Assembly: GCA_000827205.1 (NCBI GenBank)
Contig: KN832554.1
Coordinates: 1,734,345-1,798,344 of the forward strand
Length of the DNA stretch: 64,000 bases
From: Plicaturopsis crispa FD-325 SS-3
Lineage: Eukaryota; Basidiomycota; Agaricomycetes; Amylocorticiales; Amylocorticiaceae
Direction: 5' to 3'
Both the position numbers and the translations under genes were made by a program. Of this stretch, positions 1-64,000 are shown piece after piece. Position 1 is the first letter of the stretch. The number at the start of each line of letters is the position of its first letter. The notes under the pieces were generated by a model. That model saw only the letters and a program-made list of their open reading frames with translations, made no database searches and was not told the origin of the DNA.

Positions 1-414
1 AAATACCCTACTCTCCCGTACACGCATCCAAAGAAATAGGGAGCTTACTAGCACTCCTAGTTTTTGTCGCAGCTTATGAGAAGAATAACAGTTGATGTGC
101 GAAATGAATCGATTCGTGACTATGAGTAGGTCCAGATAGATAGAATTAACGCGACCGCCGACTAACTCGGTGAAATGGTTGCGTTTAGATATAGGTACAT
201 TGTTGACGAACGAGGGTGAACAGTTCCTTCCCACAACTCCGAGTGATGAGGCGAAAATGTCCCGGGATATGTACGAAGTACAGACCTGCTGAGATGTAAA
301 GAAATCCGAATAGATAAGATATAGTCAAACAGCATAACCCCACTGGATTTCCGCCGCAGGAGAAACCGACCGCGGCGGACCCATTGCCTGATGCTGCAGT
401 CCCCAAGGAAAATG
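1..414. other. Intergenic, 3' flank of the first gene
   Basis: No gene is supported here. The stretch lies downstream of the stop codon of the minus-strand orphan that ends at 415 and probably holds its 3' UTR. A 73-codon open frame on the minus strand (185-406) has no family resemblance and no coding-like third-position bias. Confidence 0.5.
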
Positions 415-2097
415 TCAGCGATATTGCTCCGTTAAATTGACGAGATGTGAGCTCACCGATTTTAGAGTGCGGACCTCCGCCTTCAAGGGACTGCAGTTGA
501 TACCATCAGATCGCGAGTACGCGCGCTTCCTGAGAGTAGTAGGGCTAGTCGTTTTCGAGGAAGACTGTTCCGAGGTGGAGTCGCTTGAGCTGGGCCTGTG
601 CAGCACGGGACTCCGTACGGTGTAGACCTGTGGAGTGGATGTAGAGCGGGCGGCGCCCTCAGGCCGCAGCGAGGCCTTGGCAGAGGCCTTCGGAGAGTGC
701 GAGTGGCTAGCGGGGAATCCGATGGAGACGGGTGTCAAGGGCGGGGTGGGTGGGGCATACACGTGGATACCTCCTGATGGCTTTTTGAGGATCGATTGGG
801 GAGCGCCCATTTTCCGTGTGGTAGGTGGTGACGATTGGGGGAAACGCGGAGTTAGAGGCGTAGTGACAGGTGTGGTGACGGGGGTAAGGTCTGGAGTCAT
901 GGTCGGAGATGAGGATAGCTGGTTGTAGGAGGAGGCGCGCGAGATATTGCGATGCGCTGTCAAGGGAGGAGGCACTGGGAACATTGAGAGCGGAAAATCG
1001 GGGGGAGACGACGAGAGCATGTCGTCAGATATGGATGAAGTATCTGAATGGATAGAGTCCTCTTCTGAGGGTACTGCAGGACTATCGCGGCTTAGGTATG
1101 CGAGAGAAGAGTGTGACTCGGTTGACGAGGCCGTTACGATGCGGGGTCGAGTGGGTGACCTGTAAGAGGTGGGAGAGCCTGGCACTGGCGATCCAGACTG
1201 GAGCGGACGTGCGGGGGACATTCTTCCAAGGACAGGAGACCTAGCAGGACTGGGAGGTAGATCTGCCAAGTACTGCTTTATGGGCGCTCGCCCCGAGCCA
1301 TAGGACATCGAAGATTTGCGAGGCGGACGAGGACTGTCATCCCGCACAGAGACAGCATCCTCATCCACCTCCTCCAAAAATCCTTGCCACACGCCATCTA
1401 GTTCTGGCATGCTCCGTTTAGGACGCAGTCGTTTGGAGGCGTTCCGCGACTCCAAGATCTCTGCGCGAGTTGGATGAGCGTTTGTTCGGGGAAGAGGGGA
1501 TTCGCAGAAATCGGTAGGAGATGCGCAAAGCGGCGGCGATGGCGCACCTGCCCGCACTGAGCGCGTAGGACTGGTGGGTATGACAGGCGAATGCGCTTTA
1601 GGGTTGGGGACGCCAGCCGGACTTCTAGGAGTGCAAGGCTGGTGAACGTGCAGCGATTGTGCCCTGGTGCGAATGTTTCCCAAACGGTCTGACTCAAACT
1701 CTAGCTCTCCTTGTGACGCGTCTGGTCTTTTCCTGGCCTCTTCGGCTGTATGCTCGCGCAAGGGAAATGATAATCCGCCCGTACCGCCGGCCATCACATC
1801 TAAAGGTAAAGACGGTCGTGGTCGCAAAAGTCGTCGGGGAGGAGTCATCGAATTCGGAGAAGACCTTTTGGTGGGTGCTGCGCGGTCCATGACATCCCAG
1901 AATCCGTCCGCGAGCGGCGCGGTATGCGGCTCGTCAATGACAGGGGAGGACTTGCCATTCTCTCTCTTCTTCCACGTGTTGCGCAGGAACGACACGGACT
2001 TCATTCTGCGAGGCGTATGCAGATCCCCCTCGTCAAGCGCGTCGGGTGCTTGTCGCGTCGATGGGTGTGTGCGTCTAAGCTGGAAAAACGCGAGCAT
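415..2097 (-). CDS. Serine/proline-rich protein of unknown function
   Basis: Single long open frame of about 560 codons starting at the first ATG of the frame (2095-2097); the frame stays open a little further upstream but has no ATG there. The protein is almost entirely low complexity: many SP, TP and PPP runs, basic patches and a C-terminal Ser/Thr-rich tail, with no signal peptide, no membrane segment and no globular domain that I recognise. Short motifs stand out: an N-terminal stretch reading SVSFLRNTWKKRENGK, and a SILKKP segment about 120 residues from the end, which resembles the SILK-type docking motif of PP1 regulators but could be chance. The many S/TP sites fit a phosphorylated regulatory or cytoskeletal protein, but this is inference. 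I do not recognise the gene. High GC at third positions supports that it is real. Confidence 0.75.
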   Translation of the reverse strand: MLAFFQLRRTHPSTRQAPDALDEGDLHTPRRMKSVSFLRNTWKKRENGKSSPVIDEPHTAPLADGFWDVMDRAAPTKRSSPNSMTPPRRLLRPRPSLPLDVMAGGTGGLSFPLREHTAEEARKRPDASQGELEFESDRLGNIRTRAQSLHVHQPCTPRSPAGVPNPKAHSPVIPTSPTRSVRAGAPSPPLCASPTDFCESPLPRTNAHPTRAEILESRNASKRLRPKRSMPELDGVWQGFLEEVDEDAVSVRDDSPRPPRKSSMSYGSGRAPIKQYLADLPPSPARSPVLGRMSPARPLQSGSPVPGSPTSYRSPTRPRIVTASSTESHSSLAYLSRDSPAVPSEEDSIHSDTSSISDDMLSSSPPDFPLSMFPVPPPLTAHRNISRASSYNQLSSSPTMTPDLTPVTTPVTTPLTPRFPQSSPPTTRKMGAPQSILKKPSGGIHVYAPPTPPLTPVSIGFPASHSHSPKASAKASLRPEGAARSTSTPQVYTVRSPVLHRPSSSDSTSEQSSSKTTSPTTLRKRAYSRSDGINCSPLKAEVRTLKSVSSHLVNLTEQYR

Positions 2098-2976
2098 GTC
2101 AGCGGGCGGTGGGACGTGAGCTGCACGGGGCAATGCGCTGGCCGAAACTCACTGCAAATGCCTCTCATAAGTCAGGAAAAAGGACTCACGACGACGCGAA
2201 GCCTTTCGCGGGAGGGGGTGCGCCGTTGCGCGTGGGGGAAAGAGGGATGCTTTTCTCGCTCCCAGCTCTCAGGACGTTCCACGGGGTTGAGAAGGTGAGA
2301 AGGCCAGTAGGTAGGTTCGTGCAGGTTCGTGCTCGGCTCGCACAAATACAACGGTACCTGATGCAAGATGATCCAATGACAGCTCGCCTGGGTACGCAAA
2401 ACTACCGAGTTTCGTGTCTCAGAACGGCTGGCTCCGCGTCGCACGAGAAGGGAGAAACAAGGAAATGACAGCGTTTCGCAGAAGACGAGTGGGAATAAGC
2501 AAAAGGCTTGCCTTGAGACACTGACGACGGCACTTTCATTTTGTTATCGGGGCCGTCGTGTTAGAGCGATATCTTTCCATCAACCGCGTCCTCGCCCTAA
2601 AAGTCACGTAATTCGCGTAGTTTAGCCTGAAACGATGGCGCTCATGACCCCCACAGTCGACTGCTCCTCCATCCAAATCATCGATAGCATCGTGATACAC
2701 GCGCCGCGAAACTTGCGACTAGTGTCGTCGAGAACTGATGCTGCGTTGTTCCAAATTTCACACTCTTATCTCTTAGGTTGGGCAGGCAGCCTCGACAGTC
2801 CACCAGCATTGAATAGTGCAAACGCATTCGCATCTGCATGATATCTTGGCCCCGCATCTCGACAGAAGGCCGACATGATTTTCTGAGAAGTCAAGGATCG
2901 GATTTATCAGGCACGCGATATTAATTAATTGCGACTGATTTGCGACTGATTCAAAATCTGCTTGATTAGCCCCATG
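2098..2976. other. Intergenic region, no supported gene
   Basis: About 880 bp between the start of the orphan at 2097 and the doubtful small gene ending at 2977. Open frames on both strands are short and overlap each other without coding bias. The left part presumably carries the promoter and 5' UTR of the minus-strand orphan. I see no clear TATA box, repeat or RNA gene. Confidence 0.5.
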
Positions 2977-3550
2977 CTAGTCGGCTGAACTTTTGGCGCA
3001 GACACTCGCTGCGGCGGACCCGATGGCCTTGAACGCGTCGTGCGAGGGCTTGACGACGAGCGCCAGGCGCAAAGGATATCTGTTCTTGAAGGAGCCGACA
3101 TCCTCGGAGAGAACTCGGTATGTGAGCAGTATTTTGTATAGACCAAAACTCACGAGGATTTTCCGTAACTATCTGTACACAGCTGTACACTTGTTCTTTG
3201 AACGTGTTTCTGCTGTCTTATGATCAGTATCACTGGCCGCCATCTCGGACTATTCTAGCACTGGCAGATGGACGACATCCAGTATTCGTGATCGTTGCGT
3301 CGATTTCGATGAATTGACGTTCTTTGTTACGGCCGCCGCTCATTCACTCTTACAACATGGTCCTAGAATACTCAGTAAGCAGCAGGTTGATATTTTTGCG
3401 AGTCGAATTGACGGATCGTAGGTTGCACAGATAGCAAAAGGCGGATGAGAGCAGCCACGACTCGGCAGCGGTTGTATAGCAGCGACCCGTAGCATCCTGG
3501 ATGGACGTGCGACGAGCGTCGGATGGTGTATCATCGCTCCAGATCATCAT
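2977..3550 (-). CDS. Doubtful small gene, three exons, unknown product
   Basis: Three minus-strand pieces can be joined by phase-compatible introns: a first exon from an ATG at 3550 to about 3357 (after residues TEYSRTM), a middle exon around 3145-3212 (RNTFKEQVYSCVQIVTENP) and a last exon ending at a TAG at 2977. The last piece (EDVGSFKNRYPLRLALVV and onward to KSSAD) has a strikingly high share of C or G at third codon positions, as the real genes here have. Against it: the first intron would be long (about 150 nt), the second acceptor (GAG) is poor, and no family is recognised. It may be a decaying gene or a chance frame. Confidence 0.25.
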
Positions 3551-4051
3551 ATGTGCTATGACATAGGGTTTCCCGTCTAGAAGTTCGAATGACCGAACAT
3601 CGCTCTTTCCTCCCTCCTCGTGACTCCCCTGCGCATCCTCCTCCCGGTACGCTCACCGTGATCATCACCGCTTTACGCAGATTCTCTACGGTCGTCTCTT
3701 CCATCGGCCCCAGCTGCTAGCAGCGTCCGACTGCCTTGGCGTGGGGCATGATCACCGCGGGGTGCACTTCTACACGACTTGCCGTAGGGTCCCGCATATT
3801 ATCGCTGATGATACTAAAATCCTTCCAAAATGTCTAGAATTAGAGAAAAGTAAGTGAAAGCAAGGCAGTCAGCCGTCGAAATCAAAGTCTCACGTGACCC
3901 TTTTTCATAGCGCGTCGAGTTGCGAATTTTCCGAGTTTGCCAGTTCTTTGCTAAACTCTTCCATCTCTTTCACCCTGCCCGCCCAGCCCGCAATCCCCCA
4001 CTAGCATTTCCTGCCAATAAATACACACTCTCAAACATATATCCGCCCGCC
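3551..4051. other. Intergenic region upstream of the secreted DPBB gene
   Basis: About 500 bp with no supported gene. The right part is the probable promoter and 5' UTR of the DPBB gene starting at 4052. It contains a palindromic E-box (3890-3897) and an AT-rich AATAAATAC stretch near 4017 that could serve as a weak TATA element. Confidence 0.45.
3890..3897. promoter_or_regulatory. E-box palindrome TCACGTGA
   Basis: The perfect palindrome TCACGTGA lies about 155 bp upstream of the DPBB start codon. It matches the consensus bound by fungal bHLH factors of the Cbf1 type. Position upstream of a gene makes a regulatory role plausible, but one 8-bp match is weak evidence. Confidence 0.3.
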
Positions 4052-4985
4052 ATGTTCACTTTTACAGTCATTCTTTTGTTCCTTTCCCCCTTCCTCGCCA
4101 ACCTCTCCGTCGCGGCCTCCCACCCCTTCGGATCCGCCCACGCCGTCTCCCAGCGAAACAAGTACGCCAGGGCACACTCGCTCGGCGACAACTACAAGTT
4201 CGACGCCAGGGATGGCTGGGAGCACGTCAACGTCACAAACATGCAGTACGCCCGCTCCATCGGGCCAGAGGAGCGCAGACACGCGCTCGAGGCCCGCGAA
4301 CCAAAGAAGGGCCAAAAAGCCCCCGCCAAGAATGCCGGTATTGTGGGCGCTGTCGAGCACGTTGTCAACAACGTCTGGCAGGGTCTCAAGGGCATCGGCT
4401 CGCCCGAACCTGTCACCATCACCTGGTATGTCAGCCTCTTCTGGCGGGTATGTTGCATCGCTGACACTGGTAAAGGTATACCGGTCATGACCTGCTGAAC
4501 CCCAGCTGCTGGAGCCAGAGCGGATGGCATCCCACCGTGCGTTCTACCTTTGTCCTGAGATTGTCTAGATACTTAAATACCATCTAGGATGCGTCCTTCG
4601 CTGCCGCTCTCACCATGGAGGGATGGACAACAAGGCCGAAGTGCTTCAAATTCCTCGAATGTATGTCCCCCTTCCCGCTGCGTCTCTTTCGAACGCCATA
4701 ATGACGGCGCACCCACCTACAGTGTGCCACACGCCGAAGAAGTGTGTGTTTGTGCGCGTCGTCGACACATGCGCCGGATGTGCCAAGGGCTCGAAGCACG
4801 TTGACCTAACCCGCGGTGCCTTTGGCGCGCTCGCAGATTTCAGTGCCGGGATCCTTACCGTGCAGCTGAGGGCCGCAACGGAGCCCACGCAATGGTGAGC
4901 ACCTTCCTTCCCCGCTACGATGCCCACTTGCAGGTTGCTCATAGAATGACGCAGGTACGAAAACCTCTGGGGACCGAAAGCATGA
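4052..4985 (+). CDS. Secreted RlpA-like double-psi beta-barrel protein
   Basis: Five exons (4052-4425, 4476-4536, 4588-4660, 4723-4894, 4955-4985; 711 nt in all) give a 236-residue protein. It opens with a hydrophobic signal peptide (residues 1 to about 21, ending in SVAA). Residues 22-120 are a variable linker with a lysine-rich patch. The C-terminal half is a double-psi beta-barrel domain of the RlpA/barwin/expansin kind: TWYTGHDLLNPSCW, SQSGWHPTDASFAAALT, VRVVDTCAGCAKGSKHVDLT and FGALADFSAGILTVQ. The paired cysteines and the DTCxGC/HVDLT signature are typical. Such proteins are secreted and often expressed in fruiting bodies or host contact; catalytic activity is generally not shown. All exon joins keep frame. 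Function beyond the fold is unknown. Confidence 0.9.
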
Positions 4986-5025
4986 TTCCGAACATGCCTG
5001 TATCACGACTACTCTGTATCCCTAG

Positions 5026-5066
5026 TTTCTCTTCTCTCTCTCTCTCTTTCTCTTTTTCTTCTTTTC
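5026..5066 (+). repeat. Pyrimidine tract with (CT)n microsatellite
   Basis: Forty-one consecutive C/T bases, including an imperfect (TC)n run, lie 40 nt after the DPBB stop codon, in the likely 3' UTR. On the other strand this is a purine tract downstream of UTP12. Confidence 0.8.
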
Positions 5067-5276
5067 GTCTCGTCTCCGGCCATTTGATTTGTAGTACTCC
5101 GCAGAACGCCCCGCTAGCTCATGTATCACCCAGAATCAGCCGGTAACAGTGCCCCGATACCATGTATCTCTTTATATGCCTTACACACGTATACATATCA
5201 GCCCTATATAACGCAGTGTATCATCCCTATATAAACAACACATTGGAGGCTCACGTCCACTGTTCGCATTTCCTGC

Positions 5277-8200
5277 TCAAGCCTTGAGAGTGACCCGCTT
5301 CCGCTTTTTGCCCTCCGCGATCTTCGCGCGCACTTTCTCCTCGTCCAGGCCCTCGTCCTCGTAGAACTGCGCAACGCGCTCGCCGTCGTTCTTCCGCCGG
5401 AGGAACTGCAGCGCCGCGAGGTTGTACCCGATGGTATCCTTCTGCCGCCGCAGCGCGCCGCGCAGGTGCACGCGCAGCGGGATCAGCGCCGTGCGCATCA
5501 CGCGGTTCGCCACGATCTGGTGGTGGTGCGTCTTCAGCAGGAAAAATATGATACGCGACACCAGTATAATGTTCCACTCCTACAACCACAAACCACACTT
5601 AGCCACACTTCAACCCAACGCAAAAAAAGGGAGGGAGAACGAACCTTCTGCGCCCAGATATTGAGATACCGCATCAGCGAGACGACCTTCCCGAACGGCA
5701 GCACCAGCAGCGCATCCAGCAGCGCCGTGCTCGGCACCTTCTCCACCACACGTAGCACATACGCCTCCGGCTCCAGGTCGTACGCCGCCAGCACGGGGTT
5801 GCGCGGCGGCGGGAGCACGTCCGGCCCGAGCTTCGCCTTTTGGTCGGCGTATTCAAGCAGCGCGTCACGCTCGGCGTCTGCGAGCTCGAGCGCCTCCATG
5901 ATCCGCTCGCCGGCCATGAGCGTTTCGGTGGTTTGCTTGGAGACGGCGGCGGCTTCTGCTTCGGTTTGGCCGGGGCCTGTGCCGTCGGGGGCGCCGCTGC
6001 CGATGGCGGCGTCGGTGCGGTTTAGGGTGTCGGCGATGCCGCTTTCGTAGAGCGCTTCGAGCTCGCGCTCGCGCTCTTCTTCGAGAAAGAGCTGCCGATA
6101 GTAGGGTTAGTGTCGGACCAGGCGGTGGATGGTGGTGACAAAGGGGACATACCGGTTCGTCAAGCTTCTCCCAGACGCGGATCGACTTGTCGTGCGAGCC
6201 GGTGACTACGAAGTTCCCCTGGTGGCTCAGCGCCAGCGCCCACACTTCACCGTGATGACCCTCCAGTTTTTGAATGTTCTCGAACTACAACGGCAAATCG
6301 ATTCAGCCTCAACCCTGCATATAACAGCGAGGAAACAAAACACCTTGTCTCCGTCCCAATACTTCAGCATCTTGTCCTTGCTGACGGTCCAGAAATAATG
6401 CGAGTCCTTCTCAAACGCGACTTGCATCACGCTCTCTTCGTGCGCGAAGATGGACTTGTGGCAGTCGCCGAAGTCGAGACCCCATATCTTGACGTTCTTG
6501 TCCGCGGAGCACGTCACGATGAGCTTCGAGTCGTCCGAGATGTCCATGGAGAGGACGGGTAGCTATCAAACCACGCGAATTAGCGCATATACACATGCTG
6601 AGGTGGGGTAGTTTGACAAACTTTGTGGCCGTAGAGGGAGAGGAAGAACTTGAGCGTGTCCTGGTAGAACACCTTCACAGTAAAGTCGAGCAACGATACA
6701 GCCAGCAGCTTCCCATTAGGGCTGTACCGAGCGGAGAGTACATCATCCGTCATCTTCAACGTCTTCGTGTGGATGAGGGACAATAGTTTCCCGCTTTGCA
6801 CCTACAGCGAATCCAGAAGTGAGCAGTGCAGCGATATTGATACCGATGAATGCACATACACTCGCATCGGTGGCGTCCCGGTACTCGAACTCCCAGAATT
6901 TAACGTCTTTGTCTGCACTCCCGCTCACTAACGCCTGTTCGTCGGCGCGTACGTGCAGAGACCATACTGTCCCTGTATGGGCCTTTATTGTCTCGATAAG
7001 GGATGACGATGCCAAGTCGTATAGGAGTATTTCTCCGGACTTGGTGCCAATAGCGATCTGTGAAGATGTACACATGAATAATGGCAATGGATGCATGGGG
7101 TGCTGAGGATCCTACATGTCGGTCGCCGGGAAGGAATGCGCTGCAAATGGCGTAGCCACAGTCCATCGTGCGGATGCAGGCCGTTGTTTTTAGATTCCAT
7201 ATTTTTAATGATTCTGTCGTGGGCGTGAATATTCATTTGCCCTTGAACGAAGGTCAATAAACGCACCATTGGAAGCGGATGCAAGGAGAAGATCGTCAGA
7301 GCTGATACTTAGTGTTCGCACATCAGTGCGATGACCCGGTAAATTGACGGAGAAGGTCCGAGTTGCCTCGGGTATCTCCTCCTTAGATTTTGTAGGTGGA
7401 GGTATGGTGTAGACCTCTAGGGAATTCGAGGCCAGTGCCATCAAAAGCTGGTAAAGAGATAATTAGTCGAGCGCGCTTTGACGGGTGGGATTAACTAACG
7501 TGTGTTCCACCCTTGCCTCCACTTTCGTCCGGCGGGAATGCGAATGAGCGGATTTTTCCACTGGCGCGGACAACAGTATAGGGAGTGAACAAATCAACGA
7601 GCTTGATTTCGTCGTCGTCCGCATGCATATCTTCGTCAACATCCGCACCATTGCTTTTCACACCCTCCTTTTCTTTCTTTTCCTTGGCCCGCTTTTTTCT
7701 CCGTAGCTGTTTCTTCCGTACTTCTTCCTCTGACCGAATACGGAAGATCTCTACGGACCGCTCGTGTGATTGGACCGCCAGGTAGGACTGGGTAGGATGG
7801 AAGGTTATTTGGGAGACGCGGTGGCGGGAGGAGAGTGGTAGATTGGCGATGGGGTGTATAATTTTGGCGACCTGGGGACAAAGAACCTCGTTAGCACAAT
7901 TCCTTCGGTACTTCAGAGAAGCCTACCTCTCCTGTCTCTGTTTCCCTGAGACCGCCTTGGAGCGCCTCGAGATCAATTCTCCACGCCTTGATTTCGCCTT
8001 CACCGCTTCCGGTGAAGATCAGCGACTGCTCTCGGTCGACGTCCATAGTCCACACTTCCGAGCGGTGGGCGACAACGGTCTGAATGCAGTGCTGTGTGGA
8101 GATATCCCAGAGCTTCATGAAGGTGTCCTTCGAGGTCGTAATGAGAAGCTGCGAGACGTGCCCTGTTGATGTAGACGGCGCATCGGGGGGAGAAATGAAT

Positions 8201-8803
8201 CGGATGGCGGTGATCTGGTCACGGTGTCCCCGTAGACTAGCGTATTCTTCAATAAGACATAGTTCAAAGTCAATGCGAAGATAACTCACCGATATAGACC
8301 TGCCTCCGCAACGACATCCCATACAATGAGATCAGTGTCCTGGGATCCCGAGGCCAATCTTGTGCCCCCTTCGTCAAAAGCTAGGGTAGTGATAGCTTTT
8401 TTGTGACCGTTGAATGTTGCAATAACCGACTCCGAGGAGGAGTTCCAGAGACGTATGGATCCGTCCGCATAACCCACCGCGAACAAATCTTTCTGCGGCG
8501 ACCGGAGTATACAAGTGACCTCTGCACGGTGACCGGTTTCGTGCCACATTGCAACCTGGAGACAATAAGTCGCACATAATATCATAAGGAAGAAGGGAAC
8601 GCACCATCTGGCCCTTTTTGAGGTCCCAAACCAAGACATCCTCCAGCGCGGGGACATACGCGCGCTTTCCGTCGTATTCAGAATTAGATGAGGAGCTGCA
8701 TACCACCCCGAAAGCCTGACAAAAATCTTAGTCCATGTCGTACACCAACATAAAATCAAATCCACACCTGCGTAGGCCCGTGCTTCAGGTAGCTTTGTAC
8801 CAT
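5277..8803 (-). CDS. U3 snoRNP WD40 protein Utp12 (Dip2/WDR3)
   Basis: Multi-exon minus-strand gene of about 10 exons encoding a protein of roughly 950-1000 residues. The N-terminus reads [17 protein letters not shown], and [16 protein letters not shown] follows, which matches the start of Dip2/Utp12. Then come two WD40 propellers, visible as repeats such as [52 protein letters not shown] and [19 protein letters not shown]. The C-terminal about 110 residues form the Utp12 domain, ending in [11 protein letters not shown]. Utp12 belongs to the UTP-B subcomplex of the small-subunit processome in the nucleolus and is needed for 18S rRNA processing. The first exon is short (12 codons); its splice to GCTTTCGGG restores the conserved start. 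It is divergent from the aminopeptidase at 9052. Confidence 0.95.
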
Positions 8804-8985
8804 TCTCGAGTCTTTCTACGAGGTTTGCGAGACTCGGCGTCGACGCGGGCGTTCAACTTCAAGATTTTTTGCCGATCGTAGCCCACGTGGTTTTGACCCC
8901 GAGTGATCTCGAGCGCGTGGCTCGAGTAGACGCTGCTGCTGTCGCCGGCGAGATCTGACTTTCCTTCGTCTTCAACGTCGTCCAT
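8785..8985 (-). CDS. 66-codon frame overlapping the UTP12 start (uORF or small gene)
   Basis: An ATG at 8985 opens a frame of 66 codons whose TGA (8785-8787) lies 14 nt inside the first UTP12 exon, in another frame. The predicted peptide begins MDDVEDEGKSDLAGDSSSV, continues ITRGQNHVGYDRQKILKLNA and ends in a basic [14 protein letters not shown]. Codons show strong C/G preference at third positions, like true genes here, which is unusual for a chance upstream frame. It lies between UTP12 and the aminopeptidase start at 9052, only 66 bp away. It could be an upstream frame limiting UTP12 translation, a separate small protein, or chance. No family recognised. Confidence 0.35.
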   Translation of the reverse strand: MDDVEDEGKSDLAGDSSSVYSSHALEITRGQNHVGYDRQKILKLNARVDAESRKPRRKTREWYKAT

Positions 8986-9051
8986 CTATTCGTGAAATCT
9001 ATCGTGCTATCGCTCAACAACATCTAATCCAGTTGACATCTGCTACGATTC

Positions 9052-10864
9052 ATGACCATGATGCTGCAACCAGTTGTAAACAAGGCTGGACCGGAGGCAG
9101 CCACCAGATTCCTCAATTTCGTGAACGCGTCCCCGACACCGTTCCACGCCGTTCATAACGCGTCTATTCGCTTGGAGGAGGCTGGATTTCTCAAGGTGAT
9201 CTGAAATTTGTATCGCTCACTTGTGGCGGTAATTTATGACAATCGTGTTCCGCCTCAAGGTCCGAGAACAAGATGAGTGGGAAAAGACTCTAAAGCCAGG
9301 AGGCAAATACTTCTTCACGAGGCACGTACTACTCGTTTTGTTATGATAGCAAGTATGTTGACTGTGCTGCTATGCTATCAGGAACCAGAGCTCTCTGCTA
9401 GCATTCACCATTCCGCAAAAATGGAAGCAGGGTGCAGGTCTCTCAATTGTAGCTACCCACGTCGACAGTCCCAACCTTCGTGTAAGATAACCCGGTTCTA
9501 TGATAGCACTCACCTCTCAGAATGCCTTCAGGTACGGCCCGTCTCCAAACGCACCAAGGCAGGGTACCTCCAAGTAGGAGTAGAAACCTACGGAGGTGGA
9601 ATATGGCACTCTTGGCTCGACCGTGACCTATCATTGGCGGGTCGCGTTGTGATCGCGGAGAAGAATGGCAACTTCAGGTCAAAGCTCATCAAGATCGATA
9701 GGCCCCTTCTCCGTATCCCTACGCTTGCTATCCACTGTACGTTGCCTCCTGTCACTCCACCGATCGCACCGTTCAAACTAGTTTTCAAGTGGACAGAAAT
9801 GTTAACGACTCTTTCAAGTTCAATCTTGAGACGGAGTTTGTCCCCATCCTTGGACTTCTGTCTTCGCAGCTGAATGCCTCGGAGGGATCGAAGGCCACCT
9901 CTGATGATACGTCCGACGCCTCGAGTATCCAGAACAACCATCATCCAGCACTTCTAGCTACCCTGGCCGAAGAACTGTCGGTTGCCGCAGAAGAAATCCA
10001 TGACTTTGAATTGTGGGTTTTCATTCTGACTTCATGCCAAAGTCTGGCTCACATTTGATCAGAGCGCTCTACGACACTCAATTATCAACTCTCGGAGGAC
10101 TTAACAACGAGTTCATCTTCAGCCCTCGCATGGACAATCTAGTTTCATCGTAAGTTGTCTATGCATATCATGTAGCCGTGACTCACCACTCCCCAGATTC
10201 TGCGCCGTCGAAGCAATCGCCGACACCGTGTCATCGCAGGCCTTCCCGACCCTAGAAGGCAACGTGAACGTCATCGCACTATTCAACCACGAAGAGATCG
10301 GCAGCGTATCATCATCGGGTGCCGAATCGTCTCTCATCCCCTCCCTCCTCCAGCGGCTCTCGCCCACGTCCGCGACCCTGGGACAGTCCGTCGCGCGGTC
10401 GTTCCTCATCTCGGCCGACATGGGCCACGCCATCCACCCGAACTATACCAGCAAACACGAGGACAACCACGCCCCGCAGATGAACGGCGGGATCGTGATC
10501 AAGACGAACGCGAAGCAGCGCTATGCGAGCGACGCCATCGGCACGTTCATCGTCAAGAAGTTGGTCGCGCAGAAAGGCGGCAAAGTTCAAGAGTTCGAAG
10601 TTCGCAATGACATGTTTGTTTTACTCCTCAGACCTCGATTCATGCTTGAGCCTCACCATGTTTGATTACAGTGCGTGCGGCTCCACCGTTGGACCTATGC
10701 TTTCGAAATTGGGCCTCCGGACCGTCGATGTCGGGAATGCCATGCTCTCGATGCACTCTATCCGCGAAACGGCCGGATCGCACGACGTGCAGAACGCCAT
10801 CGATCTGTTCAGCTCATTCTTCGAAGGATTCGCAGAGGTAGACCGTAGTCTGACGGTCGATTAA
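9052..10864 (+). CDS. Aspartyl aminopeptidase (peptidase family M18)
   Basis: About eight exons encode a complete M18 metallopeptidase, which removes N-terminal Asp/Glu residues from peptides in the cytosol (APE4 in yeast, DNPEP in animals). Visible zinc-site landmarks in order: [10 protein letters not shown] (His ligand), [11 protein letters not shown] (bridging Asp), [15 protein letters not shown] (catalytic and ligand Glu), [13 protein letters not shown] (Asp) and [15 protein letters not shown] (His). The [19 protein letters not shown] segment is also typical of the family. All key residues are present and the length is normal. The start at 9052 ([13 protein letters not shown]) is the first ATG; one at 9058 is also possible. 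The gene shares a promoter of under 250 bp with UTP12. Confidence 0.95.
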
Positions 10865-11097
10865 TGACAGGCGCTGCATAATGTTTGTAAATATTAGCCG
10901 ACTGGCCCAATACATGATGCGATGTCACAGTACAAATACAAAGGTCCTCCCTACAAGGCCGATCTATCAAGCGCAGGTAGCGGACCATCCACTGCGAATG
11001 ACCAACCGTCTGTCTGTCACTCGCCGATCAGATGACACTATCCAATGGCAACAAAGCCCTCCAAATCCAAGCGAGCGTCGGAGACCCCGGCTCAGAA

Positions 11098-12369
11098 TCA
11101 TCTCCTCGCCCGCTTAGCCGGTCGCGACTGCGAATCTGCCGCAGCATCCGCGTTCGAGTTCGGACCCGAGAGCACACTGCGCTTTTTAGCTGTCCGAGAA
11201 TAGTGCGCGAGCACCCACTCCCGCTCCGATTCCGTTTGCTCTATCGTACCCTGTCGGATTTCATAGGCTGTACATGACGGGAGATCAGTTTACGAGAAGT
11301 AAAGTGGCATATACAGGGCGACTTACGCTTCATTTCGAACCGCGGACCGACCTCGGCTAGCTGGACTTGTTTCGGAATTTTGACGAAGACGTGGTGTCTG
11401 AACGAACGACGTGAGACCTATGTTCGGCGACACAAAAGAGCGACGACTAACCGGAACGAGATGAAATCGTCGTCGTTCGAGAACGTCATCACCCGCTTGC
11501 TGTCCTCCTTGGGCACGGGAAACAGGTACTTAAGCACGTCGCGCACGCGCGCGCCAAGTTTCGAGCTGAAGTTCTCGAATATGAGGTGCGGGTACTGTTC
11601 GGACACGGTGGATTGCTTGTACGATCCGATGTCGTGTCGGAGGTTGACGTTGTTTAGCGTGAAGAACACCGTGGGCCCGTGAGGGAAATGGGAAACGATC
11701 ATCGCGTCTGTGCATGCGTTTAGTACAGCTCGGTGAGTATGACGCAGTGGTGTTGAGGGCATACCTGGTGTTCCACGATGCTCGTGTAAAACGATTAGGT
11801 CAGTCACGTCGTTGGCTCTGCACGCATCCGCCAATTCCTTGACAACATAATTTCCTCGGTTTATTCGATGCGAGTTAGGGAACACAAGACGCATTTCCTA
11901 AGTGGACAACAAGTAAGCCTCGCAGGAAACGCATACTGATCACCCGACGTACTTTCGTGAACTGCAGCAGTTTAGAGCTTGGATCCCGAGAGGTCGTGAT
12001 CACAATTTTCGGATCCTGAACACCCGCACGCGAGTACTCATTATCAATGTGTGTCGTAGGATCTATCCGAAGCAATTTTTCGTGTCAGGATTGCTTTCCA
12101 ATGCTACCATCCACAGGACGACGCACCGGCTTGAGCTTCGTCAAACACCAAATCGTTGCCCAAACTTTTCGCATCGCGCTTGAGTTCCGTAGGCAGCGCC
12201 TTTCCACTCGCGAGCGAGTCTTTCAGCTGTCTCTTTCGCTCGTAGGTTTGGCGCTCCTGGGCCTCCTGGGATTTAGCATAGACGTATTGGCGCCGTTCAC
12301 GGGTTTGTCTTCGGAGCTACAGATAGATTAACGGGCGGAAAGCGCGACACGAAAGACCGCACATACCAT
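11098..12369 (-). CDS. U3 snoRNP protein Imp4 (Brix domain)
   Basis: Minus-strand gene with the IMP4 hallmarks: N-terminal [19 protein letters not shown], then LVFDEAQA and [14 protein letters not shown], the Brix domain ([63 protein letters not shown]) and a conserved C-terminus ([34 protein letters not shown]). Imp4 joins Imp3 and Mpp10 on the U3 snoRNA and helps 18S pre-rRNA pairing in the small-subunit processome. The first coding exon appears to be only the ATG (12367-12369): the next bases are GTATGT, and the frame resumes at 12316 with CTCCGAAGA to give M-LRRQ. It is convergent with the aminopeptidase. Confidence 0.94.
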
Positions 12370-12805
12370 GTTGTTTGTCCGCTTTTCTGTAGAAGGGCGA
12401 TATGCGAATTGAACAAGTCCGGCGTATGCCAATAAGAAAACACTTGCAGCTGCAAGAATTTCTCGAGGCTCGTGTCTCAATCAGATCTCAGATTTTTTTA
12501 GAGTGAGCGTGGGAAGGTGGACAAAAACGCGATCACGCGACTGGGAGGGTACGCGCTCTTCACACTTCTTCACATTCGCGAAAATTGTCGACAACAGCAC
12601 GCGTATACGCTTTACTTCAATATTGTATTGGTAGTGGAAACAGGGAATCACGATTATACATTTAAATTACAGAAATATCTAGAGAAAACATGCATGGTGG
12701 ACGTGTGGTGGATAGGAGATATAAAAAAGCTATGGAGATGAGTGCGGCGTGGAATCCCAGATGGAAACAAGTCTATGAACAGAATCAACAGAACATGCAA
12801 GGCGA
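12370..12805. other. Intergenic: IMP4 promoter and RNR2 3' flank
   Basis: About 435 bp between two minus-strand genes. It should hold the IMP4 promoter and the 3' UTR of RNR2. Only a 74-codon plus-strand frame without coding features is present. No TATA box or repeat stands out. Confidence 0.5.
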
Positions 12806-14305
12806 CTAGAAGTCTTCGTCAAGGGAGCTGGGAGAGATAGCGTGAGTAAAGCGAAGTGAGGAAATCGAGGACGAGAGAGGACGTACAACATCTTGCTCGC
12901 GGTCTCCGACTTGCCAGTCGGCGTACTCGAGTGGTTGATGTTGGCTTTCGAGTAGTCCGACACGCGCTTCTCGAAAAAGTTGGTCTTGCCCTGGAGCGAG
13001 ATCATGTCCATGAAGTCGAAGGGGTTCGTCGAATGGTAGTGCTTCTCGTTGCCGAGCGACACAAGAAGACGGTCAGCGACAAACTCGATGTACTGACGCA
13101 TGAGCTTCGCGTTCATGCCAATGAGAGCACATGGTAGCGCATCTGCAGAGGCTATCAGAGGTTGTTCTTTATACAACCGGATAGCTACTCACCGGTGAGG
13201 AACTCCTGCTCGATCTCCACTGCCTCCATGATGATTCGCTTGACGGTGTCTGGGTGCGCGCGACGCTTGAGGTGGCTGAAGAGGAGACACGCGAAGTCGG
13301 TGTGCATGCCCTCGTCGCGGCTGATGAGCTCGTTGGAGAACGTGAGCCCAGGCATCAGGCCGCGCTTCTTCATCCAGAAGATGGACGCGAACGAGCCGGA
13401 GAAGAAGATACCCTCGACGGCGGCGAAAGCAACGAGACGCTCGGCGAAAGTCGAGCGCTTGTCCGAGATCCACCGCAGGGCCCAGTCAGCCTTGCGCTTG
13501 ACGCAGGGGATGGTCTCGACGGCATCGAAGAGGTACTCGCGCTGGACAGGGTCTTTAATATAGGTGTCGATGAGGAGCGAGTAGGTCTCGGAGTGGATGT
13601 TCTCCATCATGATCTGGAACCCGTAGAAGCACCGCGCCTCCGCTGCCTGAACCTCTCCGGAAAAGCGCTCGACAAGGTTCTCGTTGACAATGCCGTCCGA
13701 CGCGGCGAAGAAGGCGAGCACATGAGAGATGAAGTGGCGTTCGTTGTCGTTCAATTTGTGTGTCCAGTCGTGGAGGTCCTTGGAGAGATCCATCTCCTCC
13801 GCGGTCCAGAACGAAGCCTCAGCCTTCTTGTACATCTGCCAAATCTGTGATACGAGAAGGTTAGATACGGAAGAGTAGTGAAGGTCGGTGACACTAACCT
13901 CGTGATACTGGATGGGGAACAGGACGAATCGGCGCTTGGACTCTTTGAGGAGGGGTTCCTCGCCTGTCGAGAATATAAGCGACCATGATACGCGACGAAG
14001 GACGCGATAGACTTACTCTCAGGTAGGTCGACTTCACCGACAAACTTTTTGCGAAGCTCCTCCAGGTCGTCCTCATCACCGTTCAGGGTCTCAGGAGACT
14101 CGGAACGCTGCTCGTCGTCGATGAGGGAGAACTGGGGCTTTTTGAGAGGCTTGGTGGGTGTCGTAAGGCTGAAGGCTTCGAGCGCGGCGGCAGCCTAATA
14201 AGCAAACCAATTAGTGACGCGACGCGACACAGACCTACGCGCGCTACACACCTTTTTGCTAGGGGTAGGTGCGGGGGAAGCGACACGGACAGGAGTAGTA
14301 GACAT
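12806..14305 (-). CDS. Ribonucleotide reductase small subunit R2
   Basis: Complete class I R2 of about 408 residues. R2 makes the tyrosyl radical used by the large subunit to reduce NDPs to dNDPs. Visible landmarks: N-terminal [18 protein letters not shown] and a Ser/Thr-rich extension before [20 protein letters not shown] (Asp ligand); [14 protein letters not shown], holding Glu and His ligands and the radical Tyr; [13 protein letters not shown] (Glu); [16 protein letters not shown] (Glu and His); and the R1-binding tail FSLDEDF. All di-iron ligands are present, so this is not a degenerate Rnr4-type subunit. Introns split it at the same places as the neighbouring paralog, including before the DALP segment and just before the last residues. 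A TATAAAA box lies about 90 bp upstream of the ATG. Confidence 0.97.
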
Positions 14306-14721
14306 ATCGAACAAATATAGAGGGGAAATGGGAGAGCGGGAGCGGGAGATGGTGGACGTTCGGAATGAAGAGGAAAAGTTGGCGAACGGTTGACTTTTAT
14401 AATTGCAGCGGAGTTGACCCTGTTTGGCGAGTTCAACCAGTTCGCGTACCGTGTTGCTTGGCCAGGTTTGCGCACTGGGATTACCGCACGTGATCTAGGT
14501 GGCCGGATCTCGCCCGATTCGGCCGAATCCGAATCCTTTCATCACCGATCTTTGCCGCGGCTTGACCATCATCGCCCGGCTCGGCTGCATTCAAACGCGC
14601 CGCTCGCGATTCAGTCCTTCTTGTTCCGCTCCACCATCTCGGACTCGTTATTTATTCAAAATATCGTTTTATTCTGCCATTCGCAGAGCCCCGTCTGAGC
14701 CTGATAGTGCACACCCTTCAA
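14306..14721. promoter_or_regulatory. Shared bidirectional promoter region of the two R2 genes
   Basis: This 416-bp gap separates the divergent start codons of the two R2 paralogs and must contain both promoters and 5' UTRs. I see a minus-oriented TATAAAA (14395-14401), a GCACGTGA E-box-like site near 14485, an AACGCG core (14594-14599) that resembles the MBF element of fungal S-phase genes, and a TTTGGCGA near 14423 close to the E2F/MBF consensus. S-phase control of R2 genes by MBF/E2F-type factors is known in other fungi; its use here is inference. Confidence 0.6.
14395..14401 (-). promoter_or_regulatory. TATA box for the minus-strand R2 gene
   Basis: TATAAAA reads on the minus strand about 90 bp before the ATG at 14305, a usual distance for a basidiomycete TATA element. 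Confidence 0.5.
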
Positions 14722-16045
14722 ATGGAGTTCGGAACGCAAGATGTCAAGACGCCACAACACTTTACCGACATAGATGAAGAATTTGACCCCTCACGACGGC
14801 GCTTTGTTGGCGAGGTGGATCTGCCCGAGCGTCAGTCGCATCCTCTCTGTCGGCTTGATGAGCACTGACTCTTTGTTAGACATGGAGCCGTTGCTCAAAG
14901 AATCGAAAAGACGCTTTGTCTTGTTTCCGATACAATATCACGAAGTGAGTGGCTTTGCGAAACACAGTCTTGTGTTAACTAACGAACTGTGTGCAAAAGA
15001 TTTGGAACATGTACAAGAAAGCCGAGGCGTCTTTCTGGACAGCCGAGGAAATCGACCTGTCACACGATCTACCCGACTGGCAATACAAACTCAATGACAA
15101 CGAACGACATTTCATATCGCATATTCTCGCCTTTTTCGCCGCCTCTGACGGAATCGTGAATGAGAACCTCGTTGAACGCTTCTCAAGTGAGGTCCAGGCG
15201 GCCGAAGCGCGATGTTTCTATGGATTTCAGATAATGATGGAAAACGTCCACTCGGAAACCTACTCCCTGCTCATCGACGCGTACATCAAAGACCCAAGGC
15301 AGCGCGACTATCTATTCGATGCCGTCGAGACGATTCCCTGTGTGAAGCGCAAGTCAGACTGGGCACTCCGCTGGATATCCGACGAGAGGTCGACATTTGC
15401 CGAACGGCTCGTTGCGTTTGCGGCGGTCGAGGGCATATTTTTCTCTGGATCGTTCGCGTCGATATTCTGGCTGAAGAAGAGGGGCTTGATGCCGGGGCTC
15501 ACGTACTCCAATGAGCTCATCAGCCGCGACGAGGGCATGCACACCGATTTCGCATGCCTGCTATTTGCGCACTTGAAGCGACGCCCGCATCCTGATACCG
15601 TGCGCCGAATAATAACAGACGCGGTAGTAATCGAGCAAGATTTCCTGACAGGTGAGTTCGCTCGATGACTTGCGCGGGGGTCGTACTAATGAATGTTTAT
15701 CATTCAGATGCACTCCCTGTGAATCTTATAGGGATGAACGTGCAGTCTATGTGTCAATACATTGAATTCGTCGCCGACCGACTTCTAGTCTCGCTAGGCA
15801 ACGACAAAGTCTATGGATCGGCAAACCCTTTCGACTTCATGGACATGATCTCCCTCCAGGGAAAGACCAATTTCTTCGAGAAACGCGTATCGGAATACTC
15901 CAAAGCAAACATGAACCACACGTCATCACTCGAACACCCAGCAGAGTCGAATAGTAGGGTTTTGTAAGTTTTAGTCTTTTTCCTCAGCCACCGTTCCATT
16001 GCTCATCGATGTCCTTTCTGCAGTACCCTCGACGAGTACTTTTGA
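14722..16045 (+). CDS. Second ribonucleotide reductase small subunit (R2 paralog)
   Basis: Complete R2 of about 367 residues, head to head with the R2 gene ending at 12806. It keeps every metal and radical landmark: [38 protein letters not shown] and [16 protein letters not shown]. It differs at the ends: its N-terminus ([14 protein letters not shown] to FVGEVDLPE) is about 40 residues shorter, and the R1-binding tail is FTLDEYF rather than FSLDEDF. Intron positions match the sister gene (after VDLPE, after QYHE, before DALP and before the tail), showing that both come from one duplicated gene. By analogy with animal p53R2 it may supply dNTPs outside S phase or after DNA damage, but that is inference. 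Nothing suggests decay. Confidence 0.96.
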
Positions 16046-16668
16046 TCGGCAGGCTCGCATTTTGCTTTTGTATCGTCCGCGCATCGCCTTGTATTGATAT
16101 CGCATCTATCCCCTACTCATTTGTATGTTTACCATAGAAAAGTACTTAACCTTATAATACGCTCCACCATCCTACCCCCACTCCATTTTCCCACCTGCTT
16201 ACGCTAATCCATGTACTTCCGATCCTGGACTCTTGCATCATTTCGGAATCATGTATGGGACATATAATCACACATGCCTTTTATTCTGGTAGCCTGGTCG
16301 CGTTTGCAACCTGTGCCCACATCTTGTTAGGTTTGTGCTTTCTTACCTCTGAAACAGTTATTCATTCCACCGACTCTAACGGGCGTATCCTGTAGGTCAT
16401 TCTTCATCAAATATGTCTCGCATCACCCCGCAGTCTCATGAATGCCTTCCACTTCTCTTACCGAAGCAGTTGATATTTTCTTATTTTACTTGCAGGCAAT
16501 GTTGGCCGCACACGCGGTGGCATCCATCACGAGACCGCCGACAGAGGTCATGAGTCCCCGTCGCCATCACCGCCTGCTCTGTTCAAATCCGAGCAGACGC
16601 GAGCGGGGGCCTATTTCCGATATAAATAATGGTTAGTCGTGTGCGGGTCTTGCGCTCTTACGCCCATC
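16046..16668. other. Intergenic, promoter of the aldose epimerase gene at its right end
   Basis: About 620 bp without a supported gene. The left part is the R2 paralog 3' flank, rich in T and A. The right end has a good TATA box at 16621. The 64-codon plus frame at 16442 shows no coding features. Confidence 0.5.
16621..16628 (+). promoter_or_regulatory. TATA box (TATAAATA)
   Basis: A consensus TATAAATA stands 41 bp before the start codon at 16669, implying a very short 5' UTR for the aldose epimerase gene. Confidence 0.55.
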
Positions 16669-18438
16669 ATGTCGAAGTCGCTGTGCGTCGCGTTCTTAGC
16701 CTTCGCGCTCTCTGCCTGTGCGAGATGTTCAGATGTGCGTTCTTTCTTGCTGTTGTGTTTGTTACTAGTCGCGTCTGTGGCTGATGGAGGGGAATGTTGT
16801 AGCCTGCGTTGACTCCGATCAAGTTGGCGGCGCCGGATGGCTCCATAAAAGCTCACTTCATAGCCCGTGGAGCTGCCACCACCAATGTATTTGTGAAAGA
16901 CAAGGTTGAGCTGCCGATACATTTCTTGTAGACTGATCACTGACACTCATCATTAGCATGGAAAATTCCGCGATGTCATTCTCGGGTTCGACAACCACGT
17001 AGGTCGCGTCAACATTCGACTGAGCAGGCACTTACAGACATCTCTTGCAGACCGAGTACGCGTCGGACGCTCTTGGCCATCCGTATTTCGGCCCAATCGT
17101 CGGAAGGTGTGTCCTCCTCAATGCTGTATCTGCTTACTTATTCAAAGGGTGCTCCAGATATGCCAACCGGATCAAAAACGGGACATTCTCGATCCCAATC
17201 TCCAGTGACAACGCGAACGGAACCGTGTACCACGTCCCGGAAAACGAAAACAACGGTATGCTATAACTATCCTCGCCACGGGCACGGCAGTTGACATGCG
17301 GGGCGCTTCCAGGGACCGACACACTGCACGGTGGTCTCGTCGGATTCGATCGTCGCAACTGGACGGTTGCGCACAAGACAGGAAACTCTGTGACGTTTAC
17401 GCTTGTGGACCCTGCTGGTATGCAGGGATTCCCGGGTGAAGTGAACACTACGGTACGGTTTCGTTTTGCGTCTCTGCGTCTGTCCTTATTAACGGGAGCG
17501 ATGTTCAGGTCACGTACACTTTGGAGCCAAAGGCTATCTGGAATATCACGATTCATGCTACTGCGTCCGAGGAGACACCCATTCTCTTGAGTGGACACCA
17601 TTACTGGAACCTGGAGGCATACGTGAGTGCCCTGAATTCTGAACGATTAGGCCTGGCTGAACTGAGATCAAATGAAACAGCAAGAAACGCAGGACCTGTC
17701 GGGGCATTTCGCGCAGTTTAATTCCTCTAGGATATTGGGCATTGACAGCCTCGAGGTACCCAATGGAACTATCATCGACGTTAACGGGACCGCAGCGGAT
17801 TTCCGCCAAGGAAAATCTCTCGGGACCGCGATCAACGAGACCACAGCCGGGGAGTATTGTGGCCCAGGTATGAAGTATCGTCTAATCATTCGAATTCGCC
17901 GACTTATTGACCTTGTGAAAGGATGCGTCGGCTTCGATAATTGCTTCCTGTACGACGACAATGACGGGACGAAACCAATTTTCTCGCTTTGGAGTAATAA
18001 TTCTGGCATAAAGTGAGTGGCATTCTTGGTGCTGTGCACGAGCCGTTCATGCTGAGTATCATCATCCGAAAGGCTGGACGTGACAACAGACCAAACTGCG
18101 CTGCAGGTGCGTTGTGGTTTACTATAGGTGCTCGAATTGTTTATCTGACTACCTTCAAAGCTGTACACATGCGATGGCATATACAACGCCAGTCTACCCA
18201 TCCCCCGGAAGAAGGATCAAGGTGGACCCTCGGGTTTCTATGAGGACCATTCCTGCGTCGTCGTAGAGCAGGCGAGTAGTCTTCTTCTCTTTGTTAGAAG
18301 CAAAAGTTAATGAAAGAATGAATTACAGCAAGGATGGATTGATGCTATCAACAATCCTCAATGGAACGTTGATCAAATCTATTCTCCTCAGCGGGACTAT
18401 CACTGGGAGTCGAAGTACCAATTCTCTGTCGTTCATTA
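16669..18438 (+). CDS. Secreted aldose 1-epimerase (galactose mutarotase) family protein
   Basis: About ten short exons. The first encodes a signal peptide (MSKSLCVAFLAFALSACA). The mature part follows the mutarotase fold: KLAAPDGSIKAHFIARGAAT, DVILGFDNH, HPYFGPIVGRYANRIKNGTF, ENNGTDTLHGGLVGFD, WNITIHATASEETPILLSGH followed by HYWNL, GCVGFDNCFLYDD, and a C-terminal CVVVEQ region. The active-site His (LSGHHYWNL), the substrate-binding His (LHGG) and the C-terminal Glu are present. Aldose 1-epimerases interconvert alpha and beta anomers of hexoses; the secreted fungal forms may act on sugars released from plant walls. Many N-X-T/S sequons fit secretion. Frame closes cleanly at each inferred splice and the last codons read YQFSVVH. 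Confidence 0.9.
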
Positions 18439-18883
18439 GTGCTTCCCATGTACAGTTCTACTAGGAGACAGCAGTTTGCACTATGCAAGTACCAAATTTG
18501 ATCTCCCAACTTGAGCTTGAACACCGCGGATGCCCCCTGATGACCTGGGACCATTCCCCACCCATCCTCCTCAGACCCCTCCTCCTCGAGCTCCTTCATT
18601 ACCACCCCTGCCACCTACCTACTTATAGCGTCTCGCCGGTCTCGGACACTCGTCGGCTAGAATCTAGGAACATAGACGTTCACGTCATTTCCCACAGTCA
18701 TAGAGCCAGCAAATGTCCCCGAGGCGCGACCGTGCATAACCGTGCAGTAAACGAGAGATAACTTTCATCGCCTTGAGCAGGCCTTGCCATCGCTTTTCGT
18801 GTCAAATAACTCTTAACCGACCACCGTCCTGACCTTTCCTTTCGTTCACTTTCGTTTCCGAGCTTTCTGGGCTTTGCCCCACA
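18439..18883. other. Intergenic, EFR3 promoter
   Basis: About 445 bp. A 92-codon plus frame begins at 18483 but has mixed codon use and no recognisable protein. The region likely contains the 3' UTR of the epimerase gene and the promoter of EFR3, with a pyrimidine-rich leader just before 18884. Confidence 0.5.
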
Positions 18884-21800
18884 ATGCAGCATCTTTTCAC
18901 TCCAAACCATGTCCAACTCGTATCCGCGTGCTATCCCCCGACCGCCGCCCTCTTGACTTCAGGACCTGACTATCGTCCTAATTCTCAAGAGCTTTCGCGC
19001 CTCACCTACTATGCCGCAAACCGTCCGGGAAAGGTCACAAAGATCGGCAGTGAGCTGGAGAAGAGAGCAAAGACAGAGAGCCGCAAAGCTCAGGCTGGAA
19101 ACACCCGTTCAAGAGCGTGAGTGTCATGCTTTCACCGTATGGACGCTGATCATTTATACTGGAATAGAGCGCTTTTGATCACTCTTGCTATTTTCAAGGC
19201 GCTGGCTACGGAATGCCGACGAGACATCTCCCTCCTATCCGCCACACTACTCAGCTCACTCGATACCGTCCTCGCGTGCTTGCCAGCCGATTTAGAGGTC
19301 GGCGTCAGATCCGCCAGCGTAGTGAGTCATCAGGTTCTCTTGTCAGATGCAGTGTACTTATGTGCGTAGTTTACCGCATGGACTACGTATACGGACGGAC
19401 ACCTCGTCGGAGTGGATGCCACCATCTGGCAATACTATATCTCCACGCTGCGTCGGTTCGCATCCTTGGGTGCAGTGGAAGCCCAGACCAACGACCACGA
19501 AGTGCGGAATCGGTGAGCGTTTCGTGTCCATCTGGGAGGGACGGCGTGCTCACCGCATTTTCAGCACGCGCCTCATCGGTTTGGCAGCCTTAACTGGCTC
19601 AGTCAATTCGGAAGCGCTATACAACACGACCACCCACTTTCAAGAGCAGGTGTCTACCATCCTGCGGCCCATTCTCCTTACGCTACTGCAAGCGTCCATA
19701 CCTACGCTGACAGAGCAGTGCGTTCGCGTCGATATATACTAGCATTTTTGTGTACTAACATTAACACAGGGCTGCGTCTCTCAAGGATAGCCCCATTTCT
19801 CCATATCTTGATGAATTCCGGACCCGCCCTGCCATGGAACGGCGCGCACTTTCCATACATATCCATAAGGACGGAGACAACGGCCCCTCGACAGCGGACG
19901 TTACGAACGCATGCTTGCGTGCTCTCACCTCAATGCTAGGCCATTCGACCGGCGGTCAGCTCGGCTGGATCATGCAGGCAGCGTTTGGGTGCCTCGACGA
20001 ACTGAAAGGTTGGGACAAACTTGACCACTGCTGCTGGATCGCCGTTAAGGCTTGCGAATGGGCTCAATACCAGTATCGGTATGCTGTTCCGACTCGCCTA
20101 GTCGAGCGTCTGGTCGAAAATCAAGATGCGCCTTCACCGACCTCTCTGCACAAAGCCCTTGCTGCCATGATCGCGGCTGTATTTACCTCCCCTATACCGC
20201 TGGTCAATCTATCCACCTCTGACATCATCTCGAACCTCATCACCCTTATCCTTCGCCGAGTGGCGATAGACCCCGAGGACCCACTCCTGCCCGCCCTTGT
20301 GGATTGCATTGCAGCTCTGGGAACGCATGTGTACTACTCCGACCAGATCCAAGATCTCGCAGGCGAGCTGATAAACCGCCTCGCGCTCCTAGAGGTTCAA
20401 GGCTTTGGCCGCGGAACGAGTGATAAATGCCGCACACAGGCCATAAGATGTCTATTAGCAGGTCTACTTGGGCTGATGCAGGCAGCCGATCAGCATGACG
20501 CAAAGAGCTTGGAGGCCGACGAAAAGGAGCACAAACGTGCAACAGGGTCTATTTCTTCGATTCTGGAAGGCGGTTCGAAAGCTGCAGAGCACGCGGCTGC
20601 ATCTACTGGACGAAGCAGGGTGTCCCCGGATACATGGCAGGAGACCATGAGCCTCGTCTGCGATGGGGACTTCGCCGTGCGGTCGGATTATGCGGATGTC
20701 CTACTCGCTTACATCAAGGACGAGATACCGAAGCGAGGGGATTTCACCGACTCGGACGGTGTGAAGCGCGTCAAGCCGCTCGCGGAAGGGCCGCTCCAGC
20801 ATGCTGCGACTACGAGTCTTCTCGTGCACGGAGATTCGACCACGCGCTCGCTGCATGCCATGCACGCGTACATGTATGTGCTCGCAACGTCGTCTTCTCT
20901 AGGCCTGGACTCCATCTCCAATTCGATGCCCTCGTCTCGCGAGGAACCAAACACGGTGGACAACAATGTGGAGATCAACGTCCTCCCTGCCACGCCGTTA
21001 GCCGAAAACGCACCTACCGAAGCTGCCGGCAACCGCGACTCGCCTCCGCAATCACAGCGACAAGGTCGTCGGTCCGTGGCCCTGCCTCGTTCGCGCAAGG
21101 TCTCGACCGTACAGCGCCTTCTTGACCACGTCCCGCCTCAAATATCCGCGTCGGCAACAGCCTCAGCGTCTGATTATGCATATATCACGATGGTTCTCAC
21201 CGCCGTTCACGAGAACTTGCCCGCCCGCGGTTTACTAACCGGTGTACCTATGCTGCTGGCTTTGGATGGCGCCACACGCTTTGATGCATCGGAAGATCCA
21301 GCGACCTTGCATCGTCTGCGTGCCGTGAAGGAGGTCATCGCGAGAGTGTGGCTCGCCATAGGCCAAGTGTGGGCTTGCACGGAATTAGCCGACATGGCAC
21401 AACGGGTACGCTCGTTATCTGTGTCCCTTTGACTTCTACAGGCGACCTGACGCCTATTCTTACAGACTTTGTCGAGCATGCCTGGGTCCTCCCTCCTCCC
21501 GCCTGTTGAGAAAATAGACTCGGGTTTATATCACCCCCCTCGGCAGCCTATTCACCTTCCATCCGATGCAGATACTCCGGCGGAGCCGTGGACAGGTCTT
21601 GACATCGAGGCAGCGTTGATGGCAATTGTATCATGTCAAAATGCACAAGATGCCACTGGGTTAGATAGACAAGGCCTTCTTAGACGGTTTGCGTATAAAT
21701 GGACGCCGGAATCTGCCCTCAAAGAATGTGCGTCCCGCTTATCGATTGCCGTATACTTTTGCTCAACGCAGCATGTGTTTCTGCCTAGCAGTAAGCCGAC

Positions 21801-22287
21801 AGTCCAGCCACGAGGCGCATAGAGGAGAGGGCGTGTCGCCGCTTCTAAAGATATCACCTGCGCTGATGCACATCGAAAACATGTCCCTCCAGAGTCTAGC
21901 CCGTCCGACAAGAGGAGTGGGAGTCACCGATCTGAGGGAAGCCTTGGAAGGACGCTCGAGCATGTCGAACCTCAACCTCGGCAGGCCTCAGTCCATCTCG
22001 ACCCTCGACCACACATCCGTGACTGGAAGCGAATTCGCGCGCCACCCGCCCAGTCGCGCGAAATCACGGAAACGACCACCTTCCGCGGCACAGGGCGATG
22101 TGCGCGATGTGCTCAGTAAATTAGGGATTGGGAAGCCAAACGGAAATAACAACCTTTTGAAGGCATCCTTCCCTTCGCTGCAGAAGAATGACCAAAGGTA
22201 TGCACGTTCTGCTGCTCGCGGTCCTTATCTTTCGTCTAACTTTGTTTGTCGTGCAGCTCAAGTTTAACGCCGCCGTACAAATCATGA
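18884..22287 (+). CDS. Efr3, plasma-membrane scaffold of PI4-kinase
   Basis: Multi-exon gene for about 1000 residues. The start MQHLFTPNHVQLVSACYPP, followed by SGPDYRPNSQELSRLTYYAA and NRPGKVTKIGSELEKRA, is the conserved N-terminus of Efr3. It is followed by a long helical-repeat (ARM/HEAT-like) region, for example LLITLAIFKALATECRRDIS and MLGHSTGGQLGWIMQAAFGC, and a disordered Ser-rich C-terminus ending TPPYKS. Efr3 anchors the Stt4 (PI4KIIIalpha)-Ypp1 complex to the plasma membrane and so controls PI4P synthesis there. Cys near the N-terminus could be palmitoylated as in animal EFR3. The largest exon (about 19765-21410) covers the middle repeats. Convergent with VPS52, 250 bp apart. Confidence 0.92.
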
Positions 22288-22538
22288 GCCTGCTGCTATA
22301 TCTGATATATCTCCTCATATTGGGATGCGCTGTAGACCGCCATACGCCATATTACTGCATTGTCATGACTATCATAACATACACTCTATACCCAGGACTT
22401 TCCAATCGGACACTAATTTCAACCTCTGCGTCTACGTTGGTCGACCGTGATTATGCGGCGCCTCGCCTCCTCCTCCGCGGCCCCCCAGTAAGCAATTTCT
22501 GATTGCATTTTTGGGTGAGCGGTCAAATGAGTTCCTTT

Positions 22539-24751
22539 CTATATTGCGAATGATAGTGAGTAAATGCAACGCCGGGGCGTGAAATGGGAGAAACCGACAG
22601 TAAGTCCTTGCAGTAGCCCTTCGTATATGTTGGATTGGGTAGTTGCCTGCTTCACAGGCTCGAGGATGTTTAGGGTATGTTTCGCTATCAATTTCGTCAA
22701 CTCCTGGCGCAGGCGAAGCAAACTATAAACCAAGTCAATTCCGAGGAACGACCGCGATAAGCAAAAAAGACGCACTTGGAGAAAATCATTGTCTCCTCTT
22801 CCTGGACCGTGAGGATCACGAAAGAATTGAATATTGTGACATATCTCTGGCATATCTACGTTGTTCCAAAGTCAATACAGCGCATCAAACAGGTGGGAAG
22901 GAGACCCACCGATGAGACCAAAGCATCCGTGGTCGTAGCTCCCCGGCTAAAATACCCTGTGCTGGTACCTTCGGCAAGCTTTTTCAGAGCATCGACGTTT
23001 TCCGACATGGCCTTTTGAAATACCGGCCACATCTGGAGCCGCATTCCGAAGATGTAGGACTCCAATGGAGAGCAGCCGCGTTTCTGCACTTCGTTCATCA
23101 CATCTTCCGTGAGCCGTATCATGACAAGCAGCGGTATGACAGGTGGGATAGGGTCAAGCACACCCTGCACGAATGTCTGGTAATATTTATTAGAGGGGCT
23201 GAATGCTATCGCAAGGGTCTCACTTACCTGAACATATTCGAGAACAGGGTCCATGATCTGCTTCCAGGTCGCATCCAGAATTGCTTGCGCTTGCTTTGCA
23301 GATAACGCTGGCTCTGGAAGGTTGCCGCTGGTACTTCGCATGCTATCCGCCCGTGGCCGGGGCGTGTACTCGCTCATCTCTGAGCCAGCCGAAAAACGGC
23401 GCCCGGCAAGATTGCTTTTATCCGGTGATAGCAATCCTGGGTCTTTAGATGAAGGAGTGGCGGAAGGCTCGTAGGGAAAGAAGGTGGTGACAAACGTATA
23501 CTCTGCGGTGGCGTTGTCCATGAGGACCAACAAAAGGGATCTCAGCAGAGCTTCTACCGGCTCTTTCTGTTCTCGTGTAAGCGTTTAGGAGCCATATTGA
23601 ACGGTAAACCACTTACATGAGCCTTGTCGTCGGCCATGTAAGCCAATGTTACGCCAGGCCCATCGATCTTGGCAAGAGCTAGGCGCTGCATGTCCACTTC
23701 CTCATCTTGTTTCTCGCCCACCGCTGCTGTAATTGACCCCAGTTTTTCTTGGGTTCGGGCCTGAGATTACAATGTAAGACATCGACGGTGGAGTCATGAG
23801 CCTACAATCTGACCTTGATCCAGCCAAGACTCCTGGCATATCGCCGGAACCCAGTCTCATAGTAAACGCGCGCAGCGCCAACATATGCTCTCTGCACTTC
23901 CTGTGCGACGGGAGCAGCTTGCCGCTGCAAGAAAGCGAATAATGGCCTATACTTGACGAGCACAGAGGTCTGGATTACTTGCATATTGGTCGTCACACTG
24001 CGTCGAATAGGCTGCACAAGAGCGAGGAAAAATGCCCGTAATTTCGTGGCTGCCTAATCACCTATTGAGATGTGAGCCAATATTAAGTAGGGAGTACTTA
24101 CCACTATTCTCAATCCTTCTGCAACCTCACCCAAGTCCCTCGCAGCTTTGACGCGCGAGCGAGCCTTGCATATATCCAGGTGCCGCTCAAAGTCGGCAAT
24201 GGCAGTAATCCATGGTTCCCCGACCTCTGAGTCCAGTATCAGTGTCGCAAGAGATGGCGGGATAGTAATATCCGAAAGCAGGTTGGCGAGAGGTTTTTCA
24301 ATTTTCTGGAAGAAATGTTAGAGACGTTATTGTGTGATTCACAGTATAAGTACGCGCACCCGTCGACTCTTCAACCGATTATCTATGTCTTTACTCCTGT
24401 CCTGTAGTTCGGAAATCTGTCCTGAGACAGCGGAAAGGTCTTTCTGGAAGGTGGACAGAAAGGACTCTAATGAATCCAATAAATTCACGCTTGTCTGTGG
24501 CCACGGTTTAGTTGTACTGTGTTCTGACACGGATGCACCCTCTCACCTGAACCTGGTCATGGAGCTCCACAAACTCTTTCGCTCGGCTTCGATCTATCTG
24601 TCGTGTGAGCGAGTAGCCCTCGACGAATGCGAATGGAAAGTAGCTCACAAAAGAGTCGGTCGGCGCGTTCGACATCGACGTCGACGTCTGTGGCTGCATA
24701 AGCTACCGTTCATTACACGTAGTATAAGACACGCATTACCTGGTCCTGCAT
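22539..24751 (-). CDS. Vps52, GARP tethering complex subunit
   Basis: Minus-strand gene of about nine exons. The start is taken at the ATG of M-Q-D-Q, whose splice at 24738 to LMQPQTSTSMSNAPTDSF keeps frame. Landmarks of Vps52/Sac2: ELHDQVQ then TSVNLLDSLESFLSTFQKDL, QISELQDRSKDIDNRL, EKPLANLLSDITIPPSLATL, EPWITAIADFERHLD, RAFFLALVQPIRRSVTTNMQ, YRPLFAFLQRQ and, near the end, FVQGVLDPIPPVIPLLVMIR and CQRYVTIFNSFVI. The protein has the coiled-coil N-terminal part and the C-terminal helical part. GARP (Vps51-54) tethers endosome-derived vesicles at the trans-Golgi. An intron-dense 3' half ends in RRCIYSLSFAI. Confidence 0.93.
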
Positions 24752-25116
24752 CCATGTGCGACATGTGCGACACTTATATTGAGACTGCTCAATTACGGTC
24801 GGTTTAAGGGACGATATGATAGCAAGAGTGTATGTGACAAGTTAAAGCAGCTCAACGGTCGGGTGCAACTGCTTTCACCGCCCGCGACCGTGACAGTCGC
24901 GATCGAGATCGAGATCTGCGTGTAGTGTGTAGTCCAAGTGTCGACCCAGTGTCGACCATAATCCTTTTCTTCAGAAAGTCGGCGCACTTGCTCATTGCTT
25001 GCACAAAAGATACAAAATGGACCCGAGCATCAGAAGAAAGAGCGAGATATAATTGCACATGGACACAATAACTGTAGATGAATGTAAGCTTGAGCGGGCG
25101 ATAATTAGACAATCTA
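24752..25116. other. Intergenic, VPS52 promoter and 3' flank of the next gene
   Basis: About 365 bp between two minus-strand genes. A GATCGAGATCGAGATCTG-type hexamer run (near 24900-24919) is the only repeat-like item. No supported coding frame. Confidence 0.5.
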
Positions 25117-27061
25117 TTACAAGGGAGGATCAAAGGCATACTGCAACGACGAGGTCGTCGTCTGAGTCGTGGCCGGGGGAGGTGGGTAAAACGTCGGGGA
25201 CTCGTCTACATTCATGGCGTCCTCGTCGTGTTCCTCCGAGCTCTCCTCCCCCAAAGCGTGGAACATATTCCAGTCAAAGCCCGGTGGATCCACTATGATA
25301 TCGTCCAGGAGACTGAGTAGTTCAGGATGCTCTACTTGCATCCCGCGAACCCATCGCCTACTGACCATCCATGAGGCCACGGCTTTCGGGGGAAGAGGAA
25401 ATCCATCCTTCGGAGGGCCAGGATGGCGTTCTTTGCGGCCTACGCCACGTTTCGGCTTGGATGCCTTGTCTAATTTATCCCCTTCGTCGAGCGTGTCAAA
25501 GAATTTTTGAAGACGGTCGCTCCGCCATAAAAGACCGCGAACGCATAGTGAAGTGGTATGTTGTGGCCCCGCGTCATCGGACTCCTCGGATGACATGCAC
25601 TCAAGCTGCAAGGCCCCATCGAAGGTGGTGTGCTCGAAGGCCTGCATACTGTTACGGGCGTCCGACCGGTTGGCCAATTTCTGACAGATGAGCATATCAG
25701 CGAATCCATGGAACTGGTATGTGGCTACTTACGATTTTCTTGCGGCTAAGTCTTCGCGCCTTCTGCGCTTTGGTGTCCTCTTTCTTCCTATAAGTTGTCG
25801 CGACGGCGGAATCCCTCTGCGATTTGTATTTCTGACGAAACGTTATGTAGGCCTGGTCAAAGGCGGAATCGAGCGTCTTCTTGCTAAACTCTTTGTCTGG
25901 TACGTGTTTGTACTGCCGACGCCTCGCCTTGAGATCGGCCAATACTCGGGCCTTCATGCGTCCGTTATGCACGGATTGCTTTGGTGTTTTGTCCCACACA
26001 AAGCGAACTGGCTGGTCGGGTTCTAGCACAGTTCCTTCGATGTGGCTGTCGGGCAAGTTCTTGTCGGAAGCAATATCCATGACGCGAAGCATATGCGCAC
26101 GCATAGCATGCTATTGAGCGCGTAAATCTGTGGTCACAAGGGGCGAGATAGCGCAGGCAACACACCTGAATCGTTATGCATCTTGTATCGTGGTGGTTCG
26201 TCCGTTTGACGGGTCTGTCGTGGGAGGAGTCCGAGGAGCTGCTCTCACTACTTGCATCATCGCCGTCACTGACAGGTTCTGGTGACGCCTTTTTCCTCCG
26301 TTTGGGCAAAGGAGGAGCGCTGTCGTTTACGGACGAGTTCTCGACGTGAAGGAACAATGGTCCCGGAGATAGCGGTGCCATAAATGGGGATTCTGTGGCC
26401 ATGGTATCCGACGAGCGGTAGCCTGCACTGTCGCTGGTAGTGCCCTGTTGGTCCCACCGTGGACGCGAAGAGCCCTCGACAAAGGTGGGAGGTTGGGGTG
26501 ATGGTGCATGCGAGACGGGAGAGGCCCGTGTCTGTGCCTCTGAAGTACCGGCGGAAATGTCTATGCCCGTTAACCGGCTGTCATTAACCATGGACGAGTG
26601 GTCGTTGATGACTGCCTTCAATGTCGAGATTTCCTTTCGCATGTCTTCCATCTCTGCATGCCGCTCAGCGTACTTCGCCTCCATCTCCAGCTCCCATTCT
26701 AACCGTCTTTTCCTCTCTGCCTCTTGTGCCTCTCTATGGGCAGTCAGGATGCGGAGCAGCTCTGCAGGCGGGAGATTACTCCCAGCCTGAGGTATGTTAC
26801 TGCGAGCGCTGACACTAACAGATTTGTTTGTCGTCAACTCTTGCCCCTGCTCCTACGCGCGGCGAAACACTATCGAAAGACTTACCGAGGAGGCGGATGA
26901 GGCTGGGGTGGAGATATCGCGAGTTCTAATTCGCTGCGATGGGGAACGTATTCTTGGGGCCGCTGAATGACCGGCTGAAGCGGCGCGGTGTACGAGGTCT
27001 GTGAAGGACGCGGCCTTGTGTGAATATTAGGATTGAGAGCATTGGAGAGCTCGCTCGTCAT
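25117..27061 (-). CDS. Coiled-coil protein of unknown function
   Basis: Four exons: 27061-26886 (MTSELSNALNPNIH onward), one from 26814, one from about 26110 (HAMRAHMLRVMDIASD) and a last one from about 25680 to 25117. The first intron ends at 26815, where TGTTAG keeps frame (PPPR-VSARSNIPQAG). Residues about 75-120 form a charged coiled coil (LTAHREAQEAERKRRLEWEL and so on). A Ser/Pro/acid-rich middle with a PLPKRRKK nuclear-signal-like patch follows. The C-terminal half is globular-looking and conserved in style: PVRFVWDKTPKQSVHNGRMK, EFSKKTLDSAFDQAYITFRQ, KKAVASWMVSRRWVRGMQ-type segments. The product is probably nuclear. I do not recognise the family. It is divergent from RPN11 across 228 bp. 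Confidence 0.8.
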
Positions 27062-27289
27062 GTTGAGACCAAAAGTGCCAGCACCAGGTTGCGTTGCGGT
27101 GAGCGTTGGTAAAGAGCAGCTGTAAATTGGACAAGTTTCGCCTGAGTTCGAGGACAGGGGTAAGAAACGGGAAAGGAAATCGCGCGTTGTTTGGCCAGCG
27201 TAAACAGACGCGTAACTGTGGGCGCCACAGTTTCTGGTCCTCAGCGTGCTCTTACTTCCGTACTTTCTTCACCGCAAATCAACATAACA

Positions 27290-28515
<1,226 letters not shown>

Positions 28516-29066
28516 ACATTGGACTTTGCCGTTGTAGCAGTATGGACCGCTTCGCAATAGTATCTTCTTCGCCCATGCAGACAGGTTCCTTGAGGTTCCT
28601 GTGGTCACTTGTCATTCGCATGCCGTAGATCGCTCCATCGTGGACCACCAAGAAATCCGTCTTGTCACAAGACTAGGGGGCGTGCATGAGCAATTGATCA
28701 CCGTTTGACCAAATAGTTGTGGTTGGAATGGTTTCACGGACAAAGTGACGGACTCGAGGCGAGCAAATCTGACTGCGAAGAGATTTCTACACGGACCCAC
28801 GTCACCCTCAGGAACTTGTACCAGTCAATCGCCTGATTGCCGCTGGAGGCTCCGAGTACCATTCCGTTTTTGCAAGGGAATACGAGTTCGAATGGGATGG
28901 GAGTATCTTCGCATCATTGGGAATGGGTGCGAGAGATAGCCTTGTTGGGCAGCGACTATCGTCGTCCAGCGGGGAAAACAGCGCAGAAAAATCGAGAGGA
29001 ATTCGATATCTGAGCGGGGCCTGGAAACAACGAGGAGGATTAATATTAAAGAGCGCAGTGTAGGAA
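28516..29066. other. Convergent intergenic region with coding-like minus-strand fragments
   Basis: This 550-bp gap lies between the stop codons of RPN11 and RSM18. On the minus strand one frame reads IWSNGDQLLMHAP, a stop, then SCDKTDFLVVHDGAIYGMRM and HRNLKEPVCMGEEDTIAKRS, with C/G-biased third positions, and further upstream another frame reads SLAPIPNDAKILPSHSNSYS. No start codon, splice set or family can be assigned. It may be a decayed host gene or chance; the frame runs on antisense into the last RPN11 exon. Confidence 0.3.
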
Positions 29067-29769
29067 CTATCTCGTGTGGTTATCGCGGAAAGGTCTTCTA
29101 CTCATGATAGGCATGATCCCGGCCATCCTCGCCCTCCGTATTGCTTTTGCCAGCCTCCGTTGGCTGCGATTCGTTAACCGCGTCACGGCCCTCGACTTGA
29201 TCTTCCCCATGTCCGTGACGAACCCGCTCATGAGGGAGACGTTCTGGAATTCGTGCAGCGGATCTATACCAAGTTGATAGAACAGGTCGCTCCGGCGGGC
29301 TTCGCGACGACCAGGTCCCAACGTGTCGCTCTTCCTCCGCGGCGGTGAAGACTTGGTTCGTGATTCGATGCTGAAATGTTTCGGCTGGATGAAATGGGCT
29401 CTCTGCGTGAAGGACGTCCGTAAGAAACACGTCGAAAGTGCATAAGGGATGGATACATACATTGCCTTCCCGGAAGGGCCTGTATGGGGTTTTGGTCAAC
29501 CAGGAAGCGCCAGAGGGTTCTACCAGGATAGCGACGCGTTTAGTTGCAGGAGCGCAAATGAGACATGAATGGTTCATCTCACTTTCTGCGTTTCCCTTGA
29601 AGTATTCCGGGTCATTATGGTCGCCCTCCTCCTGCAATACATCGTGTAGGGCTGCATTGTCGGCTGCTTTATCCGGCTGGGTAGAGTAGGATGCTAGTCG
29701 TGCGACCAATGGTGCTGCTGGCCGTATCCGAGCGGGGCCAACTGCCAAGGTGCGGAAGAGGCTCAGCAT
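29067..29769 (-). CDS. Mitochondrial small ribosomal subunit protein bS18m
   Basis: Two exons. The first (from ATG 29769) encodes a basic, arginine-rich mitochondrial presequence (MLSLFRTLAVGPARIRPAAP and following). After FREGN an intron ends at CATCCAG and the frame resumes with PKHFSIESRTKSSPPRRK. The C-terminal domain is bS18: FYQLGIDPLHEFQNVSLMSG, FVTDMGKIKSRAVTRLTNRS and QRRLAKAIRRARMAGIMPI. It matches the yeast Rsm18 type. The protein binds 16S-like rRNA in the mitoribosome small subunit platform. An earlier-looking acceptor (TTTCAG) 15 nt further would break the frame, so the chosen one is favoured. The product is about 200 residues. Confidence 0.9.
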
Positions 29770-30464
29770 GTTCCACCCGCAGTAATTTACGCGTCAAACG
29801 TTGGATGTGCGTGACTTGCGTAAGAGAATACACGGATTGTCGGTGTTGACGGCAGTACGATACGCGGTGTGAAGAGGACAGAAATAAGGGAACAAAGGAG
29901 GAGACTGGAGTGCGCCACGACTCGAACGGGAGGAGAAAGTGCAGAAATTGTTCGCACGTCGGGTATCGGAAATCTCCAGCCACAGATTGATTCCGCACAA
30001 GGACCCCGGCTACCCTCCACAACTATGAAAAGTACGAGCAGGATGTGCACAGGCAGAGCGCTCAAGTTCGATGGCATCCACAGGACATACTCGCGAAGAC
30101 AGAGAGAAAAATAATGGGACGACAGGGAATATTTTGCGGCGTGTGCAGCAGAGCCGGGGGCAAATTAATTACGCAGGGCCTGGCCAAGTACGAAATGCGA
30201 AATGCGCATCTGTTTCGAAATTGCTCACTGAGTCTTTGACCTGGTCGCCAACTATATTGTCCAGTCGCCGCCGCCGCTACTTATCAGAGCTCCTCCTCCT
30301 ACCCCCATGTCCTCTTGACGTTTGCCGCTTTTCGTTCGTATCCTTGACAGCTCTCTCACTTATCTTACCCCAAGGATTTCACTAGTAACCGCTGCGCTGT
30401 CTTACCGCCTTCACGCCTGGTCTGACCTTGGCTCTATCTCTGTCTGGTTCGTCTCAGGACATCC
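29770..30464. other. Divergent intergenic region, RSM18 and RIM15 promoters
   Basis: About 695 bp between two divergent start codons, so it holds both promoters and leaders. Several overlapping frames exist (for example 29787-30077 minus) but none has coding bias. The last 200 bp before RIM15 are pyrimidine-rich, like a basidiomycete 5' leader. No clear TATA box. Confidence 0.5.
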
Positions 30465-33400
30465 ATGTCAGATTCGGCAACCCTACCTCGCCGCCAGCCG
30501 CCAAGTCCGCTAGTATTCTCGCCAGAGACGGTCTTGCCTTCGGTGTCCACGCAGTCGAAGAGCGGCTCTAACAGCAACCATGGTAGCGGTTCTAATACCG
30601 TCTCCATGCCTTTCGTGCGGCGCCACGTAACCCGCCGTCTCAAGGCCGCCAAGGCTGAATGCGACAAGGAGTTGAATCGTGTGACGAACAACATCACCGC
30701 ATTCTTTGAGGAGAGGCTTCGCGATGGCGATGGCGAACGGGAGAACGAGCGCGAGTACCGCGAGCGCGAACGAGAGAGAGGTCGCGATCGTGACTCGCAA
30801 TATGGCGAAGTAGAGCCCTTGCGGGAGGCTTTCGCCTTGAACCCTGCCGAGCTCAGGTCTGCTCTGCAGACCGACGACGCTAGCTCGGAGGGAGGCTACG
30901 AAGCAGAGATGGAGAGCAGCCATCACAGTCGTCAGCGTGCGTCTACACCGCAGGACAGTCCACAAGCTCCTACTCTGACACATTGGTCTTCATCCCCTGG
31001 TCTCCTTACAGCGTCCAACTCCTCACACAGTCCTGGGTCACTGCGCAGGCAGAACACCCTGCCTTGGGAGAAGCAATCTAATGCGCAATCGTCTTCTAGC
31101 ACCAAGTCGCCGAGTCCCTCAAATTCCACGGTACAACTATCCGACACAGCGATATCACGCAAGCAGTCTACTACTGGTGCTCCTACATCATGGTCATCTC
31201 AGGGCATGGCATCGCGCCGGCTATCTCGTGCCATCCATATCCCCACACGCCCGCCCCGCTCAGGACAGAGCTCTCGTTCGACTTCCCGGTCGCGTTCGCC
31301 ATTACCGCCGAATCCCAACCACAGCAGCTTTTCCGATACCTTCAGTACTTCGACGTCGTCAAATCGGCGGTCTTCTCGAATACTTATCGATGACCCTATT
31401 GACCCGATCATGACCGCGCTCTACGATATCATCGGCGTTGCCACGGACGTCAACGAGATGTCAATCGCGCAGCTCACAGCGCAGCCCAAGCTGTGTGAGC
31501 AGATCGTCCAACGGGTACAAGCCATCGGAAAAGCTTGGGACGACCATCCTGACTGGCATGGGCGGAATTGGTATGTTCAAGTACTTCTCGCAGTCGCCAG
31601 TCTTAGCCGTGTCGTCGAATGGTGGGAGGCCGAGAAGCAGTTTTGGAACTTCGACGACAATGACGAGGAACAAGACGAACCCTTGACATTTGTCACGAAG
31701 CCGGCTGAGTATAGTTTGCCGACCCCCGCACCGGCGGCCAAGTTTTCAGAGGCTGAGCCGCCCAATATGATGCTCACTCCAGAGGATGCGAGTCGTCTGC
31801 GGATGACACGGCCCACTAGTCAAGGCCGGAGGTCCCGAGACGAGCTTCCCAAGGACCTCTCTTCTCCTGGTCCCCGCGACCGAGATTCAGATAAAGGTGG
31901 TGCGACGAAACCGGAACAAGCCGAGTCTGCAAGGGTCCTCGCGACAGAGCGTCTCCGACTACAGGCGGAAACCGCGCAGAATCAGAACATTGTGGTCGAG
32001 CTTAGCCTTGACGGTGACCATCTCATATGGATCAACTACGCGTGGAGGGTTGTGGTTGGGTACGTACATCATCTGTCAAACTCCTTGCATTTTATTGACA
32101 TTCACATTTTCCGTCCAGGAGCGACCCAGAAGAACTCGCTGGGACGCGACTATCACGCCTCTTAGCACCATCCGACTGGGGTATCTTCAGGGATGCTACA
32201 CGGCGTCTCCAAGAAGACGACTCCCACACGGTAGAGGTCAACTTCAGGCTTCAAGTAGAGGGAGATGAAGACCGCGACACGTCGAATGGGATGCTTTACC
32301 GGCAAATGGAGGGCAAGGGCATGCTCATGATTGACCGTGAAGACGGCCAACCTTCGCACACTATGTGGGTCATCAAGCCTATCGGAGCACCCCGCTACGA
32401 ACAGTCTTCGCCATCCATTATGCTGGATTCTTCTGAAACAGCACTCGAGCCAGCGGCAGCGGAGCCCATAGCCAGGAGCGCTACCGACCACACGCCTGAG
32501 CCTGCAACGCCCTTGCCCTTCAGCCAGCCTATCAGCGTCGAGCCCATGCTCTGCCGGATATGCGAGTGCCAGATACCGCAATGGTACTTTGAGAAACACA
32601 GCGAAAGTTGTGTGGAGGTTCACAGACTGGAAGCAGAGATCGGAGAGTGCAACGAGTCTATCTCGGAATTGCGAAGTACCATCCGCGATTTATCTGCCGC
32701 CGTCGATCGGTCATCGCCTATCTCAATCCCCGAGTATCGCGGTATGCCTATGTTCTCGCCCTCGTCCTCACCCAGCTCGTCCTCTCCGCTACAACTGTTC
32801 CGTTCGAGCAAGATGCAGCGCTCGAGTGTCAAGAAGATGCAACGTTTACTGTTAGAGCAACTGGAGGACATCTTACTTGTCGCGTCGGAGGTCTCTATGC
32901 CGACGCTCAAGGACGACGAGGCGAAAGAGCCGATCGAGCGACAGCGCCTGCTTTCTCCAGGTTCTGAACGCAAGATGACGCAGGTTCGGAATTGGCAACG
33001 GCCGAAGACGGAGGACCCCGCCCTTGGCCAGCTCTGTCAGGACGTCGAGCGAATCATGCGTCAGAAGATCGACAACGTCGTGCGCATGCAGAACACTATC
33101 CGGTACTCTGAGAAGATCTGGCACGAATGGGAGGAGAAGGTGGAGGCTGAGCTTGCCGCACAGCGCGAGGAGGATGACGATCAGTATAGCGACGACGGCT
33201 CCGGAAATGGGTCGGAGGATGAAGGGCGCGTGTCTAGCACTACCTCCGAGTACGCCTTCAATGGGGACGCGCCATCCTCGGACCCGACCCCCATGGCGTC
33301 GATATCTCCTGCCCGCTCGAACACGCCAGCGGAAAGTCGCTCGAGCAGTGCGGCCCCTCCGCCGCCGCCCGGACCACCGCCTGCGACATGGCCGGCGGGT

Positions 33401-36295
33401 GGCACCATGTACACGCGCTCATCAACTCCCTCGTCCATCTCGTCACCGCTCGCTCTAGCCGCTCCCATAGTCGCGCCGTCTTCACCAGAGGAGATGCCTC
33501 CCCCCATGAACCTAGATGACGTCGCTGGCACCATGACCATACGGACGCGCAAGTCTGCTTCAAATCTGTTGGAGCCCAAGCTCACGCTCACACCTCCTGT
33601 GTCGCCTGTCCCTTCGCCTCAAGAGGTACCCACTCGACGTGGCCATCGACGGCATTCGACCATCAACCCGGTGGGTAGTCCCACGACCGCCCCCTCCGGT
33701 GCCCCGCTCTCTCCTCGTGCGCCCTCCGTTGCACCCTTATCGAGATCGCCTGCGTCCATTCGAGACTTTGACATCATCAAGCCTATCAGCAAGGGCGCCT
33801 TCGGTTCAGTCTTTTTAGCCAAGAAGAAAGCGACCGGGGACTACTATGCCATCAAGGTGCTGAAGAAGGCCGACATGATTGCCAAGAATCAGATCACCAA
33901 TGTCAAAGCCGAACGGATGATCCTCATGAAGCAGGCAGAGTCGCCGTTCGTTGCAAAGCTCTACTTCACGTTCCAGAGCAAGGAGAATCTATACTTGGTG
34001 ATGGAGTATCTCAATGGTGGCGACTGCGCGGCGCTCATCAAGTCGCTTGGCTCGCTGCCTGAGGAGTGGACCAAGAACTACATCGCCGAAGTCGTCCTGG
34101 GTCTACAGTACCTCCACGAACGCGGAGTCGTCCATCGGTACGTGTCTTTCTGCAAGAGCTGATTAAATTCTTACCCTCTGTACAGTGATCTCAAACCTGA
34201 CAACCTGCTAATCGATCAGCATGGCCATCTCAAACTCACTGACTTTGGGCTGAGCAGAATTGGTCTCCTCGGTCGTCAAACCCGCGAAGGGCCTATCGGT
34301 CAACGTACAGTTCCTGGAGGCTACAGGTCTCGTTCTCGGCCACCGTCTATGGATTCGGCCTATTTGTCTTCCCCGCTACTATCCGCCGATGTCATCGCTG
34401 GTTCGTACTTCACACAGCGGACACACTCGGTTCCACGCCTCGGATCGTCCCCTTATCTACCTTTCACAGATGACATTAGCGAGTCGAGCGGCTCAGAGTC
34501 GGTGTCGGGCATGTATCCTCGGAAAAGCCTGAGTGGTCGCCCCAATGACAGACCTGGAGAAAGTCCTCAGCAATCCTTTGCCTCGGAATTGACGAACGAT
34601 TTGCGGTCACATCATTCAAATCCAGGGGGCTCAACTCCACCAGGCGACCAGAAGTTCGTGGGTACTCCGGACTACCTCGCTCCTGAAACCATCCTGGGTC
34701 TTCGAGGCGATGACGCAGCAGTAGATTGGGTACGTTTGCTATATCCATCCGTTAGCAATCCGTCACTAACCATATCATAGTGGGCGCTGGGTGTGATTAC
34801 TTATGAGTTCCTCTACGGAATCCCCCCCTTCCACGCAGAGACCCCCGAGAAGGTGTTTGAGAATATCCTTTCTGGACACATCGAATGGCACGAGGATTGG
34901 ATCGAGTTCTCCGACGAGGCACGCGACTTCATGCAACGACTTATGACAATCGACCCCTCCCAACGGTTAGGTGTCAACGGGGCAGAAGAGGTTATGGCGC
35001 ACCCCTTCTTCGATGGAATCGAATGGGATAAGGTCACGTCCACGGAGGCCGCTTTCATTCCGCAAGTGACTGATCCCGAGTCGACTGACTACTTCGATCC
35101 CCGCGGTGCCATTCCCCAGCTGTTCCACGATGATGACCAGGTCGCTATCGCTGGGCAGCCCGTGTCCGATAGTCCAGGTCCAGGCCCCAGTCCAACCATC
35201 CCCTCCGCGACGCTCCCCCTTCCTATTCAGCAAATCCGCGAGCCCGTGCCTTTGTCTCCTGCTAGTGATGACTTTGGTTCCTTTAGCTTCAAGAACTTGC
35301 CCGTCCTCAAACAAGCCAACGACGACATGATTCGAAAGCTGAGAACTGACCAGCTTGCTCCGATGACCCACACCTTGACAGAGCCAACTGGTATGCATGT
35401 TCGGCGACGTAGTATCTCGCATCGGTCGAAGAAACCTCCCAGCGTCATTACAGACCAGAAACCCTCGACGACTGGCCCCCCATCTCCCGCGACATCAACG
35501 TCGTCTATTGCCTCTTCTCCTTCCCGTGCCAGTGTCCCGCCGACCACCCCGGGCAGCGCTGGTGGAAATCACGCCCGGAAGCCGTCAGAATATGGTGCTG
35601 TTGAGCGCTTCAAGCTCAACCATATGGATGGCGTCGAGCGTCGCAATTCAATGCCCAGTCGATTGCGTACCGCTTCCGTTTCTAGTGTGGGAGATGGGTC
35701 GGGCTCTGAACACTGGCCGTCGTCAGTAGGCCACGGCTCTAGTCAATTCGAAGCAAGTACACCACCGTCCTCTGTCGTTTCCATCGACTTGAAGAAGGGT
35801 CCCGATCCAAGTGATCGTGCGGTGACTTGCCTTCTCGCAGAAGATAATCCTATCACTGCGAAAATTATCGAGACTTTGTTAATACGGCTAGGCTGTCGAT
35901 GCGTCGTGGTCGCCGATGGGTCCGAGGCGATCAGTGTAGCTATGGGTGACATCAGTGAGCCCATTGTTACCTATTTTATTTGCATGCCGCTAACAAACCC
36001 TCTTAGAATTCGACTGCATCTTGATGGATCTCCAAATGCCCGTTCTCGACGGGGAGGGTGCCGCGCGATATATCAAAAGCACTAACGGCAGGAATACAAA
36101 CACCCCCATCATCGCCGTCAGTGCCTACAGTGGCGTGGACATCAACGAGGCCAGCAACATTTTCGCTGCATCCCTTGCGAAGCCCTTACAAAAGGCCGAC
36201 CTTCTCGCTGTCATGCGGCAGCTTGGTTTCAAGACGTCAACCGTTCAGGGCGGCCCCGGCGCGACCAAGGTCACTGCATCCCGTCTTCATTCGTG
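30465..36295 (+). CDS. Rim15-type AGC kinase with receiver domain
   Basis: Largest gene here: five or six exons, about 1870 residues. Order of parts: disordered Ser-rich N-terminus; a helical conserved block (LYDIIGVATDVNEMSIAQLT); a PAS-like region (LSLDGDHLIWINYAWRVVVG, SDPEELAGTRLSRLL); a zinc finger (CRICECQIPQWYFEKHSESC); a Ser/Pro linker; an AGC kinase (ISKGAFGSVFLAKK, AIKVLKKADM, HRDLKPDNLLI, LTDFGLSR) with a Ser-rich insert of about 130 residues before FVGTPDYLAPETI; a long linker; and a C-terminal receiver (CLLAEDNPITAK, FDCILMDLQMPVLDGE, IIAVSAYSGVD, AKPLQKADL). The receiver keeps the acidic pair, the phospho-Asp, the Ser and the Lys. Rim15 drives quiescence and stress entry downstream of TORC1, PKA and Sch9 and phosphorylates endosulfines. 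Confidence 0.96.
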
Positions 36296-37149
36296 ACACC
36301 TTCATTGTTCGTTATTTCTTTGTTTTTGCTGGTCCCTTTTTTCGTTCCGCCTTTCTAATCGTGCTCTATCCTTTTTCCCACCTCACACGTTTTCGCTCGC
36401 AAATCTACCCATGCCTTCCTGTTACGAACATGACGAATCTTTCATATTTTTTTTCTGCACACATCATCATTCCTTCCAACGAGCATCTTCCCCTCTCCAC
36501 AATGTTTCGCTACCTTGCATTGTATGCCTAGTCTATTGTGTTCCAACACGACGACCTCGGGCTTGTGAATTATTATGTTTGCGAGAACGTGGCTCGGAAT
36601 GATTTCTTCCCTTGAAGTGCTCAGCGCTCAGCGCCCATCCATGATGCATGATCCTTTCATCTAACATCAGGGACGCGGACTCATTGCGAGCCTCGAGGCT
36701 TGCAACAGGCTTGTATTGTATGTCAGATCAAGCCCACACTCTCTACTGCGGGCATTTGTTTAGTACGCGATTTGACCTAGGCTACCGGCTTCCTTGCCAA
36801 CGGCTTCACGGTGGCAGCCATTAGGCGCCCATAATGATATACGTAGTATAGTACGCCGCACGACGCACCTACTTAGCGCCCTACGACACACTCTCACACA
36901 GTGCATAGGATGGCAACTACAAAAGTCTCACTCAACTCTCACGTCCTGTATTAGCTGCTGCCTTTTGCCTTGGCTTTCCTGTGATACTTAACTTGACGAC
37001 TGAGACTCGGGTAGATCGGTCAGCTGTTATCACTGCCTGTCAAACTGTCTGCTATAAGGGCATCCGTAAGGCACTGCCCCGAGTCGCAGATATCGGCCTT
37101 GTCGCGTATTCTCTTGGTGCCCGTGTCCTCCTAGGATAGTCGTGTTTCA
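36296..37149. other. Intergenic region, no supported gene
   Basis: About 850 bp from the RIM15 stop to the UIM protein start. The first 300 bp are T-rich and likely the RIM15 3' UTR. Remaining short frames carry no bias. The promoter of the gene at 37150 lies at the right end. Confidence 0.5.
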
Positions 37150-39560
37150 ATGGACTCGTATCATCCGCAAGGTATGTAGTCAATCTATGTTTAAAACGCG
37201 TTACGCGCCGGGTAGCATGAAGCCTTGCGGTGACGAGGGCTTCAAACGTCTGACACACCTTTCCACAGCTCCATGGATTGCAGATAATGGCCATGCATAC
37301 CCTGGCAGCCCTTCGCAAAATTCTAGGCGTCCTGGGGCGCCCCATTCTCATTCCGGGCCTCCACACTCCTCGGTGCAGTTCTCAAGGAGTGGCTCTGGAG
37401 CTCCTGCATCGTTCACCCCCTTGCCGCCCTCGCTCGTACCCGGCAGGAACCGAGGGCAATCGTTGACCGCGTCCAGCAGTCCCGACCTTTTCTTCCAGCA
37501 GCCACCATCCAACCGTTGGACCATCCACAAACAGCCTTCTGCAGATGGTTTCTTACGACACCCTCAGTCGGCGCCGCCAATACCGCCGCATCCTCCGGGT
37601 ATGCGACAAATTCGATCCACTACCACGCCACCTGAAATTCCTCCGAAACCATCGACCAGGTCTGCTCCCCTTATACCCCCAAAAATACCCCTTTACCCGC
37701 AAGTCATATCCGCGTCGACGCCTCGATCGCCTACACACATAGAGGAAACACCCTCCCAGGTGGAAGAGGAAGAGGAACTTGCTCGTGCGCTTGCACTATC
37801 AGCGGCGGAAGCACAGAAAGGAGCTACGCCCGCCCAGGAAGACGAGGAATTAGCACGAGCGCTCAAGAACTCTCTGCTATCTGGCGATTCGGATAGCTAT
37901 TTTCCCCGCACGTCTCCAGAAGCCATACAGACGACATTTGACTCCCAGGCTAGCACATCTGCAGTAGGAAGTTCGACCTCATCACCGGCTTCCCCCAGAG
38001 CAAAGCCATACCTGTCTAGGAGAGGTACGGGAAGTTCCCGACAGAGCTGGCAATCCTTTTCCTCCGAGTCGCATCGGCTCGCGCAAGTAGAAGAGGATGA
38101 GGCTCTTGCACGTCAGTTAGCTGCAGAAGAGCAAGAAGCGACGGCGTCCGAACCCGAGGAACACTTATCCTCGGAACCACCTTTATACTCTTCCGCCGTT
38201 CGCTCACGGTCTGTCGCTCCCAGTGGCTTGGTTGCTCACGTCCCGCCAGAGCTTCCTGTGGACCTGGCACTACCGAGTCCGCCCCCGCCGTTTATACGTA
38301 GTGCACCTACCAAGACTGCATCCTTACCACGCGAGAATGTACAAGACGATGCCCCCGCGTATTCTAGATCTGCTCCTGCCCCTCCCCCTATTCCTCTGCC
38401 ACCACCTTCCGAAGCAACACTCCTGGATGGTCCTTCGACTAGTGGTATCAGAACTCCTCGACACCTGTCTCACATGGCGTCGTCGTCTCGATTACCTGTT
38501 CTTGGCGAGTCACAGGAAGACAACCTACGAAATTCTGAGGTCTCTCCGAGTCCAGGTCCATCGGTCACTGCAAATGACTTTGTAGAGCCACATCTACTTG
38601 ACGGAATATGTAGGTGCCATTTGGAATCTATACTGTGCGCGTCTAATTAACTCCTCGCAGCCCTGGGTTTCTTCTCTCCTGTCGTGTCTGCACGGACAAC
38701 GCGCTTTGCCGGTCCCCTTCCCAATGTCATTTCTTTGCCGTACGGCAAGTGCGCGCCACTTCATATGCAAGCACCAAACTGGCGGCATCTTCTGAAGCTC
38801 ATGGCCCGTTTGTCGGGCACGAGAATAGGTACGCTCCGGAACCGCACTAGCTGCACTATGGCTCATCGTTTCGATCGCGAACAGAGCCGACGTTAGACGC
38901 TGTTGCTGTGAACAAGTCAGAGCTTAAACTCCGGACCGTGATACAATTCGTCAAGGTAAAGAATGCACTGTATGTGTTTTATGGCTTGCAAGTCCTAATC
39001 GCGCACTCGTAACACAGGTCCATCATGCATCGGCAGAATGGCGCACGCTCATCTGGCTTACCATCGATGTTCCTCCCCATCCTGGGAAAGACGTTACATA
39101 CACCGTGAGCGGCGAGGTACTCCAGCGCAAGTACAACGCCGGCGATGTCAGCTCACTACCGTATTCGTACACGCTATCCACCGTTCCGGCCTTGCTGCGA
39201 GACAATCCCGAGTCGGCGCTGTCCAAGTACTATGTCATCCCCTCGACAACGCAACTCCCGTACCCGACGCTCCCCATCACGTTCCCCGACTACGCTGTGT
39301 ACCTCCAGGCGGCGCTCCGCGAGTCGCGCAAGGCCCTGCACGACAGCACGTCCGGGATGCGCAGGCTCGCGCGGATGGTCGAGACGTGCTATCCGAGTGA
39401 GGCGGAGAGTCCCGATGACGACGATGAGGGCAAGCGGAGGAAGATGGGCGTGCTGTTTAAGCGGGTTATCGGTAGAGGCAACAGGCCTTCCCGGGAGCGG
39501 TTCGGGAACGAGGACACCTACGAGATGGTCACTCCGTTTGTGATAAACGAGTGGGGTTGA
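37150..39560 (+). CDS. Protein with ubiquitin-interacting motifs, function unknown
   Basis: Five or more exons; the first is only 22 nt (37150-37171, MDSYHPQ) and joins at 37269. Residues 8-165 are proline/serine-rich with SH3-ligand-like PPxIPPKP stretches. Two clear ubiquitin-interacting motifs follow: EEEEELARALALSAAEAQ (about 172-190) and QEDEELARALKNSLLSGD (about 198-215); both fit the acidic-L-x-x-A-x-x-x-S pattern. A third weaker copy, EEDEALARQLAAEEQEA, is near 282. After more disorder the C-terminal about 280 residues look globular (ISLGFFSPVVSARTTRFAGP, NWRHLLKLMARLSGTRI, EWRTLIWLTIDVPPHPGKDV, SALSKYYVIPSTTQLPYPTL) and end in MVTPFVINEWG. The motifs suggest binding to ubiquitylated partners, perhaps in endocytosis. 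I do not recognise the C-terminal domain. Confidence 0.85.
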
Positions 39561-39807
39561 TCACTAGACCATCCACAGCAGGTCATGCGAGTGTCTGATG
39601 TTCCCCCTCAATTATGTATTTTTTAGACAAACAATCGGTCGTTCCTCCGTTGTGTAGTATCTCTCCCGGATCTGTGTATCGTCGCTACATCTTGCATACC
39701 GTTTCTGCACACTTTTCGTTTGCATTTTAAAATGTCCAAGGTACAACACATGCATTGGACAGTAAGTAGATGGGTAACATGAATGGAATGGGAACAGACA
39801 TGGTAGA

Positions 39808-40966
39808 CTACCGTTTACCTCTGCCTCTACCCCTTGTCCCACCTCGCGCCGTAGAGCCGCCGCGTCCCAGAGATGCACCCCCGCGTCCCTTGCTCGCGAA
39901 TCGGACTGCTTTGCGGACATTTAGAACGTCGTCGTCTCCTTCCCGCGGGGCGCGGGTCCTCGGCCTTTTCGATTCGCTGTCTAATTTGGATATCAACGCC
40001 AGCGATGCCGCCTTTTCGTTTTCCAGCGGCGCTTCGGTAGGTTCGAACTGCACAACGGCTCTCAGATAAACGTTTACTGGGAAAGAATGAGCGTGCGGCA
40101 TACCTTCCGTTTTACTCCCTTCAGCTTTTTCTCGCCATCGAGTTTTTTGTCAAATTTGCCCATGCTCGCTGTGCTGATGCGCGTGGTGGCAAGTGTGCGG
40201 TCGATATCCATTTTCCTGGCACTGTTCGGGCCCTGGGCCCGCGCCGTATTTTGTGACCGCTGCTTCTCGTTTTTGGCAACTCTTGACTTCCGCTCATCGC
40301 GTGCAACCTTGACCGGGTTGAAGTCGGCATCTGTAGAATTACATGAGCAGGTTTTCGAAAGCAAAATGAAAGGGGGCGCGGTCTTACCAGCATTCGCGGG
40401 GACCTCCGTAATCCATTGGGCCTCCTTCTCCTTGTTCTTCCCGTCCCGACCCCATCTGTTGACCCACTCTTGTTTTTCTTCGTCCCAGATCTTCTTCTCG
40501 CGCACTTTCTTCTGGATGCCCTTGGCAGCAGCGAACCGCTCCCATTTGGTGGGTGGTTTCGGCTTGGGTAGGGGTTTTGCGCGAGGAAGTTCGGTCGTGG
40601 GCGGAGGCAACTGCGCGAGCGGTCCGTCTGGAGATGTCTGAGTAGGGAGGGTGAAGAGCGCTGCGATGAGAGCTTGGACTCCGTCGCGCGCCGTCGATTG
40701 GAGGTATTCTTCGCGGTCCGCACTGTCGATCGGTCGTTTCAGCTTAGATGCACCACTATGCAGAGTACACACTCACGCGTAAGTCTCTTCGTCTATGGGA
40801 TTAGGGTCCGTTACGGTCAGGAAGCCAGCATCGACTATGAGCGGTGTGTCTTTTTCGACGGTAACTGATTGACTGGAGAAAAATTATAAGCCAATCTGCT
40901 CGTTTCCTGGTAGGTTTCTGCGTACTATTTTGCCGCATGCGATGCGAGAATATTCGAGACGTCCAT
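39808..40966 (-). CDS. Ribosome biogenesis protein Rrs1
   Basis: Minus-strand gene of about five exons. MDVSNILASHAAKYQSVTVE then KDTPLIVDAGFLTVTDPNPI is the conserved Rrs1 start; the first intron ends at CTCCAG so that YQSVTVE stays in frame. Then come LPRAKPLPKPKPPTKWERFA, AKGIQKKVREKKIWDEEKQE and WVNRWGRDGKNK, all Rrs1 signatures, and a basic tail ending in repeated RGG-like GRGG/TRGRGRGKR. Rrs1 with Rpf2 loads the 5S RNP (uL18, uL5 and 5S rRNA) onto pre-60S particles in the nucleolus. The stop at 39808 gives a protein of normal length (about 330 residues). Confidence 0.94.
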
Positions 40967-41235
40967 GGTCGGCGTTGTTTTGAAGGAAATATTCTGCTCG
41001 GCGCTCGCTGCCCTCGACGCCGACCACAACTTTTCAAAAATTTGTTCTCACGGCTGCTTTACGATGAGCCCCTGAGTATGATAAGATTCCCTGCGCGCAG
41101 GACTCCAATTAAGGACTTTGCAAAAAAAACACTTGCAGCGACAGCGACAAGAGTACGTATAGAAAATGTCATGGCGGATAGAAATACACATACGATCGAT
41201 ACATTACACTGGGTTGCCGATTTTACGCTACTCGA

Positions 41236-42417
41236 TCACGGTTTCTGGAGGACAATGACCTCACGCGTCGTACCTAACCCCCTCCATCTGGTACCTGCAC
41301 CGTCTTTCTGCGTCGCGTGCGAGGGCATCTCCGTCAATGTCTTAGCAATAAAATTAGGGTCCGTGAGCGGCGTCAAGTCGTCTCTCCGGGGTAAGAGCTA
41401 GATTAAACATTAGATAGTGTAGAGATCCTCAGACGACAATGTTTGCACGTACGCGCTTAACTCTCTCGTAAGGAGCTTCCCATCCACTGGTTTCTCGTAT
41501 GATCAAAGGGGGGCTTGATGCAAACGAGTGGTATATCCGCGTATCGTGAGTCCGGAAAAGGACGTCGTCGACACGAAGAGTGAAACGAGACAAGATGAAA
41601 ATGCAGCCAGGCATGACGCGCTAATTGATTCGTTTTACGCGTCAGATATTGGTAGGTAGAGCAAGACTTCATGCACTTACTATTCTGACAAGCACATTTG
41701 ATGAGCCATTGTCGTGTAACTCGTCCTCGAAAAGAGGTATCTCCGCATAAAACAGAATGGGATCGGGACGCGTGAGCTCTTCGAGAGGGATGGTGTGTGA
41801 GCGCTGACTGTCATCTGCGGGGGCCCATGCTATGGGACTTGGTGAGGTCGGGGTAGCCGGGGCGTCGTCTTCAGAGGAGGAGGAAGACGATCGGTGCCCT
41901 GGGTACGTGGTGGTATAGGTCCAATCGTATGGTTTTGTGGGTACAGTTTTAGGCATCGGAAGCGATGGTGACGGGCCTGTCCTGCTCCCGATCCGTATAA
42001 GCAAGATGGTTATGCAAGGGCCTACCAGTTTGCATACCGACTTTTCAGCCATGCATCGGCGTATCCAACTTTGACCCCGCCATCTCCTTCTTCCAGTTCT
42101 CCCCCCTTGACACCCTTTAGCGCGTCTTTGGTTGTGAATGAATAATTCCACGCCGACGGGCGATGCCTTAGTGTCAGGTAGTTGTTCCCGAAAGTCATCT
42201 CGGGCAGAGGAAATCCGAGGTATGCTTGCAGCGCATCGGTCTCGCTCGCGTTCGAGATGGGATTTGTAGACACCGTGATGACCCAATCCTTGATTTCGAT
42301 GGTGCGCGTATTGGGCGATTCCAGCAGCTTGTGCTCCGGGACTGCTTGTGCGGCGGCCATGAGAGTGTCCGAGTAAGAAAGGTGTGCAGACGGTGGTGGT
42401 GTGGAACGAGCTTGCAT
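41236..42417 (-). CDS. Tip41-like TOR pathway regulator
   Basis: Minus-strand gene starting at ATG 42417 (MQARSTPPPSAHLSYSDTLM); the frame is open further upstream but without ATG. Conserved parts: IEIKDWVITVSTNPISNASE, LGFPLPEMTFGNNYLTLRHR, TKPYDWTYTTTYPGHR, TRPDPILFYAEIPLFEDELH, NGSSNVLVRIRVMPGCIFIL, SRFTLRVDDVLFRTHDTRIY and, at the end, LTPLTDPNFIAKTLTEMPSH. These are the Tip41 family blocks in order. Tip41 binds Tap42/alpha4 and PP2A-like phosphatases (PP2A, PP4, PP6) and opposes or tunes TORC1 signalling. All four or five exon joins keep frame. It is divergent from the dynein gene over 168 bp. Confidence 0.93.
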
Positions 42418-42585
42418 TTGTGACCGGACTTTCAAACGCGCTCAAGTTGGCGCGACTCGCGAGCGGCGAGCTCGTTGTTCTCGACAGCGTTGAACAGCGT
42501 TGACCGTCTTCACTCCAGCGGATATCCTTGACTTTGATCTCTACACTATCGCTGGAATCGGTATTTGACTTGTTTTTCCTCGGCG

Positions 42586-44505
42586 ATGGAGGCATCTCGT
42601 TCCTCGACACCAGAGGCACCCCCTCAAGACCTGTGGTCATCCATATTAGATTCCGTGTCCTCGACGCGTTCTATACCATCTAAGCAGGTTCTCCTGCTCG
42701 GACAGCCATCCTCGGGGAAGTCAACCCTTGCATCCGCTTTGTTGCAGAAACCTCCGTCAGACGAAACGAAAGCCGACTCCGACTTTGCTCTTGGATACGA
42801 CTGGGCTGATATACGTGACGACGCGGACGAAGGCGAGCCACCTATTTCATCATCGGTACCCTTGTACTAACATATTCGCTGCAGATACCCTAGCACGACT
42901 GTCCGTATATACCGTGCCCTCTGACGCGCCTTCATATACGGCGTTGTTGCCGCATTTTATACCACCCCGAACCGCTCTGCCGCATACCGTAGTGGTTATA
43001 GTACTCGATTGGACGCGTCCATGGACATTTTTGGAGGAGTTGCAGACGTGGCTAACTTGGGTAGAACAATGGGTCCAGGGCGATGGATCTCGCGAGCTCG
43101 AGATGGCCAAGGAGGAGAACCGCGAGCGACGTAAGTGCTACTCGTGCACCGTTAATTGGGTCTAATTATCTATCGGACATACAGTGCAATCTCATCTCCA
43201 ACATTATTCTGAGCCCTCCTCTGACCCGTTGCCCGCAACTTCGACCATGTCGAACGACACGTTATTGCCGCTTCCTCCTGGCACTTTCACTCACAATACT
43301 GCGGGTGTCCCTATTGTGGTGACCTGTACAAAGGCCGATTTAATCGACGATAATAATGACCTTGTTGGCACCGGCGCGTCAGGGATGGGAGGAATGGTGA
43401 AGGGGAAGGGAGGTGCATGGGAGGAAAGAACGGATGCTGTCATGCAGATCCTACGGACCATTTGCTTGAAATGTATGTCCATCTATCATTGCGCAGGTGC
43501 CCACAATTCTTATTCAGAATTCATTTTGTAGACGGCGCCGCTTTGTTCTATACCACGCCTCTCCCGGCAACTCTACAAGTGCTCCGGCAATATGCCCTCC
43601 ATCTCCTTTTCGCGCCTCCCGCACCCTCGCCGGGGTTATCCTCCGGAACAGATGCACCAACGCCCATACGCAATCCCTTCCCCTTCCAACATAAACCCAA
43701 TGTACTTGACAGAGACCATATCGTTGTTCCGGCTGGATGGGACAGCTGGGGGAAAATAGGAGTGTTGCGAGATGGATTCGAGGCCAAGGTTTGGGGTGAT
43801 GCTTGGGAACAGGATCTCGAAATGTCTGAGGCTGACACCGGGGACGAGCCTGGTGCGAAGAAGCTGTTCAGTGCGCTTGTTCCTGACCAGGGCTCCAAGG
43901 TACTACCGTTCGATAATTTTACCTTTCACCGCTAATCATTTGTCTCTCAGCCGCCACCCTTACCACCATTCAATAATCCTACGCCCGAACAAGCCTTTCT
44001 TGCGAAGAACTACGACGAAAACTCGAAGAAACCGGATCGCGACCCACGTGGAGCTTTCAGAAATCCTGCAGAGGCGGCCGGCGGGGCAGCAGCAGGTATC
44101 GTCGGCCCGCTTGGCAGCAGCAGCTTCAACCTCCCGAACGTGGAGAGAGCCCTCACAGAAATGGAGGTCAGCATCGGCGCAAACGCACTGAGCGCGAGCA
44201 CTGCTGGCGACGCTGGGCGAAGAGCCGCCAACAGGACCTCTGTGCGCGCGCCCGCTTCACTGCTGCCTAGCGTAGGCCAGACTTCGCCTGGCAATCACGG
44301 TCTCTCTGCGCGTGGACCAAGTTCTCCCCCGCTTTCTGGCACGCCGAGTCCAACTGGAGGGCAGTCCCAACACGAAGTATTGCAGAACTTCTTCCAGAGC
44401 CTTCTCAGCTCGAAGGACCGCGCGGGAACGGGCCCGGCGGGTACGAGGACCAGTGCGTCCCTCCCAAAGACAAACGGTAATGGAAGTGGGACCGAGGATG
44501 GTTGA
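42586..44505 (+). CDS. Cytoplasmic dynein light intermediate chain
   Basis: About five exons. The N-terminal Ras-like domain has a P-loop (VLLLGQPSSGKSTLASALLQ), then ADSDFALGYDWADIRDD, SVYTVPSDAPSYTALLPHFI, HTVVVIVLDWTRPWTFLEEL and VPIVVTCTKADLIDDNNDL, followed by GAALFYTTPLPATLQVLRQY and the helical segment FPFQHKPNVLDRDHIVVPAG WDSWGKI in the family order. The C-terminal part is Gly/Ser/Pro-rich and carries NFFQSLLSSK, which resembles the adaptor-binding helix of light intermediate chains. The protein links cargo adaptors to dynein heavy chain and is needed for nuclear and vesicle transport in hyphae. Start is the first ATG (42586). Confidence 0.93.
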
Positions 44506-44967
44506 TAGTGTACCTTTCCTCTGATTGCCGTACAATAAATCTTTTAACCCTCCATTGTTTTCAAGCGGCGCGTCGCAATGCGCCGGACAGCACAATGCTT
44601 GAACTCGACGCCGCAGTCGGAAATCGGAAGCATGAGAATGTCGTTGTTCCTCCCAAATTTCTCCTGTTTACAACGTTGTCGCAACGAACATCATTGGCTT
44701 TGCTGGAGTGCGTCGACAACGCCGCCACGCTCCCACTAGCCTCCAGACTTTGTTTCTATCAGCTCTGGAACCTGTTTGATTAGGTTCTGCTCCGTTGAGA
44801 TGGGCAAATTGTACGGCGCTTAACTGTTTCTCCATGTTGCGCTTACTGAGCAGTTTGCCTGTTAGGACGCCTGATCGCTTCGACAATGTCCTGGAAACCA
44901 AGGTCAAGGGCCTCATGTGCGCTTTATCTCCCTTTGAATCTAAGATTGTGGCTGATATCTTTGCAGA
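44506..44967. other. Intergenic: dynein 3' UTR and leader of the next gene
   Basis: A canonical AATAAA at 44534-44539 lies 29 nt after the dynein stop codon. Further right, TTTGCAG ends at 44966 just before the ATG at 44968, so an intron in the 5' UTR of the next gene is likely. A 73-codon plus frame (44795-45016) overlaps that leader but is not convincing. Confidence 0.55.
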
Positions 44968-46323
44968 ATGGGCTCTATCGAACGTTCGAAGCTTGAGAAA
45001 ACGGAACCGACGATGACCTACGAGAGTTTCGTCGAGGATTTAGATTGCGGGGACTCCTTTACAACATCTATCGTGGATATCCTTGTGAAGGTGCGCTCCC
45101 TCTCTTACCATGGAGTCTCGTAAAATCATCTGAAAACGAGGGGTTTACAGGAATTGACTGACCGCCGCTCTCGAGCCACAACGCCAGACAAGCGGCTGAT
45201 CTCAGAACGCACTTCCAAGGGCTTGCACATGCTTGCGGCCCTACGTCCTTACCGTGCACGCACAGCACGGCAAAATGTTCCCTTACCACGGAGAGCAGTG
45301 AATTTGATGGAATACCTTTCTGCGCCGCCAGATCAACTGGAGATGGACGAGGATCAGGATGAGTTTGATAGGCTGGCCGAAGCTACGCCGCCGTTCGAAG
45401 GTGCCCGCGTGGACTCAGAGCTCTACGACGCATACGCGGCACACCCACATCATGGCACTTATTGGTCACATTCTGCGAACCCCAGCGGGCGGAGGTCTTT
45501 TTCAAGTTATTCCGCGGCAGTCGCTTCGTCTACGGGCGACCCCAACACAATGGACTCTGTTCTCCCGCCGTTACGCTCCCCGCCGACACACAACCCATTT
45601 TCGCCGCCTTTACCCCATAGCGGTGGTGCGCTTCTCACGCGGCAAGGAAGTCTTCGGCGTCCGGCTCGACCACGGTCTAACGTCGATTTCAACGAATTTA
45701 CGTCGCGTCGCCGATCCACTATTCGGCAACTTTACGGTGAGGAGCACAGCGGGACACGATCAGACGGGACCGAGGATCCATCCACCCTCCCCACTCCTGC
45801 TCGATCGCCTATGCCAGACGAGTCAGCTACTCTCCCTGTCGCGAGGCGTTTCTTCCCATTTAGCAGGACGCGGCGCCATGATTCACTTGCAAGGAGAGAG
45901 CGGACAGAGACTGTTGATCCTGAACCTGACACACTGCAGGCAGACGCAGTTTCTAGGCCTTGGTTTTTGATACCAGGCCCCGCGCCAATGTCGCGTTCGC
46001 CCATAGGCGATGTGCTTGAAAACGAATCGCCAGAAGGGCCGACGTCGGCGCCTCGCTTGCGAAGGGGTGGCATTCGTGCCCCAGAGTCCATGTTATCTCG
46101 GCACGCGTCACCGTCTGTCGGGATCACAGTCAACGCAACATCCCAGCCGAGCTCTCGTTTGTATGTGGACTTCACTCCTGAGCCAGAGGAAACCCCCATG
46201 TCGGCACAGGCTGGCGGGAGTAGTACTGGCCTCGAAGCCCACCAGCTCCCTACCCCAAGTTCGGAAACCCCTCCAGATCACCATGAAAACATAGCAGAGG
46301 CCGCGGTGGCCAATGGACAATAG
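44968..46323 (+). CDS. Low-complexity protein of unknown function
   Basis: Two exons: MGSIERSKLEKTEPTMTYES to SIVDILVK, then a 45150-46323 exon beginning ELTDRRSRATTPDKRLISER. About 435 residues. The first 110 residues look ordered and helical (FVEDLDCGDSFTTSIVDILV, LHMLAALRPYRARTA, RAVNLMEYLSAPPDQ); the rest is Ser/Pro/Arg-rich and disordered, with repeated RSP, PPLR and PTP patterns. No signal peptide, membrane segment or known domain. Codon bias is strong, so the gene is real. A 5'-UTR intron probably precedes the ATG. I do not recognise the family; phosphorylation-rich regulatory protein is only a guess. Confidence 0.75.
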
Positions 46324-46676
46324 TGGAAGGACTTTCAATCTCATGTATCATCGTTTTTCAATGCCTTCCTGCAGCTGCAGGCCATGCCATTATCTATGTA
46401 TCAGATGCCGAGTTTTTTTTTCTCGTTGTGTAGGTAGAATTTCTAACTATGAATGCCTCTATGTTTGGAAGATATCTCCTTGATTTGTGTGAAGCGTTTG
46501 TTTGGACTGCAAGCCTTCGCCCTCCGATCAATTTCCGCCTCGTCCACGTTTTGCTTCCGTCTCTGGGCAACTTGTCCGCATCGTGTCTGAGTTGCTTACT
46601 TGGTACTCAGATTCTAACTGAATCTAACCGCCCAAAGCCATTCAAGTGTCTTTCTGTGAGTAACCATCTTTTGGAG
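46324..46676. other. Intergenic region
   Basis: About 350 bp. A T-run near 46412 marks the likely 3' UTR of the preceding gene; the rest holds the promoter and leader of the Tls1-like gene. A 109-codon frame from 46449 runs in frame into the Tls1 start but its upstream part lacks coding bias. Confidence 0.5.
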
Positions 46677-47846
46677 ATGATCAAGAAACGGAGCCGTCCC
46701 CAGCCTCGTATTCGCGAAATCTCGCTGGAACGTGAAGAGGAGGACGATGGCGAGCCGAAGCTACCGTACGTGCGCTAAACTCATCTTGTAGGCCTTCAAA
46801 CTGAAACAGTTTACTACAGATTGGCTGAACTTATTGAGCTCCGGAAGTTGAAGAGAGCAAGGGAGGGCATTGATGCTACGCGGCTCAACAACGGCGACGC
46901 CAAGAAGAAGAAGAAACGGCCACGGGTAGAGGAGGGAGAAAAGGGTGGTCTAAGGAAAGGGACAAATGATCTCCCAGACGAGGACGAGTGCGTACATCTG
47001 GCCCTGTGTTGATTGTATACTCACTAACGCGTTGCTTGTGCAGAGAGGAGGAAGACAAGGCGGCCAAGGCTCGGAGGGTCGTGCGGCAGAACAATTTCAC
47101 TCAGCAGACCAATGCCTTGGACGTTGACAAGCACATGTGAGGCTTGAGCTGTATCTACCTCTTTGATGTTTCACTGAAGACGTTACCGCTCAGGATGGCA
47201 TACATTGAAGAGAACCTTAAAATCCGTGGGAAGCCTCGAGAGGAGTCGGACGAGGAGAATGGACCTCCCGATCCACAGGATGAACTCTATCGTATCGCAG
47301 ACCGGTGGAAGGTCGAGAAAAACAAAGAAAAGGATGCGGAGGAGGGAAGTGTCACGAACAGCTTGGCAATGCTTACCGCAATCCCTGAAGTTGACCTGGG
47401 AATGGAGTACGTTTGTTTTTCATGAATGTTGTGCTTTTCACTAATGTTTGATAGTGCTCGGCTGAAAAACATCGAAGACACGGAGAAGGCGAAACGCGTC
47501 GTTGCTGAAGGCAGAAAGGACCGGCCAAAGGTCAATAACGACGAAGAACACCTCGCTGCTTCACGCTGTAGGTCCACAAGTTTTCTGCCCCTTTCAAGCA
47601 CTCACTCACTTCGCTCAGTCTATCGACCTAATCTTCGGCAAAAATCCGACGCGGACATCTTGCGAGATGCGAAACTCGAAGCAATGGGCATGCCTGCGCA
47701 GGATCATGAACCACGCCGAAATAACCACGAGAAGACCCAGATGGCCACAGACGAGATGGTATATCAACCCTATCATTTGCCATTGTGCTTGGTTAACCGA
47801 GATTCCACAGGTCATGGAACGCTTCAAGAAACGAATGCGAAAGTGA
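46677..47846 (+). CDS. Tls1/C9orf78 family spliceosome-associated protein
   Basis: Six or seven short exons encode about 270 highly charged residues. MIKKRSRPQPRIREISLERE, then AELIELRKLKRAREGIDATR, RVVRQNNFTQQTNALDVDKH, MMAYIEENLKIRG, ELYRIADRWKVEKNKEKDAE, SLAMLTAIPEVDLGMDARLK and the C-terminal MERFKKRMRK follow the HCA59/C9orf78 family. The fission yeast member Tls1 acts with Brr2 in splicing of shelterin and other transcripts; human C9orf78 binds BRR2 in the C-complex spliceosome. Nuclear signal-like KKKKKRPR is present. Each exon join restores family sequence. The start at 46677 gives the usual N-terminus. Confidence 0.9.
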
Positions 47847-47948
47847 TTGCTCTCACGAGGGTTCTATGTGTATAAGAGTATATTCTGTGTATCACCAATA
47901 AGTTTCACCGGGAAATCGAGGACGAGTGTATCCCCGTTCATCAACTGG

Positions 47949-50490
47949 CTACGCAGCTAAGACAATGTCCTTCAGCTTCCCGAAGTTCGGAGTCCCCAGA
48001 CCAGTGACTGATTGCGGGCCAGCATCAGTACATTTGGGCAACAATATGTCAAAGCGAATACTCACTAGCATCCCATCCAACCGTAGCCTATTAATGCATG
48101 GAGCGATGAGAAAAATAGGAATGCACTATCGTCAAAAGAGGACTCACATTGAATCCAGGTGTTCCGCAGCCAGGGTTGTTACCAATGGTAATGTCGTTGA
48201 GGCCGGCGACACCCGTGGAATAGAGCAGAGGATTTAGGAACCCGAGAGGTGGAAGACCGTTCGAAAGCCGTGCATCGTTGAGGAGCGACACAATACCTGC
48301 AAAAGTAGGCGAAGACGCGGAAGTCCCACCGATCGAGACCGGGCTGCCCTCAAGGAATATACGGAATCTGTCGCCTTGTGCCGCTACATCTGGAATCCCC
48401 TATTGCCACGTCGTCATCAGTACTGCGGGTGAACTGCGAGCATTATCATACACGTACCCGACCACTCCTGTAGGATATATGAGTCGATAAGTACGAGTCC
48501 TGGCTAGTCTAAGTAAGGGCACGGCTTACGCGTTGAATAATCCCGCGTATGTGCCAGGAGCGAGTGCGTTCAAAAAGCCCGTCACCGCAGCATCCTGATA
48601 GGAAGGCCGAGCGAACTGCACACCGTCTTATGATACAGTCACATTAGAATGCGTGGGTGAGCGCTCACGAAGTTACTGTACACACAGGTGAGACTTTACA
48701 GTTATTGCATTATTGTATACAAGTTGACTAACCTGAATCCTCCTCCACTGAAAAACACAGCCACCTCTGGTACATTGATGGTACCCCCGACGGCTGTCAC
48801 ACTGAAAGGAATTGAGTAGATAGCCTCAATGAACGCCGACGCAACGGCAAATAGTTACTTACAAGGGACAACTCGCTGGGAAACCTGGGATAAATTGTGT
48901 TATGTTGCGGCCATCGTTGGTCTGACACGTTTGAGTAGCGGGGTCATCATCACCATCACCCACACCGCCATCGCCAGAGGAGAAGGTCAACGACACGCCA
49001 CGAGCACCTGGGGGAAATTCCTTAGTTTGTAAAAAGTGACGGTCGCAAGTTTAGAACGAACCCAATTGAGCAAAGTCCTGACAGACACGCTGAGCAAAAC
49101 TGAAAGGGACTAGATGCAAACAACATCAGCGCTGGAAGGTCAAGTAGAAGTGATTGTTGCCTCAAACCTGTTTGTTCATCATCGCCGTAGCTCGTGGAAA
49201 TCGTTTGAGGTACAGTGGTCTGATTTAGGATGAAGTCCAACCACTGGGATGAAACGAATAGGTGAAAAGGACCGCGGGAGAAAAATCAAAGGTCACTTGC
49301 CTCAGTGTACGGCTCGTTAGTATCCGTGGGGGTACCAGCATCGGGAATAAAAGGCGGTTGCCCGCCGGTCGAAAAGAAGACACCCGGTGTTGGAAAGGTC
49401 AACCCGTAGGCAAATTGGGTGTCTAAATTCGCCTACAGATACAAGTCAGTGCAATCTAGTGACACGGCAAGGCAACATTGCAAACCTCATCTCCTGCTTC
49501 CGACGCGGTCTGATTATTTTCACCGCCTACAAAGATTGTGTTAGAAGTACCGTATTTAGTGCGAAGACGTATGCACGCACCGTTTACGGAGACGAACTGG
49601 AAACTCGAGTTGAGGGCATCGGGTCTCTGGTCCTTGTAAAAGAGCTGCAGATCTGCAATATTGGCAAATTGCTCCAGATATCCGGTGATTCCGATTTGGT
49701 TTCCGTTCGTGGCAGACGAGTTATAGCCCACTGCGTTGTACAGTTGTTTGAGACACGTAATTGTAATCGTCCTGTTGCAGCTGGCATCGACAGTAGAGCC
49801 CGATGCCACATCCACAATAGGCGGTAGGTTCGTACTCAGAACCTGTTCTTGCGAGGAAGACCAATGCAAGGTCGACTTTAGGCCTTTAGTGCGCGCAAAC
49901 GATGTCGTTGGTTGGACAACATCAATATGTGCATGAAGATCCTCGGGAAGACTGTAGCTCGTCGTGCGAACGATCGCGTCACCGGAGGGGCCGTGAGTCC
50001 AAACATTGTAGGTCTGGCGCGCGTTTAGCAGATAATCAGAGTTCTCGCACGCGACGCTCACCGTGGATAACATTTCTTGGGCCAGACTGACGGGGACCCT
50101 CACCGTGATCCAGTCGCTCGCAGAAGAACGCGCCACACTACTTTCCGGGATACCGTGGGATGCTAACCAAGTCATGACCGCGTCAAGGCTCTCGGGATGA
50201 GGAGCAACCAAGTCATCCACTTCCTCCTTCGAGAGATGCGCGCCGTACCTCTCATGGAGGGGGTCAGACACCTCGTACAAATGCTGCTCCAAAACATGGA
50301 AATTGGGCTGTGGCAGACCAATGCGGAGCTGGATCATATGGTCCAACGGTGCAGGCGCTTGCTTGACCCAGCCGCGAGGTGGCTGAACGGTCTCTTTAAC
50401 CTTCGAGGCGCAGCCCGACGAGGGGGCACCCCACACCAAAGACGGAGAGAGCGCGAGCACGAGAGCTAACCAAGACATTGTCGTCCTCAT
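47949..50490 (-). CDS. Secreted sedolisin-type tripeptidyl peptidase (S53)
   Basis: About ten exons. [21 protein letters not shown] is a signal peptide; a longer in-frame start at 50550 is possible but would hide it. A pro-kumamolisin activation domain follows ([40 protein letters not shown]). The catalytic domain has the sedolisin residues: Glu and Asp four apart in [12 protein letters not shown], the oxyanion Asp in [10 protein letters not shown] and the nucleophile in [15 protein letters not shown]. The protein ends [12 protein letters not shown] after the Ca-binding region (GLGTPNFG). Acidic extracellular tripeptidyl peptidases help fungi digest external protein at low pH. Several N-X-T/S sequons fit secretion. 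A TATA box lies 73 bp upstream of the ATG. Confidence 0.93.
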
Positions 50491-51152
50491 AGTGTCAATG
50501 AGATGGAGATGTCGGGGGAAAAGGCTTGGGAGAGCAGTTCGCAGGATCACCCTCAGCCCTTGTTTATATGAGAGCTTCTGCTTCGACCGTGTAAAACATC
50601 CTGGATGTCGCGATCACGCTTACCGGCATGTGCGGGCTACCCTAGTGTGTATTTTTGTGATCCCCGAGTCACAGGCTCGCTGCGGTCGAAGCATTCGCAA
50701 AGCATTGCATGGCAAGACAAGGTAGTGACGAAATGAATTGTTTCCTGCATATAACATGACAGGTAATACAGGTGTCCACAACGCCGCAAGACTTCGAATA
50801 ACGCACGAATAAGGAGGATGCTATGCAAAGCCCATGCAAATCGTTCCCTCTCTTCTTCCCCACAGGCCATAGATGTCGACACACGGTTACCGCGCGGATT
50901 CGACAGACAAATCGAGTTTGGTCCCAGGGAGCACAGCGTGCACATGCAGACGATATCGCCATAGAGCGCCATTGAACTGGATAAAAAAAGCGCAGTCGTG
51001 AAGATCTACCGAAGAAAACAAGAACGTCTGAAGTTGTGAACCGAAATTCAGTGAGTTTCACGTCGCTCAACGTCGGCGAGATCGTATTTGCTGTTGTTTG
51101 TTCCCCTGTAAACTGTCTTTCATTCCTCGAGATCTCGAGTAAAAAAATCAAA
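50491..51152. other. Divergent intergenic region, sedolisin and eIF3m promoters
   Basis: About 660 bp between divergent starts. It contains the sedolisin TATA box (50563-50568). A 221-codon minus frame (50669-51334) crosses it and the eIF3m start but has no coding bias and Cys-rich random-looking sequence; I treat it as chance. Confidence 0.5.
50563..50568 (-). promoter_or_regulatory. TATA box (TATAAA) of the sedolisin gene
   Basis: TATAAA on the minus strand, 73 bp before the sedolisin ATG, in the position expected of a fungal core promoter. Confidence 0.5.
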
Positions 51153-52727
51153 ATGGCTGTAACGGACTCTATCTCGATATTTGCAGAGGGAACGTTTGAG
51201 GAGCAGGTACGTGCAGCGCGTCCCAGTGTAGAAAGCATGATTGATTTTAGTGCTCGCAGGTCCAGGAGCTCGTAACTTACATCGTCCGGTCTGAAGAGGC
51301 GGACGAGCGTGCAGCCTTCATCCGACCATTCCAAGATGTGTTGAAAACTGGGGAGGGCCAGAAACCTCTGGCCGAAGACGATGATAGGCGGAGAAAACTC
51401 TTCACCATGGTTTTGAATGAAGTAAAGGGTGTCGGGACAGGGTCCGAGAAAGGTGCGTCCATCTCAATCGCGTCTGGTTTGCATGTCTTGACGAAAGCTA
51501 CAGAAATTGAAGGCTTTTTTAATCTGTTGTATTCTCATTTGTTCAGTCTATTTGCCGCCGATTCTTCGGAGCTAAAGCAGCACCTTACCACCCTCCTCAC
51601 GACAATATCATCCTCGCCTTCCGAACAAGCAGCCATTAAATACCGGATGTGCGTTTTCTGCCATTGCAGAAGCAGCCCTAGATCTGACTGGTAGCCTGCA
51701 TATAGTCACTCGAATCTCTTCAATGCGCTACCACGGAGATCACCCCTGCGTTTAACCGTCTACAATGCCCTTCTATCGATCGCATCCACCAACGACGAAT
51801 TAGTCGTCCTCCATCTTTCCCCCCATGATGTCGAGAAATGGCTCGGTGAATGGGAAATATCGCCCGCAGAAAAAAGCGAATTCTTGAAGACAATCTATAT
51901 TGCATTCGAGAAAGCTGGCCAACTGTGAGTGTGCATGCATATTACATTCCATAGCAATCTCACAGAAAACATTGCAGGGAGACTTCTTACGGATACAGAC
52001 TGTCTTACATTCGGTCTCTGCCATCCGAACCATCGGCGACAGATGCTGCAGTGGAGGCAATCGCCACCGCCCTGCGGCTACCCTCTGTATTCGATTTCGA
52101 CCAACTGTTCAAACTCGACGCCGTCATCGCCGCGAAGGACCACGATCTCTTCTCCCTCCTCCAGCTCTTCCTCAATGACGGTCTGACAGAGTTCCGGGCA
52201 TGGGCGGATAGCCATCCTGGTGTGCTCGAAAAATACAGTGAGTAGTCCCGCCAGCACAAGATGGGGCCGACCTGACATCGTCGCAGGCTTGGAGAAAACT
52301 CAGTTAGAGCACAAGATCCGGCTGCTTACCTTGGCGTCCCTTGGATTCCAAAATATTGGCCGCGATCTCCCTTATACGCAAGTCGCCGCCGCCTTGGATG
52401 TTGAGGCCTCTGAGGTCGAAAAATGGGCAATCGACGGTGAGTTCATATATGCATCCATTTGCGCGACGTAACTGAAAGCATCGTGGCGCAGTGATCCGCG
52501 CTGGCCTCGTCACTGGGAAGCTTTCGCAGACTACGCAGACCTTACACATCACGCGATCAACCTCGCGCACTTTCGAGCGTGCACAATGGGAGGCGCTGGA
52601 GAAACGACTCGTCGCGTGGAAGTCAGGCTTGGCAGGTGTATTGGAGGTTGTCGTCAGTGCACGTGGAAACGCAGAGGCGTCGATATCGCAAGAAACAGTT
52701 GCGCCCGTACAGGCTGTCGCTGCCTGA
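51153..52727 (+). CDS. Translation initiation factor eIF3 subunit M
   Basis: About seven exons for about 420 residues. MAVTDSISIFAEGTFEEQVQ starts the protein, followed by ELVTYIVRSEEADERAAFIR, EIEGFFNLLYSHLFSLFA, NLFNALPRRSPLRLTVYNAL, KTIYIAFEKAGQ then ETSYGYRL, and FDFDQLFKLDAVIAAKDHDL. The C-terminal PCI domain is visible in EHKIRLLTLASLGFQNIGRD, YTQVAAALDVEASEVEKWAI and VIRAGLVTGKLSQTTQTLHI, then ALEKRLVAWKSGLAGVLEVV. eIF3m is part of the eIF3 octamer core, which assembles the 43S pre-initiation complex. Splice joins all keep frame and the length is normal. Confidence 0.94.
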
Positions 52728-52923
52728 GGCCTGAGGCTTGATGAGCCCGTAGTAGTTCTCCATGAAAATGGAATCTATTTTCTCGCCTTGCCCTCGGACA
52801 AGTAGATGCGATGACTTGGGTCAAGATCTCTATACGAGAATGTTGCTTACTATTCCCGAGTGTCTAACAATGAATCTAAGTACTCGCGAAGTATGTGCCC
52901 GCAAATGTGGGTATGTATGATGT

Positions 52924-55293
52924 CTACCAATCCCCGTCGAACCCAATGAATCCAGTCAATAAAAATATAGGGAAGTACCTCTTCTTCTCTAAGGTCGCGC
53001 ACCAATTCCACGCGCTCGTCAACCTGCCGTCGATGCAGCTGCCCGCGTCGAAGAAGTTGTCCGCACCAGATCCGTCAAAACCGTGTCTGAAGAAGTCGCC
53101 CAATATCTCGCGGATGAGCGCTTCGGGCGAGCCGAACTCGTCGTCGATATACGAGCCCAACGCGGGCTTGGCAGCGACGGACGGGATTTGCGAGATGGTG
53201 TTGCAGATGGGGAGGAGGATGCGATATATCTGCGTATACTTGTCTGTCGTGGAGGGTCAGACGGTGTAGTGATATTCATTACCGACAAGACTGACCGATG
53301 AACATGAGCGCGTTTGGTACATTGTGGTCTCCCATGTGCACGACAGAGGAGCCTATCCAGGTCCCTACACTTTTCTGCGCGCGGTGGAGGATCGCATGCA
53401 TCATGCGGGAGGTCTTCGGGGCGGCTTGGACACGGTTGAGACCTTGCCCAGTGTCACGAAGACGGTACGGAACGTTCTCCGCTAGCAGATCTTGCTCTGC
53501 GAGAGACCAGAGATGAAACATGTCTAATCCCGAAATGAGTAATTGAGAAATTGAAACGAGCTAATCCAAACGCACCGTGCAGGATCTCGCGCCATAGCGT
53601 CAGACTTTGCAGTACGTATGCGTATTGCTTTGAGTGATCGTGGCTCAGCCTGGCTCCTCCTTTTCCGCTGCGGATGGCAAGACTGCTTTTGCCGTCCTTG
53701 GCCTGCGTCGGATGGAAGTATTCCTTCAGGAAGTCAATCATCCTCTCGCACGGATCTCGATTCGAACGTAAGAATCTAGGCGACAAATGAGCAAAAAATG
53801 CGGTTAAAGTTTATCAAGAGAGTCTCACGCGTGGTTATCGCCTATGCTGTATAGGCATTGCCGCACGCTCTCCTGAGTCAAGCCATTCCGCGCATAGCGG
53901 GATGCAAGAGTCTCTATGGCGCGTTCTTTGCTCTTGATCTCCTTCTGGATGTCCCGTCGCGCGCGACCTTCAGAGTATATCTCTTTGGTAGCAATCGTAA
54001 CGAGGTCGTCGCGAAGTAGTTCAGTAGCGTCGTGTTCCTCGAGGACAGTCCATACGGTCTTTATTGGTTTCACGCATGAGAAGCTAAGAAGATCTTTGAC
54101 CTCGGGCGATTGGCTATCCTATGATTCAGGACTTCAGAAAACGCGCGTCTTACGGGCAACAAAGGACGACACACCTGCAGAAGATAGACTAGTTTTCCAT
54201 ACGTTGTCCTCATTTTGTCAGGGTTCATAATTTTATGCCGCCGACCTAGCTCGAAGATTTGCTGATAAAAGTCCGCATTTGCCTGGAAGTCGCGATCGCT
54301 AAACAGCTCCTGGCCCTGTTTGTAGTCTGCGCTGAGCACTAGTCCGCTCAGAATCGCGCAAAGTTCGCGAATCTGGGACACGATGCGTTTAGGCTTCGAC
54401 AATCCGAAGCCTATGGTGTCAATCTTGTCCGTGTACTCCGACACCTGGAGCGCAGCATCGAGGAGGCGAAGGTATTTGCGCTCCGGGATCGTGAGGCGTA
54501 ATGGAATGAATTTCGCGCGTTCTATGAACCATTCGCCAACTGCGGTCCCGGGGGCAGGGGCGAGGCCGATTATTTCACGCGACGTGCCGGACGAAACCGC
54601 GTCCTCGAGTTCCTCGTCCGTGTCGCTGGTCTCCACCTCCATCTGGGTACCGGTTAGATTTGCATAACACACGAAATCCAGAAATGTAGAATTTACTGCA
54701 TCGTCTTTCTCGGGGTTTGGTTGTTTCGATGCGGTTTTCCCCGTGTTCAACTTTTTCGTGACATGCGACTTCCTCGAGCCCTTCCGGTGCTGCGCCGCCC
54801 AGCAAACATCACAGTAGTTGTCTGCACACGTTTCGCAGTGCACCTGTGCAGGCTGGTCTATGCCCACCCTTCAATGTCAAGAATGACTGGTCGATAATAG
54901 TAAGCTGCATACCTTCACATTCGACGCAATAGCCCTCTGCAGCAATCGTCTCGGGTTCCTCCTCGTCCCATCCTCCAGCAGGCGCGCCATTCACTCCAGG
55001 ATGTTCCAGAACCTCGTGGTTTTCTCCCAAGATGTTTTCGAGGGAGAACGTACCCGCCGGCACGGGTGTTCCAGTGGCGTTAGGTGGTGCGGGCGATGCG
55101 TTCGACATCATCCGTTGACCGGTCAAGCGTTCAATTAGAGCAAACAACTCGAGCTAGTATTGAACACAGAACTCTAGTGATATGTATGGAACGAAGATAG
55201 CGGAACGCTTGTGACAGGGATATGGCCGGGGGAGTTGGTGGAGAAAGTTGGTAACGGCAATTCTCGCGGCTCTATTTCCTTCACGTGGCTCAT
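52924..55293 (-). CDS. UPF0652 (DUF2009) protein with B-box-like zinc finger
   Basis: Minus-strand gene of about eight exons. GYCVECEDQPAQVHCETCAD then YCDVCWAAQHRKGSRKSH is a B-box-type zinc finger. The rest is DUF2009: RYLRLLDAALQVSEYTDKID -type helices, FYQQIFELGRRHKIMNPDKM, GKLVYLLQDSQSPEVKDLLS, GDNHAFLRSNRDPCERMIDF and the highly conserved end SYIDDEFGSPEALIREILGD, FFRHGFDGSGADNFFDAGSC, LTSAWNWCATLEKKRYFPIF. Homologs (for example fission yeast C22H10.08) have no firm function. The first ATG of the main frame is at 55111, but residues LELFALIERLTGQR just before it suggest an upstream exon starting at ATG 55293 (MSHVKEIEPRELPLPTF). That splice donor is weak, so the N-terminus is uncertain. 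Confidence 0.88.
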
Positions 55294-55475
55294 GGTGGCA
55301 CAACGCGTCCAAGCTCGCGACAAATTGAAGGAGAAACGACTGCCAGTGAATGTCTAGGAGACTACAACGAGAAAATGTAGGTTTAAGATGGAGTGTCTAA
55401 CATACAAGATTGCAAGAAAATCCGCACAGTATGAATGAATGGAGATAATATGAATATGTACGACCAATGCCGACG

Positions 55476-57049
55476 TTAGGTCCGTATTTGCACACCAGAA
55501 GGATTGGTATGGATGTCCCAAACATCATTCAACGCTTCCTTCTTCTCTTCTAACCGTCGCCCCGTCCAGTCCTCTTCCCCGACTTTGTTGGCCCAGTCTT
55601 CTGAGTCCTCCCAGTTTTCCCAGTCGTCGTGGTGAGGGGAGGGCAACTGCGAGGGCGGCGGCTGCGTATTGATGCGCGAACTCAACCTGTCTGGCGAGTT
55701 CACAGCCGGCTGCGCACTAGATTGAAGATGGAGCGGGGCGGGTGGTGGTTTCGACCGGCGCAGCGATTTAGAGCTGGGAGATTTGCTCTTGTGGCGCGAG
55801 GTTGCCGTGTAAGAGGAGGACGGAGAAGAGGACAGACTGGGCGGGTATGCATGCGTAGCCATAGACTGAAGGGAAGAATCCCCCGGAGCACTTGGAGTCG
55901 ATGATCCACTGCGTTTGTTGTGGTCACCATCGGAGGGGAACGTCAACGTAGCGTCATCGTTCTTGTCAAACTCGTGCGAAGCCGGTCTCGAAGATTTGCG
56001 GGGAGGAGGGTTCTCGATATCGTGCGGTCGGCTACCATGATCGTCATCGCCGTCATCATCCTCGGGCGCGTTGAATAAGGGCTCGCGGTCTTCGTACGAG
56101 TCATGCCGGGAGTTGGTTGGGAGAACCACGGCAGAATCCGCGGAGGCTTTGACGATCGAGTCGATCAGCCAGAACTGGAGAACGTTCATGGTGATTGGGA
56201 ATATGCCCATCGTGCTGTATATCGTATTTTTAGTTATCAACGCATGGCAGGCCCAACTGACGACATACAATATTATCTGAACATATTCCTTGTCATCACC
56301 ACCCCGTGTCCAACTTAACAACCATTCTCCTATCTTGAAGATACCGGGGAAAAGAGCAAACAGCCCCACCACGAGCAACTTCATCGTCGTAAGGGAGAGG
56401 ACATAGACAGCCGCTTGCTTGCCCCAGTACTTTATCGACGGGGGTGAGCCGTACTGGCCAGACTCGAAACCTTTGTAACGAAGCTTCTCGGTGAAAACGA
56501 AAGTGACGAGATGAAGGAGAAGGTATATAATGGCGACGCCTGTGATCCAAGCATATAAGCTGCCATCCCTGCGAGACTCAACGCATGCTTACCGAGCGTA
56601 GTGTCGATGAGGATATTTAAGAAATAGAAAACACAGGCATTGCCAGATATGCGGTGCGCGACGAGGTCTGAAATCAAAACGTTCACGCCGTGGACAAACA
56701 TCTGCCCTACGACTTGTTTCGAGACATCGAAGAGCCTACGCGTAATGGTGATCAGTATCGACATGGTAGCGGGTGATAAGTAAGCCCCTCACCATATACG
56801 CCAAGGCCGCTTTGGCTTCTCCCTATGCCGCTTCAGCACCAGCGACAGAATGACAAACACTCCCATGAGAGCCTGCACAATCTATGATTCACATGAGAGG
56901 GCATCAATATCGAACGGCCGAGCTGCAGCGAGATACGCGCGACTTGCAAGGGCAGTAGGACCGAGGAGACTGCATGACTGTGAATCGACTTGTGGGTAGT
57001 CCGGATATGTACTATTAGGCGGCGACGGCGTCGTGTCGTTGGAGGACAT
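55476..57049 (-). CDS. STIMATE/TMEM110-like vacuolar or ER membrane protein
   Basis: Four or five exons, start MSSNDTTPSPPNSTYPD at 57049. Multispanning membrane part: TALIVQALMGVFVILSLVLK, MFVHGVNVLISDLVAHRI, ACVFYFLNILIDTTLGVAI, YLLLHLVTFVFTEKL, YVLSLTTMKLLVVGLFALFP, YVQIILYVVSWACHALI and GIFPITMNVLQFWLIDSIV. Conserved loops include KRPWRIWLFDVSKQ. This is the family of yeast YPL162C and animal STIMATE, which sits at ER-plasma membrane contacts; the fungal role is unclear. The C-terminal 170 residues are disordered and Ser/Asp-rich, ending in a Trp/Asp-rich DDWENWEDSEDWANK tail. The first intron (56947-56882) begins GCAAGT, a GC-AG intron; only that donor keeps the reading frame. Confidence 0.88.
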
Positions 57050-57253
57050 TGCGAGAAGTAGGCGAGGAGGCCGGACAGCGTCGTCGCTGTGCAGCGCGTC
57101 GACGAAAGGATTCCGGTTCAAGTTGCGGAGCCGATCCAAAAGGTCCTCGCGCCGTTTTGATGGGAGCTGTTTACCTGCGCGCGATCTATCCTTAACTCTC
57201 ATAGCAGCCACTACAAGACACGACCGGACACGACACATACCGCTATAGAACCG

Positions 57254-57260
57254 TATATAA
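57254..57260 (+). promoter_or_regulatory. TATA box (TATATAA) of SEC18
   Basis: TATATAA 43-49 bp before the SEC18 start codon, within the 253-bp divergent promoter shared with the STIMATE-like gene. Confidence 0.45.
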
Positions 57261-57302
57261 GCACCTCCAATCTGCGCAAAGAGGTCCGCCCTACCGTATA
57301 GA

Positions 57303-60150
57303 ATGAGTTTCTTCAGAGGAAACCAGGGAACACCGCCCCCGGCGGCGCCATATTCGCGCGTACCAGATGGCTCGTCGAACTCGTTACCCAGAGGAGTGCG
57401 CCCGCCTCCCCAGCAGCAAGGATATAACGATCCGTCTGCAGGGCTCTTTGAGAAGCGCTCATACGACCGCAGACCTCCACCACCTCGAGGAGGGGGAGGG
57501 TATGTCGCGTTTGACGTCCGTATTCTGGTCTCTACGCTAATTCACGAGCCGTGGTAGCGCAGCGTTTGGCGTCGTTGGGTGCCCGAGTGATGCATTGGCA
57601 CTGTCGAACTGCTTGATCGTACATCCGTCTGATTTTCGACAAGGCGAGCATGTCCTGGTGAAGCAGCAATTCCCTCTCACCGTGCGGTATGGACGTCGAT
57701 TATACTATTGTGCCTTGGACTCAACGTTCTGCACAGGCACGACAACACCGGAAAGCTACAGCCTGGCACCATCGGTGCATCCTCTGCACAACGTCAGTGG
57801 ATCGGTCTCTCGATCTCCGGTGACGAGGTGACAGTCGAACCCCTCCCATCTCCGCCAAACCCCGGTGCCCCATCATATCTACAGTCCCTAGACCTCGAAG
57901 TCGGCTTCCTCCGGCCACGCCATGAGATAGCCGAGCAGTTCAGTGCAGACGAGATGGCGCGCAATTTCTTGAAGGCGTTCGGTGGGCTCGTGTTTGCCCT
58001 GAACGAGGTACTCGTATTCGAGTTCCACGGCCAAAACTTGAAGGCCGTCGTCAAAAGTGTATCCTCTCTCGACTTGGCTGATGAGCAGCGACGCGGTGCA
58101 CCTCAGAGAGGCCCTGGGCCCTCTCCGGACACTATGGGCATAGTGTTCGACAAGACAGACATCAGCTTCATCAAAGCTGGGGACAGCTTGATAAAGATCA
58201 AATCCAGCGCCAAAAAGTGAGTGGGCGGAACATCTGTAAATGTCGCAAAATTGACACGGGTTAGAGCGGCACCGAACGCGATCTTGGCGCCGAATTTCAA
58301 GTTCCAGGACATGGGAATCGGAGGTCTGGACTCTGAATTCAGCTCGATCTTCCGTCGAGCATTTGCATCGCGTGTCTTCCCGCCCGGGCTCGTAGAGAAG
58401 CTCGGTATACAGCACGTCAAGGGTATCCTGCTCCATGGGCCCCCTGGGACAGGAAAGACTCTGCTCGCGCGTCAAATCGGTAAGATGCTGAACGCGCGCG
58501 AGCCAAAGGTCGTCAACGGCCCGGAGGTGCTCAGCAAATTCGTCGGTGCGTCTGAGGAGAACATCCGGAAACTTTTTGCGGATGCAGAGAAAGAGGTCGG
58601 CTGGAGTTCATATAATTTAACAGGGTTGTACTGACACTCCGGAACAGTACAAGGAAAAGGGCGATGAGAGTGGCTTGCACATCATCATCTTCGATGAGTT
58701 GGATGCTATATTCAAACAACGTGGATCGACGGGCGGAGGGACTGGCGTAGGCGATAGCGTCGTCAACCAGCTTCTCTCCAAGGTGCGCATGCAATGCCCT
58801 CGCTCTTTCTGGCCGCTCACTCAATGATGTGTAGATGGACGGTGTGGATCAACTAAACAACGTCCTCATTATTGGTATGACGAATCGTCTCGACATGATC
58901 GACGAGGCGCTCCTGCGACCAGGCCGTCTCGAGGTGCACATGGAGATCTCCTTGCCAGACGAAAATGGTCGCCACCAGATTCTGAACATCCATACCGCCA
59001 AGATGCGCACGAACGGTGTCATGGATGACGATGTCGACCTAGCAGAGCTCGCCGCCGTAACGAAGAACTTCAGCGGTGCCGAGATCGGCGGTCTGATCAA
59101 GAGCGCGACGAGTTTCGCGTTTAACCGGCACGTCAAGGTCCGTTTTCTGCGTTTCTGGCTCGCTGAGATGCTGACATAGTGCATGCAGGTTGGCACAATG
59201 GCAGGTATCTCGGACGATGTCGAGAACCTGCGTGTGAACCGCGGTGATTTCATGAACGCGCTCGACGAAGTGCATCCCGCGTTCGGTGTCTCGGAGGAAG
59301 AGCTTCAGCAAGTCATCCAGAACGGGATCATCCACTTTGACAGCACCGTCAACGAGATCTTGCACACCGGCCAGCTCTTCGTCGAGCAGGTGCGCACATC
59401 GACGCGTACGCCGCTCGTTACAATCTTGTTGCACGGGCCACCGGGATCCGGAAAGACGGCGATGGGTGCGACCATCGCGCAAGCGTCGCAGTTCCCGTTC
59501 ATCAAGCTTCTCTCGCCGGACGGCATGGTTGGATTCTCCGAGGCGCAGAAAGTCGCGGCTATACAGAAGGTGTTTGCGGACAGCTACAAGAGTCCGCTGA
59601 GTGTAGTTGTCGTGGACAACCTCGAGCGGTTGCTCGGTAAGAGAACATCATTGGAGACGCTTCGCACTTGCTAACTCTGAACCAAGACTGGACGCCTATC
59701 GGCCCTCGGTTTTCCAACGCAGTGCTGCAGGCACTTCTCGTATTGTTTGCACGGAGACCACCCAAGGTACACAGTCATTTTCTCTACCAAGCAAACTAAC
59801 GTGGCTGATTAATGGACGTACAGGGCCGCCGCCTCCTCGTGATCGCGACGACTTCCCTCCGACCTGTGCTCACGGAGATCGGCCTTTCCGAGGTATTCGA
59901 CTCTGAACTGCGCGTGCCACCGATCGCCAGCCTGAAAGCGTTGGAGTACGTCTTGAAGGAGGTGCAACTGTTCCAGTCGGGTGATGAGCGCAGGCAGGCG
60001 ATGCGTATGCTTGCGGAGGCAGGGTTTGGCGCCGAAGACGAAAGCGGGATGCACATTGGCATCAAGAAACTGCTGAGCATCATAGAGATGGCGCGGCAGG
60101 AGCCCGACAATGTCGCGCAGCGGTTGACGGGGGCGCTGATGGGACTGTGA
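57303..60150 (+). CDS. NSF ATPase Sec18
   Basis: About ten exons for about 800 residues. After a Pro/Arg-rich start ([16 protein letters not shown]) comes the substrate/SNAP-binding N domain ([27 protein letters not shown]). D1 has Walker A GPPGTGKT, Walker [12 protein letters not shown] and [20 protein letters not shown] with its arginine fingers. D2 has Walker A GPPGSGKT and [20 protein letters not shown], then [20 protein letters not shown]. Sec18/NSF with alpha-SNAP pulls apart SNARE complexes after membrane fusion; D1 hydrolyses ATP and D2 holds the hexamer. In D2 the second Walker-B acid is Asn (DN), in line with a structural rather than hydrolytic D2. All splice joins keep frame. Confidence 0.96.
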
Positions 60151-60480
60151 ACACTATAATTGACGAACTGTATACTCATCCATGGACTGTAATGAATGTG
60201 CCAGTACATCTATCTGGCTCTGGTCTTGGCCAGCAGCGCCCTTGAACAAACATTCTCCGAAGTCCCGGCGGCTCCGATGGGAGAGCGGCACCAAATTGGG
60301 GGAAACGTGCCGCGAGCCTCGTGCCACATTGACCGCGAAGGTCTGTGCACCAGAGTCACCAGTCTCCTCCTACTCCAACCTCGCCCAATCTCTCCTGCTC
60401 CACCGCTCCAGCTCTGGCTCCTGCGCTCACACTGGGATCCGTACTTAATCCGCCTCGTCGACTACACAGACTGTAGCATA
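60151..60480. other. Intergenic, leader of the inhibitor-2 gene
   Basis: About 330 bp between SEC18 and GLC8, on the same strand. A frame from ATG 60196 stays open in phase with the GLC8 start for 95 codons, beginning MCQYIYLALVLASSALEQTF. It lacks codon bias and starts only 46 nt after the SEC18 stop, so I do not include it in the gene. Confidence 0.45.
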
Positions 60481-61435
60481 ATGGCCTCTACCGAAATCAT
60501 CCCTGACCGCCCCCATCTAACCCAGCTTCCTCGATCCGCATCGAATCCGAAGCCAAAGGGCATTCTCAAGAATGCACCGCCTGTTCCAGGTCATGGCCAC
60601 CAGTGAGTGCCGTTAGATCCAATGGATATCGAAACCTGCTAATCATGCGATCGGGTGGCTTCGTGCAGCAGCTTGCAGTGGGATGAGGAGAACCTCGCAC
60701 TCACTGAGATACAGAAGGACAGCCTGATGAAGATCACCGAGCCCAAGACACCCTTCGTGCGATACAATGCAGAGACAGATACTGTAGAAGGAGGTGCGTG
60801 CTAGATCTTTACGTGTCTGGTACCGCGATCGTACAATGTTGACGGATCCGTTACCTGTGTAGAAATACCATCCCTGGATCTGGCGAGTCTGGGAAGATAC
60901 ACGGCGTCCCCTAGCGATCCATCGTCACCAGTGATGTCTGCGTCGCCCACCGGTGCTGACGCGTCCGGACCATCCTCGCGTCGGACATCTATTTCTAGCG
61001 CAGGGAGGTCCGGGTCGGTGAAGCCGACAGGAAGTGGGACATCCAGCAGAAGCACAAGCTTCAATCTTCCCAGTGACGCCCGGAAGGAAATCAGGGCAGA
61101 CTCGCGGCAGACAGGGGAGGAAGTCGAGGTTGACGAAGAAATGGACGAAGAGAGTAAGCAAGCGTGTCTTCGCTTCAAGCAAACGTCTAACACACGATTA
61201 TAGCCGCTGCGAAGCACGCTGAATTCGTTCGTGCAAGGGGTAGACATTACTCTAACGAAGCTGAAGCTATGAAGGTACGAGGCCGACGTAACTCGCAATG
61301 CTCGTGTATACTGACTGTATCTTACAGAAAGCTGCTAAGCTGATGGAGGAAGACGATGACACGGCCGATAGCGAGGACGTCTCCATGGAAGACTCTGCCC
61401 CTCCGAAGATCAACGGCCACGCTCACGGAGCCTAG
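60481..61435 (+). CDS. Protein phosphatase inhibitor 2 (Glc8-type)
   Basis: Four or five exons for about 230 residues. [20 protein letters not shown] precedes the PP1-docking motif [11 protein letters not shown] (the KGILK box). Next comes [20 protein letters not shown] then [14 protein letters not shown], typical of inhibitor 2, with the TP site phosphorylated by GSK3/Pho85-type kinases. The middle is Ser-rich and disordered. The C-terminal helix [19 protein letters not shown] contains the HY motif that reaches the PP1 active site. Glc8/I-2 inhibits or, after phosphorylation, activates PP1 and helps its maturation. The ATG at 60481 is preceded by CATA; this gives the family N-terminus. Tail ends KINGHAHGA. 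Confidence 0.92.
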
Positions 61436-61878
61436 ATGAGAACCGAGTTTGCTTGCCTGAAGGCAATACATAGTATGCTCTTCGCTTTGCATCTCGTTCG
61501 CTGCCTTTGACTGAAAGACTTTTTGGATTGCTGTACTATGTTTCGCCGCGTAGGAAAAGAGTCGTGTGTACCCCTCTGTAATATGTGCTAGCCTTTCACT
61601 ACCCGAGACTCCCAGATTTCTTGCTACACGCACAGACATTATAGCTAGTTGGCTGTTACTCTTATCCATCCACCCTTGAATGCCATGTTTGCGATTTGCC
61701 TGCGACCGACCCCAGTTTGACTTGAGATTCGCATGCGATCGAAGCTCACTCAAAAACAAACCTTTAAACCCTAATCGGGCCAGATAAGATACGATCTCAC
61801 GATCTCAAATTTTGCTTTCGAAATCCTGACTGGCCTAGTTTTAATGCTATCCTACGACATAGCGAGAAAACACTCGAC
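61436..61878. other. Intergenic, GLC8 3' flank and MTD1 promoter
   Basis: About 440 bp with only a 145-codon minus frame (61322-61759) that overlaps the end of GLC8 and has no coding bias. No TATA box or repeat stands out. Confidence 0.5.
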
Positions 61879-63274
61879 ATGTCCTCAGCAAACGCCGGAA
61901 AGGGCGTCCTCGTCAAGGCAGACTCGGTAGCAGGGAAATTTCGCGATGAAGTAAAGGCATCACTGCAACAGCTATCCCGCCCGCCCCGTTTGGTCGGGAT
62001 CCTCGCGACCTCGTCAGCGCCCAGCAGATCGTACGCGGAATTCACCAAGAAACTGTGCGAGGAGATTGGCGTAGACTTTGTGCTGAAGACAACCGGCGCG
62101 GCGGATACCGGTGACCTTGGCGAAGGCGAAGGAGTGGAGGAGGCTATCATTGAGGCTAATGAGGACAGCGATATAGATGGAATCATGGTGCGCATTTGCG
62201 GTCCAAAAATTTGCTTTCGCAACTCAAAAGAATGTCTGGTCTACGTATAGGTGTACTACCCAATTTTTGGCCCGCAGCAGGTTCGTATGACTGAAGAGGA
62301 CTGTGCGCCGCGCCGCTAAGACCACCGCGTCTATATCTAGGACCATTACCTGCAACAGGTTGTCTCGCCGTTTAAGGATGTCGAAGGACTACATTTCAAG
62401 TTCCATTACAATCTATATCACAAGTCAGTCATTGCCCTCCTAAATATGTTAGTGCGCATAGGCTAACTAAACGTAGCATACGATTTATCGAGCCGAAGTC
62501 TCTGGTCACATCCGCGACACCGTCTGGTGCGACGCCGAATGTGCACGACGAGCCACCAGAAGGCACTGTTAAATCCATAATACCGTGTACACCGTTAGCG
62601 GTGGTGAAATGCCTGGAAACCATGGGTGTATACAACAACCTTCTGCCATACGGAGACCGTGCCTACGGTAGAACAGTCACGGTCATCAACCGGTACGCAT
62701 CCCCGTCGGCCCTCTGGTATGCATGCTAAACCAAAGCGGCCTAGATCGGAGGTCGTAGGGCGTCCGTTGGCCGCATTGCTGGCAAATGACGGTGCCCGCG
62801 TATTCTCCGTGGACATTGATTCTATCCAGGTAATCAGTCTTATGAATGCTCAGCACCGTCTGCTTACACTCTTTTCTTGTGCAAAGGAATACACCAAACG
62901 ACCTCATACGACGGCAACGGACGCGAGTCCTCGGCGGTACCATCCGCGCCACGTCGTGCATCCAAGCGCCCTTTCACTTCAGGACTGCCTTGCGCTCTCT
63001 GACGTGGTCGTCTCGGCAGTGCCGAGCGCTGACTACAAAGTCAAGACGGCATGGCTCAAGGACGGTTGCGTATGCCTGAACGTGGCGGCTGACAAAAATT
63101 TCGAGAAGGATGTCAGAGACAAGGCGTCATTGTACATACCGGCGGTCGGCAAGATTACAATCTTGATGCTTCTGCGGAATTTGTGAGCAGCACATCCATT
63201 GTTCTCCGACCGTTGGAGCCGGCCGCTGACATTTCTGCAGGTTGCGACTGCAGCAATACAAGGCGTTAGAATGA
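61879..63274 (+). CDS. NAD-dependent methylenetetrahydrofolate dehydrogenase Mtd1
   Basis: About seven exons for about 340 residues. Signatures: LVKADSVAGKFRDEVKASLQ, RPPRLVGILATSSAPSRSYA, EFTKKLCEEIGVDFVL, SDIDGIMVYYPIFGPQQDHY, LQQVVSPFKDVEGLHFKFHY, IPCTPLAVVKCLETMGVYNN, YGRTVTVINRSEVVGRPLAA and LLANDGARVFSVDIDSIQ. The cytosolic enzyme oxidises 5,10-methylene-THF to methenyl-THF with NAD, feeding one-carbon units to purine synthesis. It is the monofunctional Mtd1 type rather than the C1-THF synthase. The last exon is tiny: after LLRNL an intron precedes LRLQQYKALE and the stop at 63272-63274. Confidence 0.94.
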
Positions 63275-63509
63275 TATGAAGCGGCGTATGTACACGCACT
63301 GTATGTATTTCGTACACGGCATGGGACGGTCGAGAACAAAATTTTGCAAGTCTCAAGGCATGCAGGATAGATGGTAGCATGATTTTGACATATAACGCTG
63401 CAAACAATGCGTCCAATTATTAATAATGCTGTATCCGAATGCTGTATGCCTAGACACAAGATATCGATGCGATTTATAACACCCCAGCCCAGTCTCTGGA
63501 AATGTCAGG

Positions 63510-64000
63510 TCACCGGAAGTGAGCTGCGGTTATGTGTGACGGGTCGTTTCGCGGCGTACATGGTCGCGAGCTCGCGGCGGACGAGGGGAAACTCGGCGTC
63601 AGCGGCGTAGAGACACCTGATTGATCGTGCGCCATGAACCTGACCCGCTGACGGTGCAGCTATATTGGAGAAGTAAGGAATAAGTGAGGTGCTGGAATAG
63701 AATTGATCGTACCTGGGGCAGTTTAGGGATGAGAACAAGTACAAGAGCCGTCAGGTTCACCGCGAATAAGATAGGATCATAGTTGGTGTAATGTGTCGAT
63801 GCGAGGAACCTAGTGGGAAGGGATGAGTAGCCATCCTTTGGGGAAGGATGAAAAAAATATAACGCACAGTCCTATTGGCACGGAGAATAGCCACTTTTTG
63901 GCTGGTGTATACTGGGCACCGTCGTCAATCTGCTCCCACATTGTTAAGTCATCATAAGCGCCCCCATGCAAATCGTTATCAAAGGGTATCCCGGTGACCC
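63510..64000 (-). CDS. ORMDL family sphingolipid regulator, 5' part beyond the window
   Basis: Minus-strand gene cut by the right window edge; the visible part holds three exons. It reads VTGIPFDNDLHGGAYDDLTM then WEQIDDGAQYTPAKKWL, FSVPIGL, FLASTHYTNYDPILFAVNLT, ALVLVLIPKLPQLHRQRVRF and a Ser/Pro-rich tail to a TGA at 63510. TMWEQIDDG, STHYT and LIPKLP are ORMDL hallmarks. Orm1/Orm2 sit in the ER membrane and hold back serine palmitoyltransferase; their release by phosphorylation raises sphingolipid synthesis. Introns end CCCACTAG and CAATATAG and keep frame. The N-terminus, including the phosphorylated region, is outside the window. Confidence 0.92.

Follow-up and report, generated by a model that had tools for sequence, protein, structure and literature searches.

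Two predicted ribonucleotide reductase R2 genes head to head in Plicaturopsis crispa, and further R2 genes facing Helitron Rep genes

The genome of the agaricomycete Plicaturopsis crispa contains two predicted class Ia ribonucleotide reductase R2 genes, A and B, which are intact and lie head to head in a 64,000-nucleotide stretch of contig KN832554.1 (the window). Elsewhere in the same genome, R2 genes are repeatedly found facing Helitron Rep/helicase open reading frames (ORFs). These transposon-linked R2s matter more than the A/B pair. At three loci, a full-length, intron-bearing enzyme gene stands intact beside an intact Rep gene. The explanation that best accounts for both, and that we consider moderately probable, combines an old, competent pair (A as housekeeper, B as auxiliary copy) with a clade of Helitrons that would have captured an R2 gene and retained it. 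It builds on gene structures, iron ligands, shared introns, head-to-head linkage and sequence constraint.

A head-to-head pair of R2 genes

Gene A (12806..14305, minus strand) encodes 408 aa in six exons (14305-14252, 14194-14017, 13963-13899, 13844-13193, 13142-12887 and 12827-12809; stop TAG, 12808-12806), and gene B (14722..16045, plus strand) encodes 367 aa in five (14722-14830, 14880-14944, 15000-15651, 15708-15963 and 16024-16042; stop TGA, 16043-16045), both models being predictions from our own spliced aligner. As the sequence-only reading had proposed, the two paralogs are head to head with 416 bp between their ATGs (14306..14721), and this is the sole upstream region for both. The Pfam profile Ribonuc_red_sm (PF00268) is matched along its whole length by B (1-281 of 281, E 4.7e-119) and, with the long exon alone as query, by A (E 1.7e-96). 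Residue alignment confirmed that all di-iron ligands and the radical tyrosine had been correctly recognised in both: each keeps the radical Tyr, all six residues that bind iron and the radical-path residues Trp, Asp and Tyr, located by mouse R2 residue numbering. The last exons (12809..12827, minus strand, in A; 16024..16042, plus strand, in B) encode the C-terminal tails FSLDEDF and FTLDEYF, which differ at one place and, by homology, presumably bind R1. From the retained residues, both proteins are predicted to be catalytically competent.

The two genes also differ at their N termini. Exons 1-2 of A (14017..14305, minus strand) encode an N-terminal region with a stretch that aligns with ETPSKAAADALSDL of yeast Rnr2, and this region, including the motif TPSKKAAAAL, is mostly missing from the shortened B.

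Four introns are common to A and B, equal in alignment column and phase, with one extra 5' intron in A. These shared positions and phases back the earlier proposal of a single inverted duplication, and the sequence record is that of an old one. The proteins are 81% identical over 362 aligned residues and 87% identical over a 321-column core, with 73.5% DNA identity over aligned codons, a saturated pS of 0.77 and a pN of 0.13, and A pairs with B in the tree at 99/99. Saturated synonymous sites together with 87% core identity indicate a duplication that is old and constrained, not a pair of alleles. Assembly copies or near-identical alleles, the outcome that the sequence-only reading had named as fatal to its own proposal, are extremely improbable given this divergence and the placement of both genes on a single contig, on opposite strands.

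The S-phase housekeeping role most likely belongs to A, judging from its yeast-like N-terminal region and a GC3 like that of the single R1 gene. B most likely serves as an auxiliary copy, like Cryptococcus RNR22 or animal p53R2, with the motif missing and a lower GC3; two auxiliary-type traits, a short N terminus and a core that is competent by its residues, are both present. GC3, a weak proxy for expression, is 0.797 in A, 0.785 in R1, 0.768 in histone pieces, 0.632 in B and 0.50-0.57 in three full-length extra copies described below. We infer a division of labour between A and B, both of which would necessarily use the one R1 locus found. That they are mere redundant or dosage copies under one bidirectional promoter, with no such division, seems somewhat unlikely. 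Their common 416-bp upstream region and the presence of every catalytic residue in both would fit redundancy, but B lacks most of A's N-terminal region, the tails are not the same, GC3 is 0.63 in B against 0.80 in A, and both copies have been retained as distinct genes through synonymous-site saturation.

The region between the two ATGs contains no full MCB (ACGCGT) and no X-box consensus, and a cell-cycle box common to both genes was rejected on the former count. The shorter ACGCG occurs twice in the 416 bp (4.8 per kb), a density close to that of the window (3.6 per kb).

Further R2 genes beside Helitron Rep genes

All genome searches covered the window's own genome, the sole fungal genome searched. 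They returned a single R1 locus and 19 R2 exon matches spread over eight loci; besides A and B, these are six further R2-like loci (C2a, C2b, C10, C18a, C18b and C24). Full-length R2s with six ligands, the radical Tyr and an R1-type tail are present at C2a, C2b and C10 (FSVHEDF, FSTTEDF and FSTAEDF; general form FSxxEDF), the C2b model requiring a GC-AG intron or else an 8-residue gap. The C18b and C24 copies are decayed, with three or four ligands gone and no recognisable R1 tail. Upstream of the extra R2s, ACGCGT occurs twice in the C2a stretch and not at all in the 356-387 bp at C2b, C10 and C18a, and follows no common rule.

Four of the six extra R2 genes face a Helitron Rep/helicase ORF in a head-to-head arrangement, across gaps of 2816, 1499, 1562 and 1111 bp. 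Two of these loci share a contig, 475 kb apart, and two are on other contigs. Under random placement, at least four of six would fall within 5 kb with P about 5e-10, which is too optimistic a figure because transposons cluster. The C24 R2 does not face the C24 Rep in this way, and the C18b R2 is 9.5 kb away. All four facing ORFs match PF14214 (about 4e-33 to 6e-34) plus DUF6570. A PIF1 helicase domain (PF05970, E 2.4e-19) was found in the C2b ORF, the one submitted stretch that extends so far, those of C2a and C10 having been submitted in part. At the three loci with a full-length R2, the Rep ORFs are open over 2024, 2066 and 2111 aa.

The genome holds eight Helitron_like_N loci, all eight with the HUH motif QG[KR]..LHLH. 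The four R2-bearing Reps and the C24 Rep form one clade (97/95); the other three Reps lie on contigs that have no R2 match. At saturated pS, R2 pairs have a pN of 0.21-0.24 vs 0.26-0.33 for Rep pairs, the R2 being the slower of the two. A single split, C18 and C2b vs C2a and C10, is common to the Rep and R2 trees (Rep 89/84, R2 69/77); this is one of three possible splits, and the remaining branches are discordant or weak. A third conserved gene is present near all four Rep-R2 pairs. Searches of Pfam, PDB sequences and PDB folds gave nothing credible for it; in a weak Foldseek result with its AlphaFold model (mean pLDDT 55.8), the best match had E 0.018, with none at 0.001, and the list was rich in terminal nucleotidyltransferases and SpoT.

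At C2a, C2b and C10, neither a 5' TC or 3' CTRR-hairpin end, nor an inverted repeat above 12 bp, nor a common flank sequence was detected. With these ends not found, the case for an R2 inside a mobile unit is one of linkage and shared history. Searches with the sequence flanking the C2b and C10 R2s on their far side yielded shorter matches only and no second, recent copy of an element. One stretch, 1.2-2.8 kb past the C10 R2, is repeated on C8, on C2 (twice) and on C24. In viral contigs, 54 stretches fitted the pattern for Helitron Rep relatives and none was confirmed.

These observations bear on whether the extra R2s are ordinary host paralogs in transposon-rich islands, where Rep and R2 would have been carried along together by Helitron activity or segmental duplication and the R2 would be useless to the transposon. 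The unmapped element ends are compatible with this, as are the other repeats in the islands, such as the stretch flanking C10, and the C18b and C24 R2s outside the head-to-head arrangement. Even so, we regard it as improbable: the identical head-to-head layout recurs at four loci with synonymous-site saturation, the third gene lies near each of these pairs, and the three Reps not in the clade are on contigs without an R2 match.

Origin of the extra R2 copies

The extra copies form one clade (100/100), which together with opisthokont R2s is separated from the bacterial and viral sequences sampled (100/97). The tree included 29 viral rows and 17 of 80 bacterial loci, hand-picked for spread, and C18b and C24 entered it without their doubtful C-terminal ends. 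Topology tests omitted C18b, C24 and 22 of the 29 viral rows, using seven. They gave no verdict for or against a grouping of A/B with the four C copies (p-AU 0.45), to which the best tree adds yeast Rnr2 at 17/0.

That horizontal transfer brought in these genes, with a bacterium or large DNA virus as donor, is very doubtful. The best viral R2 matches to the C10 copy reach 53-60%, about as similar to it as A is (61%), and viral R2s likewise have no long N terminus. However, forcing viruses and the four C copies into a single clade costs 17.8 log units (p-AU 0.029), and the extra copies share three introns with A/B, in the same alignment columns and phases.

A possible role for R2 in Helitron transposition

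Under the favoured explanation, the Helitron clade would have captured an R2 once, from genomic DNA with its introns included. The captured gene, whose transcription diverges from that of the Rep/helicase gene, would have been held under constraint with the transposon and may move with it as a unit. Its short R2 would make a tyrosyl radical and dock its FSxxEDF tail on an R1 borrowed from the host. Such docking could raise dNTPs where host R2 is scarce, allowing the second strand of the element to be synthesised.

A more specific proposal is that these autonomous Helitrons encode a working R2 and a third protein, possibly of nucleotidyltransferase-like fold, and that the R2 commandeers the host's sole R1 for second-strand dNTPs in cells that are not in S phase, a strategy shared with large DNA viruses. 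We put this forward tentatively, as a proposal about as apt to fail as to hold. The dNTP demand of an element of 10-15 kb is small, however, and the association may have a cause other than supply.

If true, this would be the first known transposable element with part of a dNTP-making enzyme, and a new kind of transposon passenger. A Helitron would also have held a full-length host gene functional through synonymous-site saturation, which is rare, and dNTP supply would become a testable limit on rolling-circle transposition. In fungal annotations, extra R2s would then need to be checked for a nearby Rep before being read as expansion of a host gene family.

Comparison with known systems

In animals, RRM2 has a long N terminus and p53R2 a short one, both are competent, and one R1 serves both. 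The suggested likeness of A and B to this pair holds in one respect, the contrast in N-terminal length (seen for the animal proteins in PDB chain sequences), with a long region in A and a shorter one without TPSKKAAAAL in B. Mouse R2 and human p53R2 pair at 100/99, and A and B pair with each other, indicating separate duplications.

Two competent R2s in one fungus are not new, and the earlier suggestion that they represent a distinct fungal solution gives way to a precedent. In the available text of PMC9431586, the basidiomycete Cryptococcus neoformans has RNR1 and two small subunits, RNR21 and RNR22, and Candida albicans RNR21 and RNR22 are also on record. The C. neoformans RNR22 keeps the conserved residues and is dispensable, and its over-expression rescues loss of RNR21. 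Like A and B, these are two small subunits with catalytic residues alongside one R1; in C. neoformans one of them is essential and the other a dispensable substitute when over-expressed. The same excerpted account mentions no transposon-linked R2, unlike what is found here. More broadly, at least two differing R2 sequences are described for most sampled eukaryotic taxa in the accessible part of PMC3824934. After C. neoformans, P. crispa provides a second basidiomycete with two R2s predicted to be competent, and the compact head-to-head layout of its pair makes a division of labour testable.

Yeast Rnr2 and Rnr4 are likewise two small-subunit genes in a fungus. Rnr4, however, is without iron-binding residues according to the portions of PMC9431586 and PMC3824934 at hand, and the contrast drawn earlier with this pair stands: all six ligands are kept in both A and B, and neither is degenerate. 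The C18b and C24 copies resemble Rnr4 in ligand loss but also have no recognisable R1 tail.

For Helitrons and ribonucleotide reductase together, no report of an R2 inside a Helitron was found in the openly accessible portions of the literature, subscription papers and transposon databases being outside the scope; in one excerpted account, a plant Helitron is inserted at a probable RNR1 gene (PMC8495827). A related case is HELPO1 of Pleurotus ostreatus, also an agaricomycete Helitron with RepHel and further genes (capA-capF) in the element. In the main text of PMC4289320 as available, its captured genes lie downstream of RepHel and are of unknown function or viral type, whereas here the R2 is upstream and divergent; "reductase" and "ribonucle" have no occurrences there.

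Large DNA viruses also encode their own R2s, of eukaryotic type with a short N terminus and an acidic-aromatic tail, although these form a separate tree group and are single ORFs in the loci used. Finally, fungal transposon TET/JBP dioxygenases offer a parallel in which DNA transposons, Helitrons included, keep a host-type enzyme as an accessory; that enzyme is a different one and, in the excerpted text of PMC12730594, is thought to counter DNA methylation.

A divergent pair of R2 genes

Two complete genes for the small subunit (R2) of ribonucleotide reductase lie head to head: gene A (14305-12806, minus strand; six exons, 408 aa) and gene B (14722-16045, plus strand; five exons, 367 aa). The sequence-only reading had described a 416-bp gap between diverging genes, intact di-iron ligands and radical tyrosines, and shared intron positions, and each of these points holds. 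The ATG-to-ATG distance is 416 bp, and alignment with mouse R2, human p53R2 and yeast Rnr2 shows that both proteins retain the six iron ligands and the radical tyrosine, together with the radical-path Trp and Asp and the C-terminal Tyr (tails FSLDEDF in A, FTLDEYF in B). Four introns occupy identical alignment columns and share their phase (77/1, 99/0, 320/1, 406/2), and A has a fifth within its N-terminal region. Yeast Rnr2 is the top solved-structure match for A (E 8.8e-161), whose N terminus (TPSKKAAAAL) aligns with yeast TPSKAAADAL, a motif absent from B.

The A/B divergence is 77% at synonymous sites and 13% at nonsynonymous ones; the duplication is therefore old and both copies are under constraint. 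A 57-row R2 tree pairs A with B (99/99) and RRM2 with p53R2 (100/99), which indicates separate origins of the animal and fungal pairs among the sequences sampled. GC3, taken as a proxy, is consistent with A as the housekeeping R2 (A 0.80, B 0.63; four pieces of the large subunit, R1, 0.79; eight histone pieces 0.77).

Additional R2 copies in the genome

Profile searches of the fungus's own genome (33.2 Mb, 49 contigs; counts are lower bounds) returned at least 19 PF00268 exon matches at at least eight loci, namely A, B and six more: two on contig C2 (C2a, C2b), one on C10, two on C18 (C18a, C18b) and one on C24. For R1 (PF02867), at least one locus was found, on C11. Peroxidase_ext (PF11895), a domain found in lignin-type peroxidases of fungi, gave at least 11 exon matches on C12, C1, C3, C5 and C11, which suggests a lignin-degrading Agaricomycete.

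Full-length genes stand at C2a, C2b and C10; they keep every ligand, the radical Tyr and the tail Tyr (ends FSVHEDF, FSTTEDF and FSTAEDF, respectively), and start only a few residues ahead of the core. The C2b model requires a GC-AG intron at a shared place, without which eight residues would be missing. C18a (C18:626.5-631.1 kb) retains every ligand but is interrupted: about 4.3 kb of other sequence separates its 5' part from its 3' exons, which keep the same orientation and precede the decayed C18b. Four ligands are gone from C18b; C24 is missing three, and also the radical-path Asp. No recognisable tail is present in either of them. Their modelled reading frames run for about 280 codons without a stop. 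When a 230-codon piece was evolved neutrally in 300 simulation runs, 1.7% of the runs had no stop at 0.2 changes per site, and at 0.5 every run had acquired one, which argues that these copies were not long dead before now, or else have another role. The 406 bp upstream of the C2a R2 hold two ACGCGT (MCB-like) sites (window density, 0.45 per kb); none was found upstream of the C2b, C10 and C18a R2s.

All six copies form one clade (100/100) on the opisthokont side of the 57-row tree, separate from the bacterial and viral sequences sampled (100/97). Topology tests left out the decayed C18b and C24 and used the other four copies with seven viral rows. A viral grouping of the four was rejected (17.8 log units worse, p-AU 0.029). 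Joining them to A/B cost 0.01 log units (p-AU 0.45), so that a single group costs nothing but is not shown. Three of the five introns of C2a and C10 have the column and phase of A/B introns (99/0, 320/1, 406/2), while two are their own (180/2, 362/0); the common three point to an intron-bearing ancestor, as capture at the DNA level would predict.

Association with Helitrons

The C2a, C2b, C10 and C18a R2s each have upstream, on the other strand, a long Helitron Rep/helicase ORF (Rep) with Helitron_like_N (PF14214) and DUF6570, and also a PIF1 helicase at C2b. The gaps from R2 start to Rep are 2816, 1499, 1562 and 1111 bp, respectively. Element ends were not found at C2a, C2b or C10. Among at least eight Rep loci in the genome, these four Reps and that on C24 group in a single clade (97/95; 53-61% identity), the decayed C24 R2 lying about 12-15 kb from its Rep in a different arrangement. 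The other three Reps (C3, C44, C7) are distant, at 26-32% identity to the clade, and no R2 was found on their contigs among the PF00268 matches listed.

Full-length Reps (2024, 2066 and 2111 aa) accompany the full-length R2s at C2a, C2b and C10, and broken Reps (C18, 1144 aa, near the contig end; C24, split) accompany broken R2s. Rep and R2 trees concur on the single split of the four shared loci, with moderate support, and pN is lower in R2 pairs (0.21-0.24) than in Rep pairs (0.26-0.33).

Near all four R2-Rep pairs is a third conserved gene (C2:1547157-1548137; C2:2024871-2025762; C10:370741-371636; C18:625080-625939), represented by an ORF of 327 aa that lies 1.0 kb past the C2a R2. Its closest relatives among the matches listed are at the other three pairs (seven exon matches, E 1.7e-18 or better). 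At least ten weaker matches begin at 5.6e-16; several are no more than about 25 kb from these elements, and three are at other places (C36, and two near the start of C1). It had no match in Pfam or PDB sequences; its core may be nucleotidyltransferase-like, to judge by the motif SGS...SDLDIYV and a weak fold match, a hint on which we would not lean.

Two other features were seen around Rep loci. On C3, a 671-aa ORF (C3:804313-806325), with only weak coiled-coil matches in Pfam, stands where the R2-bearing clade has R2, head to head with a Rep from a separate Helitron clade. Past the C10 R2 lies a dispersed repeat (C10:365261-366897; longer matches 66-71% alike), seen again on C8 and close to the Rep loci of C2a, C2b and C24.

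Possible function and known parallels

Since the ligands, the radical path and the tail persist amid drift at most other positions, the Helitron R2 most likely generates a tyrosyl radical and binds the R1 of the host. The benefit would likely be dNTPs for second-strand synthesis while the host R2, normally bound to the cell cycle, is low. The short N-terminal region agrees with a subunit that escapes host control; against dNTP supply, an element of 10-15 kb would need few dNTPs.

The earlier proposal that two competent R2s represent a distinct solution is not supported, since such a pair is already known in a basidiomycete. According to PMC9431586, RNR21 of Cryptococcus neoformans is essential and RNR22 dispensable, yet RNR22 keeps the conserved residues and its over-expression rescues RNR21 loss. 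The A/B pair is thus of a known kind. No account of a conserved, full-length R2 gene in a lineage of Helitrons was found in the accessible text of the literature searched, subscription papers being outside its scope. Fungal transposons with a different host-type enzyme, TET/JBP, are known (PMC12730594), and the Helitron R2 would therefore be a variant on the known theme of transposon-borne host-type enzymes.
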